Below are positions 1-64,000 of a DNA stretch of 64,000 nucleotides, piece by piece; position 1 is the first letter of the stretch; every line of letters starts with the position of its first letter. The DNA comes from Modestobacter versicolor (GTDB taxonomy: Bacteria; Actinomycetota; Actinomycetes; Mycobacteriales; Geodermatophilaceae). The stretch covers positions 1 to 64,000 of the forward strand of contig NZ_JACIBU010000001.1 of the NCBI RefSeq assembly GCF_014195485.1, read 5' to 3'. Below the pieces are notes generated by a model. That model did not search any database and was not told the DNA's origin. It saw nothing but the letters and a program-made list of their open reading frames with translations. Position numbers and translations under genes: made by a program.

Positions 1-745
1 CCGGCACGGTGTTGGTCGTCGTCCCGGAGGTCAGCACCGTGGGGGTGACCGTCGTCCCGTGGGCCGGGTCGGCGAGCGCGGCGACCGCGAGGACCTGGTG
101 GGCCAGCTCGATGGTGCTGCTCACGCCCTTCTCCGGCTCCAGCCCGGCGTGCGCGGCGCGGCCGGTGACCGCCAGCTCGTACAGCGAGGCGCCCTTGCGG
201 CCGGTCTTCAGCGCACCGCCGTCGGCGCTGGCCTCCAGCACGAGCACCGCGCGGCAGCCGGTCGCCTCGGCGCGGATCAGGTCGGCGGAGGTGGGGGAGC
301 CGATCTCCTCGTCGCCGGTGACCAGCACGGTCACGCCGTCCAGGTCGGTGCCGGCCGCCTGCAGCCGGGACAGCACGGTGAACGCCAGCACGATGCCGGC
401 CTTCATGTCGAAGCACCCCGGGCCGCGCACCACGCCGTCGGTGACCGACCAGGGGATGGTCGCCAGGGTGCCCAGCGGCCAGACCGTGTCCTGGTGGCAG
501 AGCAGCAGCAGCCGGCGCGGGCCGGTGCCCAGCCGCCACCGCAGGTGGGTGCAGCCCGCCAGCACCAGCACCTCGGGCTCGGTCCCCAGCGACCGGGTGC
601 CCAGCCGGGCGACCTGCTCGGCGCCGGCGGCGACCGCGGCCAGGTCGGCCGACGGCGACTCGCAGGTCACCAGCGCCGCCAGGTCGGCCAGCATCGCCGG
701 GAGGGTGTCGGCGAAGCCGTCGATGGGGAGCGTCACTGCGGTCAT
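1..745 (-). CDS. M20 family metallopeptidase (C-terminal part cut off by window edge)
   Basis: Zinc-dependent exopeptidase or amidohydrolase of the M20 family, most like glutamate carboxypeptidase (carboxypeptidase G2 type), acting in the cytosol on N-acyl or peptide-linked amino acids. The 248 visible residues hold the usual metal-site motifs: HQDTVWP (first zinc His and Asp), GCFDMKAG (bridging Asp) and GDEEIGS (catalytic and metal Glu pair). The ATG at 745-743 overlaps the TGA of the upstream peptidase gene by four bases (ATGA), which fixes the start and implies translational coupling to that gene. The C-terminal dimerisation and catalytic residues lie beyond base 1, so the substrate cannot be judged. 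Family assignment is firm. Confidence 0.85.
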   Translation of the reverse strand, partial: MTAVTLPIDGFADTLPAMLADLAALVTCESPSADLAAVAAGAEQVARLGTRSLGTEPEVLVLAGCTHLRWRLGTGPRRLLLLCHQDTVWPLGTLATIPWSVTDGVVRGPGCFDMKAGIVLAFTVLSRLQAAGTDLDGVTVLVTGDEEIGSPTSADLIRAEATGCRAVLVLEASADGGALKTGRKGASLYELAVTGRAAHAGLEPEKGVSSTIELAHQVLAVAALADPAHGTTVTPTVLTSGTTTNTVP

Positions 746-3700
746 CGGCTCTTCCTGGGGTTGGCGCGGCCTCCGGTGTGCAGGTACTCGGTGCCGTCGG
801 GCAGCGAGTGGAACGTCACCGCCGACCAGCCGTCCGTACCCGGTGCGCGCACGGCGAACAGTCCCTCGGCGACCGGCACCAGGGGGTGCTCCTGCACCGG
901 CTGGCCGACCGCCTCGGCCACCGCACCGGACATCGTCTCCCGCATGACCAGCCCGCCGTCCCGCTCGAACACCTCGGTCGCCACGGAGCTGCGCTCGTAG
1001 CTGCCGGCGTACCGGGCGAGCTCGACCTGCGGTGCCTGCTCCGGGGGCTCCAGCGGCGCGGGCAGCTGCAGCCCGGCCAGCTCGCCGACCAGCTCGCCCA
1101 TCACGTCGGTGTAGAGGTCCTTCATCTTCCCGCCGTTGGTGAGCAGCGCGATGACCAGCCCGTGCTCGGGCAGCACCCGCAGGAACGCGCCCTGCCCGTA
1201 CGTGCCGCCGTCGTGGCCGACCAGCAGCTCGCCGTCCCAGACGTGCCGGATCCAGCCCAGGCCCCACGAGTCGCCGAGCGAGTACCGGTCCGGCAGCTCG
1301 GCCTGCCGGCTCTGCATCGCCTCGGTCGACGCCGCCGAGAGCACCCGGGTCCCGTCCGCCGTCACGCCGCCGCGCAGGTGCAGGGCGCCGAAGGCGGTGA
1401 CGTCGGCGGCGGTGGCGTTGACCAGCCCGGCCGGGCCGAGCGAGCGGGGCAGCACCCAGACCGGCACCGGCGCGGGGTCGGCGCCGGGCTCGGGGGCGAT
1501 GTGGCCGACGGCGGCGCGGTGCAGGACCGCCTCCTCGGGCAGCGTCGAGGTGTGCGCGAGCCCCAGCGGTTCGATGACCCGCTCGCGCAGGGCGGCGTCC
1601 CAGGTCTGCCCGGTGAGCACCTCGACCACCCGGCCGGCGAGCGTGAAGCCGGAGTTGCAGTAGGAGAAGGTGGCGCCCAGCGGGTGGTTCTGCGGCGTGT
1701 CGGCCAGCGCTGCCACGTAGCGCTCGACGCAGTCGTCGCCGCGGCCGGTGTCGGTGAAGACGTCGCCGGCGATGCCGCTGGTGTGGGTGAGCAGGTGCCG
1801 CATCGTCACCCGCTTGGCGACGTCGGGGTCGCCGAGCTGCAGCTCGGGCAGCACCTCCGCCAGCGGCGCGTCCAGGTCCAGCCGGCCCTCGTCGACCAGC
1901 TGCATCACCAGCGTCGTCGTCCAGACCTTGGTGATCGAGCCGATCTGGAAGACCGAGTCGGTCGTCGTCGCGACCCCGGTCGACCGGTTGAGGACGCCGG
2001 TGGCCAGCTCGACGAGCTCGTCGGGCCCGGCACCGACCCGCCGGACGGCGAGGGCAGCCCCGGGCACGGAGTGCCGGGCGGCGAGGACGTCGAGGCGCTG
2101 CTGCCAGTGCGCCGCGTCGATGGCCGGGCGCGGCGTGGGCACGTGCTGCTGCGCCCAGCGGACCAGCCGGCGGCTGTAGTCGACCCGGTGGCTGGGGCGG
2201 CCGCTGAGGATGAACAGGTGCGAGCCGCCGGGGTAGAGCACCAGCTCGGTGGGCACGCCGCGGGTGCGCAGCGCGGCGAACCACTGCTCGGCCTGGCCCA
2301 CCGGGCAGCGCTCGTCGGCCTGCCCCTGCAGCACGAGCGTCGGCGTGCGCACCTGGTGCACCCGGCTGATCGGGGAGAGCTCGGCCAGCTCGGCGGGCGC
2401 CGTCCAGGGGTCGGGCCACTCCATCCCGCCCAGCGCGTACCCGGCGTCGCTGGTGCCGAGCATGCTGGTCAGGTCGCTGACCACCCCGCCGGCGATCGCC
2501 GCGGCGAACCGGTCGGTGCGGCCGGTGAGCCAGCAGGTCAGGTAGCCGCCGTAGCTGTAGCCGGTGAGCGCGAGCCGGTCCGGGTCGGCCACCCCCTCGG
2601 CCACCAGCTGGTCGACCGGGTCGAGGAAGTCCCGCTCGTCGGCGGTTGCCCCAGCGCCCCGGCCGCGCCGGTGAAGAACTCCAGCCCGTAGCCGTCGCTG
2701 CCGCGCGGGTTGACCAGCAGCACCGACCAGCCCGCGGCGGCCAGCGCCTGGTGGTAGGGGTGCGCGGCGTCGGCCGCCGGTGCCCAGGCGTTGTGCGGCC
2801 CGCCGTGCACGTCGACCAGCAGCGGGCCGGGCGCCGGGGCGGCCGGGTCGCGCAGCAGCCAGCCGTGCACCTCGGTGCCGTCGTGCACGGTGAAGGTGCG
2901 CGGCTCGGGGACGAGCAGGTCGACGTCCGGGAGGCCGGCGGCGGTGTTGCCGGGTGACCCGGGTCGTCGTCCCGTCGGTCAGGTCGACCACCGCGACCTC
3001 GCCGTAGGTGCCCGGGTCGGCGAGCACCACGGCGGCGCGGTCGGCGTCGGCGGCCACGGACAGCCCGGAGACGACCAGGTCGTCCCCGGTGAGCACCGGG
3101 CGGGGGGACGACGAGCCGTCGACCGCGGTGGCGTAGACGTGCGAGCAGCCGCGGTCCCGGACGCAGAACACGACCGTGCCGCCGTCGGCGGTGAGCTGCG
3201 GCAGCCCGCCGGGGTAGCCCGGCCCGCCGGGCATCACGTTTCCGGTCCAGCGGGGCGGCGAGGGTCGACCGGGTCGCCCCCGCCCTCGACCCGGCTGGAC
3301 GAAGAGCCCGGCGTGGCCGACCGCCAGCCGCTGCTGCCCGGCGACCAGCAGCGCGGCGCCGTCGGCGGTCCAGGTGATCGGTCCGGCGACGTCCAGCTGA
3401 CCGGCGACCCGGCGGAGCGGTCCGCCGGCGGCGGGCACCAGGTGGGCCGGGGTGCGCCAGGTGGTGTCCGCGTCCGGCTCGGGCCCGGCTGCGAGGGCGA
3501 GCTGCTCGCCGTCGGGAGACCAGGCCGGCCGGCCGGCGTGCCAGTCGCCGGAGGTCAGCTGCCGGACCTCGCCGGTGGCCAGGTCGAGCACGTGCACGTG
3601 CTGCCGGGTGCTGCGCAGCAGCCCCGCTCCGTCGGCCTTGTAGCCGAGCCGGCTGGTGCTGATCGGCGCGTGCTCGTCCTCGTCGGCGTCGCGCACGGCG

Positions 3701-4084
3701 GCGGTGAACGCGATCCGGTCACCGGCCCGGGCTCCACACCGGGGCTCCGGCGCCGGCGGGCAGGTCGGTCACCCGCTCGGCCTCGCCGCCGGAGACGGCG
3801 AGCAGGTGCAGCTGCGGTGGGCCGTCGCCGCCGCGGAGGAAGGCGACCCGGTCTCCGGTGGGGGAGAAGGCGGGCGAGCTGTCCGCGGTGCCCCGGGTCA
3901 GCTGGACCGGCTCGGCCCAGCCGTCGTCGGTCGCGGTGACCGACCACAGCGCCGTCCGGTCGGCGTCGGCCCCGGTGTCGGTGGTGCGCAGGACGTAGAC
4001 CACCCGCCGTCCGTCCGGTGCGATCGCCGGGTCGCTCGGCAGCTGCAGGGCACTGATGTCCTCGAGGTCCAGCGGTCGTCCCAT
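742..4084 (-). pseudogene. S9 prolyl-oligopeptidase fused to serine beta-lactamase-fold domain, with several apparent frameshifts
   Basis: A single reading can be followed from the ATG at 4084 to the TGA at 742 only by changing frame. The order is a WD40-like beta-propeller (PAIAPDGRR, AFSPTGDRV, PAWSPDGEQ), an S9 alpha/beta-hydrolase domain with nucleophile GYSYGG, acid QGQADE and PGGSH, then a class C beta-lactamase-like domain with SITK, YCN and HDGG. Apparent single-base indels lie near 3724, 3288, 3237, 2956 and 2655; the last four form two compensating pairs. All are in G/C-rich runs, and all lie upstream of the intact second half. Either the gene is decaying or the assembly is wrong here. 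A possible -10 (CAGGCT, 4096-4091) ends six bases before the ATG. The M20 peptidase is coupled downstream, suggesting peptide degradation. Domain calls are firm; functional status is not. Confidence 0.7.
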
Positions 4085-4225
4085 GGCGCGAGCCTGCTGG
4101 GCCGCCCCGGGGCGGTCATCGTGCACGGCGACGAACGGACCCACCGCCGACTGGCCGCGCACACAACGGGTGGCTGCCGGCCACCGCCCCTGCCACCGCG
4201 GCGGCCCGCCCGGCACGATGCACGG

Positions 4226-5143
4226 GTGGACGACGACGAGCTGGACGAGATCGCCGAGGAGCTCTACGGCGTGCCGCCCGAGGAGTTCGTCGAGGCGCGC
4301 ACCGCCGCCCGCGACCGGGCGAAGGCCACGGACAAGGAGCTGGCCAAGGCCGTCGCCGCGCTGCCCAAGCCGACCACGGCGGCGTGGGTGTGCAACCTGC
4401 TGGTCCGCCGGCAGCCCGACGAGGTGGCCCAGCTGCGGGAGATCGGCGAGATGCTCCGCCGGGCGCAGGTCGGCCTGTCCGGTGACGAGCTGCGCCAGCT
4501 CGGCCGGCAGCGCAACCAGGTGGTCGCCGCGCTGGCCCGCCAGGCGCGCGGCCTCGCGCACGCCGAGGGGCACGACGTCAGCAGCGCGGTGGCCGAGCAG
4601 GTGGAGAGCACGCTGCGCGCGGCGGTGGTCGACCCGGACGCGGGCGAGGCGCTGGCCGGCGGGCGGCTGACCACGGCGCTGTCCTACAGCGGGCTGGGTC
4701 CGGTCGACCTCAGCGGTGCGGTGGCGACGCCGGTCCGCTCGGGGGCCGCACCGCGGGCGAAGGCGGCGACGCCGGCCCCGCAGGGCCCGGACGCCGCCGA
4801 GCTGCGGCGCCAGGAGGCCGAGGAACGCCGCCGGCAGGAGCTGGAGCAGGCCCGCCGGGACGCCGAGGAGGCCGCCGCGGTGGCTCGCGACGCGGCGGCG
4901 TCGGCGCAGGCGGCCGAGCAGGAGCTGACCGAGGCGGGGGAGCGGCGGGACCAGCTGCACGAGCGGGCCGAGCAGCTGGAGAAGGAGCTGCGCCGGGTGG
5001 AGCGCGAGGCGAAGGAGGCGGTGGGCGCGGTGCACGAGGCCGAGAAGCGCCGGGACGCCGCCGCCCGCCGGGCGGCGACCGCCGCGGCGATCCGGGACCG
5101 CTCCGCCGCGCGGGTCGAGGAGCTGGCGGCGTCCGGCGGCTGA
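4226..5143 (+). CDS. Hypothetical coiled-coil protein
   Basis: No family is recognised with confidence. The protein has 305 residues. The first half is a helical domain (LDEIAEELYG at the start, then ELAKAVAALPKPTTAAWVCN). A short Ala/Pro linker follows, then from about residue 190 a long charged coiled coil (repeated EERRRQELEQARR, EQLEKELRRVEREAKEA) runs almost to the C-terminus. No signal peptide or membrane segment is visible, so a cytosolic scaffold or regulator is plausible. The GTG at 4226 is chosen because the acidic N-terminus begins there and a NANNNT hexamer (CACGAT, 4214-4219) ends exactly six bases before it, fitting a leaderless transcript. It is divergent from the S9 peptidase gene. 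Confidence 0.75.
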   Translation: MDDDELDEIAEELYGVPPEEFVEARTAARDRAKATDKELAKAVAALPKPTTAAWVCNLLVRRQPDEVAQLREIGEMLRRAQVGLSGDELRQLGRQRNQVVAALARQARGLAHAEGHDVSSAVAEQVESTLRAAVVDPDAGEALAGGRLTTALSYSGLGPVDLSGAVATPVRSGAAPRAKAATPAPQGPDAAELRRQEAEERRRQELEQARRDAEEAAAVARDAAASAQAAEQELTEAGERRDQLHERAEQLEKELRRVEREAKEAVGAVHEAEKRRDAAARRAATAAAIRDRSAARVEELAASGG

Positions 5144-5147
5144 CCGG

Positions 5148-6083
5148 TCAGCGGCCGGCGTCGCGCCGGGAGCGCTTGCCCGCGTAGAGCTCGGCGTCCG
5201 CGCGCAGCAGCAGGGCGGCCAGCGACTCGCCGTCCCGGGCGGTCGCCGTCCCCACCGACCAGCCGATCGGCAGCCCGCCCTCCAGGCGCTGCAGGACCTC
5301 GCGCGCCGCGGCACCGTCGGTGCCGGGCAGGCACAGCACGAACTCGTCGCCGCCGTGCCGGCCGAGCAGGTCCGAGGCGCGCAGCCGGCCGCGCCAGTGG
5401 GTGGCCACCTGGCGCAGCAGCCGGTCGCCGGCGACGTGCCCGTCCCGGTCGTTGACCTCCTTGAAGTCGTCGAGGTCGAGGATCGCGACCGTCAGCGGCT
5501 CACCGGTGCGCGCCGACCGGGCCAGGCTGCGGCCCGCCTCGACCTCCCAGGCCCGCCGGTTGGCGACGCCGGTCAGCGGGTCGGTCGAGGCCTGGGTGCG
5601 CAGCCGGCCGTTGAGCCGGCCGTGCGCCTCGGTGAGCACCACGGTCGTGACGACGGCGATGAGCCACGGGACGAGGAAGTGGCCCGGCGCCGCGGCCAGG
5701 GCGCCGGCGCTGGCGGCGGTGACGGCCAGCAGCGCGTGGGCGCGGGCGGCGGGCAGCGACAGGAAGTGGGCGGCGTAGAGCCCGATGCTGATGAGCACCG
5801 GCCCGAGTCCGACGACACCGGCCGCGGTCGCCGAGCGGGCCGCGAGCAGGGCGACCAGCAGCGACAGCAGCGCCAGCACGCCGTGGTCGACCCGCGGGGG
5901 CACCCGGTCGCCGGCCACCACCAGTGCGGCGGTCATCCCGAGGCCGACGACGCCGAGGGTGGCGGCCAGCACGACCGGGGCGTCGGGGCTGGTCGGCCAG
6001 AGGGCGCCGACGAGGCAGAAGCCCCCGCCGGTGCCGCACAGCAACGCGAGCAGCGCCACGCGCGCCGGCAGCCTGCCGCCCAT
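5148..6083 (-). CDS. Membrane-anchored GGDEF diguanylate cyclase
   Basis: Predicted to make cyclic di-GMP from two GTP. The N-terminal half is a run of about six hydrophobic segments (for example VALLALLCGTGGGF and LLSLLVALLAA) forming a membrane sensor. The C-terminal GGDEF domain has TDPLTGVANRRAW, an intact GGDEF signature and, nine residues before it, RASD, which matches the RxxD inhibitory product-binding site. The enzyme is therefore probably active and feedback-inhibited. No EAL domain is present. Start choice is ambiguous: ATG 6083 has GAGG five bases upstream, while ATG 6098 would add five residues. It ends four bases from the convergent coiled-coil gene. Confidence 0.88.
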   Translation of the reverse strand: MGGRLPARVALLALLCGTGGGFCLVGALWPTSPDAPVVLAATLGVVGLGMTAALVVAGDRVPPRVDHGVLALLSLLVALLAARSATAAGVVGLGPVLISIGLYAAHFLSLPAARAHALLAVTAASAGALAAAPGHFLVPWLIAVVTTVVLTEAHGRLNGRLRTQASTDPLTGVANRRAWEVEAGRSLARSARTGEPLTVAILDLDDFKEVNDRDGHVAGDRLLRQVATHWRGRLRASDLLGRHGGDEFVLCLPGTDGAAAREVLQRLEGGLPIGWSVGTATARDGESLAALLLRADAELYAGKRSRRDAGR

Positions 6084-6225
6084 CGTCACCTCGTCCATGT
6101 CCCCGCGAGCATCGGCCGGTGCAGCGCCGAACAGCACCGCAGAGTGGATCACAGCGACCCGTCGGGGTGAGGTGACGGCCCTGGTCAGAGCGGCGCGTGA
6201 GCGCTCGGTGACGTCTCGTCGCCCC

Positions 6226-6244
6226 GCTTCCTGCGAGTGGAAGC
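6226..6244. promoter_or_regulatory. Inverted repeat in divergent promoter region
   Basis: GCTTCC, seven bases, GGAAGC. It lies between the divergent diguanylate cyclase and aldehyde dehydrogenase genes, about 70 bases before the latter's start, where a repressor site would fit. No cognate regulator is adjacent. Confidence 0.3.
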
Positions 6245-6313
6245 GCCGCTGCTGCCGGCGCCCGCCGGGGCACGATCGGGGAGTACTGCTCATCGACGAG
6301 ACGAGGGAGATCC

Positions 6314-7774
6314 ATGGCACTGCTCGAGGACGGCGCGTGGCGGGGCAAGGTCTGGACCGGCGCGTGGACGGACGGCAGCGGCGGCACCTACCCCGCGGTG
6401 GAGCCGGCCACCGGCGAGCAGCTGGGCGAGGTCGGTCAGGCCACCCCGGCCGACGTGGAGAAGGCCGGCGCCCGGGCGGTCCAGGCCCAGCGCGAGTGGG
6501 CGGCGCTGCCCTTCGAGCAGCGGGCGGCGGTGCTCCGCCGGGCCGGTGACCTGCTGACCGCGAACGCCGAGGAGATCAAGGGCTGGCTGGCCCGGGAGTC
6601 CGGGGCGATCCAGCCCTTCGGCGACTTCCAGGTGCACACCTCGGCGCAGGAGTGCTACGAGGCCTCCGCGCTGCCGTCGCACCCCTACGGTGAGCTGCTG
6701 CGCTCCGGATCGCCCCGGCTGTCCTTCGCCCGCCGGGTGCCGGCCGGCGTCGTCGGTGTCATCGCCCCGTTCAACGTGCCCACCATCCTGGCCATCCGGG
6801 CGATCGCCCCGGCGCTGGCGCTGGGGAACGCGGTGATCCTGAAGCCGGACCCGCGCACGGCGATCTCCGGTGGCGCGGTGTTCGCCCGGGTGTTCGCCGA
6901 GGCCGGCGTCCCGGCCGGGGTGTTCCAGGTGCTCCCCGGTGGCGCCGACGTCGGGGAGGCGCTCGTCGTCGACCCCACCGTCCGGGTCATCGCCTTCACC
7001 GGCTCGACGAAGGCCGGCCGCGCGGTCGGCGCGCTGGCGGGGCAGCACCTCAAGCGGGCGCACCTGGAACTGGGCGGCAACTCCGCGCTCATCGTGATGG
7101 GCGACGTCGACGTCACCGCGGCCGCCTCGGTCGGCGCGTGGGGCACCTTCGCCCACTCCGGGCAGATCTGCATGGCGACCAGCCGGCACCTGGTGCACGC
7201 CTCGATCGCCGAGGAGTACACCCAGGTGCTCGCCGACAAGGTGAAGGACCTCCCGGTGGGCGACCCGTTCCGGGACCAGGCGGCGCTCGGCCCGATCATC
7301 GACGCCGGGCAGCGCGACCGGGTGCACGGCCTGGTCACCTCCAGCGTGGAGGCCGGCGCCACGGTGCGCACCGGCGGCACCTACGAGGGGCTGTTCTACC
7401 GGCCGACCGTGCTGGGCGACGTCCCGGTGCACGCCCCGGCCTACCAGCAGGAGATCTTCGGCCCGGTCGCCCCGGTGACCCCGTTCTCCTCGGTCGACGA
7501 GGTCGCCGCGCTGGCCGCGGGCACCGAGTACGGGCTCTCGCTGGGGATCCTGACCCGCGACGTCTACGCCGGGCTGCAGCTGGCCGAGCGCATCCCGGCC
7601 GGCCTGGTGCACATCAACGACCAGACGGTGAACGACGAGGCGGTCGCCCCGTTCGGCGGCGTCGGCGCCTCGGGCACCGGCTCCCGGCACGGTGGCCCGC
7701 AGGCCAACATCGAGGCCTTCACCGAGACGCAGTGGGTGACGCTGCGGGGTGACCTGCCGGCCTACCCGTTCTGA
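6314..7774 (+). CDS. Aldehyde dehydrogenase, benzaldehyde/aryl-aldehyde type
   Basis: NAD(P)-dependent oxidation of an aldehyde, probably aromatic, to the acid. The 486-residue protein is full length for the ALDH superfamily. Visible landmarks are PAGVVGVIAPFNVP, ILKPDPRTA (cofactor binding), FTGSTKAG, the general base Glu in LELGGNSAL, the catalytic Cys in SGQICMATS, and EIFGPVAPV near the C-terminus. The ASALPSHPYGE and APAYQQEIFGP stretches resemble benzaldehyde dehydrogenase (XylC-like) rather than betaine aldehyde dehydrogenase; that sub-assignment is inference. A GAGGGAG site lies seven to ten bases before the ATG. It stands alone and ends at a strong palindromic terminator. Confidence 0.88.
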   Translation: MALLEDGAWRGKVWTGAWTDGSGGTYPAVEPATGEQLGEVGQATPADVEKAGARAVQAQREWAALPFEQRAAVLRRAGDLLTANAEEIKGWLARESGAIQPFGDFQVHTSAQECYEASALPSHPYGELLRSGSPRLSFARRVPAGVVGVIAPFNVPTILAIRAIAPALALGNAVILKPDPRTAISGGAVFARVFAEAGVPAGVFQVLPGGADVGEALVVDPTVRVIAFTGSTKAGRAVGALAGQHLKRAHLELGGNSALIVMGDVDVTAAASVGAWGTFAHSGQICMATSRHLVHASIAEEYTQVLADKVKDLPVGDPFRDQAALGPIIDAGQRDRVHGLVTSSVEAGATVRTGGTYEGLFYRPTVLGDVPVHAPAYQQEIFGPVAPVTPFSSVDEVAALAAGTEYGLSLGILTRDVYAGLQLAERIPAGLVHINDQTVNDEAVAPFGGVGASGTGSRHGGPQANIEAFTETQWVTLRGDLPAYPF

Positions 7775-7779
7775 CCCCA

Positions 7780-7831
7780 CGACGACGACGGCCCGGCCCC
7801 CGCAGCTGCGGGGGCCGGGCCGTCGTCGTCG
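7780..7831. terminator. Perfect 52-bp palindromic bidirectional terminator
   Basis: Twenty-six bases pair perfectly with the next twenty-six (centre between 7805 and 7806, core CGCAGCTGCG), with no mismatch. It sits exactly between the ends of two convergent genes, aldehyde dehydrogenase (stop 7774) and NADH dehydrogenase (stop 7841), so it can terminate both. There is no U-tract, as is common in actinobacteria. Confidence 0.85.
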
Positions 7832-7840
7832 CCAGGGGCG

Positions 7841-9244
7841 TCAGGCGGACTTGCGCCCGGTGGCGTCCACCGACACCAGGTCGTCCTTCGGGCCGCCGGT
7901 CTTGGAGACCTCGAACGCCGACCCCAGCTCCTCCAGGGCCAGCCGGCCGTACACCTGCTGCTGGGTCGCCGTGCGCTGCCCCCGGCCGCGGCCCAGGAAG
8001 CTCACCGCCCAGCCCAGGGCGGTGGTGAAGCGGCTCTTGAAGCCGACCACGTAGAAGATGTGCACGACCAGCCACATCACCCAGGCGATGAAGCCGGTGA
8101 ACTTCAGCTTGCCCAGGTCGGCGACGGCGGAGAAACGGGCGACCGTCGCCATGCTGCCCTTGTCGTGGTAGTGGAACTCGGGCTTGGTGGGCCGGCCGGC
8201 GACGCGCGCCTTGACGGCGTCGGCGGCGAAGCGGCCACCCTGGATCGCGACCTGGGCGACACCCGGCAGGCGGTTGAGCGAGATCATGTCGCCGACCACG
8301 TGCACCTCGGGGTGGCCGGGCAGCGTCAGGTCGGGCTCGACCGAGACCCGGCCGGCACGGTCGACGGCGGCACCGGACTGCTCGCCCAGCATCTTGCCGA
8401 GCGGGCTGGCCTGCACACCGGCGGCCCAGATCTTGGTGGCGGAGTGGATCCGGCGCTCGTGGCCGTCGCCGTCCTTGACCACGATCCCGTCGGCGTCGAC
8501 GTTCGTGACCATCGCGCCGAGCTGGACCTCGACGCCGATCTCGTTGAGCCGCTTGTGCGCGTTCTGCCCGAGGGAGTCGGCGAAGGGCGGCAGCACCTTG
8601 GGGGCGGCGTCGAGCAGGATCACCCGGGCGCTGGTCGGGTCGATCGTGCGGAAGTCGCGCTTGAGGGTGCGGCGCGCCAGCTCGGCGATCTGGCCGGCCA
8701 TCTCGACACCGGTCGGGCCGGCACCGACGACGACGAAGGTGAGCAGCCGGTCGATCTCGGCCGGGTCGGTGGCCAGCTCGGCCAGCTCGAAGGCGCCGAA
8801 GATCCGGCCGCGCAGCTCGAGGGCGTCGTCGATGCTCTTCATGCCCGGGGCGAACTCGGCGAACTGGTCGTTGCCGAAGTACGACTGGCCGGCGCCGGCG
8901 GCGACGATCAGCTCGTCGTACTCGTGCACCGTGGTGCGGCCGAGGACGACGGAGGTGACGGTGCGCGCCACCAGGTCGATGTCGGTGACCTCACCGAGCA
9001 CCACGCGGGCGTTGTCCTGCTTGGCGAGGATCTCCCGGGTGGCCGGGGCGATCTCGCCCTCGGAGAGGATGCCCGTGGCGACCTGGTAGAGCAGCGGCTG
9101 GAAGAGGTGGTGCGTGGTCTTGCCGATGAGCGTGATGTCGACAGGGGCCTTCTTCAGCCGCTGGGCGGCGAAGAGACCGCCGAACCCCGACCCGACGATG
9201 ACGACCCTCGGTCGCTGTCCGGTGGGCTGGGTCGCGGTGGTCAC
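7841..9244 (-). CDS. ndh: Type II NADH dehydrogenase (NAD(P)/FAD-dependent oxidoreductase)
   Basis: Non-proton-pumping NADH:menaquinone oxidoreductase feeding electrons to the respiratory chain from the inner face of the membrane. The 467-residue protein has an N-terminal FAD-binding Rossmann motif (VIVGSGFGGLFAA), HHLFQPLLYQVATG typical of NDH-2, a second dinucleotide motif for NADH (VVVGAGPTGVEMAG), VVGDM for FAD, and a C-terminal hydrophobic anchor (FIAWVMWLVVHIFYVVGF). GTG 9244 is chosen because AGGAGG lies a few bases upstream; a longer reading from an ATG at 9280 would run through an operator-like repeat. It converges on the aldehyde dehydrogenase and is divergent from an alpha/beta hydrolase. 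Confidence 0.93.
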   Translation of the reverse strand: MTTATQPTGQRPRVVIVGSGFGGLFAAQRLKKAPVDITLIGKTTHHLFQPLLYQVATGILSEGEIAPATREILAKQDNARVVLGEVTDIDLVARTVTSVVLGRTTVHEYDELIVAAGAGQSYFGNDQFAEFAPGMKSIDDALELRGRIFGAFELAELATDPAEIDRLLTFVVVGAGPTGVEMAGQIAELARRTLKRDFRTIDPTSARVILLDAAPKVLPPFADSLGQNAHKRLNEIGVEVQLGAMVTNVDADGIVVKDGDGHERRIHSATKIWAAGVQASPLGKMLGEQSGAAVDRAGRVSVEPDLTLPGHPEVHVVGDMISLNRLPGVAQVAIQGGRFAADAVKARVAGRPTKPEFHYHDKGSMATVARFSAVADLGKLKFTGFIAWVMWLVVHIFYVVGFKSRFTTALGWAVSFLGRGRGQRTATQQQVYGRLALEELGSAFEVSKTGGPKDDLVSVDATGRKSA

Positions 9245-9265
9245 GGTGCCTCCTGATATGTCGTC

Positions 9266-9280
9266 ATGATGACTCATCAT
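9266..9280. promoter_or_regulatory. Inverted repeat ATGATG-ACT-CATCAT upstream of ndh
   Basis: A perfect six-base inverted repeat with a three-base spacer, in a small A/T-rich island within very G/C-rich DNA. It lies 22 bases upstream of the ndh start, where a repressor or redox regulator would act, and also upstream of the divergent hydrolase at 9328. The binding protein is unknown. Confidence 0.5.
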
Positions 9281-9327
9281 CCCACCGCACTGTGGGTCCT
9301 TGCGCTCACCCCACCCCGGAGGTGCTG

Positions 9328-10008
9328 GTGAGCTCCACCCAGGACAGCGCTGAGCGGGCCGCGGCTGTTCCCGGGATCGTGCTCGTCCCCGGGCTGGGCC
9401 TGGACGAGCGGTCCTCCGCGCGGCTGCGTCAGCGCATCGGCGGGGCGGTGGCCATTCTGCCCGGGATGGGGCTGCGCCGCCCGGTCGGCACGCTGGACGA
9501 GCTCACCGCGCAGCTGCTCGCGGCGCTCCCGTCACACCCCGTGGTGCTGGTGGGGCACTCGCAGAGCTGCCAGGTCGTCGTCGCGGCGGCCGAGCGGGAC
9601 CCGCGGGTCGTCGGCGTCGTGCTGCTCGGCCCGACCACCGACCCGCGGATGCGCCGGCTCCGGGTGCTCGCGGCCCGCTGGGTGCGCACCGCGGTCTGGG
9701 AGCCGTGGTGGCAGGCGCCGCTGGTGCTGGCGCAGTGGCTGCGCACCGGGCCGCGGGCGATGACGGCGCTGTGGCGGCAGGTCGCCGGTGACCGGGTCGA
9801 CGAGCGGCTGCGCCGGGTGCCGGTGCCGGTCGTCGTCGTCCGCGGGGACCGGGACGCGCTGTGCCCGCACGACTGGGCCGCGCACCTGGCCGGCTGCGCG
9901 CCGCGCGGACGGCTGGTCGAGCTGCCCCGCGCGGCGCACATGACCCCGCAGACCAGGCCGGACGACGTCGCCCGGCTGGTCCGCGAGGTGCTGGCGGCCC
10001 TGTCGTAG
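9328..10008 (+). CDS. Alpha/beta hydrolase (short)
   Basis: A 226-residue serine hydrolase of the alpha/beta fold, substrate unknown. The oxyanion region is VPGLGLDERS, the nucleophile elbow is GHSQSC, the acid is in RGDRDALCP and the catalytic His in AAHMTPQ, so the triad is complete. The cap domain is rich in Trp/Arg (VWEPWWQAP). GTG 9328 is preferred over an upstream ATG at 9292 because GGAGG ends five bases before it. It is divergent from ndh and converges on the DoxX-like gene 12 bases away. Esterase-type activity is likely; nothing nearby indicates the substrate. Confidence 0.82.
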   Translation: MSSTQDSAERAAAVPGIVLVPGLGLDERSSARLRQRIGGAVAILPGMGLRRPVGTLDELTAQLLAALPSHPVVLVGHSQSCQVVVAAAERDPRVVGVVLLGPTTDPRMRRLRVLAARWVRTAVWEPWWQAPLVLAQWLRTGPRAMTALWRQVAGDRVDERLRRVPVPVVVVRGDRDALCPHDWAAHLAGCAPRGRLVELPRAAHMTPQTRPDDVARLVREVLAALS

Positions 10009-10020
10009 CGGGCCGCGCCG

Positions 10021-10500
10021 TCAGCCGAGCAGTGCCTTGGCCTTGCGGCTCTTCCGGCTGGACTTCGCGGCCCGCTCCTGGCGGCCGACGAGCGCCTGGG
10101 TGAGCAGGCCGATGCCGATGCCGAGCATCCACACGTCCTTGGCGATCGGCAGCCCGTCCTGGGTCGGGGCGACGCTCTTGCCGGGCTTGGTCATGCCCGG
10201 GGTGCGCAGGTACAGGCCGAGCAGCCCGCCGGAGAACCCGGTGAGCGCCGCGCCGGCGACGGCGGTGGGCACGAACGGGGTGAGCAGCAGCGAGCCGATG
10301 GTGATCTCGGCGGTCGACAGCGCCTTGGCGAAGGTGGTCGGCGGGACGTTCTTGAGGAACGGGTAGGTGCCGGCGGCGAAGCCGTGCAGACCGGCCGCGG
10401 TGCCCTCGTCGGCGGCGCGCTTGCCGAGACCGGAGTTCAGGATGAACGCACCGGTGGCGATCCGCGGGGCGATCTCGCTGGGGGTGATGGGCAGGCGCAT
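10021..10500 (-). CDS. DoxX-like membrane protein
   Basis: A 159-residue membrane protein with about four hydrophobic segments (ALSTAEITIGSLLLTPF, AAVAGAALTGFSGGLLGLYL-like, DVWMLGIGIGLLTQALV), a polar central loop and a Lys/Arg-rich C-terminal tail (QERAAKSSRKSRKAK). Size and topology fit the DoxX/DoxD superfamily, whose members associate with redox enzymes in membranes; the resemblance is moderate. ATG 10500 has a GAGGT-type site upstream. It appears monocistronic. Confidence 0.65.
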   Translation of the reverse strand: MRLPITPSEIAPRIATGAFILNSGLGKRAADEGTAAGLHGFAAGTYPFLKNVPPTTFAKALSTAEITIGSLLLTPFVPTAVAGAALTGFSGGLLGLYLRTPGMTKPGKSVAPTQDGLPIAKDVWMLGIGIGLLTQALVGRQERAAKSSRKSRKAKALLG

Positions 10501-10560
10501 GGGGTACCTCACTGGCGACGGGGATGGTGCAGTGCTCAATGACCATCCTCGTCCGTCGCC

Positions 10561-10628
10561 GTCCAGGGCGCGAGGTCGGGTCGCCGGCTCCCCGCCGGCC
10601 GGGTGGCCCCGCCGGAGCGGCCCTGGAC
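10561..10628 (-). terminator. Large G/C hairpin 3' of the Cys-rich small gene
   Basis: GTCCAGGG (10561-10568) pairs with CCCTGGAC (10621-10628) and encloses further Cys/Gly-rich inverted sequence (CGCCGG and CCGGCG blocks). It follows the end of the gene at 10643 in that gene's direction. Confidence 0.45.
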
Positions 10629-10642
10629 GCCGGCGGATGTGG

Positions 10643-10915
10643 TCACCGCTGGTTGCGGGCCACGATGTCGTCCCAGCACCGGACGCACACGGCGCGCAGA
10701 TCGAGGTCGCGCTCCGACTCGTCGTTCCACTCGCCCTGCTGCACCAGCGCCGCATCGCAGGACTCGCACCAGGCCCCCGGCCGGTCGCCCGGCTCGACCG
10801 CGTCCGTGCTCGTCACCACGCCGACGGGCGAGACGGAGTCGAACAGGTGGCCGCAGAGGAACGCCGGTGGGCTCGCGCCGTGCTCACCGCAGGCGATCGT
10901 CCGCTGCTCGCTCAT
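10643..10915 (-). CDS. Small Cys-rich, probably zinc-binding protein
   Basis: A 90-residue protein of no recognised family. It carries clustered metal-ligand candidates: ACGEHG, FLCGHL, WCESCD and VCVRCWDD, that is, two CxxC pairs in the second half plus Cys/His in the first half. This layout suggests one or two structural zinc sites. It is acidic and has no signal or membrane segment. The ATG at 10915 has GGAGG about ten bases upstream. It lies downstream of a strong terminator for the RNA helicase gene, so it is probably transcribed separately. Confidence 0.75.
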   Translation of the reverse strand: MSEQRTIACGEHGASPPAFLCGHLFDSVSPVGVVTSTDAVEPGDRPGAWCESCDAALVQQGEWNDESERDLDLRAVCVRCWDDIVARNQR

Positions 10916-11042
10916 CCCTCGACCTCCGCCGGTCCTCCTGGTGGCCGGGCCCCGGCTGGACCGGGAGGGTACTGCCTGCGGTCCGTCGGCCACCGCCTCC
11001 GAGTGCAGTGCCCGGCCCCGACCGGGAGCCCGCCCGACGAGA

Positions 11043-11089
11043 ACGCGCTGGTGGTCGTCCCCCGATGCGGGTGACGACCACCAGCGCGT
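11043..11089. terminator. 17-bp-arm hairpin terminator of the DEAD-box helicase gene
   Basis: Seventeen bases (11043-11059, ACGCGCTGG...) pair perfectly with 11073-11089 around a 13-base loop that itself begins CCC and ends GGG. It begins 16 bases after the helicase stop codon. Confidence 0.8.
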
Positions 11090-11105
11090 GGTGATCAGCG
11101 AGCGG

Positions 11106-12809
11106 TCAGCGGCCGGAGCGGCCGCGGCCCCGGCCGGCCCCGCTCGGCGCCTGGCCGGCCCGCGCGGCGAGCTCGGCGCGGGTGCGCGCCGGACCGGCCG
11201 GACGACCCGAGCCGCGGCCGGAACCGCCGGACGACGCCTGGCCCGACGAGCCGGACGATGCGCCGCCACCGCTACCGCTGCGACGACGGCGGCCGCCGTT
11301 GGCGCCACCTCCGGCACCCTGCGGCTGCGGGGCCGCGACCGGGGCGGGCTCGACGTAGGGGGCGACCGGGCCGGTCAGCGCGACGATCTCCCGGGCACCC
11401 GGCTTGATCGCCGAGACCTCCGGGGTGATGCCGGCCTGGCGGGCCAGCGTGCGGACCTCGGCGGCCTGGTCGGGCGTGGCGATGGTGACCACGATGCCGC
11501 CGGCACCGGCGCGCGCCGTCCGGCCGGAGCGGTGCAGGTACGCCTTGTGCTCGGCCGGCGGGTCGACGTGCACGACGATCGCGACGTCGTCCACGTGGAT
11601 GCCGCGGGCGGCGATGTCGGTCGCGCACAGCACCCGGGTCTCGCCGTTGCTGAACGCCTCGAGGTTGCGCTCGCGGGCGTTCTGGCTGAGGTTGCCGTGC
11701 AGGTCGACGGCCGGCACCCCGGCGGCGGTGAGCTGCTTGGCCAGCTTCTTGGCCTGGTGCTTGGTGCGGGTGAACATCACCGTGCGGCCCAGCCCGGAGG
11801 CGAGCTCCTTGACGATCTGGCCCTTGTCGGCCGCGTCGACCCGGAACACGTGGTGGGTCATCGTCGAGACCGGCGCGACGGCCGGGTCGACCGAGTGCGT
11901 GGTGGGCCGGTCGAGGTAGCGCTTGACCAGCACGTCGACGCCGTTGTCCAGGGTGGCGGAGAACAACAGCCGCTGGCCGACCTTCGGGGTGCGGTCGAGC
12001 AGCCGCTTCACGCCGGGCAGGAAGCCCAGGTCGGCCATGTGGTCGGCCTCGTCGAGGATGGTGATCTCGACGGCGCCCAGGTCGGCGTGGCCCTGCTGGA
12101 TGAGGTCCTCGAGCCGGCCGGGGCAGGCGATGAGCACGTCGATGCCGCCGGCGAGCGCCTGCACCTGCGGGTTCTGGCCGACGCCGCCGAAGACGACGGC
12201 GGTCCGCATGCCCAGCGCGCGGGCCAGCGGGTCGACGACCGCGGCGACCTGGTTGGCCAGCTCGCGGGTCGGCACCAGGATCAGCGCGCGCGGCCGCTTG
12301 GGCTGCCGCTTGCTGGGAGAGGTGGCGAGCCGGGCGACCAGCGGGATGCTGAAGGCCAGCGTCTTGCCCGAGCCGGTGCGGCCGCGGCCGAGCACGTCAC
12401 GGCCGGCCAGGGTGTCGGGCAGGGTCGCGACCTGGATCGGGAACGGGGCGGTGATGCCGCTGGCGGTGAGCACCTCGACCAGCGGCGCCGGGACGCCGAG
12501 CGCCTCGAACGTGGTGTCGGTGGGCAGCACGGTGGCGACGTCGCCGACGGGCACGACCGGGGCGACCGGCACGCGCTCGTCGGTGCGCGGGGCGGACTGC
12601 TGGCCCTCGGGGCGGGGGCCGGTGCCGCGGCCGCGGCCACCGCGACGGCGGCGGTTGGCGTCGCCGTCACCGGAGGGGGTGGCGGCGGTGGGCGTGCTGC
12701 GGAAGGCGGGGGAGCCGGCGCTGCCCGTGGGGGCGGCGGCCGGGCGGGTGGCGCGACGGCGCGGGCGGTCAGCGCTGTCGTTCTGGGCAGGGGTGGTCGA
12801 GCTGGTCAC
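11106..12809 (-). CDS. DEAD/DEAH-box ATP-dependent RNA helicase
   Basis: Unwinds RNA duplexes using ATP; such helicases help ribosome assembly, mRNA decay and cold growth. The 567 residues have a disordered Arg/Ala/Thr-rich N-terminus, then the ordered motifs FPIQ (Q motif), GRTGSGKT (Walker A), PTREL, DEAD in LDEADHM, SATLD, the C-terminal RecA-like domain with AARGIHVDDV and HRSGRTARAG, and a Gly/Arg/Ser-rich RNA-binding tail. The short core and basic tail resemble the RhlE/CsdA-like bacterial group. The start is GTG 12809 with GAGGAACC upstream. A hairpin in the roughly 200-base leader could control expression. Confidence 0.93.
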   Translation of the reverse strand: MTSSTTPAQNDSADRPRRRATRPAAAPTGSAGSPAFRSTPTAATPSGDGDANRRRRGGRGRGTGPRPEGQQSAPRTDERVPVAPVVPVGDVATVLPTDTTFEALGVPAPLVEVLTASGITAPFPIQVATLPDTLAGRDVLGRGRTGSGKTLAFSIPLVARLATSPSKRQPKRPRALILVPTRELANQVAAVVDPLARALGMRTAVVFGGVGQNPQVQALAGGIDVLIACPGRLEDLIQQGHADLGAVEITILDEADHMADLGFLPGVKRLLDRTPKVGQRLLFSATLDNGVDVLVKRYLDRPTTHSVDPAVAPVSTMTHHVFRVDAADKGQIVKELASGLGRTVMFTRTKHQAKKLAKQLTAAGVPAVDLHGNLSQNARERNLEAFSNGETRVLCATDIAARGIHVDDVAIVVHVDPPAEHKAYLHRSGRTARAGAGGIVVTIATPDQAAEVRTLARQAGITPEVSAIKPGAREIVALTGPVAPYVEPAPVAAPQPQGAGGGANGGRRRRSGSGGGASSGSSGQASSGGSGRGSGRPAGPARTRAELAARAGQAPSGAGRGRGRSGR

Positions 12810-12834
12810 GGTCGGTTCCTCAACAGTCCGGTGG

Positions 12835-12872
12835 CCACCGTCGGCCCACCGGGTGCGGGGCCGCCACGGTGG
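12835..12872 (-). promoter_or_regulatory. Hairpin in the 5' leader of the RNA helicase gene
   Basis: CCACCGT (12835-12841) pairs with ACGGTGG (12866-12872), with inner CGGCCC against GGGGCCG and an ACCGGGTGC loop. It lies 26-63 bases upstream of the helicase GTG in an otherwise empty 231-base gap. Helicase leaders are often temperature-controlled, but that role is inferred. Confidence 0.35.
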
Positions 12873-13040
12873 GGCCGCATCGCTCGTCCGGGATGGACGT
12901 CGGGTCGCCGGCGCGCCTCGGTGGCGCAGCCTCGCGCCGACGTCGAGTCCACCCGCTCTCGGATGAGCAGGGGGCGGCGCCGGTGATGTCCACTCTGCCA
13001 GACGGGGTACCGCTGCGCGGGGAGGCGGAGGAGTCCCTCG

Positions 13041-14042
13041 TCACATGGGGGTGGGCGCCCCGCTGGCCGGGGCGGAGCCGCGGAAGGTGCGCCGGTAGGT
13101 CAGCGGGGCCACCCCGATGGCCGCGTGCAGGTGCTGGCGCAGCGAGGCGGTGGTGCCGAACCCGGCCTCGGTGGCGACCCGCTCGACCGGGGTGTCGGTC
13201 GACTCGAGCAACCGTCGGGCCAGCGCCACCCGCTGCTGGGTCAGCCACCGCTGCGGGCTGAGCCCGGTCTCCTGGCGGAACCGGCGGGTGAAGGTGCGCA
13301 CGCTCATCCGCGCGTGCCCGGCGAGCTCGGCCAGGGTCAGCGGCTCGCCGAGGCGGGTGAGCGCCCAGGCCCGGGTGTCCGCCGTCCCGGTGTCGGCGGG
13401 GTCGGGCAGCGGCCGCTCGATGAACTGCGACTGGCCGCCCTCCCGCCACGGCGAGACCACCCGGCGGCGGGCGACGCTGTTGGCCACGTCGCTGCCGTGG
13501 TCGCGCCGCACCAGGTGCAGCAGCAGGTCGATTCCCGCGGCGTTGCCGGCCGAGGTGAGCACGTCGCCGTCGTCGACGAACAGCACGTCGGCGTCCAGGT
13601 CGACCTGGGGGAAGAAGCCGGTGAAGGCGGCGGCGTGCATCCAGTGGGTGGTCGCCGGCCGGCCGTCGAGCAGCCCGGCGGCGGCCAGCACGAACGCGCC
13701 GGTGCAGATGGAGACCATCCGGGCGTGCCCGGCGGCCCGGGTCAGCGCGTCGCCGAGGGTGGGGGAGAGGCCGCGGCCGTCGTACTGCGGCCCGCCGTAG
13801 ATCCCGGGGACGACGACGGTGTCCGCCGTCTCGAGCAGGCGGAGGTCGTGGTCGGGCTGCACCAGGTAGCCGGCGCTCGTGCGCACCGGGGCGCCGTCCT
13901 CGGAGGCGACGCGGACCCGGTACAGGGGGTGCCCGTCGGCGTCGACCGCGCCGCCGAGGAAGGCGTGCGGCAGGCCCAGCTCGAAGGCGACGGTGGTCTC
14001 CAGGGCGAGGACGGCGACCTCGTGCGGCGTCGGCGCGGGCAT
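13041..14042 (-). CDS. GlxA family transcriptional regulator (DJ-1/PfpI plus AraC-type HTH)
   Basis: A 333-residue regulator. Residues 1 to about 190 are a DJ-1/PfpI (class I glutaminase amidotransferase-like) domain with VVVPGIYGG, a nucleophile-elbow-like SICTGAF and THWMHAA. The C-terminal 110 residues are a double helix-turn-helix of the AraC/XylS type (LAELAGHARMSVRTFTRRF, VERVATEAGFGTTASLRQHL). This architecture is typical of GlxA/FtrA-like activators responding to small nitrogenous or thiol metabolites. The ATG at 14042 has AAGGA eight bases upstream; ATG 14060 is a possible alternative. It is divergent from the MFS transporter 72 bases away, the most likely target. Confidence 0.9.
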   Translation of the reverse strand: MPAPTPHEVAVLALETTVAFELGLPHAFLGGAVDADGHPLYRVRVASEDGAPVRTSAGYLVQPDHDLRLLETADTVVVPGIYGGPQYDGRGLSPTLGDALTRAAGHARMVSICTGAFVLAAAGLLDGRPATTHWMHAAAFTGFFPQVDLDADVLFVDDGDVLTSAGNAAGIDLLLHLVRRDHGSDVANSVARRRVVSPWREGGQSQFIERPLPDPADTGTADTRAWALTRLGEPLTLAELAGHARMSVRTFTRRFRQETGLSPQRWLTQQRVALARRLLESTDTPVERVATEAGFGTTASLRQHLHAAIGVAPLTYRRTFRGSAPASGAPTPM

Positions 14043-14114
14043 GGCCGGATCCTTGCACATGCTGGCCGTCGGGCCACTGGCTCGGCCGTCGTCCGGCCGG
14101 GAGCATCTCCTGCC

Positions 14115-15434
14115 GTGACCACCGTCCTGCCGCCCCGCACCCACCGGGTGCACCCCGCCTGGTGGGTCGCCGGGGTGACCTTCGTGGCGCTGATCGGTGC
14201 CGCTGCCTTCCGCGCCGTGCCCGGGGTGCTCATCGACCCGCTGCACGAGGAGTTCGGCTGGTCGCTGTCGACCATCTCCGCCGCCGTCGCGATCAACCTG
14301 GCCCTCTACGGGCTCACCGCGCCGTTCGCCGCGGCGCTGATGGACCGGTTCGGCATCCGCCGCGTGGTGGTGACAGCGCTGCTGGTCGTCGCGGCCGGCA
14401 GCGGGGCGACGGTGTTCATGACGGCGAGCTGGCAGCTCATCCTCTGCTGGGGCGTGCTGGTCGGCCTGGGCACCGGCTCGATGGCCCTCTCGCTGGTCGC
14501 GACGGTGACCGGCCGCTGGTTCGTCGAGCGGCGCGGGCTGGTCTCCGGCGTGCTCACCGCGGCGGGGGCCACCGGTCAGCTGGTGTTCCTCCCGGTCGTG
14601 GCGGTGGTGGACGAGCGCTGGGGCTGGCGCCCGGCGGCGCTGGGCACCGCGGCGGCGGCGCTCGCCGTCGTGCCCTTCGTGGTGTGGCTGCTCCGCGACC
14701 GGCCGCGCGACCTCGGGGTCGCGCCCTACGGCGGGACGGCGGCCGACGACGTCGACCCGGTCGGCGGGAACCCTGCGCGGACGGCGCTGCGCGGGCTGGC
14801 CGACGCGGTGCGGACCCGGCCGTTCTGGCTGCTGGCCGGCGGGTTCCTGATCTGCGGGGCCTCGACCAACGGGCTGGTGCAGCCGCACTTCATCCCCGCC
14901 GCGCACGACCACGGCATGCCGGTGACCACCGCCGCTGGGCTGCTCGCCGTGGTCGGCGTCTTCGACGTCGCCGGCACGATCTTCTCCGGCTGGCTCACCG
15001 ACCGGGTCGACCCCCGGCTGCTGCTGCTGGCCTACTACGGGCTGCGCGGGATGTCGCTGTTCCTGCTGCCGCAGCTGTTCGGCACCGACGTGCAGGCGTC
15101 GATGATCGCGTTCATCGTCTTCTACGGCCTGGACTGGGTGGCGACCGTGCCGCCCACGCTGGCGCTGTGCCGGCAGTACTTCGGCTCGCGGGCGCCGGTG
15201 GTCTTCGGCTGGGTGTTCGCCGCGCACCAGGTCGGCGCCGCGATCGCCGCGTTCGGCGCCGGCGTGGTCCGCGACGTCACCGGCTCCTACGACGGCGCCT
15301 GGTACGCCGCCGCGGCGCTGTGCCTGGTGGCGGCGGCGCTGTCCATCTCCATCCGCCGCGCCCCGGCGTCGGTCACCGGGACCACGTTGCCGGTCGAGCC
15401 CGTCCCCGCCGCCGCCGACCAGGCCCACGGCTGA
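14115..15434 (+). CDS. MFS transporter, monocarboxylate/oxalate-formate antiporter-like
   Basis: A 439-residue major facilitator with twelve predicted membrane helices. The loop 2-3 signature is DRFGIRRVV, and the cytoplasmic loop after helix 6 carries LLRDRPRDLGVAPYG. This LRDRPEDxGLxPYG-like motif and the start PGVLIDPLHEEFGWS are typical of the MCT/OxlT-like branch, which moves organic anions with protons or in exchange. The start is GTG 14115 with GGGAG eleven bases upstream. It is divergent from the GlxA-type regulator and is probably controlled by it. Substrate not determined. Confidence 0.88.
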   Translation: MTTVLPPRTHRVHPAWWVAGVTFVALIGAAAFRAVPGVLIDPLHEEFGWSLSTISAAVAINLALYGLTAPFAAALMDRFGIRRVVVTALLVVAAGSGATVFMTASWQLILCWGVLVGLGTGSMALSLVATVTGRWFVERRGLVSGVLTAAGATGQLVFLPVVAVVDERWGWRPAALGTAAAALAVVPFVVWLLRDRPRDLGVAPYGGTAADDVDPVGGNPARTALRGLADAVRTRPFWLLAGGFLICGASTNGLVQPHFIPAAHDHGMPVTTAAGLLAVVGVFDVAGTIFSGWLTDRVDPRLLLLAYYGLRGMSLFLLPQLFGTDVQASMIAFIVFYGLDWVATVPPTLALCRQYFGSRAPVVFGWVFAAHQVGAAIAAFGAGVVRDVTGSYDGAWYAAAALCLVAAALSISIRRAPASVTGTTLPVEPVPAAADQAHG

Positions 15435-15443
15435 CGGCCCCTC

Positions 15444-15495
15444 CTGCGGTTTCGCGCGAACAAGTACGCGTGCTTGGACGCGCGAAACCGCGCAG
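15444..15495. terminator. Long hairpin between convergent MFS and GMC genes
   Basis: CTGCGGTTTCGCGCG (15444-15458) pairs with 15479-15495, with GGTTTCGCGCG matched perfectly and a two-base bulge below it. The interior CAAGTACGCGTGCTTG is itself self-complementary (one G-U). It serves as a bidirectional terminator between stops at 15434 and 15517. Confidence 0.7.
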
Positions 15496-15516
15496 GGCCG
15501 CGGGAGGTGGAGCGCG

Positions 15517-17124
15517 CTAGGCCGGGACGGTGGTGGTCCGGGCGCCGAGCTCGGCCTTGACCAGGTCGGACGCGCGCTCGGCGATCATGATCGTCGGGGC
15601 GTTCGTGTTGCCCCGCACCAACGTCGGCATCACCGAGGCGTCGACGACCCGCAGCCCTGCGATGCCGTGCACCCGGAGCTGCGGGTCGACGACCGCCTGG
15701 TCGTCGGTGCCCATCCGGCAGGAGCCGACCGGGTGGTACAGCGACTCCAGCGTCTCCCGGGCCTTCGCCCCCAGCGCTGCGCGGCCGCGCACGGTGCCGC
15801 CCGGTGACCACTCGTCGGCGAGCACCCGGGCCAGCGGGCCGACCGAGGCGATGTCCCGGGCGCGCTCCATCCCGGTCACCAGCGCCTCGAGGTCGCGGGG
15901 GTCGGTGAGGTAGCCGGCGTCGATGGACGGCGCCCAGGTCGGGTCGGCCGAGCGCAGCCGCACCGAGCCGCGGGAGTGCACGTGCACCAGCACGGTCGCG
16001 GCGGTGAACGCGTCGACGTCGGGGTCGACCTCCGCCTGCCGCCAGAACTTGACCGGCAGGAAGTGGTGCTGCAGGTCGGGCTCGGCGAGCGAGGCGTCGC
16101 TGCGGGTGAACAGCCCGGCCTCGGCGAGGTTGGAGGTCAGCGGCCCGCGGCGGGCGCCGAACCACTGCGCGTACCCCGACGGCGACTCTGCCCGGAACAG
16201 CGACCGCCCCGACCGGACGTGCCAGATGGTGGGCACCAGCGGGTGGTCCTGCAGCCCGCCGCCGACCCCGGGCAGGTCGTGGACGACGTCGACGCCCACC
16301 GAGCGCAGGTGGTCGGCCGGCCCGATGCCCGAGAGCATCAGCAGCTGCGGGGAGTTGATCGCCCCGCTGGCCAGCACCACCTCGGCGCCGGCGTGCGCGG
16401 TCCGCCGCCGTCCGCCGTGCAGGTACTCCACGCCGGTCGCCCGGCCGGCCTCGACCAGCACCCGGGTGACCTGGGCGCCGGTGCGCACGGTGAGGTTCGG
16501 CCGGTCCAGCACGGGCTTCAGGTAGGCGTCGGCGGCCGACCAGCGGCGTCCCCGCTTCTGGGTGACCTGGTAGGTGCCCACGCCCTCCTGCCGTGCCCCG
16601 TTGAAGTCGCGGTTGCGGGGGTGGCCGGCGGCCACGGCGGAGTCGACGACGGCGGTCGTCCAGCGGTGCGGGGAGCGCAGGTCCTCCACCCGCAGCGGGC
16701 CACCGGTGCCGTGGAACTCGTCGGCGCCGCGGGAGTTGTCCTCGCCGCGGCGGAACAGCGGCAGCACCTCGGCGTAGGACCACGCGGGGTCGCCGGTGAG
16801 CTCGGCCCACTCGTCGTAGTCGGCTGCCGCACCGCGGACGTAGATCATCGCGTTGATCGACGACGAGCCGCCCAGCAGCTTGCCCCGCGGCCAGAACAGC
16901 TCCCGGCCGCCCAGCCCCGGCTGCGGGTCGGTGGCGTAGTTCCAGTCCCGCCGGGTGCGCCAGACCTTGTACAGCGCCGCCGGGACCTGCACCTCCAGGA
17001 CGTCGTCGCTGCCGCCGGCCTCCAGCACCAGCACCCGCAGCGCGGGGTCCTCGGTCAGCCGGCCGGCCAGCGTGCAGCCGGCCGAGCCCGCGCCGACGAC
17101 GACGACGTCGAACTCGTCGCTCAC
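15517..17124 (-). CDS. GMC family FAD-dependent oxidoreductase (choline dehydrogenase-like)
   Basis: FAD-dependent oxidation of an alcohol to an aldehyde. The 535-residue protein has the N-terminal FAD motif VVVGAGSAGCTLAGRL with EAGG, the GMC signature 1 (GKLLGGSSSINAMIYVRG), signature 2 (GAINSPQLLMLSGIGP), and the C-terminal catalytic pair: His in YHPVGSCRMG and Asn in RGNTNAPTIM. The GTG at 17124 overlaps the TGA of the aldehyde dehydrogenase upstream by four bases, so the two are co-translated. The pair would convert alcohol to acid. Choline is one candidate, but the partner is not a typical betaine aldehyde dehydrogenase, so a long-chain or terpenoid alcohol is equally possible. Confidence 0.9.
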   Translation of the reverse strand: MSDEFDVVVVGAGSAGCTLAGRLTEDPALRVLVLEAGGSDDVLEVQVPAALYKVWRTRRDWNYATDPQPGLGGRELFWPRGKLLGGSSSINAMIYVRGAAADYDEWAELTGDPAWSYAEVLPLFRRGEDNSRGADEFHGTGGPLRVEDLRSPHRWTTAVVDSAVAAGHPRNRDFNGARQEGVGTYQVTQKRGRRWSAADAYLKPVLDRPNLTVRTGAQVTRVLVEAGRATGVEYLHGGRRRTAHAGAEVVLASGAINSPQLLMLSGIGPADHLRSVGVDVVHDLPGVGGGLQDHPLVPTIWHVRSGRSLFRAESPSGYAQWFGARRGPLTSNLAEAGLFTRSDASLAEPDLQHHFLPVKFWRQAEVDPDVDAFTAATVLVHVHSRGSVRLRSADPTWAPSIDAGYLTDPRDLEALVTGMERARDIASVGPLARVLADEWSPGGTVRGRAALGAKARETLESLYHPVGSCRMGTDDQAVVDPQLRVHGIAGLRVVDASVMPTLVRGNTNAPTIMIAERASDLVKAELGARTTTVPA

Positions 17125-18659
17125 CGGTGCCGGCCGTGCAGCAGGCCGGTGACCCGGGCCAGCGCGTCGAAGGCGGCGGCGGGGCGGCTGAAGCTGAGCA
17201 GGTCGACCGGCAGCGGGAAGCGCTGGCGGGTGATGGCCTTGGCCCGGGAGAACTCGCGCAGGCCGTCCTCGCCGTGGATCCGGCCGAAGCCGCTCTCGCC
17301 GACCCCGCCGAAGGGCAGCGCGGGCACCGAGGCGAAGGTCAGCACCGAGTTGATCGCGGTCATCCCGCTGCGCATCCGGCGGGCGAGGTCCATGGCCCTC
17401 GCCGTCGAGCCGCTGAACACCGAGCCGCCCAGCCCCATCGAGCTGGCGTTCGCCCGGGTCAGGCCCTCCTCGGCGTCGGCGACCCGGGTGATGGTCAGCG
17501 TCGGGCCGAAGGTCTCCTCGCGCACGGCCGCCGAGCTCTCCGGCACGTCGAGCAGCACGGTCGGGGCGACGTAGCCGCCGTCCACCGTGCCGCCGGCCGC
17601 GAGGGTGCCACCGGCGGCGACCGCGTCGGCCACGTGCCGCCGGACGACGTCGGTCTGGGACGCCATCGTCATCGGGCCGTAGGTGGCGCGCTCGTGCGAG
17701 CCGGGGTCGAGGTCGCCGACCCGGCGGGTGACCTCGCTGACGAACCGGTCGTAGACGGCGCTGGTCGCGTAGACGCGCTCGATGCCGATGCAGGTCTGCC
17801 CGGCGTTGCTCATCGCGCCCCACACGGCGGCGTCGGCGGCGGCGACCACGTCGGCGTCGTCGTCGACGATCATCGCGTCCTTGCCGCCGAGCTCCATGAG
17901 CACCGGGGTGAGCGTCTCCGCGCAGGTGGCCATCACCTTCCGGCCGGTCGCGGCGGAGCCGGTGAAGGCCAGCTTGCCCACGCCGGCCCGGCACAGCGCG
18001 GCGCCCGTCTCGCCGTACCCGGTGACCAGCTGGAAGGCGTCGGCGACGTCGGGGACGGCGGCCCGCCACGCCGCGGCCAGCCAGGCGCCGACGGCGGGGG
18101 TGAACTCGCTGGGCTTGAAGACGACGGCGTTGCCGGCGGCCAGCGCGTAGGCGATCGAGCCCATCGGCGTGAACACCGGGTAGTTCCACGGGCCGATCAC
18201 GCCGACCACGCCGAGCGGCTGGTACTCCAGGTACGCGGCCTGGTTGGCGGCCAGCAGCCCCGGCCGCACCCGCCTCGGGCCGAGCGTCCTCGGCGCGTGC
18301 GCCGCCGCCCAGGCGAGGTGGTCGATGGCCAGGGTGATCTCGAGGATGGCGTCGTCGTGCGGCTTGCCGTTCTCCCGGTGCACCAGGTCGGCGAGCTCGT
18401 GCACGCGCCGGGCCAGGTACCCGCGGAAGGCGGCCAGCCGCAGCCGCCGCTCGGCGAACCCGAGGGCGGCCCAGCGCTCGGCCGCCGCGCGGGCCTGCTC
18501 GACGGTCTCCCGGACGGCGTCGGCGTCGTGCACGGGGAAGACCCCCACGACCGCGCCGGTGGCCGGGTTGGTCGACTCGAAGGTGCCCGCCGTGCCGTGG
18601 CGGTCCACGGTCCCGGCGGTGGTGCCCGAGACGCTGTCCAACTCCTCGCTGAGCGGCAT
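17121..18659 (-). CDS. Aldehyde dehydrogenase family protein
   Basis: NAD(P)-dependent aldehyde oxidation; first gene of an operon with a GMC alcohol oxidoreductase. The 512-residue protein shows VVGVIGPWNYP, VFKPSEFTP, FTGSAATG, the Glu base in MELGGKDAM, and the catalytic Cys in NAGQTCIGIERVY. The ENGKPHDDAILE segment and the LEYQPLGVVG stretch place it near the mycobacterial-type broad aldehyde dehydrogenases rather than the classical betaine aldehyde dehydrogenases; that is inference. ATG 18659 is taken as start; a GTG at 18677 would add six residues, and neither has a clear ribosome binding site. It is divergent from the SDR operon at 18799, sharing a 139-base regulatory gap. Confidence 0.88.
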   Translation of the reverse strand: MPLSEELDSVSGTTAGTVDRHGTAGTFESTNPATGAVVGVFPVHDADAVRETVEQARAAAERWAALGFAERRLRLAAFRGYLARRVHELADLVHRENGKPHDDAILEITLAIDHLAWAAAHAPRTLGPRRVRPGLLAANQAAYLEYQPLGVVGVIGPWNYPVFTPMGSIAYALAAGNAVVFKPSEFTPAVGAWLAAAWRAAVPDVADAFQLVTGYGETGAALCRAGVGKLAFTGSAATGRKVMATCAETLTPVLMELGGKDAMIVDDDADVVAAADAAVWGAMSNAGQTCIGIERVYATSAVYDRFVSEVTRRVGDLDPGSHERATYGPMTMASQTDVVRRHVADAVAAGGTLAAGGTVDGGYVAPTVLLDVPESSAAVREETFGPTLTITRVADAEEGLTRANASSMGLGGSVFSGSTARAMDLARRMRSGMTAINSVLTFASVPALPFGGVGESGFGRIHGEDGLREFSRAKAITRQRFPLPVDLLSFSRPAAAFDALARVTGLLHGRHR

Positions 18660-18798
18660 GTGCCGCAGGTTACCCACCGGTAGCCGGGCGGCGCGACGCG
18701 CAGGGCCTTCCGTGGGGCGGATGCGGTCGTTGCGCTCGCGTGGCGCGCGTCACCAGCATCGGGGCGTCGGCCCGCGCGGGCCGCGCAGAGGAGCGTTC

Positions 18799-19713
18799 AT
18801 GGACTTGTCGGGCAAGGTCGCCGTCGTCACCGGAGCCGGTCGTGGTCTCGGCCGCGCCTACGCGCAGGCCCTGGCCCGGGCCGGCGCCGCGGTCGTGGTC
18901 AACGACCTCGACCTCGAGGTGGCCCAGGAGGTGGTGGCCGAGATCGTCGCCGCCGGTGGCTCCGCGGTGGCCGAGGGCTCGGCGATGGGCTCGACGGAGG
19001 GCGCCGACGCGGTGGTCGGAAAGGCCGTGGCCGAGTTCGGCCGGCTCGACGTCATGGTCACCAACGCCGGGGTGCTGCGCGACCGCACGCTGCTGAAGAT
19101 GGCCGACGAGGACTTCGACGTGGTGGTGCAGACCCACCTGCGCGGCACCTTCACCTGCGGCCGCGCCGCCGCCCGGCAGTTCAAGGAGCAGGGCGGCAAC
19201 GGGCGGCTGATCCTGATCGGGTCGCCGGCCGGGCAGCGGGCCAGCTTCGGGCAGACCGGCTACACCGCGTCCAAGGCCGGCATCATCGGGTTGGTGCGCA
19301 CCTGGGCCGCCGAGCTCGAGCGCAGCGGCACCACGGTCAACGGCGTCATCCCGGTCGCGCTCACCCGGATGGCCGCCACCATCCCGGGGATGGCCGAGCT
19401 GGTCGAGCTCGCCGACCGCGGCGAGCCGATCCCCGCCGACGTCCGGCAGGGCGGTCTGGGCACCGCCGACGACGTCGCCGGCCTCGTGGTGTTCCTCGCC
19501 TCCGACGCGGCCGCCGGGATCACCGGGCAGGCCATCGGCGCCGGTGGCGACCGGATCGCGATCTGGTCGCACCCCAAGGAGGTGGCGGCCGAGCTGCGGG
19601 ACGGCGGCTGGGACGCCGACGCGCTGGCCGAGGCCTTCTCCGGCGGCGTCTTCTCCGGGCAGTTGCAGGAGTGGCGGTCCACGACCGCCCCGGGTGCCCC
19701 GGCGTCGAAGTGA
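18799..19713 (+). CDS. SDR family NAD(P)-dependent oxidoreductase (3-hydroxyacyl-CoA dehydrogenase-like)
   Basis: Likely oxidises a 3-hydroxyacyl-CoA or a steroid-like alcohol. The 304-residue protein has the classical SDR cofactor motif TGAGRGLGRA, NAG in VTNAGVL, catalytic Ser in LIGSPAG, and YTASK. The extended C-terminus (IWSHPKEVAAELRDGGWD) resembles the dehydrogenase part of the peroxisomal multifunctional enzyme family, which handles acyl-CoA chains. GAGGAG lies seven bases before the ATG. Its TGA overlaps the next gene's GTG. With the acyl-CoA synthetase and MaoC hydratase downstream it forms a three-gene acyl-CoA catabolic operon. Confidence 0.9.
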   Translation: MDLSGKVAVVTGAGRGLGRAYAQALARAGAAVVVNDLDLEVAQEVVAEIVAAGGSAVAEGSAMGSTEGADAVVGKAVAEFGRLDVMVTNAGVLRDRTLLKMADEDFDVVVQTHLRGTFTCGRAAARQFKEQGGNGRLILIGSPAGQRASFGQTGYTASKAGIIGLVRTWAAELERSGTTVNGVIPVALTRMAATIPGMAELVELADRGEPIPADVRQGGLGTADDVAGLVVFLASDAAAGITGQAIGAGGDRIAIWSHPKEVAAELRDGGWDADALAEAFSGGVFSGQLQEWRSTTAPGAPASK

Positions 19714-21377
19714 AGGAGAGCTTCGCGACCGTCCTGGAGACGATCGCCGACGCGCGGGCGCAGCGGGTCGCGGTCAGCCACGGCGACGTCGACCGCACCT
19801 GGGCGGAGCTCGACGAGCGCGCCTCCCGGCTCGCCGGCTTCCTGACCGCGGCCGGTGTCGGGCACGACGACCGGGTGGCCATCGGCCTCTACAACGGCGT
19901 CGAGTACATCGAGGTGGTCTTCGCCATCCTCAAGGTGCGCGCGGTGCCGGTGAACGTGAACTACCGCTACCGCCGCGAGGAGCTCGTCGGGTTGCTGTCG
20001 GACTCCGGCGCGGTGGCGATCGTCTACGACTCCTCGATGGCCGACCGGCTGGGCGAGGCCCGCGCGGACCTGCCCCGGTTGACCACGGCCGTGCAGGTCG
20101 GCTCCGAGGTCGAGGTGCCCGGGTGGGCCACCGCGTGGGACGACGCCCTGCGCACCGACCCGGCACCGCGGATCGAGCGCGGCGACGACGGGTGGGTGAT
20201 GTACACCGGCGGCACGACCGGCCGGCCCAAGGGCGTGTGGGCGCCGCACTCGTGGCTGTTCCGGACCGTGTGCAGCAACGGCTACCTGCTGCTCGGCGAG
20301 CCCGTCCCGGAGAGCCTGGACGAGCTGCGCGACGCGCTGCACCGGATCGGGCTCGACCGCGACTCGATGGTCTGCCTGCCGGCGCCGCCGCTGATGCACG
20401 GCACCGGCATGTACACCTCGCTGGGGGCGCTGGTCTCCGGTGGCCGGGTGGTCTACCTGGCCTCCCGGCGCTACGACCCCGACGAGCTGGCCGCGACCAT
20501 CGCCCGGCAGCAGGTCACCGTGGTCTCCGTGGTCGGCGACGTGTTCGCCCGCCCGCTGGCCGACGCGCTCGACCGCGCCGAGGCCGAGGGGCGGCCCTAC
20601 GACCTGAGCAGCCTGACCCGGATGCTGAGCGTGGGCGTGACCTGGAGCGCCGACGTGAAGCAGCGGCTGCTGCACCACGCCGACATCGTCATCCGCGACT
20701 CGGTGGCGGCGTCGGAGGGTGGCCCGTTCGCCATCGCCGAGACCCGGCGCGGCGACGAGGTGGTGACCGCCCGGTTCCGGCTGGCGCCGGGCGCGCGGAT
20801 CGTCGACGAGGAGGGCCGGGACGTCGTGCCCGGTTCGGGCCAGGTCGGGATGCTCGCGGCCCCCGCCGTGGACGGCATCGGCTACGCCGGCGACGACGCC
20901 GCCACCGCCGCCGTCTTCAAGCACTTCGACGGCCGGCGCTGGGTGGTGCCCGGGGACATGGCCAGCCTGGACGCCGACGGCACCGTCGTCTTCCAGGGCC
21001 GCGGCAGCCGGGTGATCAACACCGGCGGCGAGAAGGTGTTCGCCGAGGAGGTCGAGCAGGTGCTGCTCACCCACCCCGCGGTCCGCGACGCGATGGTCGT
21101 CGGCACCCCCGACGAGCGCTGGGGCTCCCGCATCGTCGCCGTCGTCTCGCTGCACCCCGGTGCCACGCTGACCACCGAGGAGGCCCGCGAGTTCGTCGGC
21201 GAGCGGCTGGCCGACCACAAGCGCCCGCGCGACCTCGTCATCTCCGAGCAGCTGCAGCGCAGCCCCTCGGGCAAGGCCGACCTGGCATGGGCCAAGCTGG
21301 TCGCCACCGGGTCGCCCGACCCCAGCACCGACCGGCAGCAGCCGCCGCTGGTCGCCACCGACCAGGAGGTCCGATGA
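19710..21377 (+). CDS. Acyl-CoA synthetase (AMP-binding, FadD-like)
   Basis: Activates a carboxylic acid to its CoA thioester via an acyl-adenylate. The 555-residue protein has the P-loop-like A3 motif MYTGGTTGRPKG, the A5 region SEGGPFA, A7 with RRWVVPGDMA, A8 with RGSRVINTGGEKVF, and the catalytic Lys in SPSGKADLAWAK. The GTG at 19710 shares bases with the SDR stop, so translation is coupled. The operon supplies activation (this gene), hydration (MaoC) and dehydrogenation (SDR), but no thiolase or acyl-CoA dehydrogenase follows here; the coupled dehydrogenase pair at 54.3-56.5 kb could serve the same kind of pathway. The acid is not identifiable. Confidence 0.92.
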   Translation: MKESFATVLETIADARAQRVAVSHGDVDRTWAELDERASRLAGFLTAAGVGHDDRVAIGLYNGVEYIEVVFAILKVRAVPVNVNYRYRREELVGLLSDSGAVAIVYDSSMADRLGEARADLPRLTTAVQVGSEVEVPGWATAWDDALRTDPAPRIERGDDGWVMYTGGTTGRPKGVWAPHSWLFRTVCSNGYLLLGEPVPESLDELRDALHRIGLDRDSMVCLPAPPLMHGTGMYTSLGALVSGGRVVYLASRRYDPDELAATIARQQVTVVSVVGDVFARPLADALDRAEAEGRPYDLSSLTRMLSVGVTWSADVKQRLLHHADIVIRDSVAASEGGPFAIAETRRGDEVVTARFRLAPGARIVDEEGRDVVPGSGQVGMLAAPAVDGIGYAGDDAATAAVFKHFDGRRWVVPGDMASLDADGTVVFQGRGSRVINTGGEKVFAEEVEQVLLTHPAVRDAMVVGTPDERWGSRIVAVVSLHPGATLTTEEAREFVGERLADHKRPRDLVISEQLQRSPSGKADLAWAKLVATGSPDPSTDRQQPPLVATDQEVR

Positions 21378-21838
21378 CCACCCCGCTCACCGTCGACGGA
21401 GTCGAGGGCGCCAAGACGCTCACCGGCCAGCAGCTCGGGCCCACCGACTGGGTGGAGATCACCCAGGAGCAGGTCAACCAGTTCGCCGAGGCCACCGGTG
21501 ACCACCAGTGGATCCACGTGGACGTGGAGCGGGCGAAGAAGGAGAGCCCGTTCGGCGGCCCGATCGCGCACGGCTACCTGACGCTGTCGCTGGTGCCGCG
21601 GTTCATGCCGCAGCTGATGAAGATCACCGGCTTCGGGATGGGCGTCAACTACGGCACCGACAAGGTGCGCTTCCCCTCGCCGGTGCCGGTGGGCAGCAAG
21701 CTGCGCGCCTCAGCGGTGATCGACTCGGTGACCGACGTCGCCGGCGGCATCCAGCTGCAGACCACGATGACCTTCGAGGTCGAGGGCTCGACCAAGCCGG
21801 CCTGCGTCGCGGTGATCCTGGTGCGCCAGTACCTCTGA
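21374..21838 (+). CDS. MaoC family dehydratase (R-specific enoyl-CoA hydratase)
   Basis: Hot-dog-fold hydratase adding water to an enoyl-CoA. The 154-residue protein carries the catalytic Asp/His pair in TGDHQWIHVD and the FGGPIAHGYLTLSL segment of the NodN/MaoC family. The ATG overlaps the TGA of the acyl-CoA synthetase (ATGA), so the three genes are co-translated. It converges on an alpha/beta hydrolase only four bases away. Confidence 0.93.
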   Translation: MTTPLTVDGVEGAKTLTGQQLGPTDWVEITQEQVNQFAEATGDHQWIHVDVERAKKESPFGGPIAHGYLTLSLVPRFMPQLMKITGFGMGVNYGTDKVRFPSPVPVGSKLRASAVIDSVTDVAGGIQLQTTMTFEVEGSTKPACVAVILVRQYL

Positions 21839-21842
21839 CCCG

Positions 21843-22622
21843 TCAGCGCGCGCGCTCCACCCGGGTGAGCCACTCGGCGACGAGCGCGCGCAGCAGGTCG
21901 GGCTGCTCGTGCGGCAGGGCGTGGCCGGCGTCGTCGACCACCGCGAGCGAGGCGTGCGGGTGGGCGCCGAGCAGGTCGACGGCGGCGGCGTACCCGACCG
22001 TCGAGTCTGACCGGCCGGCCACGACCAGCATCGGCCCCGGGTACGGCGGCGCCCCGCCGTCGGTGAGCTCCCACCGCTCGCCGATCCGCGCCATGGCGGC
22101 CTGGTCGACGAGCCCGGCCGCCGGGGCGACGTACCGCTCGTACCGGTCGAGCATCTCCGGGGTCTGCTGCACGAAGTAGCCGCGGAAGACGTCGTCCCCG
22201 AGCTGCCCCGCCCCGGTGACAACGCGGTGCTCCGGGACGTCGCGGACGCCGGGCAGCAGCGGGCAGACCAGCGCCAGGCCGGCCACCCGCGCCGGGCGCC
22301 GCGCGGCCATCGCCCGGGCGAAGTAGCCGCCCGCCGAGTGGCCGACCAGCAGGTACGGCGCCCCGGCCGAGACCTCCTCGGCGAAGGCGAGCAGCATGGC
22401 CAGCACGTCGTCGGAGCTGCGCAGCGACCCCGGGGCCGGGGTGCGGCCCATCCCGGGGAGGTCGGGGTAGACCCGCCGCAGCCCGGCCGTGCCGGCGAAC
22501 GCGGGCTCGAAGCAGGCCTCGACCTCCCGGTGGTCGACGTCCGCGCCGTGCAGCACCAGCACCGGCCGGCCGGACCCGTGCTCCACCGCGTGCACCAGCA
22601 CCTCGCCCGCCTGGACCTCCAC
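21843..22622 (-). CDS. Alpha/beta hydrolase
   Basis: A 259-residue alpha/beta-fold hydrolase of unknown substrate. The oxyanion strand is LVLHGADVDHR, the nucleophile elbow GHSAGG, the acid in AGRSDSTVG and the His in DDAGHALPHEQP. Two GTG starts are possible, 22622 and 22640; neither has a clear ribosome binding site, and 22622 is kept because the family's first strand begins just after it. It is divergent from the Sacsin-type gene at 22705, and its stop is four bases from that of the MaoC gene. Confidence 0.83.
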   Translation of the reverse strand: MEVQAGEVLVHAVEHGSGRPVLVLHGADVDHREVEACFEPAFAGTAGLRRVYPDLPGMGRTPAPGSLRSSDDVLAMLLAFAEEVSAGAPYLLVGHSAGGYFARAMAARRPARVAGLALVCPLLPGVRDVPEHRVVTGAGQLGDDVFRGYFVQQTPEMLDRYERYVAPAAGLVDQAAMARIGERWELTDGGAPPYPGPMLVVAGRSDSTVGYAAAVDLLGAHPHASLAVVDDAGHALPHEQPDLLRALVAEWLTRVERAR

Positions 22623-22704
22623 CGCGCCAACCAACCGCACCGGCGGCGCCCGGGCAACGGGTTCGGCGGCGGCGTCCCGGGCGGGTGTCCGGCATGCTGC
22701 GCAG

Positions 22705-25650
22705 GTGCCCGACCCCGCCGAGCTGCGCCGCCGCGTGCTGGCCGCCTGGACCGACTCCCCGGCCCGCTTCCGCGAGGACGCCAACGCCGAGGAGGACCTG
22801 GTCCGCGGCGGCTACCGCGACCGGCTGCTGGTCGAGCTGGCGCAGAACGCCGCCGACGCCGCCGCCCGGGTCGGCCTGCCCGGGCACCTGCGGCTCGAGC
22901 TGGACGGCGGCACCCTCCGCGCGGCCAACACCGGCGCCCCGCTGGACGACGACGGGGTGCAGGCGCTCGCCACCCTCCGCGCCTCGGCCAAGCGCGGCGC
23001 CGACGGCAGCGTCGGCCGGTTCGGCGTCGGCTTCGCCGCCGTCCTGACCGTCAGCGACGCACCCGCCGTCCTCTCCACCGACCGCTGCGTCCGGTTCAGC
23101 GCCGACGAGAGCCGCGCCGCCCTCGCGGGGGTGCCGGCCCTCGCCGACGAGCTGGCCCGCCGGGACGGCGCCGTCCCGGTCCTCCGGCTGCCCTTCGACG
23201 TCGACGGCCGCCCGGCCGACGGGTTCGCCACCGAGGTCGTGCTGCCGCTGCGGCCGGGTGCCGGGGAGCAGGTCAGGGCCGCGCTCGCCGGCCTGGACGC
23301 CGAGCTGCTGCTCGCGCTGCCCGCGCTGGCCCGGATCGACGTCGTCCTGGACGGCGCCACCCGGACGCTCAGCGCACACGCGCGGGGAGCGGACGTGGTG
23401 CTCGGCGACGGCGACCGGACGACGACCTGGCGGGTCGCCCAGCGCACCGGGGAGCTGCCCGCGGCGCTGGTGGCCGACCGGCCGGTCGAGGAGCGGGACC
23501 GCCGCGGCTACACCGTCACCTGGGCGGTCCCCGTGGACGGCGACCGGCCCCGCCCGCTCCCGGGCCGCCAGGTGCTGCACGCCCCGACGCCCAGCGACGA
23601 GCCGCTGTCGCTGCCGGCCCGGCTGGTCGCCCCGTTCCCGCTGGGCCCCGATCGCCGGCACGTCGCCCCCGGCCCGGTCACCGACGCGCTGGTCGAGGTC
23701 GCCGCCGACGGGTACGCGCAGCTGCTGGCCGACCTGCCGCCCGACCCGGCGCTGCTGCAGCTCGTGCCGCGCACCGGGCTGGCCGCCGCCGAGCTGGACG
23801 CCGCGCTCTGCCGCGCGGTGCTGGCCCGGCTGCGCGGGTCGGCGTGGCTGCCCGCCGCCGACCCCGAGGAGCCGGCGTTGCGCCCCGACCGCGCGGTCGC
23901 GCTCGACGACCCGACCGAGGAGCGGGTCGCCGCCCTCGTCGGTGCGCTGCCGGGGCTGCTGCCGGCCGCGTGGTCGCGCCGCTCGGACGCCGCGGTGCTC
24001 AGCGCGCTCGGCGTCCGCCGGGCCGGGCTGGCCGACGTGGTCGAGGCCGTGCGGGGCGTGCAGCGGCCGGGGGAGTGGTGGGCCGCGCTCTACACCGCCC
24101 TGGACGGCGCCGACCGCGACGAGCTGGCCGCGCTGCCGGTGCCGCTGGCCGACGGCCGGACGGCGCAGAGCCCGGCCGGGGTGCTGCTGGCCGACGCCAC
24201 CCTCCCGGCGGAACGGCTGGCCCCGCTCGGCCTGCGGATCGGGCAGCCGGCGGCGGTCGGCGGGGCAGCGCACCGGGTGCTCGAGCGGTTGGGCGCCCGC
24301 CCGGCGACGGCCGCCGCGGTGCTCGCCGACCCCGACGTCCGGGCCGCCGTGGAGAGCTCGCTGGACCGGGCGGACGACGGCGAGGACGTCGAGCCGCTGG
24401 CGCTCGCCGTGCTGGCCCTGGTCGCCGCGGCCGGCCCGGCACCGGGCGAGCTGAGCTGGCTGGCCGAGCTGGCGCTGCCCGACGACGACGGCGGCTGGGC
24501 GCCGGCGGGGGAGCTGGTGCGCCCCGGCTCGCCGCTGGCCGACGTGCTCACCCCCGGGGCGCTCGGTGTCCTGGACCCCGAGTTCGCCCGGGCCCAGGAC
24601 GTCGACGCGCTGCGGGCCGTCGGGGTGCTGGACACCTTCGCGCTGCTGACCGCCGAGGACCCCGACGAGCTGGACGTCGACCGGGTGGAGGAGTGGGTGG
24701 ACGCCGTCCTGGACCGGCTGCCGGCCGACGCGCCCCCGCCGGTCTGGCCGCCGCTGACCGCCGTCCGGGACCTCGAGCTGGTCCGCGACTGGGACCGGGC
24801 GCTGCCGTTGCTCGCCGCGCTGCCCGCCGCGGCCCGGGGCGACGTCGACCTGGGCGGCACCGTCGTCCCCGGCTACCTGCGCTGGTGGCTGCGCACCTCG
24901 CCGGTGCTGCACGGCCGCCGCCCGGACCGGCTGCGGCACCCGGAGAGCACGGAGTTGCAGGGACTGTACGAAGCGGTGCCCGAGCTGCCCGACGACGTGC
25001 TCGAGCTGCTCCGGCCGCCGGCGACGGTCGCGGAGGTGCTGGCCGACGTCGAGGACGCGCTGGACCTGCTCGACCGGCTCGGAGACCCGGCGCGCACCTG
25101 CTCGCCCGCCGTGCTGCGCACCGTGCACGCGCAGCTCGCCGCCGCGCTGGAGGGGGTGGACGTCCAGCCACCGGACCGGGTGCGGGTCGGGCCGGCCGCG
25201 GTGAGCACGGACGCCGTCGTCCTGGACGCACCGTGGTTGCAGCCACTGGTCGACCAGCCCGTCGTGCCCGCCGGCGGCGCACCCGGCGCGGTGGCCGACC
25301 TGCTCGACCTTCCGCTGGCCAGCGAGCTGGCCGGCCGCGCCCGGGTGACCAGCCGGGCGGCCCGGACGGTGCCGTGGGCGGAGGTGCCCGGTGCCGGGCT
25401 GGCCGCCGCGCGGCTCGGGATGCCCGAGCTGACCGGGTCGGTCGCCGTCCACCCGTCGCTGACCGTCACCGGCGGCCGGACCGTGGCCTGGTGGCCGGGG
25501 GAGCCGGCCGCCGTGGACGGGTCACCCGCCGCGCTGGGCCGGGCACTGGCCTGGCGGGCCGGTGCCTGGCCGCTGCGGCAGGCGCTCGCCGAGGCGTTCG
25601 GCCACCCCCAGCGCGCCGCCGAGCTCGCCGCCGAGGACTCGGTGACCTGA
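22705..25650 (+). CDS. Sacsin N-terminal ATPase-like (Hsp90-type GHKL) protein
   Basis: A 981-residue protein. Residues 1 to about 230 form a GHKL/Hsp90-type ATP-binding domain as in the N-terminal repeat of sacsin. The N-box is ELAQNAADAA (44-53), where Glu and Asn are the general base and Mg ligand, and the glycine-rich lid is GRFGVGF (104-110). The remaining 750 residues are Ala/Leu/Asp-rich without a recognised fold. Actinobacteria commonly encode one such protein; its client is unknown, and a chaperone role is inferred from the ATPase alone. GTG 22705 is supported by CATGCT ending six bases upstream, fitting a leaderless start. No partner gene is co-directional. Confidence 0.85.
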   Translation: MPDPAELRRRVLAAWTDSPARFREDANAEEDLVRGGYRDRLLVELAQNAADAAARVGLPGHLRLELDGGTLRAANTGAPLDDDGVQALATLRASAKRGADGSVGRFGVGFAAVLTVSDAPAVLSTDRCVRFSADESRAALAGVPALADELARRDGAVPVLRLPFDVDGRPADGFATEVVLPLRPGAGEQVRAALAGLDAELLLALPALARIDVVLDGATRTLSAHARGADVVLGDGDRTTTWRVAQRTGELPAALVADRPVEERDRRGYTVTWAVPVDGDRPRPLPGRQVLHAPTPSDEPLSLPARLVAPFPLGPDRRHVAPGPVTDALVEVAADGYAQLLADLPPDPALLQLVPRTGLAAAELDAALCRAVLARLRGSAWLPAADPEEPALRPDRAVALDDPTEERVAALVGALPGLLPAAWSRRSDAAVLSALGVRRAGLADVVEAVRGVQRPGEWWAALYTALDGADRDELAALPVPLADGRTAQSPAGVLLADATLPAERLAPLGLRIGQPAAVGGAAHRVLERLGARPATAAAVLADPDVRAAVESSLDRADDGEDVEPLALAVLALVAAAGPAPGELSWLAELALPDDDGGWAPAGELVRPGSPLADVLTPGALGVLDPEFARAQDVDALRAVGVLDTFALLTAEDPDELDVDRVEEWVDAVLDRLPADAPPPVWPPLTAVRDLELVRDWDRALPLLAALPAAARGDVDLGGTVVPGYLRWWLRTSPVLHGRRPDRLRHPESTELQGLYEAVPELPDDVLELLRPPATVAEVLADVEDALDLLDRLGDPARTCSPAVLRTVHAQLAAALEGVDVQPPDRVRVGPAAVSTDAVVLDAPWLQPLVDQPVVPAGGAPGAVADLLDLPLASELAGRARVTSRAARTVPWAEVPGAGLAAARLGMPELTGSVAVHPSLTVTGGRTVAWWPGEPAAVDGSPAALGRALAWRAGAWPLRQALAEAFGHPQRAAELAAEDSVT

Positions 25651-25654
25651 CGGT

Positions 25655-25783
25655 CGGCCCCCGTGCAGGGTCCCGCCCCGAGCTCGGTGAGGTGCCGGAG
25701 CGGCCCTCCTGCAGGGCCCCGCCGCGAGCTTGGTGAGGTGCTGGAACGGCCCCCTTGCAGGGGCCCGCCCCGAGCTTGCGAGG
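25655..25783. repeat. 46-bp tandem repeat, about 2.8 copies
   Basis: Copies run 25655-25700, 25701-25746 and from 25747 to about 25783. Each starts CGGCCC, contains TGCAGGG and CCCCGAGC-like blocks, and ends with a GGTGAGGTGC-like tail. Copies differ at a few positions. The third copy merges into a stop-codon-abutting hairpin. Confidence 0.75.
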
Positions 25784-25805
25784 GACGGGGGGCAAGGGGG
25801 TCCTT
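25750..25805 (-). terminator. Stop-abutting dispersed hairpin, copy A
   Basis: On the minus strand AAGGACCC starts directly after the TAG of the gene ending at 25806. The outer stem is CCCCCTTGC-type: 25792-25800 pairs perfectly over nine bases with 25750-25758, around a core with CAAGCTCG and CGGGCC blocks. The same layout recurs at 39.99 kb and 46.0 kb. Confidence 0.75.
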
Positions 25806-26186
25806 CTAGAACCAGCGCGGGGCTGCCTGCGCGCCCGGTGCGTGACCGTGCCGGCTGTCCGCCCGCGGTCCGTGGCCGTTGCTCCGGCCGCTGGATCTCG
25901 GTGCCTGCTCGTGCGCCAGCCACGCCGTGTGCAGCGACAGCCAGTGCTCGGCGGTCAGCGCCGACGCCCGGGACATCGGGGAGATGCCCTCGGCGTGCAG
26001 CCACCGGACCCCGGCGGTGCCGGGGAGCTGGCTGCGCAACACCGCGCCGAGCGCGGGCTGCTTGGTGGCGCCGGGGGCGGACAGGACGGCGTGCACGAGC
26101 CGGTCGAATCCGGCGCGGTCGTCCTCGGCCAGCTGGGCGCGGGCCTGGGCGGCCGCGCCGTCGACGGCAGGGGTGGGTCGTGACAC
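25806..26186 (-). CDS. Hypothetical protein
   Basis: A 126-residue protein not assigned to any family. It is mostly helical, with LAEDDRAGFDRLVHAVL and the central block SRASALTAEHWLSLHTAWLAHEQ, then a low-complexity His/Gly/Arg/Ser tail (SNGHGPRADSRHGHAPG). No membrane segment is visible. GTG 26186 is chosen because GGAGG sits seven bases upstream. The stop codon is followed immediately by a dispersed hairpin. It faces the end of the Sacsin-type gene. Confidence 0.65.
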   Translation of the reverse strand: MSRPTPAVDGAAAQARAQLAEDDRAGFDRLVHAVLSAPGATKQPALGAVLRSQLPGTAGVRWLHAEGISPMSRASALTAEHWLSLHTAWLAHEQAPRSSGRSNGHGPRADSRHGHAPGAQAAPRWF

Positions 26187-26410
26187 GGGGTGCCTCCGAG
26201 AGGGGGTGATGGGCGCCCGCGGCATCCGGCGGGCACGCCGGGGAACGGGGGAGGAGCGGTCACGGCCGGTCGGTCGAGGACCGGCGGACGGCGGGGCTGC
26301 GCGGCAGCGCCCGCGGATCAGCTCAGGAGGTGCGCAGCCGCAGCCGCAGCGAGGTGTCGCCCATGGCGAGGACCGTAGGGGGTCGGCCGGGGAGGCGTCG
26401 ACCGGTTTTC

Positions 26411-26698
26411 TCAGGAGGCGTTCTCGCGGTTCTTGCGCGCCTGGTGCGCGGCCCAGCGGGCGGCGTCCTTCTCCCGGGCGGGGGCGTTCTTCTCCCACTT
26501 GGCCTTGCGCCGGCGGGCCCGCTCCAGCTCCCGGGCCTCGAAGTCGGGGTGGGTGTCCCAGCTGCTGGAGAGCTGGACGACCACGACCCCGATGGCACCG
26601 AAGATGAGCACGCACGCGCCGAGGACCGGGTCGGCCAGGAACGCCAGCACGGTGAGCAGCACCCAGCCGGCCCCGGCGACGACCGTCCGCTTCGACAT
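26411..26698 (-). CDS. Small two-helix membrane protein
   Basis: A 95-residue protein with two adjacent hydrophobic segments (VAGAGWVLLTVLAFLA and GACVLIFGAIGVVVVQL) followed by a long basic amphipathic tail (ELERARRRKAKWEKN, AAHQARKNRE), probably cytoplasmic. Function unknown. The ATG at 26698 has no strong ribosome binding site. GATACT ends seven bases before it. It is divergent from the MetE-like gene with only 54 bases between. Confidence 0.75.
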   Translation of the reverse strand: MSKRTVVAGAGWVLLTVLAFLADPVLGACVLIFGAIGVVVVQLSSSWDTHPDFEARELERARRRKAKWEKNAPAREKDAARWAAHQARKNRENAS

Positions 26699-26752
26699 GG
26701 CCGCCAGTATCCGCGTGTTCCCTGTGCGGCCTCCGCGGGGCATGCTCGGGGC

Positions 26753-27877
26753 ATGCCCGACCTCTCCGGCCCACCGTTCCGCGCCGACCACGTCGGCAGC
26801 CTCCTCCGCCCGCAGGCGCTGCACGACGCCCGCGCCCGGCACGCCGCCGGCCGGCTGGACGACGCCGAGCTGCGCGGCATCGAGGACGAGGCGATCGTCG
26901 AGGCCGTCCGGCTGCAGGGCGACGTCGGCCTCGCGACGGCGACCGACGGCGAGTTCCGCCGCGCGACCTGGCACATGGACTTCATCTACGCGATCGGCGG
27001 CATCAGCAAGGTCGCCGGCGAGGGCCGCACGGTCCACTTCACCAACGCGGACGGGTCGATCGACTGGGCCCCGGCCGGGCTGCACGTCGACGGGCCGCTG
27101 TCGATCGACCAGCCGATCTTCGGCGCCGACTTCGACTTCCTGCAGTCGGTGGTCAGCGAGCAGCAGACGGCGAAGCTGACGATCCCCTCGCCCTCGATGG
27201 TCCACTACCGCGGCGGTGCGGCGGCGATCGACCCGGCGGTCTACCCGGACGAGGACTCCTTCTGGGACGCGCTGTCGGCGGCCTACCGCCAGCAGGTGCA
27301 GGGCATCGCCGCGCGGGGCTGCCGCTACCTGCAGCTCGACGACACCAGCCTGGCCTACCTCAACGACCCCGCGCAGCGGGCGGAGCTGGCCGGGCAGGGC
27401 CGGGACGCCGAGCACCAGCACGAGCGCTACATCCGCCAGATCAACGCCGCGCTGACCGACCGGCCCGAGGGGCTGACGGTCACCACGCACCTGTGCCGCG
27501 GCAACTTCCGCTCCTCGTGGGCCGCCGAGGGCGGGTACGACTTCGTCGCCGAGGCGCTGTTCGGCGGGCTGGACGTCGACGGGTTCTTCCTGGAGTTCGA
27601 CGACGCCCGCTCGGGCACCTTCGAGCCGCTGCGGTTCGTGCCGCCGGGCAAGCGCGTCGTCCTCGGGCTGGTCACCACCAAGCGCCCGGACCTGGAGAGC
27701 AAGGACGACCTGAAGCGGCGCATCGACGAGGCGGCCGAGTTCGTGCCCCTGGAGCAGCTGGCGCTCTCCCCGCAGTGCGGGTTCAGCTCGACCGTCGAGG
27801 GCAACGCGCTGACCCGGGACGACCAGATCGCGAAGCTGGAGCTCGTGGTCGAGACCGCGCAGGAGGTCTGGGGCTGA
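26753..27877 (+). CDS. MetE-like cobalamin-independent methyltransferase (single catalytic domain)
   Basis: Related to the C-terminal catalytic half of cobalamin-independent methionine synthase. At 374 residues it lacks the N-terminal half of true MetE, so it belongs to the short YxjG/YxjH-like group that moves methyl groups from an unknown donor to homocysteine or a related thiol. Visible landmarks are RADHVGSLLRP, ATDGEFRR, LDDTSLAYL, the zinc-ligand block THLCRGN, FLEFDD and the second zinc Cys in SPQCGFSS. The start ATG has CATGCT ending six bases upstream, fitting a leaderless transcript. A hairpin at 27906 probably terminates it. Confidence 0.88.
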   Translation: MPDLSGPPFRADHVGSLLRPQALHDARARHAAGRLDDAELRGIEDEAIVEAVRLQGDVGLATATDGEFRRATWHMDFIYAIGGISKVAGEGRTVHFTNADGSIDWAPAGLHVDGPLSIDQPIFGADFDFLQSVVSEQQTAKLTIPSPSMVHYRGGAAAIDPAVYPDEDSFWDALSAAYRQQVQGIAARGCRYLQLDDTSLAYLNDPAQRAELAGQGRDAEHQHERYIRQINAALTDRPEGLTVTTHLCRGNFRSSWAAEGGYDFVAEALFGGLDVDGFFLEFDDARSGTFEPLRFVPPGKRVVLGLVTTKRPDLESKDDLKRRIDEAAEFVPLEQLALSPQCGFSSTVEGNALTRDDQIAKLELVVETAQEVWG

Positions 27878-27905
27878 CACGCCCGCCACAGGGGTGTCGC
27901 GCACC

Positions 27906-27929
27906 CGGCGTGGCGGGGCCGCCACGCCG
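27906..27929 (+). terminator. Hairpin 3' of the MetE-like gene
   Basis: Eleven-base perfect arms (27906-27916 with 27919-27929, CGGCGTGGCGG against its complement) around a minimal loop, 29 bases after the stop codon. Confidence 0.7.
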
Positions 27930-27938
27930 AGGACCCCT

Positions 27939-27966
27939 TGTGCACAACGGTTGCGGTCTCTAGCGT
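27939..27966 (+). promoter_or_regulatory. Probable promoter of the STAS gene, with palindrome over -35
   Basis: TTGTGC (27939-27944), 16 bases, TAGCGT (27961-27966). The -35 overlaps TTGTGCACAA (27939-27948), a perfect 10-bp palindrome that could be an operator. The start codon is 102 bases downstream. Confidence 0.5.
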
Positions 27967-28067
27967 CTGTGTCGCGGTTCAACCACCAGCCGCGACCGAG
28001 TGCACGTCTGCTCGGCGCACGAGGTCGGGGTCGCTGCCCCGGCCACGACGGTCCGCCGGAGGTTCCC

Positions 28068-28418
28068 ATGACCGCACTCCCCATCGACATCGACCCGACC
28101 CGCATCGACGTCCGCGCCGCGACGTCGTCCACGGGCACCACCGTCTCGGTGAGCGGCGAGGTCGACTCCACCACCGCCCCGGGCCTGCGCAACTGCCTGC
28201 TCGAGGTGCTCGCCCGGCCGGGTGAGACCACCGTCGAGGTCGACCTCCGCGAGGTCACCTTCCTCGACTCCGCCGGGCTCTCGGCCCTCGCGACCGCCCA
28301 CCGGGCGGCCGTGGCCGCCGGCCGGGTGCTGCAGATGCGGTGCGGCACCACCCGCGCCGTCGTCCGCCCGCTGCAGATCACCGGGCTCTGGACCGTCTTC
28401 ACCGTCCTCGACGACTGA
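28068..28418 (+). CDS. STAS domain anti-sigma factor antagonist (RsbV/SpoIIAA-like)
   Basis: A 116-residue single STAS domain. In the partner-switching scheme the unphosphorylated protein binds an anti-sigma kinase and frees its sigma factor. The conserved phosphorylatable Ser is present in FLDSAGLSAL, after the usual strand VDLREVTF. GGAGG lies five bases before the ATG. No anti-sigma kinase gene is adjacent, but an RsbQ/RsbP-like phosphatase module lies 8 kb away and could reactivate it; that link is inference. The downstream lipase begins 22 bases later and may be co-transcribed. Confidence 0.92.
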   Translation: MTALPIDIDPTRIDVRAATSSTGTTVSVSGEVDSTTAPGLRNCLLEVLARPGETTVEVDLREVTFLDSAGLSALATAHRAAVAAGRVLQMRCGTTRAVVRPLQITGLWTVFTVLDD

Positions 28419-28440
28419 GCGGCTGGGCCAGGACGGCCCG

Positions 28441-29364
28441 ATGGACGACGTCCCACCGCAGTTGCACCCCGAGTTCGTCGCGCTGCTGCCCGAGCTCGCC
28501 GAGCTGACCACCCCGCCGGCTCGCGAGGTCGGCCTGGACCGCGCGCGCAGCCGGTTCGCCGCGCTGCTGGCCGCGGGCCTGGCCGGGGGGCCGGCGGTGG
28601 CGGTCGAGGAGCTGCCGGACGGCGGCCGGGTGCACCGCCCCGCCGATCCGCGCGGCGCCACCGTCGTCCTGCTGCACGGCGGGGGCTGGACCCTCGGCAG
28701 CGCGGCCGGGTACGACGGGCTGGCCCGGCGGCTGGCCGCCGGCATCCCGGCGGTCGTCGTCTCGGTCGAGTACCGCCGGGCACCCGAGCACCCCTTCCCG
28801 GCCGCCGTCGAGGACGCCGTGGCCGCCACCCGCTGGGCGCTGCAGAACGCGGCCGCGCTGGGTGGGGACCCGGCCCGGGTCGCCGTCGCGGGCGACAGCG
28901 GGGGCGGCAACCTGGCCGCGGTCGTCTGCCAGCAGCTGCGCGACCAGGGCGGCCCGCAGCCGGCCGCGCAGCTGCTGCTCTACCCCAACGTCGCCCGCGG
29001 TGCCGACCAGCCGTCGGTGCGCGCGTTCGGCCACCTGCCGTTCCTCTCGCTGTCGGACATGGCCTGGTACACCCGCGGCTACGTGCCGCGAGGCACCGAC
29101 CTGGGCGACCCGCGGATCAGCCCGGCCGAGGGGGAGCTCTCCGGCCTGCCGCCGGCGCTGGTGGTCACCGCCGGGGTCGACCCGCTGCACGACTCGGGAC
29201 GCGCCTACGCCGAGGCGCTGCGGGCGGCCGGCACCGACGCGGAGTGGCTGGACCTGGCCGGCCTGCCGCACGGGTTCGCCCACCTGGTGGCGCTCTCCCC
29301 GGTCGCCGCCGCAGCACTGGACCAGGTCCTCACCCGCTGCGCCGCCCTCCTGCACGGCACCTGA
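28441..29364 (+). CDS. Alpha/beta hydrolase, hormone-sensitive lipase family (family IV)
   Basis: Esterase/lipase of 307 residues. The HSL signature HGGGW forms the oxyanion hole, the nucleophile is in GDSGGG, the acid in VDPLHD and the His in GLPHGFAH. The YRRAPEHPFPAA segment is characteristic of family IV. There is no signal peptide, so it acts inside the cell on short- or medium-chain esters. It starts 22 bases after the STAS gene and ends at tandem hairpins shared with a convergent membrane-protein gene. Confidence 0.92.
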   Translation: MDDVPPQLHPEFVALLPELAELTTPPAREVGLDRARSRFAALLAAGLAGGPAVAVEELPDGGRVHRPADPRGATVVLLHGGGWTLGSAAGYDGLARRLAAGIPAVVVSVEYRRAPEHPFPAAVEDAVAATRWALQNAAALGGDPARVAVAGDSGGGNLAAVVCQQLRDQGGPQPAAQLLLYPNVARGADQPSVRAFGHLPFLSLSDMAWYTRGYVPRGTDLGDPRISPAEGELSGLPPALVVTAGVDPLHDSGRAYAEALRAAGTDAEWLDLAGLPHGFAHLVALSPVAAAALDQVLTRCAALLHGT

Positions 29365-29365
29365 C

Positions 29366-29424
29366 CCCGGAGATGGCCATCTCCGGGCCCCGCACGACCC
29401 CGGAGATGGTCATCGTCGGGGTCC
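29366..29424. terminator. Two related palindromes between convergent genes
   Basis: CCCGGAGATGG and its complement form a perfect 22-bp palindrome (29366-29387). A second hairpin with GACCCCG and CGGGGTC ends follows at 29396-29420. Both contain CCCCGGAGATGG, so the second is a diverged repeat of the first. It lies between stops at 29364 and 29429. Confidence 0.7.
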
Positions 29425-29428
29425 TTGC

Positions 29429-30292
29429 TCAGCTGGCCGGGTCGCGGTCGGGGTAGCGGGCCCGCGCCAGGGCGTAGCACCCGAACAGCACGAACCCGGC
29501 GGCGACCGCGGTGAGCAGCCACTGCCCGGTCGGCACCGCGGCGATCACGTTCATCGCGCCGTCCAGCCCGGTCGCGGTCGACACGTCCTGGGTGGCCGCG
29601 GCGTACACCAGCAGCCCGCCGGACAGGCTGAACGCGATCCCCTTCGCCACGTAGCCCACCGACCCGACCCGCTCGATCAGCGGCTCCCAGCGGTCGGGCG
29701 CGGCGTCCAGGTCGACGTCCTTCATGAACCCGCCGGTGAACCCGCGCACCAGCACGTACAGCCCGACGGCGGTCACGCCCAGCCCGACGGCGACGACCAG
29801 CGCCGACCCGCCGGGGATCTCCAGCGTCTCGTCGGTGAGGTCGCGGAACCGTTCGGCGGCGTCGTACTCGGCGCCCGCGGCGAAGAACAGCGCGGTGACC
29901 CCGAGGACGGCGTAGACGGTGGCCTTGGCGGCGCACTTGACGCACACCACGGCCGCCCGGAGCCGGCGCTCGGGGGAGAGCAGACCGGTCCACCAGCGCA
30001 GCACCTCACCGGCCTGCCACAGCGCCAGCGCCAGCATGCCCAGCCCGATGACCCACAGCAGCACCCGGCCGCCGGGGGAGGAGGCGACCGTCTGCAGCGC
30101 ACCGGTCTGGTCGGCGTCCTCGGTGGCCGGCTGGACGAACCAGGCGATCCGGAACGCCAGCCAGCCGATCAGCACGTGCAGGACGCCGTAGGCCACCAGC
30201 CCGACCCGGGCCAGGTGGGTGAGCACCGGGTGGTCGGTGACCTCGCGCGCCCGGGCGACGGCGTCGTGCAGGCGCTGCGGGACGACGTTCAC
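29429..30292 (-). CDS. DUF1206 membrane protein (paralogue 1)
   Basis: A 287-residue membrane protein built of three repeated units of two helices, the DUF1206 pattern: ARVGLVAYGVLHVLIGWLA near the start, KATVYAVLGVTALFFAAG in the middle, and GYVAKGIAFSLSGGLLVYAA later. Each unit starts with a G-YxxxG-like turn. Function is unknown. GTG 30292 is the only suitable start; no ribosome binding site is seen. It follows a closely related gene by 40 bases on the same strand, so the two look like a tandem duplication forming one operon. Confidence 0.85.
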   Translation of the reverse strand: MNVVPQRLHDAVARAREVTDHPVLTHLARVGLVAYGVLHVLIGWLAFRIAWFVQPATEDADQTGALQTVASSPGGRVLLWVIGLGMLALALWQAGEVLRWWTGLLSPERRLRAAVVCVKCAAKATVYAVLGVTALFFAAGAEYDAAERFRDLTDETLEIPGGSALVVAVGLGVTAVGLYVLVRGFTGGFMKDVDLDAAPDRWEPLIERVGSVGYVAKGIAFSLSGGLLVYAAATQDVSTATGLDGAMNVIAAVPTGQWLLTAVAAGFVLFGCYALARARYPDRDPAS

Positions 30293-30332
30293 CGGGCGAT
30301 CGTGCCCGAGCGGCGCGGTGCCCGCGCGGTGG

Positions 30333-31169
30333 TCAGGTGCGCTGCGGGTAGCGGGCGCGGAAGAAGGCGAAGACGCCGAACGCGGCGATGCCGAGCGCGA
30401 CCACGGTGAGCAGCGCCTTGCCGAACGGGGCGTCGAGCAGGGTGCGCAGCGCGCCGTCCAGCCCGCTGGCCTTCTCCGGGTCGAAGGTGACCGCCGCCCA
30501 GCCGACCAGCCCGCCGACCAGCGCCAGCGCGATCCCCTTGGCCGGGTAGCCGACCTGGCCGAGCCGCTCGATGAGCCGGCGCTCACCGGCCGAGGCCTGC
30601 GCGGTGTCGATCTCCTTGAGGAAGTGCTTCGTGAGGCCCTTGCGCACGTGGTAGGCGCCGACGCCGATCAGCACGAGGGCCGCGGCTCCCACGAGGAACC
30701 GCCCGCCCGGCCAGCCGAAGACGCCGGCCACGGTGTCCTGCTGCTGGCTGGAGCTGGACTGACCGCTGCCGGTGGCGAAGCGGAGCGCGGTGATCGCGAG
30801 GAAGACGTACACCGCGGCCTTGGCGACCGACTTCGCCGACCCGGTGACCGCCTTCTTCTTCCGCTCTCCCGAGCCGCGCAGCCCGGGCACCTGCCGGAAG
30901 AGCTCGGCGAGCTGCCACACCGCGAGGGCCAGCAGCCCGATGGCCAGCACCCACAGCAGCGGCTTGCCGAAGGGCTGCTCGGCCAGCGTGGCCATCGCAC
31001 CGGACTGGTCGGCCGAGCCCCCGCCGCCGCCCCAGGCCAGCTGCAGCGCCAGCCAGGCGACCAGCAGGTGGACGATGCCGTAGGCGATCAGCCCGACCCG
31101 GGCCAGGGCCTCCAGACCGTCGCTGTCACCTGCCTGCCGGGCCGACGAGACCGTCCCCGAGGTGTCCAT
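30333..31169 (-). CDS. DUF1206 membrane protein (paralogue 2)
   Basis: A 278-residue DUF1206 protein with the same three-unit layout as its downstream neighbour: ARVGLIAYGIVHLLVAWLALQ, KAAVYVFLAITALRFATG and GYPAKGIALALVGGLVGWA. A Ser/Gln-rich loop (GQSSSSQQQD) lies after the fourth helix. The two proteins are clearly paralogous but differ throughout, so the duplication is old. The ATG at 31169 is the first gene of the pair. Divergent from a hydrophobic protein gene at 31298. Function unknown. Confidence 0.86.
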   Translation of the reverse strand: MDTSGTVSSARQAGDSDGLEALARVGLIAYGIVHLLVAWLALQLAWGGGGGSADQSGAMATLAEQPFGKPLLWVLAIGLLALAVWQLAELFRQVPGLRGSGERKKKAVTGSAKSVAKAAVYVFLAITALRFATGSGQSSSSQQQDTVAGVFGWPGGRFLVGAAALVLIGVGAYHVRKGLTKHFLKEIDTAQASAGERRLIERLGQVGYPAKGIALALVGGLVGWAAVTFDPEKASGLDGALRTLLDAPFGKALLTVVALGIAAFGVFAFFRARYPQRT

Positions 31170-31297
31170 GACCCGCTCCTCCTGCCGCCGTGCGCTCGGC
31201 GATCGCCCCCCGTGGACGGATCAGCGTGGCACAGCGGACGCACTGCCGCCGGGGGAGCGCGCGCGGCGTCCGGCGCCGGATGGGGGACACTGGCGCC

Positions 31298-31936
31298 GTG
31301 ACGAACGCCGTGACCGCCGGCCGGCTGGCCGGGACCCCTGCCGCCCCGCCCACGCCGCAGGAGGCCCGGACGACGTGGCCCCGGATGGCGGTCCTCGGTG
31401 CGGCCCTGCTCGCGCTCGGTGTGCTGGCGCTGACCTGGACCGACGGCGGCCCGCGGGTGCTGCTCGGCGCCCTGGGGCTCTTCGCGGTCGTGCGCGGCGT
31501 GGCCGTGCTGCGCGGGGTGCGGGCCGGCCTGGTCGAGCGGGCCGGTGCGGTCACCGGTGCCGGTGCCGTCTGGGTCGGTCTGGTGGCCGTCGGGCTGGCG
31601 CTGCTGTCGCTGACCGCGGCCAGCTGGGTCCTCGTCGTCGCCGTGGTCCTGGTGCTGCCGGTGCTCGCCGCCGCGCTGCCCGACCACCGCGGTCCGCTGC
31701 TGGCCGGTGCCGCGGTCGTCGCGCTGGCCGCGGTCGGGGTCGGCGTCCTCGGCGGGGTGGACGAACTGCTCGGCGCCGGTCGCACCGCCGCTGCGGTGCT
31801 CGCCGGCCTGCTCGGGCTGGCCAACCTGGCCGGCGCCGCCGGCATGGCCCGGATCGCCCGCCGGCCGGAGCCGGCCCCGGCGGCCGGGTGCGGCGGCTGC
31901 GCCTGCGGCGCGGGGGGCTGCGGCTCGCTGCGCTGA
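31298..31936 (+). CDS. Membrane protein with Cys-rich C-terminal tail (HdeD/DUF308-like)
   Basis: A 212-residue protein with six predicted membrane helices in short hairpins (MAVLGAALLALGVLAL, VWVGLVAVGLALLSL, AAVLAGLLGLANLAG), a topology like the HdeD acid-resistance family; the match is only by pattern. The tail carries four cysteines in 13 residues (CGGCACGAGGC), a possible metal site. GTG 31298 is preferred because GACACT ends six bases upstream; ATG 31280 is an alternative. Function unknown. Confidence 0.7.
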   Translation: MTNAVTAGRLAGTPAAPPTPQEARTTWPRMAVLGAALLALGVLALTWTDGGPRVLLGALGLFAVVRGVAVLRGVRAGLVERAGAVTGAGAVWVGLVAVGLALLSLTAASWVLVVAVVLVLPVLAAALPDHRGPLLAGAAVVALAAVGVGVLGGVDELLGAGRTAAAVLAGLLGLANLAGAAGMARIARRPEPAPAAGCGGCACGAGGCGSLR

Positions 31937-32106
31937 CCCGCCGGTGCCCGACGGGCCCGCGGTGCCCGCCGTCCCCCAGTCGTACCCCGCAGGACACCTC
32001 CCCGTCATCCGACCGACCTAGCGTCGGTAGCGCGGCGGCCCGGTGATCCCGGGCGCGCCGGCGACGAGGCCGGGACCACCGGCCGGGCACGGAGGGACGG
32101 GACCCC

Positions 32107-32208
32107 ATGAGCACCATCGAGAAGACCGTGTGGACCTGCGACAACTGCAGGCACACGAACGCCGTCGAGCGGAAGCGCTGCACCGACTGCGGCACCACGC
32201 GACACTGA
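32107..32208 (+). CDS. 33-residue stand-alone RanBP2-type zinc finger protein
   Basis: A tiny gene, ATG 32107 to TGA 32208. The product has the exact spacing of the RanBP2/NZF zinc finger: W-x-C-x2-C-x3-N-x6-C-x2-C (WTCDNC, RHTN, then CTDC). Nothing else is present except short ends. In eukaryotes and in longer proteins this finger binds ubiquitin or single-stranded RNA; in a bacterium a protein or RNA ligand is inferred. GGAGG lies about 11 bases upstream. TAGCGT (32019-32024), inside an inverted repeat (ACCGAC, 5 bases, GTCGGT), is a possible promoter element. It is followed 105 bases later by the catalase-like/SIR2 pair. Confidence 0.75.
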   Translation: MSTIEKTVWTCDNCRHTNAVERKRCTDCGTTRH

Positions 32209-32313
32209 TCGACCGGCCCGCGACCGAGCGCAGCGGCGCGCCGGTCCGTGGGTGCCCGCACCGCCGGGCGACCCGATGGGTGACCTGAGCCCCGACGGGT
32301 AACGCCGCACCCC

Positions 32314-32988
32314 ATGGCAGACCTCGCGGACGCCGCCGGCCGGGCGGTCGCCGTCCCGCTCGCCGCGCTCACCCGGGTACGCCGGGCCAAGCCGATGCAC
32401 CCCCGCGGCGCGGTCTTCGGCGCCGTGCTCGAGCGGCACGGGCTCGGAGCCGGCCTCGGCTGGCTGGACGCCACCGGCACCGACGACGTGCTGGTCCGGC
32501 TCTCCCGCGGCGCCGGGCTGCCCGACCGCCTCCCCGACCTGCTGGGATTCGCGCTGCGGCTGCCCGGCGACCCCCCGGTCGACCTGCTGCTCTCCTCGTC
32601 CGGGCGCGGGCGGTGGACCCGCCGGGTGCCCGTCCTGCGCCGGGACGCCGCCACGCCCTACGGCTCGATCATGGCCTACCGCAGCGACGCCGGTCCGGTG
32701 TGGCTGGGCGCGGTGCCGCAGGGCGGTCCGCTGCCCTCGGACCGCGCCGGGCTGGCCGCCGAGGCGCCGGGCCGGGTGGTCCTGCTCTCCGCCGCCGTCG
32801 GCCGGGGCCCGTGGCAGCACGTCGGCACGCTCACCCTCGGCCCGCCGGCCGACCCGGTCGACCCGGACCTGCACTTCGACGCCGTGCTCCACGCCCCGCC
32901 CGGGCTGGTCACCGACGGGCCGATGGCGCGGTTCCGCCGGCCCGCCTACGCCGCGGCGCGCCGGGCCCGGGGGTCGGGAGAGCGGTGA
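32314..32988 (+). CDS. Compact catalase-like (heme?) protein
   Basis: A 224-residue protein that looks like a shortened catalase core. KPMHPRGAVF (26-35) resembles the distal-His strand of catalase (His29). LVRLSRGAGLPDRLPDLLGFALRLPG (60-85) matches the RFSTVAG...DVRGFAVKFY block. RFRRPAY (206-212) retains the Arg-x3-Tyr pattern of the proximal heme ligand (Arg208, Tyr212). It is under half the length of a true catalase and lacks most of the barrel insertions, so heme binding and peroxidase activity are inference. Its TGA overlaps the GTG of the SIR2 fusion gene (GTGA), making a two-gene translation unit. I am unsure whether close relatives have been assigned another function. Confidence 0.6.
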   Translation: MADLADAAGRAVAVPLAALTRVRRAKPMHPRGAVFGAVLERHGLGAGLGWLDATGTDDVLVRLSRGAGLPDRLPDLLGFALRLPGDPPVDLLLSSSGRGRWTRRVPVLRRDAATPYGSIMAYRSDAGPVWLGAVPQGGPLPSDRAGLAAEAPGRVVLLSAAVGRGPWQHVGTLTLGPPADPVDPDLHFDAVLHAPPGLVTDGPMARFRRPAYAAARRARGSGER

Positions 32989-34544
32989 ACGGGCACGTCT
33001 TCGTCGTCGGCGCCGACCTCACCCGGCTGTCCTGCGACGACGTCCTGGTCCCGACCGACCGGTCGCTGCGGGTCACCGCCAGCTGGGTGCCGCTGCTGCC
33101 GGCGGAGGCGCTGGAGAGCGCCGACGACGACGGCGCCTGCGTGGCCGGTGCGTGGGCCGAGGGCGAGCGGGTGCGCGAGGTGCCCGGTTGCGGGTCCCGG
33201 CGGGCGTGGCTGGTGGACACCGTCGACCCTGCGGGGCAGGCGGACGACGACCGCGCCCTGGACTGGCTGCTCGACGGTGCCCGGGCAGCGCTGGCCGCCG
33301 TCGCTGCCCGGGAGGTCGCCGAGCCCGCCCACGGCCGCGCCCGCCGGCTGGTCGGGCTGCCCGCGCTGGGCACCGGCTGGGGCGGCGCCGCGGGCCAGCG
33401 GGGTGCCCTCCTGCAGCAGCTGCTGCCGGTGCTCCGGGAGGCCGCCGAGCAGCACGGCTACGACATCGCGCTGGTGCTCCGCCAGCCCAGCGACCTGGCC
33501 GCCGCGCAGCGGGTGCGGCGCGGCGCGGGCGGTGGCTGGGCGCTGACCGACGCGCTGCGCACCGTCGCGGAGGACCTGGGGGACCGGGCCCGGGCCGGGG
33601 AGCTGGCGGTGTTCCTCGGCGCCGGGGTGAGCGCCGCCGCGGGGCTGCCCACCTGGGAGGAGCTGCTCGCCGAGCTGGCCGCCCGCGCGGGCCTGGACGA
33701 CGGGCTGCGGGCCGGGCTGTCCGGGCTCCCGCCGCAGGACGCCGCCGCGCTGCTCGCCCGGGCGCTCGGCCGCGACGAGCTCACCGCCTACGTGCAGGAA
33801 CGGTTCGGGCCCGGCCCGTACTCGCTGGCGCACGCTCTGGTGGCCGGGCTGCCGGTGCGCGAGTTTGTGACCACCAACTACGACCCGCTGGTCGAGCTGG
33901 CCGCCGCCGACATCGGCCGGCCGTTGCGGGTGCTGCCCTTCGACGAGGCCGCTCCCGGCGCGCCCTGGCTGCTCAAGCTGCACGGCGACGCCGCCCACCC
34001 GGACAGCGTCGTGCTCACCCGCGAGCAGTACCTGGAGTTCGGCGACCACCGAAGCGCGCTGGCCGGGGTGCTGCAGTCGCTGCTGCTCACCCGGCACGTG
34101 CTCTTCGTCGGCACCTCGATGCTCGACGACGACCTGATCCGGATCGCCCACCAGGTGCGCACCGTGCTGCACGTCCCCGACACCGCGCAGCCCCGGCGCA
34201 GCGGCACCGTGCTCGCGCTGCGCGAGGACCCGGTGCGGGCCCGGCTGTGGGAGCGCGACGTGGAGACGGTGGCGATGACCGGCGCCGACGAGCTCCCCGA
34301 CGTCCCGGCCGCGGAGGCTGCCCGGCGGCTGGAGGTGCTGCTGGACCTGGTCGGCTGCCTGTCCTCGCGGCCGACCGGCTACCTGCTCGACCCGGCGTAC
34401 CGCGGCCTGCTCGACGCGGAGGAGACGGCGCTGTCCGACGCCCTGGGCGACGTCGCCGCGGCGCTGGGCGCGGGCTCGCCGCAGAGCTGGGCCGCCCAGG
34501 AGGTGCTGCGGCTGCTGCGCGAGCTCGGCCACGCCCCGGGCTGA
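32985..34544 (+). CDS. Macro-like domain fused to SIR2-family NADase-type domain
   Basis: A 519-residue protein. Residues 1 to about 195 look macro-like: HVFVVGADLTRLSCDDVLVPTD at the start and RRLVGLPALGTGWGG (120-134) as the ADP-ribose loop. Residues 205-430 form a SIR2_2-type domain: GAGVS (212-216), TTNYD with Asn298, KLHGD with His333, and VGTSMLDDD (375-383). The Asn and His are the residues required for NAD cleavage in SIR2 anti-phage effectors such as ThsA. The Cys ligands of deacetylase sirtuins are absent, favouring NADase or ADP-ribose chemistry over deacetylation. It is coupled to a catalase-like gene upstream; a CYP152 follows after 50 bases. A stress or defence role is inference. 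Confidence 0.82.
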   Translation: MNGHVFVVGADLTRLSCDDVLVPTDRSLRVTASWVPLLPAEALESADDDGACVAGAWAEGERVREVPGCGSRRAWLVDTVDPAGQADDDRALDWLLDGARAALAAVAAREVAEPAHGRARRLVGLPALGTGWGGAAGQRGALLQQLLPVLREAAEQHGYDIALVLRQPSDLAAAQRVRRGAGGGWALTDALRTVAEDLGDRARAGELAVFLGAGVSAAAGLPTWEELLAELAARAGLDDGLRAGLSGLPPQDAAALLARALGRDELTAYVQERFGPGPYSLAHALVAGLPVREFVTTNYDPLVELAAADIGRPLRVLPFDEAAPGAPWLLKLHGDAAHPDSVVLTREQYLEFGDHRSALAGVLQSLLLTRHVLFVGTSMLDDDLIRIAHQVRTVLHVPDTAQPRRSGTVLALREDPVRARLWERDVETVAMTGADELPDVPAAEAARRLEVLLDLVGCLSSRPTGYLLDPAYRGLLDAEETALSDALGDVAAALGAGSPQSWAAQEVLRLLRELGHAPG

Positions 34545-34594
34545 CCGGCGTCGCGCACCGTTTCCGCTCCGGCTCGCTGGGCAGTGCTGCGGGC

Positions 34595-35872
34595 ATGGTC
34601 CGCCGTCCCCGCCTCGACCAGTCGATCCCGATGCTCGCCCAGGGCTACGCCTGGCTGCCCGACCAGCGCCGCACGGCCGGCCGCGCCACGGTGCACACCC
34701 GGCTGATGCTGGCCCGGCAGACGCTGGGCGTCGAGGGCCCGGCCGGTGCGCGGTTCCTCTACGACGAGGACCACGTCCGGCGCAGCGGTGCGCTGCCCGA
34801 GCCCGTCGTCAGCACGCTGTTCGGCCATGGCGCGGTGCACACCCTGGACGGCGAGCCGCACCGGGTGCGCAAGGCGATGTTCGTGCAACTGCTGATGGGC
34901 GAGGGCATCGGCGACCTGGTCGACCGCGCGGAGGCGGCCTGGGACGACGCCGCCCGGCGCTGGGCCGGGGAGCGCCGGATCGTGCTGATGGACGAGGCCG
35001 CCCGGGTGCTCACCCGCGCGGTCTGCGACTGGGCGGCGGTCCCGGTGACCGACGAGGAGGTGCCGGCCCTCGCCCGCGACCTGACCGCCCTGGTCGACGG
35101 CTTCGCCACCGGTGCGCCGCGGCACTGGCGGGCGCGCCGGGTCCGGCAGCGGCGGGAGGCGTGGCTGGCCGGCATCGTCGAGGAGGTCCGGTCCGGTGCC
35201 CGCACGGTGCCGGCGGGCTCGGTGCTCGGCGTCGTGTCCGCCCACCGCGACTCCGAGGGCGAGCTGCTGGAGCCGCGGGTGGCCGCCGTCGAGGTGCTCA
35301 ACGTCGTCCGGCCGACCGTGGCGGTGTCCTGGTTCGTCGGCTTCGCCGCGCACGCCCTGCACCGCTGGCCCGAGCACCGCGAGCGGCTGCGCAGCGGCGA
35401 GCCGGCGTTCGCGGCGGCCTTCGCCCACGAGGTGCGCCGCTTCTACCCGTTCGCCCCGTTCATCGGCGGCCGCGCGCCCCGCGAGGTCCAGTGGGACGGC
35501 GAGATGGTGCCGGCCGGCTCGATGGTGCTGCTGGACCTGTTCGGGCAGAACCACGACCCGGACCTGTTCCCCGAGCCCTACGCGTTCCGCCCCGAGCGGT
35601 TCCTCACCGACGGCGGGTCGGCCGGTACCTCCGCCGTCCGGCAGATCGGGCCGTGGGAGCTGGTGCCGCAGGGCGCCGGCGACCCCCGCAGCGGCCACCG
35701 CTGCCCCGGGGAGGACGTCACCGTCGCGCTGCTGTCGGCGCTCGCCGTCCGGCTGGCGTGCCTGGGCTACACCGTCCCGGAGCAGGACCTGACGATCTCG
35801 TTGCGGCGCATCCCGGCCCGCCCGGCGAGCCGGGTGGTCCTCTCCGACGTCCGGCCGGACGGACAGCGGTGA
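34595..35872 (+). CDS. Cytochrome P450 of the CYP152 peroxygenase family
   Basis: A fatty-acid P450 driven by hydrogen peroxide rather than a reductase. The 425-residue protein has Cys370 in GHRCPGED as the heme ligand, preceded by the CYP152-typical QGAGDPRSGHR. Substrate-carboxylate Arg239 sits in VVRPTVAV. FGHGAVHTLDG supplies Phe76 and His82, spaced like Phe79/His85 of the decarboxylase OleT (the hydroxylase BSbeta has Gln at that place). It may therefore hydroxylate and/or decarboxylate fatty acids to terminal alkenes. ATG 34595 is used; no strong ribosome binding site. It lies 50 bases after the SIR2 gene. Confidence 0.93.
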   Translation: MVRRPRLDQSIPMLAQGYAWLPDQRRTAGRATVHTRLMLARQTLGVEGPAGARFLYDEDHVRRSGALPEPVVSTLFGHGAVHTLDGEPHRVRKAMFVQLLMGEGIGDLVDRAEAAWDDAARRWAGERRIVLMDEAARVLTRAVCDWAAVPVTDEEVPALARDLTALVDGFATGAPRHWRARRVRQRREAWLAGIVEEVRSGARTVPAGSVLGVVSAHRDSEGELLEPRVAAVEVLNVVRPTVAVSWFVGFAAHALHRWPEHRERLRSGEPAFAAAFAHEVRRFYPFAPFIGGRAPREVQWDGEMVPAGSMVLLDLFGQNHDPDLFPEPYAFRPERFLTDGGSAGTSAVRQIGPWELVPQGAGDPRSGHRCPGEDVTVALLSALAVRLACLGYTVPEQDLTISLRRIPARPASRVVLSDVRPDGQR

Positions 35873-35924
35873 CGGGCCGCACGGAGGCTGGTACGGGGAC
35901 GACCGGGTCGCGTACCTTCCAGCC

Positions 35925-36716
35925 ATGAACGTCCGCACACGGAACGACGTCCGTGTGAGCGGCCAGGCGGGTGCCCGGCCGATGGTGTTCGCCCACGGCT
36001 ACGGCTGCGACCAGAACATGTGGCGCTACATCACGCCCGACTTCGAGGTCGACCACCAGGTGGTCACCTTCGACCACGTCGGCTTCGGCCGGTCCGACCT
36101 CGACGCCTACGACCCGGCCCGCTACGGCACGCTGCGGGGCTACGCCGACGACGTCGTCGAGGTGATGGGCGACCTCGGGCTGACCGACGCCGTCTTCGTC
36201 GGCCACTCGGTCAGCGCGATGATCGGCGTGCTCGCCCACCAGCAGGCGCCGGAGCTGTTCGGCGCCATGGTGATGGTCGGGCCGAGCGCGCGGTACGTCG
36301 ACGACGGCGACTACGTCGGGGGCTTCAGCCGGGCCGCGATCCGCGACCTGCTGGACAACCTGGACGCCAACCACCTGGGCTGGTCGACGACGATGGCCCC
36401 GGTGGTCATGGGCAACCCCGACCGGCCCGAGCTCGCCGCGGAGCTGACCAACAGCTTCTGCCGCACCGACCCCGACGTCGCCCGGCAGTTCGCCCGGCTC
36501 TCGTTCCTCTCCGACAACCGCGCGGACCTGCCCGGCGTCACCGTGCCGACGCTCGTGCTGCAGTGCTCCGAGGACGTCATCGCCCCGGAGACCGCCGGCC
36601 GGTACGTGCACGAGCAGATCGCCGGCTCGGTGTTCACCCAGCTGGCCGCGACCGGGCACTGCCCGCACCTCAGCGCCCCGGAGGAGACCACCGCTGCCAT
36701 CAGGGCCTGGTTGTGA
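35925..36716 (+). CDS. RsbQ-like alpha/beta hydrolase
   Basis: In Bacillus, RsbQ is needed for the PAS-domain phosphatase RsbP to sense energy stress, probably by hydrolysing a small ligand. This 263-residue protein has the RsbQ-like start AHGYGCDQNMWR, FDHVGFGRSD, nucleophile Ser95 in GHSVSAM, an acid in CSEDVIAP and a His in TGHCPHLS. The downstream phosphatase overlaps by four bases (GTGA), exactly the RsbQ-RsbP arrangement. TACCTT (35913-35918) ends six bases before the ATG, suggesting a leaderless transcript. The strigolactone-receptor-like fold means other small butenolide-type ligands are possible. Confidence 0.9.
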   Translation: MNVRTRNDVRVSGQAGARPMVFAHGYGCDQNMWRYITPDFEVDHQVVTFDHVGFGRSDLDAYDPARYGTLRGYADDVVEVMGDLGLTDAVFVGHSVSAMIGVLAHQQAPELFGAMVMVGPSARYVDDGDYVGGFSRAAIRDLLDNLDANHLGWSTTMAPVVMGNPDRPELAAELTNSFCRTDPDVARQFARLSFLSDNRADLPGVTVPTLVLQCSEDVIAPETAGRYVHEQIAGSVFTQLAATGHCPHLSAPEETTAAIRAWL

Positions 36717-38986
36717 CCACCTCACGGGTGACGGCGGGGGAGCGGCGCGAGGGCGGGGAGGACCGCGGGCGGCTGGCGCAGCTGCTCGAGGACGACCCGG
36801 CCGACCTGTACGAGAACGCCCCCTGCGGATACCTGTCGACGCTGTCCGACGGGACGATCGTCAAGGTCAACCGGACGCTGTGCGCGTGGCTCGGGCGCCC
36901 CGCCGAGGAGGTCCTGCGGACCCGGCTGCGCGACCTGCTCAGCGTCGGCGGCCAGGTCTTCCACGACACCCACCTGACCCCGCTGCTGCGGATGCAGGGC
37001 GCGGTCCGCGAGGTGGCCCTGGACGTCGTCCGGGCCGACGGCTCGCTGCTGCCCTGCCTGGTCAACGCCGTCGAGGTGCGGGCGCCCGACGGCACCCCGC
37101 TGATGGTGCGGGCCACCCTGTTCGAGGCGACCGCCCGCCGCCGCTACGAGCGGGAGATCCTGGCCGCCCGGCGGGCCGCGGAGACCTCCGAGGCCCGGTC
37201 GCGCGCCCTGCAGCAGTTCACCGCCGAACTCGCGGCCGCCGTCACCGTCGCCGATGCGGCCGCGGTCGTCGTGCACCGCAGCCGCCGGGCCGCCCGCGCC
37301 GCCGGGGCGGCGCTGTGGCTGGTCGAGCCCGACCCGCACGACCGGGACGCCGAGCCCGACGTCGTCCTCTCCGCGTCGGAGGGGATGCCCGCCGACCTGC
37401 TCCGCGCCCTGGACGAGACCTCCCCGGGCCGGGTGGAGGAGGTGCTGGACGCCGGCGTGCGCACCGTGCCGGTGAGCCCGGCGCTGCACGACTCGTGGCC
37501 CGAGGTGGCGCGCACCGCGGAGGCCGCCGGGTACAGCGACCTGGTCGTGGTCCCGGTGACCGCGGACGGCGACCACCTCGGCGCGCTGGCCCTGGCGCTG
37601 AGCGCGGGGTCCGACGACGACCTCATCTCGCTGGTCGACCCGGGCCAGCACCACTCGCTCAGCGAGGCCGACGCCGACCTGCTGGCCACCCTGGGCCGGC
37701 AGGCCGGGCAGGCGCTCGAGCGCGCCCGGCTGCACCAGGAGACCGCGCGCCAGGCGGAGCGGTCGGCGTTCCTGCTCGATGCCGCGCGGCTGCTGGCCCG
37801 GGCCACCGGCGTCACCGAGACCGTCGAGCGGCTGGCCGAGATGGTGGTGCCGCGGCTGGCGGACATGTGCCTGCTCGACCTGGTCGTCGAGCACGGGATG
37901 GAGCGCGTGGTCGCCCGGCACGGCGACCCGGCGCGGCAGCCGCTGGTCGACGAGCTGCGGGCCTGGGCCCCGCCGTACCGGGAGCTGCCCGCCCCCGCCC
38001 GCGCGGCGTTGGAGGCCGGGCACACCCGCTGGTTCCCGGCGATCGCCGACGAGTGGCTGGCCGAGGTGGTCCGCGACCCGGTCGAGCTGGCCGCCGTCCA
38101 GGGGCTGGAGCTGGCCAGCGTGATCAGCGTGCCGCTGGTCGCCGAGGGCCGGTCGCTGGGCGTGATGACGCTGTCGGCCGACCGCCGGCGTCCCCCGTTC
38201 ACCTCGGCCGACGTCGAGCTGGCCGAGCAGCTGGCGCTGCAGGTGTCGCTGATGATGGCCAAGGCGCAGCGGTTCGAGCTGGAGGCGCGGACGTCGCACA
38301 CCCTGCAGGCCACGCTGCTGCCGCCGGCCCCGCCCCAGGTGGCCGGCATCTCGGTCGCCGTCCGGTACCTGGCGGCCACCTACGGCGTGGAGATCGGCGG
38401 CGACTTCTACGACCTGGCCCCGCTGCCCGGCGACCAGGTGGCGATCGCGGTCGGCGACGTCGTCGGCCACGACATCACCGCGGCGGCCACCATGGGCCAG
38501 CTGCGCAGCGTCTACCGGGCGCTGCTGGTCGAGGCGCCCGCGCCGGCGGCGGTCATCGACCGGCTGCAGGCGAGCTGGCCGCTGCTCGGGCTGCAGCGGA
38601 TGGCCACCGCGCTGTTCGCCACGTTGGACCAGACCACCGGCCTGCTGCGCGTCGCCTCGGCCGGCCACCCGCCGCCGCTGCTGATCGCCGACGGCTCGGT
38701 CGAGTTCCTGCCCGTGCTGCCCAGCCGGATGCTGGGCGCGCCCCCGGCGCCGGCCGTGGAGTGGTGCGGCGTGCTGCCGCCCGGGGCCACGCTGGTGCTG
38801 TTCACCGACGGGCTGGTGGAGAGCCGCACCAGCGACATCGACGCCGGCCTGGCCCGGCTGCGCACCGCGGCCCGCCGGCGGGCCACCACCGACCCGGACG
38901 AGCTCTGCGACCGGCTGCTGGGCGACCTGGCCGGCACCCACCGTGCCGACGACATCGCGCTGCTCGCCCTCACCCGCGACGCGTAG
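36713..38986 (+). CDS. RsbP-like PAS-GAF-GAF-SpoIIE (PP2C) serine phosphatase
   Basis: Dephosphorylates a STAS antagonist and so activates a stress sigma factor. The 757 residues read as an N-terminal PAS domain (about 30-145, NAPCGYLSTLSDGTIV), a linker coiled coil, two GAF-type sensor domains (about 160-350 and 355-520) and a SpoIIE/PP2C domain to the end. Metal-site motifs are IGGDFYDL, GDVVGHD and, near the C-terminus, HRADDIALLAL. Its GTG overlaps the RsbQ-like stop codon. Compared with Bacillus RsbP the two extra GAF domains would add further inputs. No RsbV/RsbW genes follow; the single STAS gene at 28 kb is the nearest candidate substrate. Confidence 0.92.
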   Translation: MTTSRVTAGERREGGEDRGRLAQLLEDDPADLYENAPCGYLSTLSDGTIVKVNRTLCAWLGRPAEEVLRTRLRDLLSVGGQVFHDTHLTPLLRMQGAVREVALDVVRADGSLLPCLVNAVEVRAPDGTPLMVRATLFEATARRRYEREILAARRAAETSEARSRALQQFTAELAAAVTVADAAAVVVHRSRRAARAAGAALWLVEPDPHDRDAEPDVVLSASEGMPADLLRALDETSPGRVEEVLDAGVRTVPVSPALHDSWPEVARTAEAAGYSDLVVVPVTADGDHLGALALALSAGSDDDLISLVDPGQHHSLSEADADLLATLGRQAGQALERARLHQETARQAERSAFLLDAARLLARATGVTETVERLAEMVVPRLADMCLLDLVVEHGMERVVARHGDPARQPLVDELRAWAPPYRELPAPARAALEAGHTRWFPAIADEWLAEVVRDPVELAAVQGLELASVISVPLVAEGRSLGVMTLSADRRRPPFTSADVELAEQLALQVSLMMAKAQRFELEARTSHTLQATLLPPAPPQVAGISVAVRYLAATYGVEIGGDFYDLAPLPGDQVAIAVGDVVGHDITAAATMGQLRSVYRALLVEAPAPAAVIDRLQASWPLLGLQRMATALFATLDQTTGLLRVASAGHPPPLLIADGSVEFLPVLPSRMLGAPPAPAVEWCGVLPPGATLVLFTDGLVESRTSDIDAGLARLRTAARRRATTDPDELCDRLLGDLAGTHRADDIALLALTRDA

Positions 38987-38991
38987 GCCCG

Positions 38992-39056
38992 CTCGGCGCG
39001 CGCCGAGTGTGCGCGGAGCGGGGTCTCCGGGCGGCTGAGCGCCCGATCCGCGCACA
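38992..39056. terminator. Compound hairpins after the RsbP-like gene
   Basis: CTCGGCGCGCGCCGAG (38992-39007) is a perfect 16-bp palindrome beginning six bases after the stop codon. Next, TGTGCGCGGA (39008-39017) pairs perfectly with TCCGCGCACA (39047-39056), enclosing GGGCGG/GCGCCC. Together they fill most of the 129-base gap. Confidence 0.65.
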
Positions 39057-39115
39057 GTCGACGAGGTTGTGGACGACGCCAGCGGCCGGGGGCGCCGGGC
39101 GGGCAGGCTGTCCCG

Positions 39116-39994
39116 GTGCCCGTCCGACCCCGCGTGCCTGAGGCACTGGCGAACACGGTGTTCCGGGGCTCGACCGTCGTCCGGCAGGGCCTGCTGACCC
39201 CGGACGAGCTGCGCGGGCCTGCCTGGACCGCTCTCTTCCGGGACGTCCACGTGTCCGCGGCCCACCCGATCACCCACGCCCTGCGCGCGCGGGCGGCTGC
39301 GGCGGTGCTGTACCCGGGGGCCGTGGTCACCGGGGCCAGCGCGGCGGTGCTCTGGGGCGTCGACCTCGCGGGGCCCGAGGACGACGTCGAGCTGACCCTC
39401 CCGCCCGGTGCCCACCCGGCGCGGATGCCGGGCGTGCGTGCTCGCCGCGCGCTCCTGGACGAGCGGCACGTGCGGGTCCACCGCGGTGTGCGGCTCACCG
39501 ACCCGGACACGACCGCGGTCGCCCTCGCCGGCAGCCTGGCCCTGGACGACGCCGTCGTCGCGGTCGACCAGCTGGTACACCTCGCCCGGGCGTCCCTGCC
39601 GCGGGTGCGCGCGCTGGCGGCAGCGGGCACCGGCCGCGGCTGCCGGCGGGCTCGGGCCGCGTGCGCGCTGGCCGACGGCAGGGCCGAGTCACCGCCGGAG
39701 ACGCGCATCCGGCTGCTCGTGCTGCGCCACGGCCTGCCGGCACCGATCGCCCAGTTCGAGGTGCCCCGGCCCGGCCGTCGTCCCCTGCGGCTGGACTTCG
39801 CCTGGCCGGAGCACCGGGTCGCGCTCGAGTACGACGGGCTCTGGCACGGCGAGCCGGGTCAGCTCGGCAAGGACCGGCAGCGGCTCAACGTCATCGGCGA
39901 CGCCGGCTGGCGGGTCGTGTTCGCCACCGCGGTCGACGTCCGTCGTCCGGCGGACCTGCTCGCCCGGCTGTCCCGGCTGCTGGTGCCGTGCTGA
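39116..39994 (+). CDS. AbiEi-like/DUF559 nuclease-fold protein
   Basis: A 292-residue protein of a family common in actinobacteria. The N-terminal part (FRGSTVVRQGLLTPDELR, VHVSAAHPITHALRARAAA, VVTGASAAVLWGVDL) resembles the AbiEi type IV antitoxin-like fold. The C-terminal 90 residues match the DUF559 restriction-endonuclease-like fold: Glu in AESPPETRIR, then LRLDFAWPEHRVALEYDG with the Asp and Glu-x-Asp expected for a PD-(D/E)xK centre, and KDRQRLN. No AbiEii toxin is present, so a toxin-antitoxin role is doubtful. CAGGCT ends six bases before GTG 39116. A dispersed hairpin starts at its stop codon. Confidence 0.75.
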   Translation: MPVRPRVPEALANTVFRGSTVVRQGLLTPDELRGPAWTALFRDVHVSAAHPITHALRARAAAAVLYPGAVVTGASAAVLWGVDLAGPEDDVELTLPPGAHPARMPGVRARRALLDERHVRVHRGVRLTDPDTTAVALAGSLALDDAVVAVDQLVHLARASLPRVRALAAAGTGRGCRRARAACALADGRAESPPETRIRLLVLRHGLPAPIAQFEVPRPGRRPLRLDFAWPEHRVALEYDGLWHGEPGQLGKDRQRLNVIGDAGWRVVFATAVDVRRPADLLARLSRLLVPC

Positions 39995-40049
39995 AGGACC
40001 CTGCTGCCCCCCACCACTCGCAGGCTCGCGGCGGGCCCCTGCAGCAGGG
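39994..40049 (+). terminator. Stop-abutting dispersed hairpin, copy B
   Basis: AAGGACC begins with the last base of the TGA at 39992-39994. CCCTGCTGC (39999-40007) pairs perfectly with GCAGCAGGG (40041-40049). The core reads CCACTCGCAGGCTCGCGGCG. Compare copies at 25.75 kb and 46.01 kb. Confidence 0.8.
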
Positions 40050-40064
40050 CCACTGGGCGGGCGG

Positions 40065-42374
40065 TCAGTCGGTGAGGCGGTGCAGCTCGGCCGGGAGCTC
40101 GCCGGGGTAGAGCACGGTGAGCCGCTGGGTCGGCCGGGTGAGCGCGACGTACAGGTCGCTGTGCCCGCGGACGCCCTCGTCGAGCACGCCCTGCGGGTCG
40201 AGCAGCAGCACCGAGTCGAACTCCAGGCCCTTGGCATCGGCGGGCACCAGCACCACCGGGCCGGCCGAGGAGTCGGCCGCCGGCCCGGAGGAGACCACCG
40301 GGAACGCCGTGGCCAGGCAGTCGACGACGTCGGCCACCCGGCTGGGCGGCACGATCACCGCCACGGTGCCCCCGGCCTCGACCAGCCCGGTGGTGACCGC
40401 GGCGACGCGGGGGAGCAGGTCGGCGTCGGGCACCTGCTCGGCCACCGGCGGCACCCCGGTGCTGCGCACCGAGCGCGGGGGAGCGGTCACCGCGTCGCCG
40501 GCCTCGAGCACGTCGGCGGCGACCGCCATGATCTCGGCCGGCGTCCGGTAGTTGACGGTCAGCTGGGCCAGCCGCCACTGGTCGCCGACGTGCGGGCGGA
40601 GCACCGCGCCCCAGTCGGTGGCGCCGGCCAGGCTGCCGGTCTGGGCCAGGTCGCCGACGACGGTCATCGACCGGGTGGGGCACTTGCGGGCCAGCAGCCG
40701 CCAGGTCATCGCCGACAGCTCCTGCGCCTCGTCCACGACCACGTGCCCGAACACCCACGTCCGGTCGGTGGCGGCCCGCTCGGCGGCGGACCGGACGTCG
40801 ACCTCGGCGTCCCGGTCGGCGAGGGAGTCGGCGTCCAGCAGGTCGCCGGCGGTGAGCTCCTCGCCCTCCTCGTCGTCCTCCAGGTCGGTGGAGCGCGAGC
40901 CGTGCAGCAGGTCGAGGGTCTCCTGCGCCTCGTCACGGGCCTGGCGGCGACGGCGCGCCTCGCGGGCCCGGTCGGCGCTGTCGTCGAAGCCGAGCAGCTC
41001 GTCGGCCTCCTCGAGCAGCGGGACGTCGGCCGGGGTCCAGGGCGCGTCGGCCGCGCGGGCGAGCAGCGCGCGCTCGTCGTCCTCCCAGCCCTTGGTCGCC
41101 CGCCGCACCCGGGCCGGGTCGGCGAACAGCTCGCGGAGCAGCTGCTCCGGGGTGAGCACCGGCCACATCTCGTCGACCAGCTCCCGGACGGCGGTCTCCT
41201 GGCCGATCTCCGAGCGCAGCGCCTCGAGGTCGCGCTGGTCGAGCAGGCTGGAGCCGCCGCGGACGTCGGCGCCGATCCGGTCGGCGTAGCGCTGCGCCAC
41301 CAGGTCGACGACGGCGCGGGCGAAGGCCGGCCGGCCGAGGTTGTGCAGCCGGGACGCCCGCCGGCCGACGGTGCGGCAGCGGGTGAGGTCGACCGGGCGG
41401 AGCGGGATGCGGACGCCGTCGATCACCAGCTCGCGGACGCCGCGGGGCACGGTCTCCCGGTCGCGGACGGCGGCCTTGAGCACGTCGACCATCGCCAGCC
41501 GGCCCTTGAGCTCGGCGACCTCGGGGGTCTCGTGCCCGCGGGCGTCCAGGCCCGGGCGCAGCTGGCCGAGCCCGGCGAGCAGCACCCCGGTCTCGCCGAG
41601 GGCGGGCAGCACGTCGGCGATGTAGCGCAGGAACGTCGGCGTCGGGCCGACGACGAGCAGGCCGCTGCGGGCCAGCCGGTCCCGGTGGGTGTAGAGCAGG
41701 TAGGCGGCGCGGTGAAGGGCGACCGCCGTCTTGCCGGTGCCCGGCCCGCCCTGGACGACCAGCACGCCGCGGGCGTCGCTGCGGATGATCGCGTCCTGCT
41801 CGGCCTGGATGGTGGCGACGATGTCGGTCATCCGGCCGGTGCGCTCGGCGGTCAGCGCCGCCATCAGCGCGGCCTCGCCGGTGAGCGGCGGCCCGTCGGT
41901 CGCCTCGACGTCGACGGTGAGCACCTCGTCGTTGACCGCGGTCACCGCGCGGCCGCGGGTGCGGATGTGCCGGCGGCGCACGACGCCCTCGGGCCGGAAC
42001 GGCGTCGCGGTGTAGAACGGCCGGGAGGCCGGCGCCCGCCAGTCGACCAGCGCCGGGTCGCCCGAGGGGTCGTCGGCGGCCAAGCCCACCCGGCCGATGT
42101 ACAGCGGCTGCGGGGAGGCCTCGCGGTCCAGCCGGCCGATCACCAGGCCGTGGTCGGCGGCGTCCAGGGTGGTGATCCGCTGGCCCTGGAACCGAGCGGC
42201 GGCCTCGCGCTCACCGAGGGACTGCGGGTTGATGATCGGGGTGGCCAGCGCCTGCCGGAAGCGGGTCACCGCCAGCTCGCGGGCGGCGTCCAGCCGGCGG
42301 TAGAGATCGGTGACGGCGGTCTGCTCCGCCGCCAGGTCCGGATCGGGGGCAACGGCGGGCGACGTGCTCGACAA
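40065..42374 (-). CDS. helR: HelR/HelD-type RNA polymerase-recycling ATPase (UvrD/Rep superfamily)
   Basis: In actinobacteria HelD/HelR proteins insert into RNA polymerase, release stalled polymerase from nucleic acid and, for HelR, displace rifamycins. The 769-residue protein has an N-terminal helical arm (EQTAVTDLYRRLDAARELAVT), Walker A GGPGTGKTA near residue 210, a long divergent insertion, Walker B-like VVVDEAQELS, VGDLAQTG, and the C-terminal helicase motif DLYVALTRP. This fits HelD-family rather than DNA helicases. TTG 42374 is chosen because AGGAG lies nine bases upstream; an in-frame TTG at 42383 directly abuts that site. I do not see a rifamycin-associated palindrome upstream, so rifamycin control is unproven. 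Confidence 0.85.
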   Translation of the reverse strand: MSSTSPAVAPDPDLAAEQTAVTDLYRRLDAARELAVTRFRQALATPIINPQSLGEREAAARFQGQRITTLDAADHGLVIGRLDREASPQPLYIGRVGLAADDPSGDPALVDWRAPASRPFYTATPFRPEGVVRRRHIRTRGRAVTAVNDEVLTVDVEATDGPPLTGEAALMAALTAERTGRMTDIVATIQAEQDAIIRSDARGVLVVQGGPGTGKTAVALHRAAYLLYTHRDRLARSGLLVVGPTPTFLRYIADVLPALGETGVLLAGLGQLRPGLDARGHETPEVAELKGRLAMVDVLKAAVRDRETVPRGVRELVIDGVRIPLRPVDLTRCRTVGRRASRLHNLGRPAFARAVVDLVAQRYADRIGADVRGGSSLLDQRDLEALRSEIGQETAVRELVDEMWPVLTPEQLLRELFADPARVRRATKGWEDDERALLARAADAPWTPADVPLLEEADELLGFDDSADRAREARRRRQARDEAQETLDLLHGSRSTDLEDDEEGEELTAGDLLDADSLADRDAEVDVRSAAERAATDRTWVFGHVVVDEAQELSAMTWRLLARKCPTRSMTVVGDLAQTGSLAGATDWGAVLRPHVGDQWRLAQLTVNYRTPAEIMAVAADVLEAGDAVTAPPRSVRSTGVPPVAEQVPDADLLPRVAAVTTGLVEAGGTVAVIVPPSRVADVVDCLATAFPVVSSGPAADSSAGPVVLVPADAKGLEFDSVLLLDPQGVLDEGVRGHSDLYVALTRPTQRLTVLYPGELPAELHRLTD

Positions 42375-42492
42375 CTCGTGCAACTCCTGGGGACGGTGGC
42401 GAACGCGCAGCTCCGTGCCGCGAACGGCAGCTGCTCATCCTGCACCCCCGCCGGCCGGGTTGTCACGGCGGCTGCCCCCGCGCTGCGGTGGG

Positions 42493-42510
42493 TGAGCGGC
42501 CGGCCGCTCA
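42493..42510. promoter_or_regulatory. 18-bp perfect palindrome in the helR/surface-protein gap
   Basis: TGAGCGGCCGGCCGCTCA, flanked by GCTGCG and CGCAGC, in the 230-base divergent region between helR and the surface protein gene. It could be an operator or a hairpin. The rest of this gap shows no gene. Confidence 0.4.
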
Positions 42511-42604
42511 GCGCAGCGGGACGACCTGCTGGTCGGGCGGCCGTCCCCGGCCGGTCACCCGCCGTTCACGAGCGGGACCGGTCCGTCCCGCAGGGTCCCG
42601 ACTC

Positions 42605-45184
42605 GTGCCTCAGCGACCTCGTAGTCCCCGCCCGCCACTCGTGCTCGCCCTGGCCGCCCTGGTCGGCGGCGGCGCCCTCGTCGGTCTCGGTGCTGCCGCG
42701 CCCGCGGCGGCCGCGCCCGGGAGCCCGGTCTTCACCCGGACGGCGACCTACCCGGTCTTCCAGAACTCCGGGCTGGCGGTCGACGACGAGGCGGTCGCGG
42801 AGATCTCCACGGTCAGCCCCGACGGCCGCACCGTCGTCTACACCGACGCCCCCAACGGCCAGGTCGGCTTCCTGGACATCACCGACCCGGGCGCCCCGGT
42901 CGGCCTGGGCACGCTCCAGGTCGGTGGCGAGCCGACGTCGGTGGCGGTGCGCGGCACCGAGCTGCTGATCTGCGTCGACGACACCGACGGTGACTTCCCG
43001 AACGCCACCGGCCGGCTGGTCGTCGCCGACCTGGCCAGCCGGACCGTGCTCGGGACGATCGACCTCGGCGGGCAGCCGGACTCGATCGCGCTGACGAAGG
43101 ACGGGTCCCTGGCGGCCATCGCGATGGAGAACCAGCGCGACGAGGACGTCGCCGACGGCGAGCTGCCCCAGGCGCCGGCCGGCACCCTGGCGCTGCTCGA
43201 CCTGGCCGGCCCGGTGTCCGGGTGGGCGCCGGCGACCGTCGACCTGGTGCCGGCGCTGACCGCGATCGGCGCCTACGGCGCGAGCGACCCCGAGCCCGAG
43301 TACGTCTCCTTCAACGCCGACGACGAGCTGGCGCTGACCCTGCAGGAGAACAACGCGGTCGCCGTCATCACCCCCGACCGCGCGGACCTCACCGCCAGCG
43401 CCGTCGATGCCTTCGACGCCGGCAGCGTGGACGTCACCGGCGTCGACGTGGTGGAGGACGACACGATCGACCCGACCGGCAGCACCGGCGCGCTGCCCCG
43501 CGAGCCCGACGCCATCGCCTGGGTCGGCGACGGCCTGGTGGCCACCGCCAACGAGGGCGACCTGTTCGGCGGCACCCGCGGCTGGTCGGTCTTCTCCACC
43601 GCGACCGGCACCTTCGGCGACGTCGTGTTCGACTCGGGCAACAGCCTGGAGCACCTGGCGATCGCGCAGGGGCTCTACCCGGAGAGCCGCTCGGAGAACA
43701 AGGGCGTCGAGCCGGAGGGGATCGCGTTCGCCGAGTACGGCGGCGTGCCGTACGCGTTCGTCGGCAGCGAGCGGGGCAACTTCGTCGCCGTCTACGACAT
43801 GACCGACCCGACCGAGCCCGCCTACACGCAGACCCTGCCGACGACGAACGGGCCGGAGGGGCTGCTGCCGGTGCCCGCGCGCGGGCTGTTCGTCGTCTCC
43901 AGCGAGACCGACGTGCCCGAGGACGACGTCCGGGCCAGCGTCGGGCTGTACTCCTTCGGCCCGGGTGCGGCGCAGTTCCCGACGATCACCTCCGACCCGG
44001 CCGCCCCGGTGGCCTGGGGGGCGCTGTCCGGGCTGACCGCCGACCCGGCCGACCCCGACCGGCTGTACGCGGTGAGCGACAGCTACTACGCCCCGGCCGC
44101 GATCCAGACGATCGACACCAGCAGCGAGCCGGCGCAGGTCACCGCGGCGCTGGAGGTCACCGACACCGCGGCGCACTCCCTCGACCTGGAGGGCATCGCG
44201 GCGCGGCCGGCCGGTGGCTGGTGGGTGGTCAGCGAGGGCGACGCCGACGAGGCCCGGCCCAACGAGCTGCTCCAGGTGTCGCCGGCAGGTGCGGTCGTGC
44301 AGCGGGTCGCCCTGCCCGCGGAGGTCGCCGGTGCGCTGGGCAGCAACGGCCTGGAGGGCGTCGCCGTCCAGCCGGGCAGCGGTCCGGAGGTCGTCTGGGT
44401 GGCGCTGCAGGTGCCCGCGACCGGGGACGCCGCCGACGTCAGCCGGCTCGGCCGGTACGACGTCGCCGCCGGCACCTGGTCGTGGCTGGGCTACCACCTC
44501 GAGCCCACCCCGGCCGGCGCCCGCGAGTTCGTCTCCGAGCTGGTGGCCGTGGACGCCGACACCCTCGCGGTGATCGAGCGGGACAACCGCCCGGGCGTCT
44601 TCGCCCAGGTCAAGCGGGTCTACGCGGTGTCGATCGCCGGGGTGGCACCGGTGGCCACCGGTGCGCCGCTGCCGATCGCACCGAAGACGCTGGCAGTCGA
44701 CCTGCTGCCCGCGCTGCAGGCGACGAACGGCTGGGTGCCGGAGAAGGTCGAGGGGCTCACCGTCGGCGGCGACGGGCAGGTCTACGCGGTCACCGACAAC
44801 GACGGCGTCGAGGACGCCACCGGGGAGACGGTGTTCCTGCGGCTCGGGGCGGCCTCGACGGTGTTCGCCGGTGCGGCCGGCGACGGCCCGGTCGTCGTCC
44901 CGCCGACCACCCCGGCGCCCACGCCGACGCCCACGCCCACGCCGATCAAGCCCACCCCCACGCCGTCGCCCACCCCGGGCCCGACGTACGGCGCGGGTGT
45001 GCTCCCGGTCGCGGACGACGACGACTGGGACGCCGACGGCGACGCGAGCTGGCTGGACGGCGACGAGCGGAGCGGCTCGCTGGCCTACACCGGTGCCGAG
45101 GTCGCCGGGCTGCTGAGCCTGGGCGGCGTCCTGCTGGTCGCCGGTGCGGGCGCCCTGCTGCTGGGCCGCCGCCGGCGCAGCTGA
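42605..45184 (+). CDS. Secreted beta-propeller/phytase-esterase-like surface protein with LAYTG sorting-like end
   Basis: An 859-residue exported protein. A basic N-terminus and hydrophobic stretch (LVLALAALVGGGALVGLGAAAPAAAA) form the signal peptide. The body has two parts: a choice-of-anchor-I-type propeller (EISTVSPDGRTVVYTDA, NKGVEPEGIAFAEYGG), then an esterase-like phytase domain (LEGIAARPAGGWWVVSEG, EKVEGLTVGGDGQVYAVTDNDG). A PTPTPT linker and acidic stretch follow, then LAYTG, a hydrophobic helix (AGLLSLGGVLLVAGAGALLL) and GRRRRS, the layout of sortase substrates; LAxTG is used by class E sortases. Hydrolysis of an extracellular phosphate or ester is possible. The start is GTG 42605. 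Confidence 0.85.
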   Translation: MPQRPRSPRPPLVLALAALVGGGALVGLGAAAPAAAAPGSPVFTRTATYPVFQNSGLAVDDEAVAEISTVSPDGRTVVYTDAPNGQVGFLDITDPGAPVGLGTLQVGGEPTSVAVRGTELLICVDDTDGDFPNATGRLVVADLASRTVLGTIDLGGQPDSIALTKDGSLAAIAMENQRDEDVADGELPQAPAGTLALLDLAGPVSGWAPATVDLVPALTAIGAYGASDPEPEYVSFNADDELALTLQENNAVAVITPDRADLTASAVDAFDAGSVDVTGVDVVEDDTIDPTGSTGALPREPDAIAWVGDGLVATANEGDLFGGTRGWSVFSTATGTFGDVVFDSGNSLEHLAIAQGLYPESRSENKGVEPEGIAFAEYGGVPYAFVGSERGNFVAVYDMTDPTEPAYTQTLPTTNGPEGLLPVPARGLFVVSSETDVPEDDVRASVGLYSFGPGAAQFPTITSDPAAPVAWGALSGLTADPADPDRLYAVSDSYYAPAAIQTIDTSSEPAQVTAALEVTDTAAHSLDLEGIAARPAGGWWVVSEGDADEARPNELLQVSPAGAVVQRVALPAEVAGALGSNGLEGVAVQPGSGPEVVWVALQVPATGDAADVSRLGRYDVAAGTWSWLGYHLEPTPAGAREFVSELVAVDADTLAVIERDNRPGVFAQVKRVYAVSIAGVAPVATGAPLPIAPKTLAVDLLPALQATNGWVPEKVEGLTVGGDGQVYAVTDNDGVEDATGETVFLRLGAASTVFAGAAGDGPVVVPPTTPAPTPTPTPTPIKPTPTPSPTPGPTYGAGVLPVADDDDWDADGDASWLDGDERSGSLAYTGAEVAGLLSLGGVLLVAGAGALLLGRRRRS

Positions 45185-45189
45185 CCCGG

Positions 45190-45221
45190 CACTCGGCCCC
45201 TCCCGGCGGAGGGGCCGAGTG
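45190..45221 (+). terminator. 14-bp-arm hairpin terminator
   Basis: CACTCGGCCCCTCC (45190-45203) pairs perfectly with 45208-45221 around a CGGC loop, six bases after the surface protein stop codon. Confidence 0.88.
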
Positions 45222-45272
45222 GCCTGCTCGTGGACTGGTCGCGGCGGCGCCCGGCCCGGGCAGGATGACGCC

Positions 45273-46007
45273 ATGGCCACCGCGCACGCCGGGCACACCC
45301 ACCGCCTCGACCTCGCCGACGCCACGATCCGCGAGTGGGACGCCACCGTGGTCGCCGCCGACCCCGAGCAGGGGATCGTGCTGGACCGCTCCGCGTTCTA
45401 CCCGGGCGGCGGGGGCCAGCCGCCGGACGAGGGCGTGCTGCTGTGGGGCGGGGTGCGCACCCGGATCGCCGGCACCCGGCGCGGCGACGAGCAGTACCTG
45501 GTGCCGGTCGAGGGCGACCCGCTGCCGCCGGTGGGCACGGCGGTGCGCGGCGCCCTGGACGACGACCGGCGCACCGCGCTGATGCGCACGCACTCCGGGC
45601 TGCACGTGCTCACCGGCGTCGTGTTCCGCGACTTCGGGGCGCTGGTCACCGGCGGGAACATGGAGCCGCTGACCGCGCGGATGGACTTCGACCTGGCCGA
45701 GGTGCCCGCCGACTTCAAGGACCGGGTGGCGGAGTCGGTCAACGCCGAGCTGGCCGCCGACCGCCGGATCGAGGTCAAGGAGCTGCCCCGCGAGGAGGCG
45801 TTCGCGATCCCGGACATCATCCGCACGGCGACCGACCTGCTGCCCCCGGACCTCGAGGTGGTGCGGATCGTGGACATCGTCGGGCTGGACACCCAGGCCG
45901 ACGGCGGCACCCACGTCGCGTCGACGGCGATGGTCGGCCGGGTCGAGGTGGTGAAGATGGAGAACAAGGGCCGCGGCTTCCGCCGGCTCCGCGTCCGGAT
46001 CGTCTGA
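45273..46007 (+). CDS. AlaX-type alanyl-tRNA editing protein
   Basis: A free-standing homologue of the alanyl-tRNA synthetase editing domain that removes Ser or Gly mischarged on tRNA-Ala. The 244-residue protein has YPGGGGQPPD from the family start, the zinc pair in THSGLHVL, and the C-terminal GGTHV block followed by VKMENKGRGFRRLRV. In that block the usual Cys ligand of QACGGTHV is replaced: here it reads QADGGTHV, so one zinc ligand may be Asp or zinc may bind by fewer residues. AGGA lies seven bases before the ATG and CAGGAT ends six bases before it. A dispersed hairpin begins at its stop codon. Confidence 0.88.
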   Translation: MATAHAGHTHRLDLADATIREWDATVVAADPEQGIVLDRSAFYPGGGGQPPDEGVLLWGGVRTRIAGTRRGDEQYLVPVEGDPLPPVGTAVRGALDDDRRTALMRTHSGLHVLTGVVFRDFGALVTGGNMEPLTARMDFDLAEVPADFKDRVAESVNAELAADRRIEVKELPREEAFAIPDIIRTATDLLPPDLEVVRIVDIVGLDTQADGGTHVASTAMVGRVEVVKMENKGRGFRRLRVRIV

Positions 46008-46063
46008 AAGGACCCCGTTGCCCCCCGCCACTCGCGAGCTCGCGGCGGGCCCCTGCAACGGGG
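46008..46063 (+). terminator. Stop-abutting dispersed hairpin, copy C
   Basis: AAGGACCC starts immediately after the TGA at 46005-46007. CCCCGTTGC (46013-46021) pairs perfectly with GCAACGGGG (46055-46063). The core CACTCGCGAGCTCGCGG is close to that of the copy at 39.99 kb. Confidence 0.82.
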
Positions 46064-46093
46064 CCGGAAGCCACCGGAGACCGCTGTCGCCGT

Positions 46094-46393
46094 CTAAGGG
46101 AGCGTGAGCCGGGCGGTCACGGTGTCGCCCTCGTCGATCCGTTCGGCCCGGCGGACGGCGACCTTGAGCGGCAGCACGTACCGGCCGTCCTTGGGCCACA
46201 GCGACGTCGTCCACCCGGTGCCGCCGATCCGGGCCCGCACCGGCAGCATCCCCCAGCCGTAGGTGACCGCCCGGGCGACCTCCTGCAGCTGGGCGCTCTC
46301 GTCGTCGGGCACCGTGAGGAAGTAGAAGGGCGCGGGCCCGCGCCAGGTCCACACCTCGCCGCTGAACTGCAGGTCCAGGTCCAGCTCACCCAT
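46094..46393 (-). CDS. DUF1905 domain-containing protein
   Basis: A 99-residue protein matching DUF1905, a small beta-rich domain often found alone or fused to bacteriocin-protection proteins. Visible conserved stretches are FSGEVWTWRGPAPFYFLTVP, SLWPKDGRYVLPLKVAVRR and GDTVTARL. Function is unknown. The ATG at 46393 has GAGGGAG upstream. It is divergent from the WYL regulator gene with 89 bases between; overlapping -10-like hexamers (TAGCCT toward this gene, TACGGT toward the regulator) lie near 46428-46437, so the two may be co-regulated. Confidence 0.88.
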   Translation of the reverse strand: MGELDLDLQFSGEVWTWRGPAPFYFLTVPDDESAQLQEVARAVTYGWGMLPVRARIGGTGWTTSLWPKDGRYVLPLKVAVRRAERIDEGDTVTARLTLP

Positions 46394-46482
46394 CGGGCGG
46401 TCTCCCTCTGCCGTCGGTCCGCTGGGCAGGCTACGGTCCGATCCGGACGACCGGCGTCCTGATCCGCGGAGGTCGTGCAGAC

Positions 46483-47436
46483 GTGAACCCGACGGCGCGG
46501 GCGCTCATCGCCCTCGAGGTGCTGCAGGGCTCCCCGGGCATCTCCGCCGAGCAGCTCGCCGGCAAGCTCGGCGTCTCCGACCGGGCCGCCCGCCGCTACG
46601 TCGCCACCCTGCGCGAGGCCGGCATCCCGATCGAGTCGGTGCGCGGGCCCTACGGCGGCTACCGCGTCGGCCGGGGCCTGCGGCTGCCCCCGCTGGTCTT
46701 CACCGCCACCGAGGCGCTCGGCCTGGTGATGGCGGTGCTCGACGGGCACCACGACGCCGGCGACCCCACCGACCCGGTCGGCAGCGCGCTGGGCACGATC
46801 ATGCGGGCGCTGCCGGCGCCGGTGGCCGCGCAGGCCGAGGCGGTCCGGCGCAGCACGGCACCGGCCGTCGACCGGTCGGCCGCCCGCCCCGACCCGGCGA
46901 CGACGAGCGCGCTGGTGCAGGCCCGGTCCGAGCACCGCCGGGTGCGGATCCGCTACTGCTCCGAGGCCGGCAAGGAGTGGGTGACCGAGGTCGACCCGTG
47001 GGCGGTCGTCGTCCGGCACGGCCGCTGGTACCTGCTCTGCCACTCGCACTCCGCCGACGCCCGCCGGGCCTACCGGGTCGACCGGGTGCGCGAGGTGCAG
47101 GCGCTCGAGCAGACCTTCGCCGTCCCGGCCGACCTGGACCCGGTCGCCGAGCTGGAGGAGCACCTCGCCGTCGGCTGGGAGTACAGCTGCGAGGTGCTCG
47201 TCGATGCACCGCTGGAACGGGTGGCGCGGTGCGTGCCGCGCACCCTCGGCCGGCTGGAGCCGGTCGACGAGGCGACCACCCGGCTCGTGGGCAGCACGAA
47301 CAACCCGTACTGGTACGCCGAGGAGCTGGCCGCCCTGCCGGCGCCGTTCCGGGTGGTGGGCGGCCCGGAGCTGCGGCACACGACCCGGGCACTGGGGGAG
47401 CGGCTGCTCGCCGCGACCGAGCCGCCGGTCAGCTGA
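46483..47436 (+). CDS. WYL domain-containing transcriptional regulator (YafY/PafC-like)
   Basis: A 317-residue regulator. The N-terminal DeoR-like winged helix reads LIALEVLQGSPGISAEQLAGKLGVSDRAARRYVATL, with the recognition-helix block GVSDRAARRYV. The middle WYL domain has VRIRYCSEAGKEW, PWAVVVRHGRWYLLCHSH (WYL signature WYL) and YRVDRVREV. A WCX-like C-terminal part follows. WYL domains bind nucleic acid or small ligands and often sense DNA damage. The start is GTG 46483 with GGAGG eleven bases upstream. It overlaps the convergent DinB gene by eight bases. Its target is probably the divergent DUF1905 gene or itself. Confidence 0.92.
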   Translation: MNPTARALIALEVLQGSPGISAEQLAGKLGVSDRAARRYVATLREAGIPIESVRGPYGGYRVGRGLRLPPLVFTATEALGLVMAVLDGHHDAGDPTDPVGSALGTIMRALPAPVAAQAEAVRRSTAPAVDRSAARPDPATTSALVQARSEHRRVRIRYCSEAGKEWVTEVDPWAVVVRHGRWYLLCHSHSADARRAYRVDRVREVQALEQTFAVPADLDPVAELEEHLAVGWEYSCEVLVDAPLERVARCVPRTLGRLEPVDEATTRLVGSTNNPYWYAEELAALPAPFRVVGGPELRHTTRALGERLLAATEPPVS

Positions 47437-48004
47437 CCGGCAGCCGGCCCACCCGCGGGCGCCAGCCGGGCGGCGGGTCCTCGCCCACCAGGCCGTCGAC
47501 GGCCTCGCGGAGCAGGTCGGCGTGGCCGGTGTGCCGGCCGTACTCCTCGATCAGGTCGCACAGCAGCCGGCGCAGGCTGGCGTGCCGGCCGTCGGCGTCG
47601 GTGAGGTCGACGAGCTGGTCGACGCCGCCCTCGGCCAGCGCGGCGCCGATCCGCTCGTGCGACCGGGTCACCGCGTCGTCCCACAGCGCGTACAGCTCGG
47701 CGGGGCAATGGTCGGCCGCGGAGGTGAACGCCCAGTCCTCCTGGTCGACCCAGGTCGACTCCCACGGCTCGCCGATCCGCGCGCCGCTCAGCCGCTGGGT
47801 GGAGACGTCGTCCTCGGTGAGGGCCAGGTGCTTCAGCAGGCCGCCGAGGGTCAGCGCGGAGGCGCCGATCCGGGTCTGCAGCCCGGCGGCGTCCAGGTCG
47901 GCGGCCTTCCAGCGGAACGTGGTGCGCAGCCGGTCGAGCGCACCGAGCAGGTGGGCGGTCTCGGAGCCGGCGAACGGGGGTTCCCAGGGCATGTCGTCGC
48001 TCAT
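47429..48004 (-). CDS. DinB family protein (DUF664)
   Basis: A 191-residue four-helix-bundle protein of the DinB superfamily, DUF664 branch. The metal-site histidines are in LLKHLAL, the second in the YGRHTGHADLLRE segment typical of DUF664, and TSAADHCP lies between. Many relatives bind a divalent metal and act as thiol-dependent S-transferases (mycothiol or bacillithiol); activity here is unproven. The ATG at 48004 is suitable. Its 3' end overlaps that of the WYL gene by eight bases, so antisense interference is possible. Separated by 37 bases from the DUF1810 gene upstream on the same strand, so probably one transcript. Confidence 0.9.
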   Translation of the reverse strand: MSDDMPWEPPFAGSETAHLLGALDRLRTTFRWKAADLDAAGLQTRIGASALTLGGLLKHLALTEDDVSTQRLSGARIGEPWESTWVDQEDWAFTSAADHCPAELYALWDDAVTRSHERIGAALAEGGVDQLVDLTDADGRHASLRRLLCDLIEEYGRHTGHADLLREAVDGLVGEDPPPGWRPRVGRLPVS

Positions 48005-48041
48005 GGCGGCACCGTAGGACGGGTTCCGGACGATCGCCGTC

Positions 48042-48473
48042 CTACAGCCGCGAGGTCGTCGCCTCGTCGCGCGCGCCGCCGAAGTACTGGTCCAGCACGG
48101 CGGCGAAGACCGGCTCGTCCGGCGCCACCGCAGCGAACAGCGTCATCGACGACCGCAGCTTCTGCGCGTCGATCCCACCCAGGACGGCGACCGGATCGGC
48201 GCCGTCCAGCCCGGTGAGCGCCTCGGCGCACGCGCGCAGCCGCGGGCCGAGCACCGGGTGCGCCAGGTACGCGCGCGCCTCGGCCGCACCGTCGATCGCG
48301 TACCGCTGCGCCATCGCGCTGCGGCCCAGCCCGGCGACCTGCGGGAAGACGAACCACATCCAGTGGCTGCGCTTGCGCCCGGCGCGCAGCTCGGCCAGCG
48401 CCTGCTCGTAGGTGCCGTCCTCCTGGGCCTCGACGAAGCGCTGCAGGTCGGACGGGTCGCGGTGATCGGTCAC
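48042..48473 (-). CDS. DUF1810 family protein
   Basis: A 143-residue protein of the DUF1810 family, short cytosolic proteins of unknown function. Conserved blocks are DLQRFVEAQ, ALAELRAGRKRSHWMWFVFPQ and the DAQKLRSSMTLF stretch. GTG 48473 fits the family start (DLxRF within 12 residues) and has CACGCT ending exactly six bases before it, consistent with a leaderless transcript. Divergent from the MMPL transporter; an inverted repeat lies between them. Confidence 0.9.
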   Translation of the reverse strand: MTDHRDPSDLQRFVEAQEDGTYEQALAELRAGRKRSHWMWFVFPQVAGLGRSAMAQRYAIDGAAEARAYLAHPVLGPRLRACAEALTGLDGADPVAVLGGIDAQKLRSSMTLFAAVAPDEPVFAAVLDQYFGGARDEATTSRL

Positions 48474-48497
48474 CCGACCAGCGTGCCGTCCCGAGGT

Positions 48498-48515
48498 GTA
48501 CTCCGCTGGGAGTAC
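48498..48515. promoter_or_regulatory. Inverted repeat GTACTCC-N4-GGAGTAC upstream of the MMPL gene
   Basis: Seven-base perfect arms around GCTG. It is 77 bases before the MMPL start and 25 bases from the DUF1810 start. A related GAGTACTC palindrome lies at the end of the MMPL gene, 46 bases before the sensor kinase. A site for the adjacent LuxR-type regulator is plausible. Confidence 0.55.
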
Positions 48516-48591
48516 CGCGGCTCGGGGGTGGCCGCAGAGCCACATCCGCAGCACGACGCGGCGGGCCCCGCCCGACAGCGAGGGTCGTGCC

Positions 48592-50733
48592 ATGGACCCG
48601 ACCTCCGCTCCGCTCCCGCCCGGTCACCGCTCGCGCCTGACCCGCGCCCTCCACTCCCACCCCCGGCGTGCCCTGCTGGCCGTCCTGCTCTTCGTGGTCG
48701 TCGCCGGCGTCCTCGGCGGCCCGGTCGCCGGGTCCCTCGACGCCGACGGTGGCTTCGCCCCCGCGGACTCCGACTCGGCCCTCGCCGTCGAGCGCCTCGA
48801 GGACGCCTCCGGGCGGTCGCCGTCCGCCGGGGTCGTCGCCGTCGTCGACACCGGCGACGGCCGGTCGGACGTGACCGACGTCGTCGAGACCCTCGCCGGG
48901 CTCGACGGCGTCGCCGAGGCCGTGCCGGCCGGCACCGCGCGGGACGGCAGCTCCGCGCTGGTCGTCGCCGTCCTCGACGCGGACGCCGACGACGAGGCCG
49001 TCGCGACGGCCGCGGTCGCGGCGTTCGAGGACGACGACCGGGTCGCCCTCGGTGGGTCCGCCGTCACCGGGCTGCAGATCGGTGAGCGGGTCGGGGAGGA
49101 CCTCGGCCGCGCCGAGCTGCTCGCCTTCCCGGTGCTCGTCCTGCTGTCCCTGCTGTTCTTCGGCGGACGCGCCGCGGTGCTGCCGCTGGTGGTCGGCGTG
49201 ACCACGGTGCTCGGCACCTTCCTCGCGATGGCCGGGATCAACGAGGTGTACGGGCTGAGCGTCTTCTCCCTCAACCTCGTCATCGGTCTCGGGCTGGGGC
49301 TGGCCATCGACTACACGCTGTTCCTGCTCAGCCGGTACCGCGAGGAGCTCGACCAGCAGGGGCCGACCCTCGGCGCCGTCCTCACCACGATGCGCACCGC
49401 CGGCCGGACCGTCGTCTTCTCGGCCGCCACCGTCGCGGTCGCCCTGGCCACGCTCACCGTCTTCCCGATGGGCTTCCTGAAGTCGATGGGCATCGCCGGG
49501 GCGGTCGTCGCCGTCGTCGCCGCCGCCGCCGCACTGGTCGTCTCTCCCGCGGTCTTCGCCCTGTGGGGCCCGAAGCTGGCCCGCCGCCGGCGCCGGGCCG
49601 CCGCCTCCGGGGGCGGCTGGTACCGCCTCTCGCACGCCGTGATGGCCCGGCCCGGCGCGGTCGCCGCCGTCACCGCGATCGTGATGCTCGTCCTGGCCGC
49701 ACCCGCCCTGCGGGCCGAGTGGACCCCGGTCGACAGCAGCGTCGTGCCGACCGACCTCAGCGCCCGCGTGGTCGCCGACACCCTCGAGGCCGACTACGCC
49801 GGCGCCGGCACCACCCCGGTGCTCGCCGCCGTCCGGGCCGACGACCCGGACGCCGCCCGCTCCTTCGCCGACGCGGCCTCGCAGCTGCCCGGCGTCCTGA
49901 CCCCGGCCGACGCGATCGAGGTCGGACCCGGCACCTGGCAGGTCGACCTGGTCGTCGACGGTGGCCCGGAGGGCGACGTCGCCCAGCAGGTCGTCACCGA
50001 GGTCCGCGACCTGGCGGCCGACCGGGACGCCGACGTGCTGGTGGGCGGCGCCGCCGCGGAGTTCGTCGACCAGCAGGCCGCCATCGGGGACGCCCTCCCG
50101 CTCGCCGCCGCGTTGCTCGTCCTGCTCACCGTGCTGGTGCTCTGGCTGATGACCGGCTCGGTGGTGTTGCCGGTCAAGGCGGTGGTGATGAACACCCTGA
50201 CCGCCGGGGTCGCCCTCGGGGCGCTCACCTTCGTCTACCAGGACGGCCGGCTCACCGGCCTGCTCGGCTACACGTCCAACGGCGGCGTCGAGCCGACGAA
50301 CTTCCTGGTCGCCGCGGCCGTGGTCTTCGCCCTCTCCACCGACTACGGCGTCTTCCTGCTCGGCCGGATCAAGGAGGCCCGGGAGGCCGGTCTCGCCGAG
50401 CGCGAGGCGGTCGCGACCGGGCTGGGCCGCACCGGCAGCGTCGTCACCGCCGCCGCGATCCTGCTCGCCGTGGCGATCGGGGCGTTCAGCACCAGCTCGA
50501 TCTCGTTCATCCAGCAGATCGGGATCGCGACCGCGGTCGGCGTGCTGGTCGACGCGTTCGTCGTCCGCTCGTTCCTGGTGCCGGCGCTGATGGGCCTGCT
50601 CGGCAAGTGGAACTGGTGGGCGCCGATGCCGCTGCGCCGGCTGCACGACCGGATCGGCTTCTCCGAGGGCGGACCGGCCGAGCCGGCCGACGCCGCGGAC
50701 GGGCCGCCGCGGGTCCTGGCGAGTACTCCCTGA
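48592..50733 (+). CDS. MMPL family transporter
   Basis: An RND-superfamily membrane exporter of 713 residues. After a first helix (RALLAVLLFVVVAGVLGGPVAG) comes a large extracytoplasmic loop, then helices with the MMPL signature GLGLGLAIDYTLFLLSRYREEL. The second half repeats the plan, with STDYGVFLLGRIKEAREAG near the C-terminus. Asp in AIDY and STDY are the expected proton-relay positions. Such proteins export lipids or hydrophobic drugs. ATG 48592 is taken; GAGGG lies about ten bases upstream. The sensor kinase and regulator follow 40 bases later and probably control it, so an envelope-stress or drug-response export unit is likely. Confidence 0.93.
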   Translation: MDPTSAPLPPGHRSRLTRALHSHPRRALLAVLLFVVVAGVLGGPVAGSLDADGGFAPADSDSALAVERLEDASGRSPSAGVVAVVDTGDGRSDVTDVVETLAGLDGVAEAVPAGTARDGSSALVVAVLDADADDEAVATAAVAAFEDDDRVALGGSAVTGLQIGERVGEDLGRAELLAFPVLVLLSLLFFGGRAAVLPLVVGVTTVLGTFLAMAGINEVYGLSVFSLNLVIGLGLGLAIDYTLFLLSRYREELDQQGPTLGAVLTTMRTAGRTVVFSAATVAVALATLTVFPMGFLKSMGIAGAVVAVVAAAAALVVSPAVFALWGPKLARRRRRAAASGGGWYRLSHAVMARPGAVAAVTAIVMLVLAAPALRAEWTPVDSSVVPTDLSARVVADTLEADYAGAGTTPVLAAVRADDPDAARSFADAASQLPGVLTPADAIEVGPGTWQVDLVVDGGPEGDVAQQVVTEVRDLAADRDADVLVGGAAAEFVDQQAAIGDALPLAAALLVLLTVLVLWLMTGSVVLPVKAVVMNTLTAGVALGALTFVYQDGRLTGLLGYTSNGGVEPTNFLVAAAVVFALSTDYGVFLLGRIKEAREAGLAEREAVATGLGRTGSVVTAAAILLAVAIGAFSTSSISFIQQIGIATAVGVLVDAFVVRSFLVPALMGLLGKWNWWAPMPLRRLHDRIGFSEGGPAEPADAADGPPRVLASTP

Positions 50734-50773
50734 GGACGACGACCGCTGGTCCCGCCGCCGCTACCGTCAGGGC

Positions 50774-51934
50774 GTGACCCGCCTCCCGTCGCTGCCGCCA
50801 CGCGTCCTGGACGTCGTGGCGGCAGCGGCGTGCGTGGCCGCCATGTGCGTCGAGCTGGCCCGCAGCACGAAGGGGGAGCCGAGCGTGGCCGCCGTCATCG
50901 CGATCGTGGTCGCCAGCCTCCCGGTGCTGCTGCGCCGTGACCGGCCGGTGCTGGCCATGGTCCTCGCGATGACCACCCTGCTGGGGGTGGTCAACACCGC
51001 GGCGATCTACCAGACCATCCCGATCCCGGCCGTCCTGTGCGCGTACACGCTCGCCGACCGGCTCGGCCGGACCGCGGCGCTGTGGACCGGGGCAGCGGCG
51101 GCGCCGGTGGTGCTGGCCGTCCTGCAGACCTACAGCCCACACTCGCTCCTGGACTGGAACACCGCCCGCAATCTCGGCCTGGTGGCGCTGCCCCTGGCCC
51201 TGGGCGTCGCCGCCCACGAGCGCCGTGCCCACACCGCCGCGCTGGTCGACCGCGCCGAGACCGCCGAGCGGAACCGCGAGGAGGAGGCCCTGCGCCGGGT
51301 GGGGGAGGAGCGGCTGCGGATCGCCCGGGACGTCCACGACGTCGTCGCGCACGCCATGGTGGCCATCAACGTCCAGGCCGGGGTCGGCGCCCACCTCCTC
51401 GACCGCGACCCCGACCAGGCCCGCGCCACGCTCCGCGACATCAAGCGGGTCAGCGGCGAGGCGCTCGGCGACCTGCGGTCCATGCTCGGCCTGCTCCGGG
51501 AGGACGAGCACGACAGCCCCGTCCGGCCGGTGCCGGGCCTCGCCGGGATCGACGACCTGCGCGACGGGCTCGGCTCGGCCGGGATCGACCTCGACGTCCG
51601 GATCGACCCCGACGTGGCGACGGTCCCGGTCTCGGTCGGGGCGACCGGCTACCGGATCGTGCAGGAGGCGCTGACCAACGTGCTCCGGCACGCGGGCCCC
51701 ACGTCGGCGCGGGTGCACGTCAGCCGGGCGGCCGACGTCGTGCTCATCGAGGTCGAGGACGACGGCGGAGCGGCGCCGCCGGCCCTGGACGGCACCGGGT
51801 CGGGCAACGGGCTGCGCGGGATGCGCGAGCGGGCGGCCGCGGCCGGGGGTCAGCTCGAGGCGGGCCCACGGCCGGGTGGTGGCTGGCGGGTCGCGGCGTC
51901 CCTGCCGGTGTCCGTGCCGGTGACCGCCCCGTGA
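50774..51934 (+). CDS. Sensor histidine kinase, NarL-type (HisKA_3)
   Basis: A 386-residue membrane histidine kinase. The N-terminal 145 residues hold four or five hydrophobic helices without a large external loop, suggesting sensing within the membrane. The dimerisation and phosphorylation box has His188 in ARDVHDVVAHAM. The C-terminal HATPase_c domain has QEALTNVLRHAG and GNGLRGMRERA. Its stop overlaps the response regulator GTG by four bases. TACCGT ends six bases before GTG 50774. The topology and proximity to an exporter resemble the intramembrane-sensing LiaS/DesK class. Confidence 0.93.
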   Translation: MTRLPSLPPRVLDVVAAAACVAAMCVELARSTKGEPSVAAVIAIVVASLPVLLRRDRPVLAMVLAMTTLLGVVNTAAIYQTIPIPAVLCAYTLADRLGRTAALWTGAAAAPVVLAVLQTYSPHSLLDWNTARNLGLVALPLALGVAAHERRAHTAALVDRAETAERNREEEALRRVGEERLRIARDVHDVVAHAMVAINVQAGVGAHLLDRDPDQARATLRDIKRVSGEALGDLRSMLGLLREDEHDSPVRPVPGLAGIDDLRDGLGSAGIDLDVRIDPDVATVPVSVGATGYRIVQEALTNVLRHAGPTSARVHVSRAADVVLIEVEDDGGAAPPALDGTGSGNGLRGMRERAAAAGGQLEAGPRPGGGWRVAASLPVSVPVTAP

Positions 51935-52623
51935 CCGCCGCGGTCGCACGCCCTGTTCGGGTTCTGCTCGTCGACGACCAGACGCTGGTGCGCGCCGGGT
52001 TCCGGGCGCTGCTGGACTCCGAGCCCGACATCGAGGTCGTCGGCGAGGCGGTCGACGGCGAGCAGGCGGTGGCGATGGCCGTGGCGACGGTGCCCGACGT
52101 CGTGCTGATGGACGTCCGGATGCCGCGGGTCGACGGCCTGGCGGCCACCGCCCGGATCACCGGCGACGCCCGGCTGACCGGCACCCGGGTGGTCGTGCTG
52201 ACGACGTTCGAGCTCGACGAGTACGTCTTCGGGGCCCTGCGGGCCGGGGCCTCGGGCTTCCTGCTCAAGGACATCGAGCCGGTGGCGCTGATCGAGGCCG
52301 TCCGGCTGGTGCACGAGGGCCAGGCGCTGCTCGCGCCGCAGGTGACCCGGCGGCTGATCGAGGCCTACGTCGCCACCGGCCCGGCGGCACCGGCGCCGCC
52401 ACCGCCACCGGACTCCGCCCGGCTCGCCGAGCTGACGCCACGCGAGCGGGAGGTGCTCGGCCTGGTCGGCCGGGGCATGTCGAACCACGAGATCGCCGAG
52501 CACCTGGTGCTCTCACCGCTCACGGTCAAGACCCACGTGTCGCGGCTGTTCCTCAAGCTGGGGGCACGCGACCGCGCCCAGCTCGTGGTCACCGCCTACG
52601 AGACCGGGGTCATCGGGGCATGA
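51931..52623 (+). CDS. LuxR/NarL-type response regulator
   Basis: A 230-residue regulator coupled to the kinase. The receiver domain has LVDD, phospho-acceptor Asp61 in VLMDVRMP, and the conserved Lys in GFLLKDIEP. A Pro-rich linker (APAPPPPPD) leads to the GerE-type helix-turn-helix LTPREREVLGLVGRGMSNHEIAEHL with LSPLTVKTHVSRLFLKL. Probable targets are the MMPL gene and its own operon through the GTACTCC sites. Its end overlaps that of the convergent TetR gene by 14 bases. Confidence 0.95.
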   Translation: MTAAVARPVRVLLVDDQTLVRAGFRALLDSEPDIEVVGEAVDGEQAVAMAVATVPDVVLMDVRMPRVDGLAATARITGDARLTGTRVVVLTTFELDEYVFGALRAGASGFLLKDIEPVALIEAVRLVHEGQALLAPQVTRRLIEAYVATGPAAPAPPPPPDSARLAELTPREREVLGLVGRGMSNHEIAEHLVLSPLTVKTHVSRLFLKLGARDRAQLVVTAYETGVIGA

Positions 52624-53221
52624 CCGTGTCCCGCCCCGCCGATCGGACGGCGGTCCAGGACGTCTGCGTCCGGACGCCGTCGAGGGCGATCGCCAGCACC
52701 TTGTCGCGCCGGTCGTCGTCCGGGAAGCCCGCCGACAGCACCCCGATCACCAGCCGGACCAGGTCGTCGAAGCCGAGGTCGCTGCGGGCCTCGCCGGCGG
52801 CCTGGGCACGCTCGAGCAGCGGGGCGCCGGCGGCGTACATCGCCTCGCGGCAGGCGGCGAAGACGTCGGAGTCGCGGTTGAGGCCCTCGGCCAGCGCGCG
52901 CTTGGTGGCCACGTAGTCGACGAACCGGCGCAGCCAGGCGACCAGCGCGTCCCAGGGGTGCTCGGCGTCGGCGGACCGGGCGGCCTGGCACAGCTCGCGG
53001 ATCTCGCCGACGTAGACGGCCTCGACCAGCTCCTGGCGGGTGGGGAAGTTGCGGTACAGCGTGCCGATGCCGACCCCGGCCCGGCGGGCGACGTCCTCCA
53101 GGGAGGCGGCGACGCCCTGCTCGGAGAAGACCTCGCGGGCGGCGACGAGGAGGGCGTCGAAGTTGCGCCGCGCGTCGGCCCGCTGCGGGCGCCGCGCACC
53201 GAGCTCGGACAACTCGCTCAC
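52610..53221 (-). CDS. TetR family transcriptional regulator
   Basis: A 203-residue repressor. The N-terminal helix-turn-helix reads FDALLVAAREVFSEQGVAASLEDVARRAGVGIGTLYRNFPTRQELVEAVY, a textbook TetR signature. The C-terminal ligand domain belongs to the TetR_C_33/SbtR-like group by its AWLRRFVDYVATKRALAEGL block. GTG 53221 is preferred over GTG 53230 because a GGTGG-type site lies at good spacing. It is divergent from an SDR gene with two matching palindromes between, so it probably represses that gene and itself. Confidence 0.92.
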   Translation of the reverse strand: MSELSELGARRPQRADARRNFDALLVAAREVFSEQGVAASLEDVARRAGVGIGTLYRNFPTRQELVEAVYVGEIRELCQAARSADAEHPWDALVAWLRRFVDYVATKRALAEGLNRDSDVFAACREAMYAAGAPLLERAQAAGEARSDLGFDDLVRLVIGVLSAGFPDDDRRDKVLAIALDGVRTQTSWTAVRSAGRDTVMPR

Positions 53222-53238
53222 GACACCCACCTTCCCTG

Positions 53239-53282
53239 TTGCAACCGGAGGACCGCCTCCGCTAATCTGGAGGAGCGCCTCC
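53239..53282 (+). promoter_or_regulatory. SDR promoter overlapped by two TetR operators
   Basis: TTGCAA (53239-53244), 18 bases, TAATCT (53263-53268) forms a good -35/-10 toward the SDR gene. GGAGGACCGCCTCC (53247-53260) lies between them and GGAGGAGCGCCTCC (53269-53282) just after. The two are near-identical palindromes with centres 22 bp apart, about two helical turns, an ideal pair for a TetR dimer-of-dimers. Confidence 0.75.
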
Positions 53283-53396
53283 ACTTGAGCCGATGATAGC
53301 CCCGCCCCGCTCGCGACGGGGCCCGGTCCCGGCTCGAGCGCGCGTCGTCCCTGCCTTCCCTCGCCGGGGCTCGTGCTACCACCGAGAGGACCTCCC

Positions 53397-54266
53397 ATGA
53401 CCAGGACCTGGCTCGTCACCGGCAGCTCCCGCGGCTTCGGCCGGGCGCTGTCCACCGCCGTCCTCGAGGCCGGCGACACCCTCGTCGCCACCGCCCGCCG
53501 CCCCGAGCAGCTCGCCGACCTGACCGACCGCTTCGGCGACCGGGTGCGCACCGTGGCCCTCGACGTCACCGACCCGGCGGCCGTCACCGCGGCGGTGCAG
53601 ACCGCCGTCGACACCTTCGGCCGGCTCGACGTGGTCGCCAACAACGCCGGGCACGCCGACAGCGCGCCGATCGAGCAGACGCCGGAGGAGGCCTTCCGCG
53701 CGCAGCTGGAGACCAACCTGTTCGGCGTCGTCCGGGTCACCCAGGCCGCGCTGCCGGTGTTCCGCCGCCAGCGCTCAGGCCACTTCCTGCAGTTCTCCTC
53801 CATCGGCGGCCGGGTCGGCGGGACGCCGGGCCTGGCGGCGTACCAGACCGCGAAGTGGGGCGTGGAGGGCTTCTCCGAGGTGCTGCACGCCGAGGTCGCA
53901 CCGCTCGGGATCAGGGTGACCATCGTCGAGCCCGGCGCCTTCCGCACCGAGTGGGGTGGCGCCTCGATGCAGCTCGCCGAGGTCGCGCCGGACTACGCGC
54001 CGACGGTCGGCCGGGTGCACGACTACCGCCGGCAGGTCGACGGCCGGCAGCCCGGTGACCCCGAGCGCGCCGCGCAGGTGCTGCTGGACGTCGTCGCCGC
54101 CGAGGAGCCGCCGCTGCGGCTGCTGCTCGGCTCCGACGCGGTGCAGCTGGCCGAGCGGTCCTCCCGCGCCCGGGCCCGCGAGGCCGCCGTCTGGGCCGGG
54201 GTGAGCCGGTCGACCGACTTCGACACCGTCGCCGCCGTCCCCGGCCTCCCGCGCCTCACCGCCTGA
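53397..54266 (+). CDS. SDR family oxidoreductase
   Basis: A 289-residue classical short-chain dehydrogenase. It shows TGSSRGFGRAL (cofactor loop), LDVTDPA, NNAG, catalytic Ser in FSSIGGR, and YQTAKWG. The Arg in ATARRPEQL at the end of strand 2 suggests NADP. Relatives are often called SDR oxidoreductases of unknown substrate. GAGAGGA is eight bases before the ATG. The upstream promoter carries two operators for the divergent TetR regulator, so expression is probably induced by a ligand, perhaps its own substrate. Confidence 0.92.
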   Translation: MTRTWLVTGSSRGFGRALSTAVLEAGDTLVATARRPEQLADLTDRFGDRVRTVALDVTDPAAVTAAVQTAVDTFGRLDVVANNAGHADSAPIEQTPEEAFRAQLETNLFGVVRVTQAALPVFRRQRSGHFLQFSSIGGRVGGTPGLAAYQTAKWGVEGFSEVLHAEVAPLGIRVTIVEPGAFRTEWGGASMQLAEVAPDYAPTVGRVHDYRRQVDGRQPGDPERAAQVLLDVVAAEEPPLRLLLGSDAVQLAERSSRARAREAAVWAGVSRSTDFDTVAAVPGLPRLTA

Positions 54267-54317
54267 CCCTCCGGGGTGAGGGGGTGGGCGGCCGGCGGCT
54301 GTGGTCTGATCGCCGGT

Positions 54318-55478
54318 ATGCCGTCGACGCTGACGCTCGCCCCGGTCGTCCCGTCCGCCGCGGCGGAGCAGGTGCGGGCCGAGGTGCGCGAGTTCCTCGC
54401 CGCCGAGCTCGCCGCGGGCACGTTCACCACCCACGTCGACACCTGGCTCTCCGGCGTCGACCCGGCGTTCTCCCGCAAGCTCGGTGAGCGCGGCTGGCTC
54501 GGGATGACCTGGCCGCGGCGCTACGGCGGGCACGAACGGACGGCGATGGAGCGCTACGCCGTCACCGAGGAGCTGCTCGCCGCCGGTGCCCCGGTGGCCG
54601 CGCACTGGATCGCCGACCGGCAGTCCGGGCCGAACCTGCTGCGGTACGGCACCGAGGCGCAGCGCGCGGAGATCCTGCCGCGCATCGCGGCGGGGGAGTG
54701 CTACTTCGTCATCGGGATGAGCGAGCCGGACAGCGGCTCGGACCTCGCCTCGATCCGCACCCGCGCCACCCGCAACGGCGACGGCGACTGGGTGGTCAAC
54801 GGTGCGAAGGTGTGGACGTCGAACGCCCACACCAGCCACTACGCGATCACCCTGGTGCGCACCTCGCCGGCCGACCCGGCCCACCGGCACGCGGGGCTGT
54901 CGCAGCTGCTGGTCGACCTGTCGCTGCCGGGCATCACGGTCAACCCGATCCGCATCCTGGACGGCGGCCACCACTTCAACGAGGTGGTGTTCGACGACGT
55001 CGTCGTGCCCGGCGACATGCTGCTGGGCGAGGAGGGCAACGGCTGGCACCAGGTGACCGCCGAGCTGGCGTTCGAGCGCTCCGGGCCGGAGCGGTTCCTG
55101 TCGACCTACCCGCTGATCGCCGAGTTCGCCCGCCGGGTCGCCGACTCCGGTGACCCGGCCCAGCTCGCCACCCTCGGCCGGGTCTCCGCCCGGCTGCTCG
55201 CGCTGCGCCAGCTGTCGCTGCGGATCGCCGGCGCCCTGGACCGCGGTGAGCTGCCGGACATCCCGGCCGCCCTGGTGAAGGACGTGGGGACGACGTTCGA
55301 GGCCGACGTGATCGACGAGGTGCGCCGGGCGGTCGACGTCCCGGCATCGCTGGACAGCCCCGATCCGCTCGGCCGGGCGCTGGCCGAGGCGCAGCTGCAC
55401 GCGCCGGGCTACACGCTGCGCGGCGGCACCAACGAGATCCTCAGAGGGATCGTGGCGCGCGGGCTGGGGCTGCGATGA
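54318..55478 (+). CDS. Acyl-CoA dehydrogenase (full length, subunit 1)
   Basis: FAD-dependent acyl-CoA dehydrogenase of 386 residues. It has GMTWPRRYGG, the flavin-contacting FVIGMSEPDSGSDLASIRTRA, and GGTNEILRGIVARGLGLR at the C-terminus. The usual catalytic Glu near residue 375 may be in the GGTNEI block. Its TGA overlaps the ATG of a second dehydrogenase. Two-gene heteromeric acyl-CoA dehydrogenases with one shortened subunit act on steroid side chains and other bulky acyl-CoAs in actinobacteria, so a similar substrate is possible. TCTGAT lies seven bases before the ATG. Confidence 0.93.
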   Translation: MPSTLTLAPVVPSAAAEQVRAEVREFLAAELAAGTFTTHVDTWLSGVDPAFSRKLGERGWLGMTWPRRYGGHERTAMERYAVTEELLAAGAPVAAHWIADRQSGPNLLRYGTEAQRAEILPRIAAGECYFVIGMSEPDSGSDLASIRTRATRNGDGDWVVNGAKVWTSNAHTSHYAITLVRTSPADPAHRHAGLSQLLVDLSLPGITVNPIRILDGGHHFNEVVFDDVVVPGDMLLGEEGNGWHQVTAELAFERSGPERFLSTYPLIAEFARRVADSGDPAQLATLGRVSARLLALRQLSLRIAGALDRGELPDIPAALVKDVGTTFEADVIDEVRRAVDVPASLDSPDPLGRALAEAQLHAPGYTLRGGTNEILRGIVARGLGLR

Positions 55479-56530
55479 GGGACCTGGTGGTCGCCACGGT
55501 GCGCGACATCCTGGCGGCGCACGAGCCGTTCGTGCTCACCCGCGAACGCCCCTGGGACTCCGGTCTGTGGGCGGAGCTGGCCGAGGCCGGGCTGACCGGC
55601 GTCGGCATCCCCGAGGAGGCCGGCGGCTCCGGCGGCGAGCTGGCCGACGCGGTGGCGATCGTGGCGACGCTGGCCGCCGGTGCCGCCGCCGTGCCGGTCG
55701 CCGAGCAGCTGCTGGTCGCCGCGCCCGCCGTCCTCGCCGCCGACCTCGACCTGCCCGCGCCCGACGAGCCGCTGTCCGCCGCGGTCGACGGTGCGGTCAC
55801 CGCCGAGCCGCGCGACGACGGCGACGGCCCGGGCAGCTGGACGCTCATCGGGACGGCGACCGACGTGGCCTGGGCCGGGGTCGCGCAGCACCTCGTCGTG
55901 CTGGCCGGCAGCCCCGTCGGGCCGGTGCTCGCGCTGGTCGACGTCGCCGGCCGGGAGACGACGCACGCCGCCAACCTGGCCGGCGAGCCGCGCGGTTCGC
56001 TGGTGCTGCAGGGCGTCACCGCCGCCGGGGCCCTGCTCACCGAGCGGCAGGCCGACGAGCTGCGTGCCCGGTACGCGCTGGCCCGCGCCGTGCAGCTGTC
56101 CGCGGCACTGGAGCAGGTGCTGGCCTGGACGGTGCAGTACGCGGGGGAGCGGCAGCAGTTCGGCCGCCCGCTCGGGAAGTTCCAGGCGGTGCAGATGCAG
56201 CTGGCCGAGATGGCCGGTGAGGTGACGGCGGTGGCGGCGCTGGTCGACTCCGCGGTGCAGGCCATCGAGCGCGGCGACTCCCCGGTGCTCGCCGCGGCGG
56301 CCGCGAAGGTGCGCGCGGGGTCGGCCGTCGAGGTGGTCGCCCGGCTCGCGCACCAGGTGCACGGCGCGATCGGCTTCACCCAGGAGCACCGGCTGCACCA
56401 CCTCACCCGGCGCTGCTGGTCGTGGCGGGACGAGGCCGGCACCGAGACGGCGTGGGCCCGGGTGCTCGGTGCGGGCCTGCTCGCCGACGGACCCGACGCG
56501 CTGTGGCCGGCCCTCACCCGGGTGCTGTGA
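55475..56530 (+). CDS. Acyl-CoA dehydrogenase (short, subunit 2)
   Basis: A 351-residue member of the acyl-CoA dehydrogenase family that looks catalytically weaker than its partner. The N-terminal helical domain is present (GLWAELAEAGLTGVGIPEEAGG) and the C-terminal domain has RQQFGRPLGKFQAVQMQLAEM, but the middle beta domain is shortened and lacks a clear SEPDSGSD flavin motif. It is translated by ATGA overlap after subunit 1 and overlaps the acetyltransferase (GTGA), making a three-gene unit. Such paired subunits form heterotetramers in cholesterol-type catabolism. Substrate unknown. Confidence 0.9.
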   Translation: MRDLVVATVRDILAAHEPFVLTRERPWDSGLWAELAEAGLTGVGIPEEAGGSGGELADAVAIVATLAAGAAAVPVAEQLLVAAPAVLAADLDLPAPDEPLSAAVDGAVTAEPRDDGDGPGSWTLIGTATDVAWAGVAQHLVVLAGSPVGPVLALVDVAGRETTHAANLAGEPRGSLVLQGVTAAGALLTERQADELRARYALARAVQLSAALEQVLAWTVQYAGERQQFGRPLGKFQAVQMQLAEMAGEVTAVAALVDSAVQAIERGDSPVLAAAAAKVRAGSAVEVVARLAHQVHGAIGFTQEHRLHHLTRRCWSWRDEAGTETAWARVLGAGLLADGPDALWPALTRVL

Positions 56531-57138
56531 CGACGATCCGGCCCTACCGCCCGGCCGACCGGGCGGCGGTCTACGACGTCTGCGTGCGCACCGCCGACGC
56601 CGGTGGCGACGCCCGCGGGCAGTGGTCGACCGACGACCTGATGCCCGACCTGTTCGCCGGCCCCTACGTCGACCTCGAGCCGGCGATGGCGTTCGTGCTG
56701 GACGACGGCGAGCGGGTGGTCGGCTACGTCATCGGCACCGCGGACACCGCCGGGTTCGCCGGGCGGCTGCGCACCGAGTGGCTGCCACGGGTGACCGACC
56801 GCTACCCGCGCCCGCCCGACCCACCGCGCGGGCCGGAGGACGAGCTGGTCGGGCTGCTGTACCGGCCGGAGCGGCTGCTGGTGCCCGAGCTGGCGGCGTA
56901 CCCGGCGCACCTGCACATCGACCTGCTGCCCTCGCACCAGGGCGCCGGGCACGGCCGGGCGCTGATCGACACGTTCCGCGCCGCCGCGGCCCGGGCCGGT
57001 GCCCCGGCGCTGCACGTCGGCGTCTCGTCGGAGAACCGCCGGGCGCTGGGCTTCTACGCGCGGTTGGGCTTCACCCCGATCCCGGTCGCCGACCCCGGCC
57101 GCGCCGTCTACCTGGGCCTCCCGACCTCCTGGGATTGA
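56527..57138 (+). CDS. GNAT family N-acetyltransferase
   Basis: A 203-residue GNAT acetyltransferase of the branch resembling the C-terminal part of O-GlcNAcase (bacterial OGA-type GNATs). The N-terminal strand ITTIRPYRPADRAAVYDVCVR-like segment starts the fold; LLPSHQGAGHGRALIDTF is the acetyl-CoA pyrophosphate loop (Q-x-x-G-x-G/A); SSENRRALGFYARLGF is the last conserved block. The GTG overlaps the TGA of the dehydrogenase gene. Tandem palindromes begin at its stop codon. Substrate unknown. Confidence 0.9.
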   Translation: MTTIRPYRPADRAAVYDVCVRTADAGGDARGQWSTDDLMPDLFAGPYVDLEPAMAFVLDDGERVVGYVIGTADTAGFAGRLRTEWLPRVTDRYPRPPDPPRGPEDELVGLLYRPERLLVPELAAYPAHLHIDLLPSHQGAGHGRALIDTFRAAAARAGAPALHVGVSSENRRALGFYARLGFTPIPVADPGRAVYLGLPTSWD

Positions 57139-57191
57139 CTTCCGGCGCCGAAAGTCCATCCCGAGGGTTCGCTTTCGGCGCCGAAAGCGAA
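57131..57191. repeat. Two palindromes sharing a TTTCGGCGCCGAAAG core
   Basis: First: 57137-57156, GACTTCCGGCGCCGAAAGTC with one mismatch, extended by GGGAT/ATCCC. Second: 57168-57191, a perfect 24-bp palindrome with TTCGC arms. Both share CGGCGCCGAAAG. They lie at the end of the GNAT gene, facing the convergent gene ending at 57230. Confidence 0.75.
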
Positions 57192-57229
57192 GAACCAGCC
57201 ACAGCTCTCGGCGGAGAGAAGGGTGGTCC

Positions 57230-57853
57230 TCACACGGTCTCCGGGATGCGGAGGTGGGCGACGACGAGGTCGAGCTCGGCGACCTCGGTGATCCGCCCGC
57301 CCATCTCGCGGGCGTACTCCGCCTGCAGCACGTCGGCCTGCTGGGCGGCGGCCGACATCGCCTCGTGGTCGACGTAGGTGACCGCGGCGACGGCCCGGCC
57401 GGCCAGTCGGTCGACCATCAGGCTGACGCTGGAGAAGCCGACCAGCTCCTCGATGCGGGGGAGCAGCGTCACCCGGAACGTGGCGATGTCCTCGTCCATC
57501 GTGGCCGGGTCGCGCAGCGCGCTCCAGGTGACCCGGGCCGCGGACCGCTCACCGGAGGGCCGCGCGCGGTGCATCACGGCGACCTCCCACTGACCCACCA
57601 CCGGCACCGCACCGAGGATCTTGCCGAGCCGGGCGCGGCTGGCCCGCATCCCGTCGGCGCTGGCGAGCATGGACTGCTCGGTCTCCCAGCCGGTGGTGAC
57701 GATGCAGCGGCCGGAGCGGTGCCCGACGAGCATCGACATCCCGGTGCAGCCGTCGAGCCCGGTGGTCGAGGGCAGCCACTCGTCGCGGACGAAGGCGATC
57801 GCCTGGTCGACGGTTCGCGGGTTCCCGCGCAGGGTGGCGGTTCTGGCGTACAT
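57230..57853 (-). CDS. Hypothetical protein with duplicated dimeric alpha/beta-barrel-like halves
   Basis: A 207-residue protein of no named family. It appears to hold two ferredoxin-like units: residues about 1-100 (MYARTATLRGNPRTVDQAIAF, TGMSMLVGHRSGRCIVTTGWE) and 105-205 (RVTWSALRDPATMDEDIATFR, SSVSLMVDRLAGRAVAAVTYVD). The repeated pattern of strand, long helix, then V-D/G-R-x-x-G-R resembles antibiotic-biosynthesis-monooxygenase-type dimeric barrels. No catalytic residue can be named. The ATG at 57853 has GGAGAGGAAG upstream. It is preceded by the terminator of the alkaline phosphatase gene. Confidence 0.75.
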   Translation of the reverse strand: MYARTATLRGNPRTVDQAIAFVRDEWLPSTTGLDGCTGMSMLVGHRSGRCIVTTGWETEQSMLASADGMRASRARLGKILGAVPVVGQWEVAVMHRARPSGERSAARVTWSALRDPATMDEDIATFRVTLLPRIEELVGFSSVSLMVDRLAGRAVAAVTYVDHEAMSAAAQQADVLQAEYAREMGGRITEVAELDLVVAHLRIPETV

Positions 57854-58005
57854 CCGCGCTTCCTCTCCGGACGGGCGGCGCCCCGGCAGCACCACCGCAG
57901 GTGAACCCTCCGCCCGGAACCTCCTGCCCGGTCCGGACGCCCGGCTCGCAGCACCGGCCAGGACGGCGAGCCCCAGCGGAGCGGGGTCGGGTGGTGACGC
58001 GCAGG

Positions 58006-58030
58006 CAGGGCCGCTCGGAGCGGCCCTGCC
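58006..58030 (-). terminator. Hairpin terminator of the alkaline phosphatase gene
   Basis: GCAGGGCCGCT (58006-58016) pairs perfectly over eleven bases with AGCGGCCCTGC (58020-58030) around a three-base loop, ten bases after the stop codon. Confidence 0.85.
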
Positions 58031-58039
58031 CGCCCGTCG

Positions 58040-59401
<1,362 letters not shown>

Positions 59402-59532
59402 CGGACGCTCCCTGGTGCGGGCACCGTCGCCCGCGGTCGGTGTGGGTCGAGCTGTGAGCAGCCTGCGAGCCACGCCGGGCGACACGCCAGCCCCGAGCGA
59501 TGACTTCCGCCGGCCGATCCGGTCTCTGCGGC

Positions 59533-60114
59533 ATGACGACACCGCCCGATCTCGCCCCCGCCGTCGCGGAGGCCGCCCGCACGGTGGCCGGCGTCCGCGA
59601 CGACCAGCTGACCGCGCCCACCCCGTGCGCGGGGATGCCGGTGGCCGCCCTGCTGGACCACCTGCACGGGGCCGCGGTCGGTCTGCGGCTGGCCGCGCTG
59701 AAGCAGCCGACGGGCGCACCGGAGCCCTCGGCCGAGTCGCTGCCGGCCGACTGGCGCACCCGCATCCCACCCGAGCTCGACGAGCTGGCGCACGCCTGGC
59801 GCGACCCGGCGGCGTGGGAGGGGAGTGCGGAGGCCGGTGGCGTGCCGCTGCCCGCGAGGTGGGCCGGCCTGGTGACGCTGAACGAGGTGCTGGTGCACGG
59901 CTGGGACCTGGCCGTCGCCACCGGCCAGCCCTACCGGCCCGACCCCGCCGCGGCGCAGACCTGCCTGGACTACGCGCACGAGTTCGCCGCGGCGGTCCCG
60001 GAGGCCCGGGACACCATCTACGGTCCGGTGGTGCCGGTGCCCGACGACGCCCCGGTGTTCGACCGGCTGCTCGGCGCCACCGGCCGCGACCCGCGCTGGA
60101 CGCCGCCGGCCTGA
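59533..60114 (+). CDS. TIGR03086 family metal-binding protein (DinB/maleylpyruvate isomerase-like)
   Basis: A 193-residue helical-bundle protein of the TIGR03086 family, part of the DinB/MDMPI superfamily typical of actinobacteria. Conserved blocks are TPCAGMPVAALLDHLHG (first metal His), TLNEVLVHGWDLAVATGQPY (second His region) and FAAAVPEARD. Mycothiol-dependent isomerases belong to the same fold, but this family's reaction is not established. The ATG at 59533 gives the expected length. It is divergent from alkaline phosphatase and converges on the DUF6308 gene. Confidence 0.92.
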   Translation: MTTPPDLAPAVAEAARTVAGVRDDQLTAPTPCAGMPVAALLDHLHGAAVGLRLAALKQPTGAPEPSAESLPADWRTRIPPELDELAHAWRDPAAWEGSAEAGGVPLPARWAGLVTLNEVLVHGWDLAVATGQPYRPDPAAAQTCLDYAHEFAAAVPEARDTIYGPVVPVPDDAPVFDRLLGATGRDPRWTPPA

Positions 60115-60130
60115 GCGCGGCGGCGGGCGA

Positions 60131-60907
60131 TCAGCGGCTGACCGGCTCGGGGGAGAAGCGCCGCCACTCGTCGGTCGCCGTCCCCAGACCGACCGCCGTC
60201 GTCATCCGCAGCGTCGCGGTCAGCCAGAGCAGCAGGTCGTGCAGCCGCAGCCGGGTGAGCGGGACGTCGGGGGCGAGCAGCCGCGCCACCGCCGCCTCGA
60301 GGGCGGCGAACGCCTCCGCGTTGGCGCGCAGTTCCCGGTGGACGACGGCCGCGACGCCGCTGTCGCCCTCGCGCAGGTGCGGCACCGCCTGCAGCCAGGT
60401 GGTGCGGGTGACCAGCGGCACCAGCTCGGGACGGCGGTGGTGCAGCGCGGCGACGACGTAGCGGTCGTGCGGCCCGGGCGGCTCGCCCAGCTCCCGCAGC
60501 GCCGCGCCCACGGTGCCGGGTTCGCCGAGCACCGACAGCTCGTCGTCGGGCAGCTCCCAGAACGGCCGGCCGGCGGCGTGCGCCACGGCGGCGTCGGCCC
60601 GCGGCTGCACGTCGTCCAGCGCGCGGCGCACCGCCGACCAGCCGTCCGGGTCGAGCCGGCCGTGCAGACCCTCGGCGACGAGCACGTCGTCGTCCGCGAG
60701 CGGTCCCGAGGGCACCGGCCGGCGGTCGAAGCGCTCGTAGCCGAAGGCGGCCACCTGCACCCAGCGCCCCTCGCGCTCGATCGGCGAGCGGTAGCGCAGC
60801 GGCCGCCGTCCCCGGGCGTAGCCGAGGACGGCGGCCAGGGCGGTCTCCCACGGCAGCGGGTCGGGACCCGCGGTGGGGAGCTCGAACGCCGGCCGGTCGG
60901 GGGGCAT
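60131..60907 (-). CDS. DUF6308-like protein
   Basis: A 258-residue cytosolic protein. It lacks known motifs; conserved-looking stretches are ALAAVLGYARGRRPLRYRSP, AFGYERFDRRPVPSGPLADDDVLVAEGLHG and LRLHDLLLWLTATLR. This pattern (YxRF, DDVLVAEGL, LHDILLW) fits the actinobacterial DUF6308 family, with no known function. ATG 60907 starts it. It begins eleven bases after the EthD gene's stop, on the same strand, so the two probably form an operon. Confidence 0.75.
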   Translation of the reverse strand: MPPDRPAFELPTAGPDPLPWETALAAVLGYARGRRPLRYRSPIEREGRWVQVAAFGYERFDRRPVPSGPLADDDVLVAEGLHGRLDPDGWSAVRRALDDVQPRADAAVAHAAGRPFWELPDDELSVLGEPGTVGAALRELGEPPGPHDRYVVAALHHRRPELVPLVTRTTWLQAVPHLREGDSGVAAVVHRELRANAEAFAALEAAVARLLAPDVPLTRLRLHDLLLWLTATLRMTTAVGLGTATDEWRRFSPEPVSR

Positions 60908-60918
60908 GGCGGAGCGGG

Positions 60919-61239
60919 TCAGCCCGCCGGGCTGACGTCGTCCACGTCGAAGGCGGCCATGCTCGCCCCACCGGTGGCGAAGGTGGAGACGTCGACCCCG
61001 GCGGCCCGCCCGGCCTCGGAGCCCATGCCCGCGGCCATCGCCTCGGCGGACTCGAAGTCCAGCTCGGCGATCAGGTAGGGCGCCGGCGTGGTCGGGTCCA
61101 TCGAGGCCGGGTGGCCGATGGTGAACCGGAGCAGGCCGGGGATCGCCTGCGCGAGCCCGACGTGCACCTCCCGGTAGTGCCGGTCGAACTCCGCCGGGTC
61201 GGTCGGCTGGCCGTACTGGACGACGAGTCTGTGCACCAC
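60919..61239 (-). CDS. EthD family protein
   Basis: A 106-residue EthD-type dimeric alpha/beta-barrel protein, required in some strains for ether-cleaving P450 systems and otherwise a small monooxygenase/cyclase relative. EFDRHYREVHVGLAQAIPGL is the family signature, followed by PYLIAELDFESAEAMAAGMGSEAG. GTG 61239 has AGGAGG eight bases upstream. It heads a short operon with the DUF6308 gene. No ethA/B/C partners lie near. Confidence 0.92.
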   Translation of the reverse strand: MVHRLVVQYGQPTDPAEFDRHYREVHVGLAQAIPGLLRFTIGHPASMDPTTPAPYLIAELDFESAEAMAAGMGSEAGRAAGVDVSTFATGGASMAAFDVDDVSPAG

Positions 61240-61308
61240 TGCGTTCTCCTCCTGGGGTGTCCGGGCTGCGCTGCCCGGGCGCTGGTCATCACATCAGACG
61301 GCAGGTGG

Positions 61309-62349
61309 TCAGCGGTGGCCGATGCCGCCCGGGCCGTGCTCGGCCGGCACCTCCTCGCCGGCGGCGACCGGGCCGGGCGGGGTGCCGTCGCCGAACGGGC
61401 TGCCGCCGAGCTCCTCGCGGTGGTGCGGGGTCAGCCAGTTCGAGGTGTCCGGCCCCTTCGGGATGATCTGCGTCGGGTTGATGTCGGCGTGGACGACGTA
61501 GTAGTGCTCCTTGATCTGCGGGAAGTCGGTGGTGTCACCGAACCCCGGGGTCTGGAACAGGTCGCGCGCGTAGGCCCACAGCACCGGCATCTCGGCCAGC
61601 TTCTGCCGGTTGGCCTTGAAGTGGCCGTGGTAGACGGGGTCGAAGCGGGCCAGCGTGGTGAACAGCCGGACGTCGGCCTCGGTGATCGTGTCGCCCATCA
61701 GGTAGCGGCGGGTGCTCAGCCGCTCCTCCAGCCAGTCCAGCGCCGTCCAGAGCCGGTCGTAGGCCTTGTCGTAGGCGCGCTGCGAGCCGGCGAACCCGCA
61801 GCGGTAGACGCCGTTGTTGACCTCGGTGAACACCCGCTCGATGACCTCGTCCATCTCCGCGCGCAGGTGCTCGGGGTAGAGGTCCGGGGCGCCGTCGCGG
61901 TGGAACTGCGTCCACTCCGAGGAGAAGTCCAGGGTCATCTGCTTGAAGTCGTTGGTGACGACGGCCCTGGTCGGGATGTCGACCATGGCCGGCACGGTGA
62001 TGCCGCGTGGGTACTCCGGGTCGCGGGCGAAGAAGGCCTCCTGCAGCCGCTCGTAGCCCAGCACCGGGTCGCGGCCGCCGGGGTCGAGGTCGAAGGTCCA
62101 GCTGCGCTCGTCGTGAGTCGGGCCGCAGATGCCCATCGAGATCACCGGCTCGAGCCCGAGCAGCCGCCGGACGATCGCCGCGCGGTTGGCCCACGGGCAG
62201 GCCCGGGCGATGACCAGCCGGTAGCGGCCGGCCTCCACGGGCCAGCCGCTGGAGCCGTCGGCGGTGATCCGGTCGGTGATGTAGTTCTGGTCGCGCTGGT
62301 ACTCCTGGCCGGGTGCGACGTAGCCGCTGCCGCTCTGTTCGGTGCTCAC
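61309..62349 (-). CDS. Glutathionyl-hydroquinone reductase-type GST (Xi class)
   Basis: A 346-residue thioredoxin-fold transferase of the Xi/ECM4 type, which reduces glutathionyl-hydroquinones. The active Cys is in ACPWANR (CPW motif), with GRYRLVIA before it; the C-terminal helical domain has YLMGDTITEADVRLFTTLARFD and the conserved YHGHFKANRQ. Actinobacteria use mycothiol in place of glutathione, so the natural thiol here may be mycothiol. The start is GTG 62349 with GGAGG nine bases upstream. Confidence 0.9.
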   Translation of the reverse strand: MSTEQSGSGYVAPGQEYQRDQNYITDRITADGSSGWPVEAGRYRLVIARACPWANRAAIVRRLLGLEPVISMGICGPTHDERSWTFDLDPGGRDPVLGYERLQEAFFARDPEYPRGITVPAMVDIPTRAVVTNDFKQMTLDFSSEWTQFHRDGAPDLYPEHLRAEMDEVIERVFTEVNNGVYRCGFAGSQRAYDKAYDRLWTALDWLEERLSTRRYLMGDTITEADVRLFTTLARFDPVYHGHFKANRQKLAEMPVLWAYARDLFQTPGFGDTTDFPQIKEHYYVVHADINPTQIIPKGPDTSNWLTPHHREELGGSPFGDGTPPGPVAAGEEVPAEHGPGGIGHR

Positions 62350-62488
62350 GTCCCCACCCTCCCCGAGCGGGTGCCGCAGCGCTCGGTGGGCCCGGCCGCC
62401 GTTGCGCGCGGACGCACCCGTCGCGGGCCGGGACACGTGCACCCGGGCGCAACCGCGGTGCAGGCCGCGGGTCGCCTAGCCTGGGGTC

Positions 62489-62731
62489 ATGGCCGCAGCC
62501 CCGTTCCGCCCGCCCTGGTTCGGCAACGTCGGGGTGCAGGTGCTCGCCGGGATCGCGGTCGTCTACAACCTGTACCAGCTCGTCACCAAGGTCATCGACG
62601 AGCAGTACGGCGAGGCGTTCCTCAGCTTCGCGTGGACCGTGGTCTTCGGTTACGTGCTGCTGGAGTCGCTGCGGGCGCGCAAGGCCCAGCAGACCGCCGT
62701 CGACGACGAGCCGGCCGAGAACACCGACTGA
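62489..62731 (+). CDS. Small two-helix membrane protein
   Basis: An 80-residue protein with two hydrophobic segments (VGVQVLAGIAVVYNLYQLV and FLSFAWTVVFGYVLLESL) and a short charged tail. Function unknown. A -10 hexamer TAGCCT (62477-62482) ends exactly six bases before the ATG and there is no ribosome binding site, the cleanest leaderless arrangement in the window. Its stop codon directly abuts that of the convergent formate/nitrite channel gene, with no space for a terminator between. Confidence 0.78.
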   Translation: MAAAPFRPPWFGNVGVQVLAGIAVVYNLYQLVTKVIDEQYGEAFLSFAWTVVFGYVLLESLRARKAQQTAVDDEPAENTD

Positions 62732-63580
62732 TCAGGCCCGCTCGGCGTCCGGCGCCGAGGTGGTCGCCGCCTCGTCGGGCTGGTCGCGCAGGAACAGGTA
62801 CCAGTAGGACGTCGACACGAAGACCACCGCGCCGACCAGGTTGCCCACGCCGGCGAACAGCCAGTTGAGCAGCACGTCGCCCCAGCCGAGGTCCGGCACC
62901 CCGGCGAAGACGGCCGCGGGCAGGAAGAACATGTTGGCGACGACGTGGTCGAAGCCCATCGCCACGAACGCCATGATCGGGAAGAAGATCGCCAGGATCT
63001 TTCCCGAGACGGTCTTCGACGCCAGCGACATCCACACCGCCAGGCAGACCAGCCAGTTGCAGCCGACCCCGCGCAGGAACGTCTGCCATGGCGACTCGCC
63101 CAGCGCCTTGCCCTCGGCGATCGCGGCGAGCCGCTCGTAGGTCAGCCCGGGGCTCCCGCTGGCCCCCGACTCGCCAATCACGCCGGTCTGCACGGCCAGG
63201 AAGTACGCCACCACCAGGGCGCCGATCAGGTTGCCGACCAGCACCAGCGTCAGGTTCCGGACGACGTCGCCCACGCTGATCTTGCCCCGCATGGCGCTCA
63301 GCGGGACGAGCATCATGTTGCCGGTGGCCAGGTCGGAGCCGGCGATGAGCACCAGCACCAGGCCGAGGGTGAACGCCGCACCCATGAACAGCGTCGGCAG
63401 CGTGCCCCAGGTCTCCGGGTCCAGGCCCGAGGAGACGGTGATCGCCACCAGCGCGCCGAAGGAGATGTAGGCGCCGGCTAGGAAGGCGCTGACCAGCACC
63501 CGGTCCCAGCTGCGGTGGGTCTTCTTGGTCCCGGTCGCGACGGCGGCCTGGGCCATCTCCTGCGGTTCGCGGTCGGACAT
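62732..63580 (-). CDS. Formate/nitrite transporter (FNT) family channel
   Basis: A 282-residue membrane channel for small monovalent anions (formate, nitrite or hydrosulfide). It has six helices with the family blocks LVLIAGSDLATGNMMLVPLSAM (first signature), WLVCLAVWMSL with the cytoplasmic NWLVCLA, and FVAMGFDHVVANMFFLPAA (second signature). The central-gate His is in GFDHVVANM. ATG 63580 has GGAGG six bases upstream. No formate dehydrogenase or nitrite reductase is nearby, so the ion cannot be told from context. Confidence 0.93.
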   Translation of the reverse strand: MSDREPQEMAQAAVATGTKKTHRSWDRVLVSAFLAGAYISFGALVAITVSSGLDPETWGTLPTLFMGAAFTLGLVLVLIAGSDLATGNMMLVPLSAMRGKISVGDVVRNLTLVLVGNLIGALVVAYFLAVQTGVIGESGASGSPGLTYERLAAIAEGKALGESPWQTFLRGVGCNWLVCLAVWMSLASKTVSGKILAIFFPIMAFVAMGFDHVVANMFFLPAAVFAGVPDLGWGDVLLNWLFAGVGNLVGAVVFVSTSYWYLFLRDQPDEAATTSAPDAERA

Positions 63581-63669
63581 CGGTGCCTCCGGGGGACGCT
63601 CCCGCGGCCGTCTGCTCGGCCACCGGGACCAGCCTCGCGGGCCGGGCGCCGTCCTGCCAGGCGGGAGGG

Positions 63670-63969
63670 TCAGTAGGAGCCGCCGCCGTCGCTGCCGCCG
63701 CTGCTGCCGCCGTCGGAGCCGCCACCCCAGCCGCCACCCCAGCCGCCGCCGTCCCAGCCGCCGCCGGGGTGCCGGTCGTCCCCGTTCGCCCCGCCGTCCC
63801 CGGTCCAGGTGCTGCCGGTCGACCCGTCGGTGCCGTACCCGCCCTGCTGCCACTGCCGCCGGCGCTTCCAGCGGCGGTGGTCGCGCCGCGCGCTGACGAC
63901 GACGAGCACCAGGACGGCGGTCATCGCCACGGCCATGAACGCGACCGGGATGAGGAAGAACGACGGCAC
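63670..63969 (-). CDS. Small membrane protein with Gly-rich tail
   Basis: A 99-residue protein: one N-terminal hydrophobic helix (FFLIPVAFMAVAMTAVLVLVVV), a basic stretch (SARRDHRRWKRRRQW), then a long low-complexity Gly/Asp/Ser/Trp tail (GGGWDGGGWGGGWGGG, SGGSDGGGSY). Function unknown. GTG 63969 has GGAGG six bases upstream. It lies 89 bases upstream of the FNT gene on the same strand and could be co-transcribed. The tail composition is unlike its neighbours. Confidence 0.7.
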   Translation of the reverse strand: MPSFFLIPVAFMAVAMTAVLVLVVVSARRDHRRWKRRRQWQQGGYGTDGSTGSTWTGDGGANGDDRHPGGGWDGGGWGGGWGGGSDGGSSGGSDGGGSY

Positions 63970-64000
63970 CGGGGACCTCCGGCTCGGGGGAGAGGGTGAG

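Follow-up and report, generated by a model that had tools for sequence, protein, structure and literature searches.

What does a single protein that joins a macro-like domain to a SIR2 domain do, and which of its neighbours, if any, work with it? The question is raised by a locus in the window, that is, the whole stretch of 64,000 nucleotides of Modestobacter versicolor DNA analysed here, which belongs to a Geodermatophilaceae genome of 4.59 Mb. An earlier note had proposed a cassette in which a catalase-like protein, preceded by a zinc-finger microgene, would gate a macro-SIR2 fusion acting on NAD in stress or defence. Our main reading, held at about even odds (probability about 0.5), is that the 519-residue protein would be a self-contained, ligand-gated NAD+-consuming enzyme, whose divergent kin lie in ADP-ribosylglycohydrolase (ARG) islands and of which the window copy would be an orphan branch beside a CYP152-type P450 (Table 1).

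Table 1. Features of the macro-SIR2 locus, in positions of the window.
Feature	Position	Strand	Remarks
Putative membrane protein with Cys/Gly-rich tail, without Pfam family	31298..31936	+	
C4 zinc-finger microgene, 33 aa	32107..32208	+	RanBP2-type spacing
Catalase-like (minimal catalase-related) protein, 224 aa	32314..32988	+	Profile match 3e4w
Macro-SIR2_2 fusion, 519 aa, GTG start	32985..34544	+	Pfam SIR2_2, PADLOC ThsA
Macro-like domain of the fusion, residues 1-185	32985..33539	+	
SIR2 NADase-like domain of the fusion, residues 184-464, with Asn298 and His333	33534..34376	+	
CYP152-type P450 (H2O2-dependent fatty-acid peroxygenase)	34595..35872	+	Conserved downstream neighbour of the fusion; 6fyj match

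The microgene and the frames of 224 and 519 residues are all present as the earlier note had described them, and so is the GTGA overlap between the stop of the 224-residue frame and the start of the fusion. The fusion motifs were placed at residues 128-134 (LGTGWGG), 212-216 (GAGVS), 296-300 (TTNYD) and 331-335 (KLHGD). A mechanical ORF list gives the fusion a longer frame of 643 residues beginning at 32613; position 32985 is likely the true start, since most relatives share the same first residue (V/M-S/G-GHVFVVGADL). The putative membrane protein upstream ends in a Cys/Gly-rich stretch, CGGCACGAGGCG, and across the family the locus is marked by genes like it, which in many cases precede the fusion; their likeness was judged from position and tail, and two groups clustered apart. 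The GC content of the locus is ordinary, and Rfam revealed no match in the window.

The SIR2 half matched Pfam SIR2_2 (E 6.6e-27) and the PADLOC ThsA profile (2.9e-30). In the predicted model of the fusion (pLDDT 85.9, pTM 0.89) this half resembles ThsA-type structures in a Foldseek comparison, the structural alignment covering the 1000 best chains. The aligned fusion sequences, 41 in all, comprise the window protein and 40 of 47 listed relatives (near-duplicates and L018 were excluded, and the list excludes loci whose best frame covers fewer than 430 query residues), and every one of them has Asn298 and His333; the catalytic N and H motifs are also kept in all 17 representative copies used for the tree. 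The SIR2_2 profile and the Asn/His pair agree with the assignment of this domain to the anti-phage NADase kind. Known SIR2 NADase effectors are gated by SLOG, STAND, TPR or partner proteins. Pfam found no SLOG sensor C-terminal to the SIR2 domain, and the model places four helices in about 80 residues past residue 440. An extra C-terminal tail (DDR-x-Q-x-QR-x-G or close to it) was observed in the Blastococcus and Geodermatophilus fusions L050-L091 except L054, and the Modestobacter fusions are without it.

For the N-terminal half, fold prediction supports the macrodomain that had been supposed from its glycine loop. Its profile showed colinear similarity to a canonical macro profile (built from 28 of 30 loci) across 156 columns with P 8.4e-5, against best values of 0.075 for 20 control clusters, 0.25 for ten column shuffles and 0.79 for the reversed profile. 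The similarity reached P 1.1e-4 with the distant members only and P 0.024 with the window-type rows alone, and the macro HMM run against single fusion members gave E 0.048 at best. Neither the window fusion nor the 40 other aligned members reached the Pfam Macro gathering score, and the window genome contains no Pfam Macro match; a search of 23 genomes of the genus gave no such match either, while several sister genera have them. The ADP-ribose loops of binding macrodomains are NAAN and GGGV. Both were seen in the 28 canonical macrodomain sequences, and by alignment they are lost in the fusion, with PTD or PTG in their place; the GTG-x-GG loop and Asp11 are kept, and the glycine loop is invariant. 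As judged from the alignment, the N-terminal macrodomain is a degenerate one. In the structural comparison the OSH55 designed hydrolases, which we take to be built on a macro scaffold, score like macrodomains against this half.

The 224-residue protein has no Pfam match. A profile of 24 sequences, made from the window protein and 23 of 25 other distinct sequences (L042 and L043, misread or partial, were left out), matched 3e4w with E 4.2e-7, and true catalases followed with 0.025 and worse. The catalase-related peroxidase 3e4w, presumably MAP-2744c of M. avium paratuberculosis, shares with the window protein a distal His and an Arg-x3-Tyr close to the C-terminus, although it is 320 residues long against 224. 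Residues R62, S64, R208 and Y212 are invariant in the aligned sequences and H29 is kept in more than 90%, the candidate heme residues of the catalase superfamily being distal His29 and proximal Arg208-x3-Tyr212. At the level of sequence, the catalase-like character proposed for the small protein is borne out by the 3e4w match and by the His and Arg-x3-Tyr residues.

Its proposed role as a dedicated gate of the fusion is unsupported. Of the 11 carriers in the genus, nine have the catalase-like gene just ahead of the fusion, and the tight coupling of the two genes holds within the genus of the window: eight of the nine adjacent pairs overlap by four bases, the ninth (G004) having a 9-base gap, and in some pairs the overlapping start was chosen among several in-frame GTG codons. 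In the same-genus carrier G012 the contig breaks by the fusion and no catalase-like gene was seen. The pair is weakened further by G022, where the fusion is on one contig and the catalase-like gene on another, directly before a hydrolase gene; the latter order is also found in G019. In the same-genus genomes G014, G016 and G021 the fusion is absent and the P450 immediately follows the catalase-like gene; G001, G009, G017 and G018 have neither catalase-like gene nor fusion. Outside the genus the gene adjoins the fusion in 0 of 53 carriers, 47 of which have one elsewhere. The catalase-fusion pair is genus-local, and a general partnership of the two proteins was rejected.

The microgene fits the spacing of the RanBP2-type consensus, W-x-C-x2-C-x3-N-x6-C-x2-C, with a Pfam Zn_ribbon_RanBP match (E 0.02) below the cut-off of that family. 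A DNA scan found it in the locus region of 15 of 16 same-genus genomes, four of them without catalase-like gene and fusion; because it persists where both are absent, we rejected it as a part of the SIR2 cassette. G030 also has it close to its catalase-like gene. In another genus a zinc microgene of the same kind is located close upstream of a catalase-like gene (L119, 9632-9739, minus strand), a hint that the pairing of these two is older.

The fusion itself is widely spread. Orthologues of the window type, with at least 62% identity, were found in 64 of 112 family genomes, a few as fragments only, a recurrence that puts the fusion far beyond chance. In three Blastococcus-type genomes (G463, G492 and G502) it is split into two out-of-frame pieces, through decay or sequencing error. 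Considering the ordinary GC content and the single clade formed by the window-type copies, the sequences speak for vertical inheritance of the window copy in Geodermatophilaceae. The CYP152 protein matched 6fyj across residues 3-420 (E 7.3e-91), a full-length match to CYP152 peroxygenases, and scored 410.7 bits against NCBIfam CypC, below the equivalog cut-off of 600. On the same strand, it lies downstream of the fusion within 2 kb in 61 of the 64 carriers and within 700 bases in 60; in G023 the distance is 1.9 kb, with other called frames between. These counts rest on the places of the matches; gene calls came from a codon-usage script with wrong-strand calls in some loci (e.g. L049, L078, L163, L167, L168 and L170), whose fine orders were not used. 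Since the genes past the P450 differ between genera, the fusion-P450 neighbourhood has outlasted rearrangement. It is still the inheritance of one family.

Could this neighbourhood be the function? The fusion and the P450, joined in the genus by the catalase-like protein, might form a peroxide-linked redox device that adjusts NAD or signals lipid-peroxide stress. The P450 keeps its place behind the fusion in 61 of 64 carriers despite the genus-varying genes beyond, it occurs in 19 of 48 fusion-less genomes (Fisher 4.7e-11, kinship ignored), and the 4-base catalase-fusion overlap points the same way. However, within a single family shared descent may explain the association, 19 genomes keep the P450 in the absence of the fusion, the carriers G462 and G531 have no CYP152 orthologue, and neither CYP152 nor catalase-like gene was found in any of the 16 divergent-copy loci searched. 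We regard the device as unlikely. The gene order might have no function at all, the locus being an inherited set of unrelated genes and the fusion now of minor role. The absence of the fusion from 12 of the 23 genomes in the genus (three of them at most 80% complete) and the out-of-frame pieces, possibly sequencing error, would fit such an account; the invariant catalytic residues and a fusion-P450 order kept while the flanks changed make it a poor candidate. An ADP-ribosylation cycle within one chain, in which the macro half would undo a modification that the SIR2 half places on itself or on a target, as in SirTM/Zn-Macro, has in its favour that macro-sirtuin pairs and fusions exist with a link to oxidative stress (PMC11490716) and that two peroxide-type heme enzymes adjoin the window fusion. 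Yet SirTM has Gln for the key His (PMC11490716), whereas His333 is invariant in the fusions, the matches of the SIR2 half are to SIR2_2 and ThsA-type structures, and in the alignment the macro half is without NAAN and GGGV loops, so we consider the cycle quite improbable.

The macro half might also read an ADP-ribose signal made by an unlinked TIR protein, as a variant of Thoeris. A macro domain is the sensor in TM-macro Thoeris effectors, according to PMC11204291, and a search of the window genome found one TIR_2 match (PF13676; G000:C1:1642942-1643322, in a 358-aa frame). This variant is very unlikely, as genomes with the window-type fusion have ThsB_TIR about as often (11 of 64) as those without it (7 of 48; p 0.80). 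With no TIR co-occurrence in the 112 genomes and the sole TIR match of the genome 1.6 Mb away, membership in Thoeris was rejected.

Another setting was found for the divergent relatives. Seven family genomes contain copies with 41-43% identity to the window protein, counted as matches at E 1e-20 or better (weaker SIR2-only matches, e.g. in G003, G030 and G033, are outside this count). Each of the seven has an ARPP-1 gene at a distance of 2.7-4.7 kb, although ARPP-1 is present in only 19 of the 112 genomes (hypergeometric 1.4e-6, kinship ignored). The surroundings further include a Nudix gene with or without NrtR winged helix (7/7), an ARG-dual-specificity phosphatase fusion (6/7, with a short ARG-like piece in its place in L161), a NERD-UvrD nuclease-helicase (5/7) and an HD_4 protein (3/7), and a REase-ARP-type protein was found in the islands L120 and L162. 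Island genes were named by Pfam for some loci and by BLAST to those proteins for the remainder. In G147, which belongs to another family, the fusion is accompanied by ARG-phosphatase, ARPP-1 at 1.5 kb, NrtR-like and NERD-helicase genes; in G447 it is accompanied by ARG-phosphatase, NrtR and NERD-helicase genes without an ARPP-1 match, and one stop codon lies inside the fusion match. The ARG islands bearing a macro-SIR2 gene are L120 (in G026), L121, L122 and L157-L162.

For four of the 13 divergent copies from actinobacteria (that of G353 and three from a single genus) no island gene was found nearby, and none was found within the short flanking DNA (about 7 kb) of the acidobacterial, myxococcal and unclassified-bin copies. 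In the tree the window-type copies form one clade (100/100) near the island copies of the family, several branches are long, and two separate origins of the island association are needed. Macro-SIR2 is missing from the island in 12 of the 19 ARPP-1 family genomes. In a phylum sample with three candidates scored per genome, at least 7 of 396 genomes had the fusion, and it was found in 1 of the 38 with ARPP-1 above cut-off. Absent from these 12 and not found in most ARPP-1 genomes of the phylum sample, macro-SIR2 is thus an optional module of the islands.

For the window copy, a defence-island setting is not evident. PADLOC on ten flanking genes detected no clear defence gene and weak generic matches only, Pfam found no ARG, phosphatase, ARPP-1, Nudix or WYL regulator in the six genes beside the fusion, and ARPP-1 is absent from the window genome. 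A gene at 39158-39994, without Pfam family, had a weak AbiEi-type match in PADLOC (20.9 bits), and the gene at 40065 had weak UvrD-helicase matches. Relatives of the fusion were found neither in IMG/VR with the patterns used nor in phages, and the 59 plasmids that match it all do so over less than 80% of the protein; these searches gave no sign of viral or plasmid origin.

The reading of the fusion as a ligand-gated NAD+-consuming enzyme is based on the predicted fold of each half, the invariant SIR2 Asn/His and the macro glycine loop. The degenerate macrodomain, as its fold suggests, would bind a small molecule of the ADP-ribose type, or else an ADP-ribosylated target. The bound ligand would control the SIR2 domain, probably via changed oligomerisation as in ThsA, and the SIR2 domain, by analogy with ThsA, DSR2 and KomC, would hydrolyse NAD+ so that the cell is slowed or killed. 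The island copies, whose defence role is inferred from the islands, could be triggered by ADP-ribose set free from molecules that a virus has modified. For the genus of the window, where most carriers have a translationally coupled catalase-like gene in front, the trigger may be linked to peroxide stress; this is a weak step. Against the whole reading speak the macro half lacking NAAN and GGGV and scoring below the Pfam cut-off (macro HMM E 0.048 at best for single members, profile P 0.024 for window-type rows), the window genome without ARPP-1 and the window copy in no evident defence island, and the loose island link (fusion in 1 of 38 phylum ARPP-1 genomes, absent from 12 of 19 family islands, 4 of 13 actinobacterial copies outside islands). 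More tentatively, we might speculate that a macro-gated SIR2 NADase serves as an optional suicide module of ARG islands, in which the macro half reads ADP-ribose liberated by the glycohydrolase of the island and triggers NAD+ destruction when repair fails, and that the orphan copy was domesticated beside peroxide enzymes in Geodermatophilaceae. With a macrodomain gate in its own chain, a SIR2 killer domain would be wired in a new way. The link to the islands carries more weight than the new gate: a killer-type sirtuin turns up repeatedly in some ARG islands, so that a model of repair alone becomes a repair-or-die model that can be tested, and this recurrence is more interesting biology than the catalase pair.

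In the open-access literature we found no described system with the catalase-like and fusion pair, as the earlier note had supposed, and no description of a macro-SIR2 NADase fusion; fusions of another class, SirTM/Zn-Macro, are known (PMC11490716). That paper describes macro-sirtuin pairs and fusions tied to oxidative stress, which is a likeness to our locus, but they belong to the SirTM class with its His-to-Gln replacement, a zinc macrodomain and a GcvH-L/LplA operon, whereas the window fusion is SIR2_2 with His333 kept in 41 of 41 sequences. Type I Thoeris ThsA (SIR2-SLOG) carries its SLOG sensor after the SIR2 domain; the window fusion has the macrodomain before it, a helical tail and no linked TIR gene. 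TM-macro ThsA likewise has a macrodomain in the effector, a sensor answering an ADP-ribose-type signal according to PMC11204291, but its effector part is a transmembrane domain, where the window fusion has SIR2 and no TIR partner. The ARG-centric host systems were predicted in 2022 to act against viral ADP-ribosylation and were selected from neighbourhoods in which ARTs and sirtuins are not coupled; section 3.8 of PMC9503650 names Macro, NADAR, REases, helicases and ARPP as accessory parts and includes no sirtuin. As in those systems, the divergent copies are located among ARG-phosphatase, ARPP-1, NrtR/Nudix, HD, NERD-helicase and REase-ARP genes. The differences are that macro-SIR2 is coupled here and that the window copy stands outside any such island.
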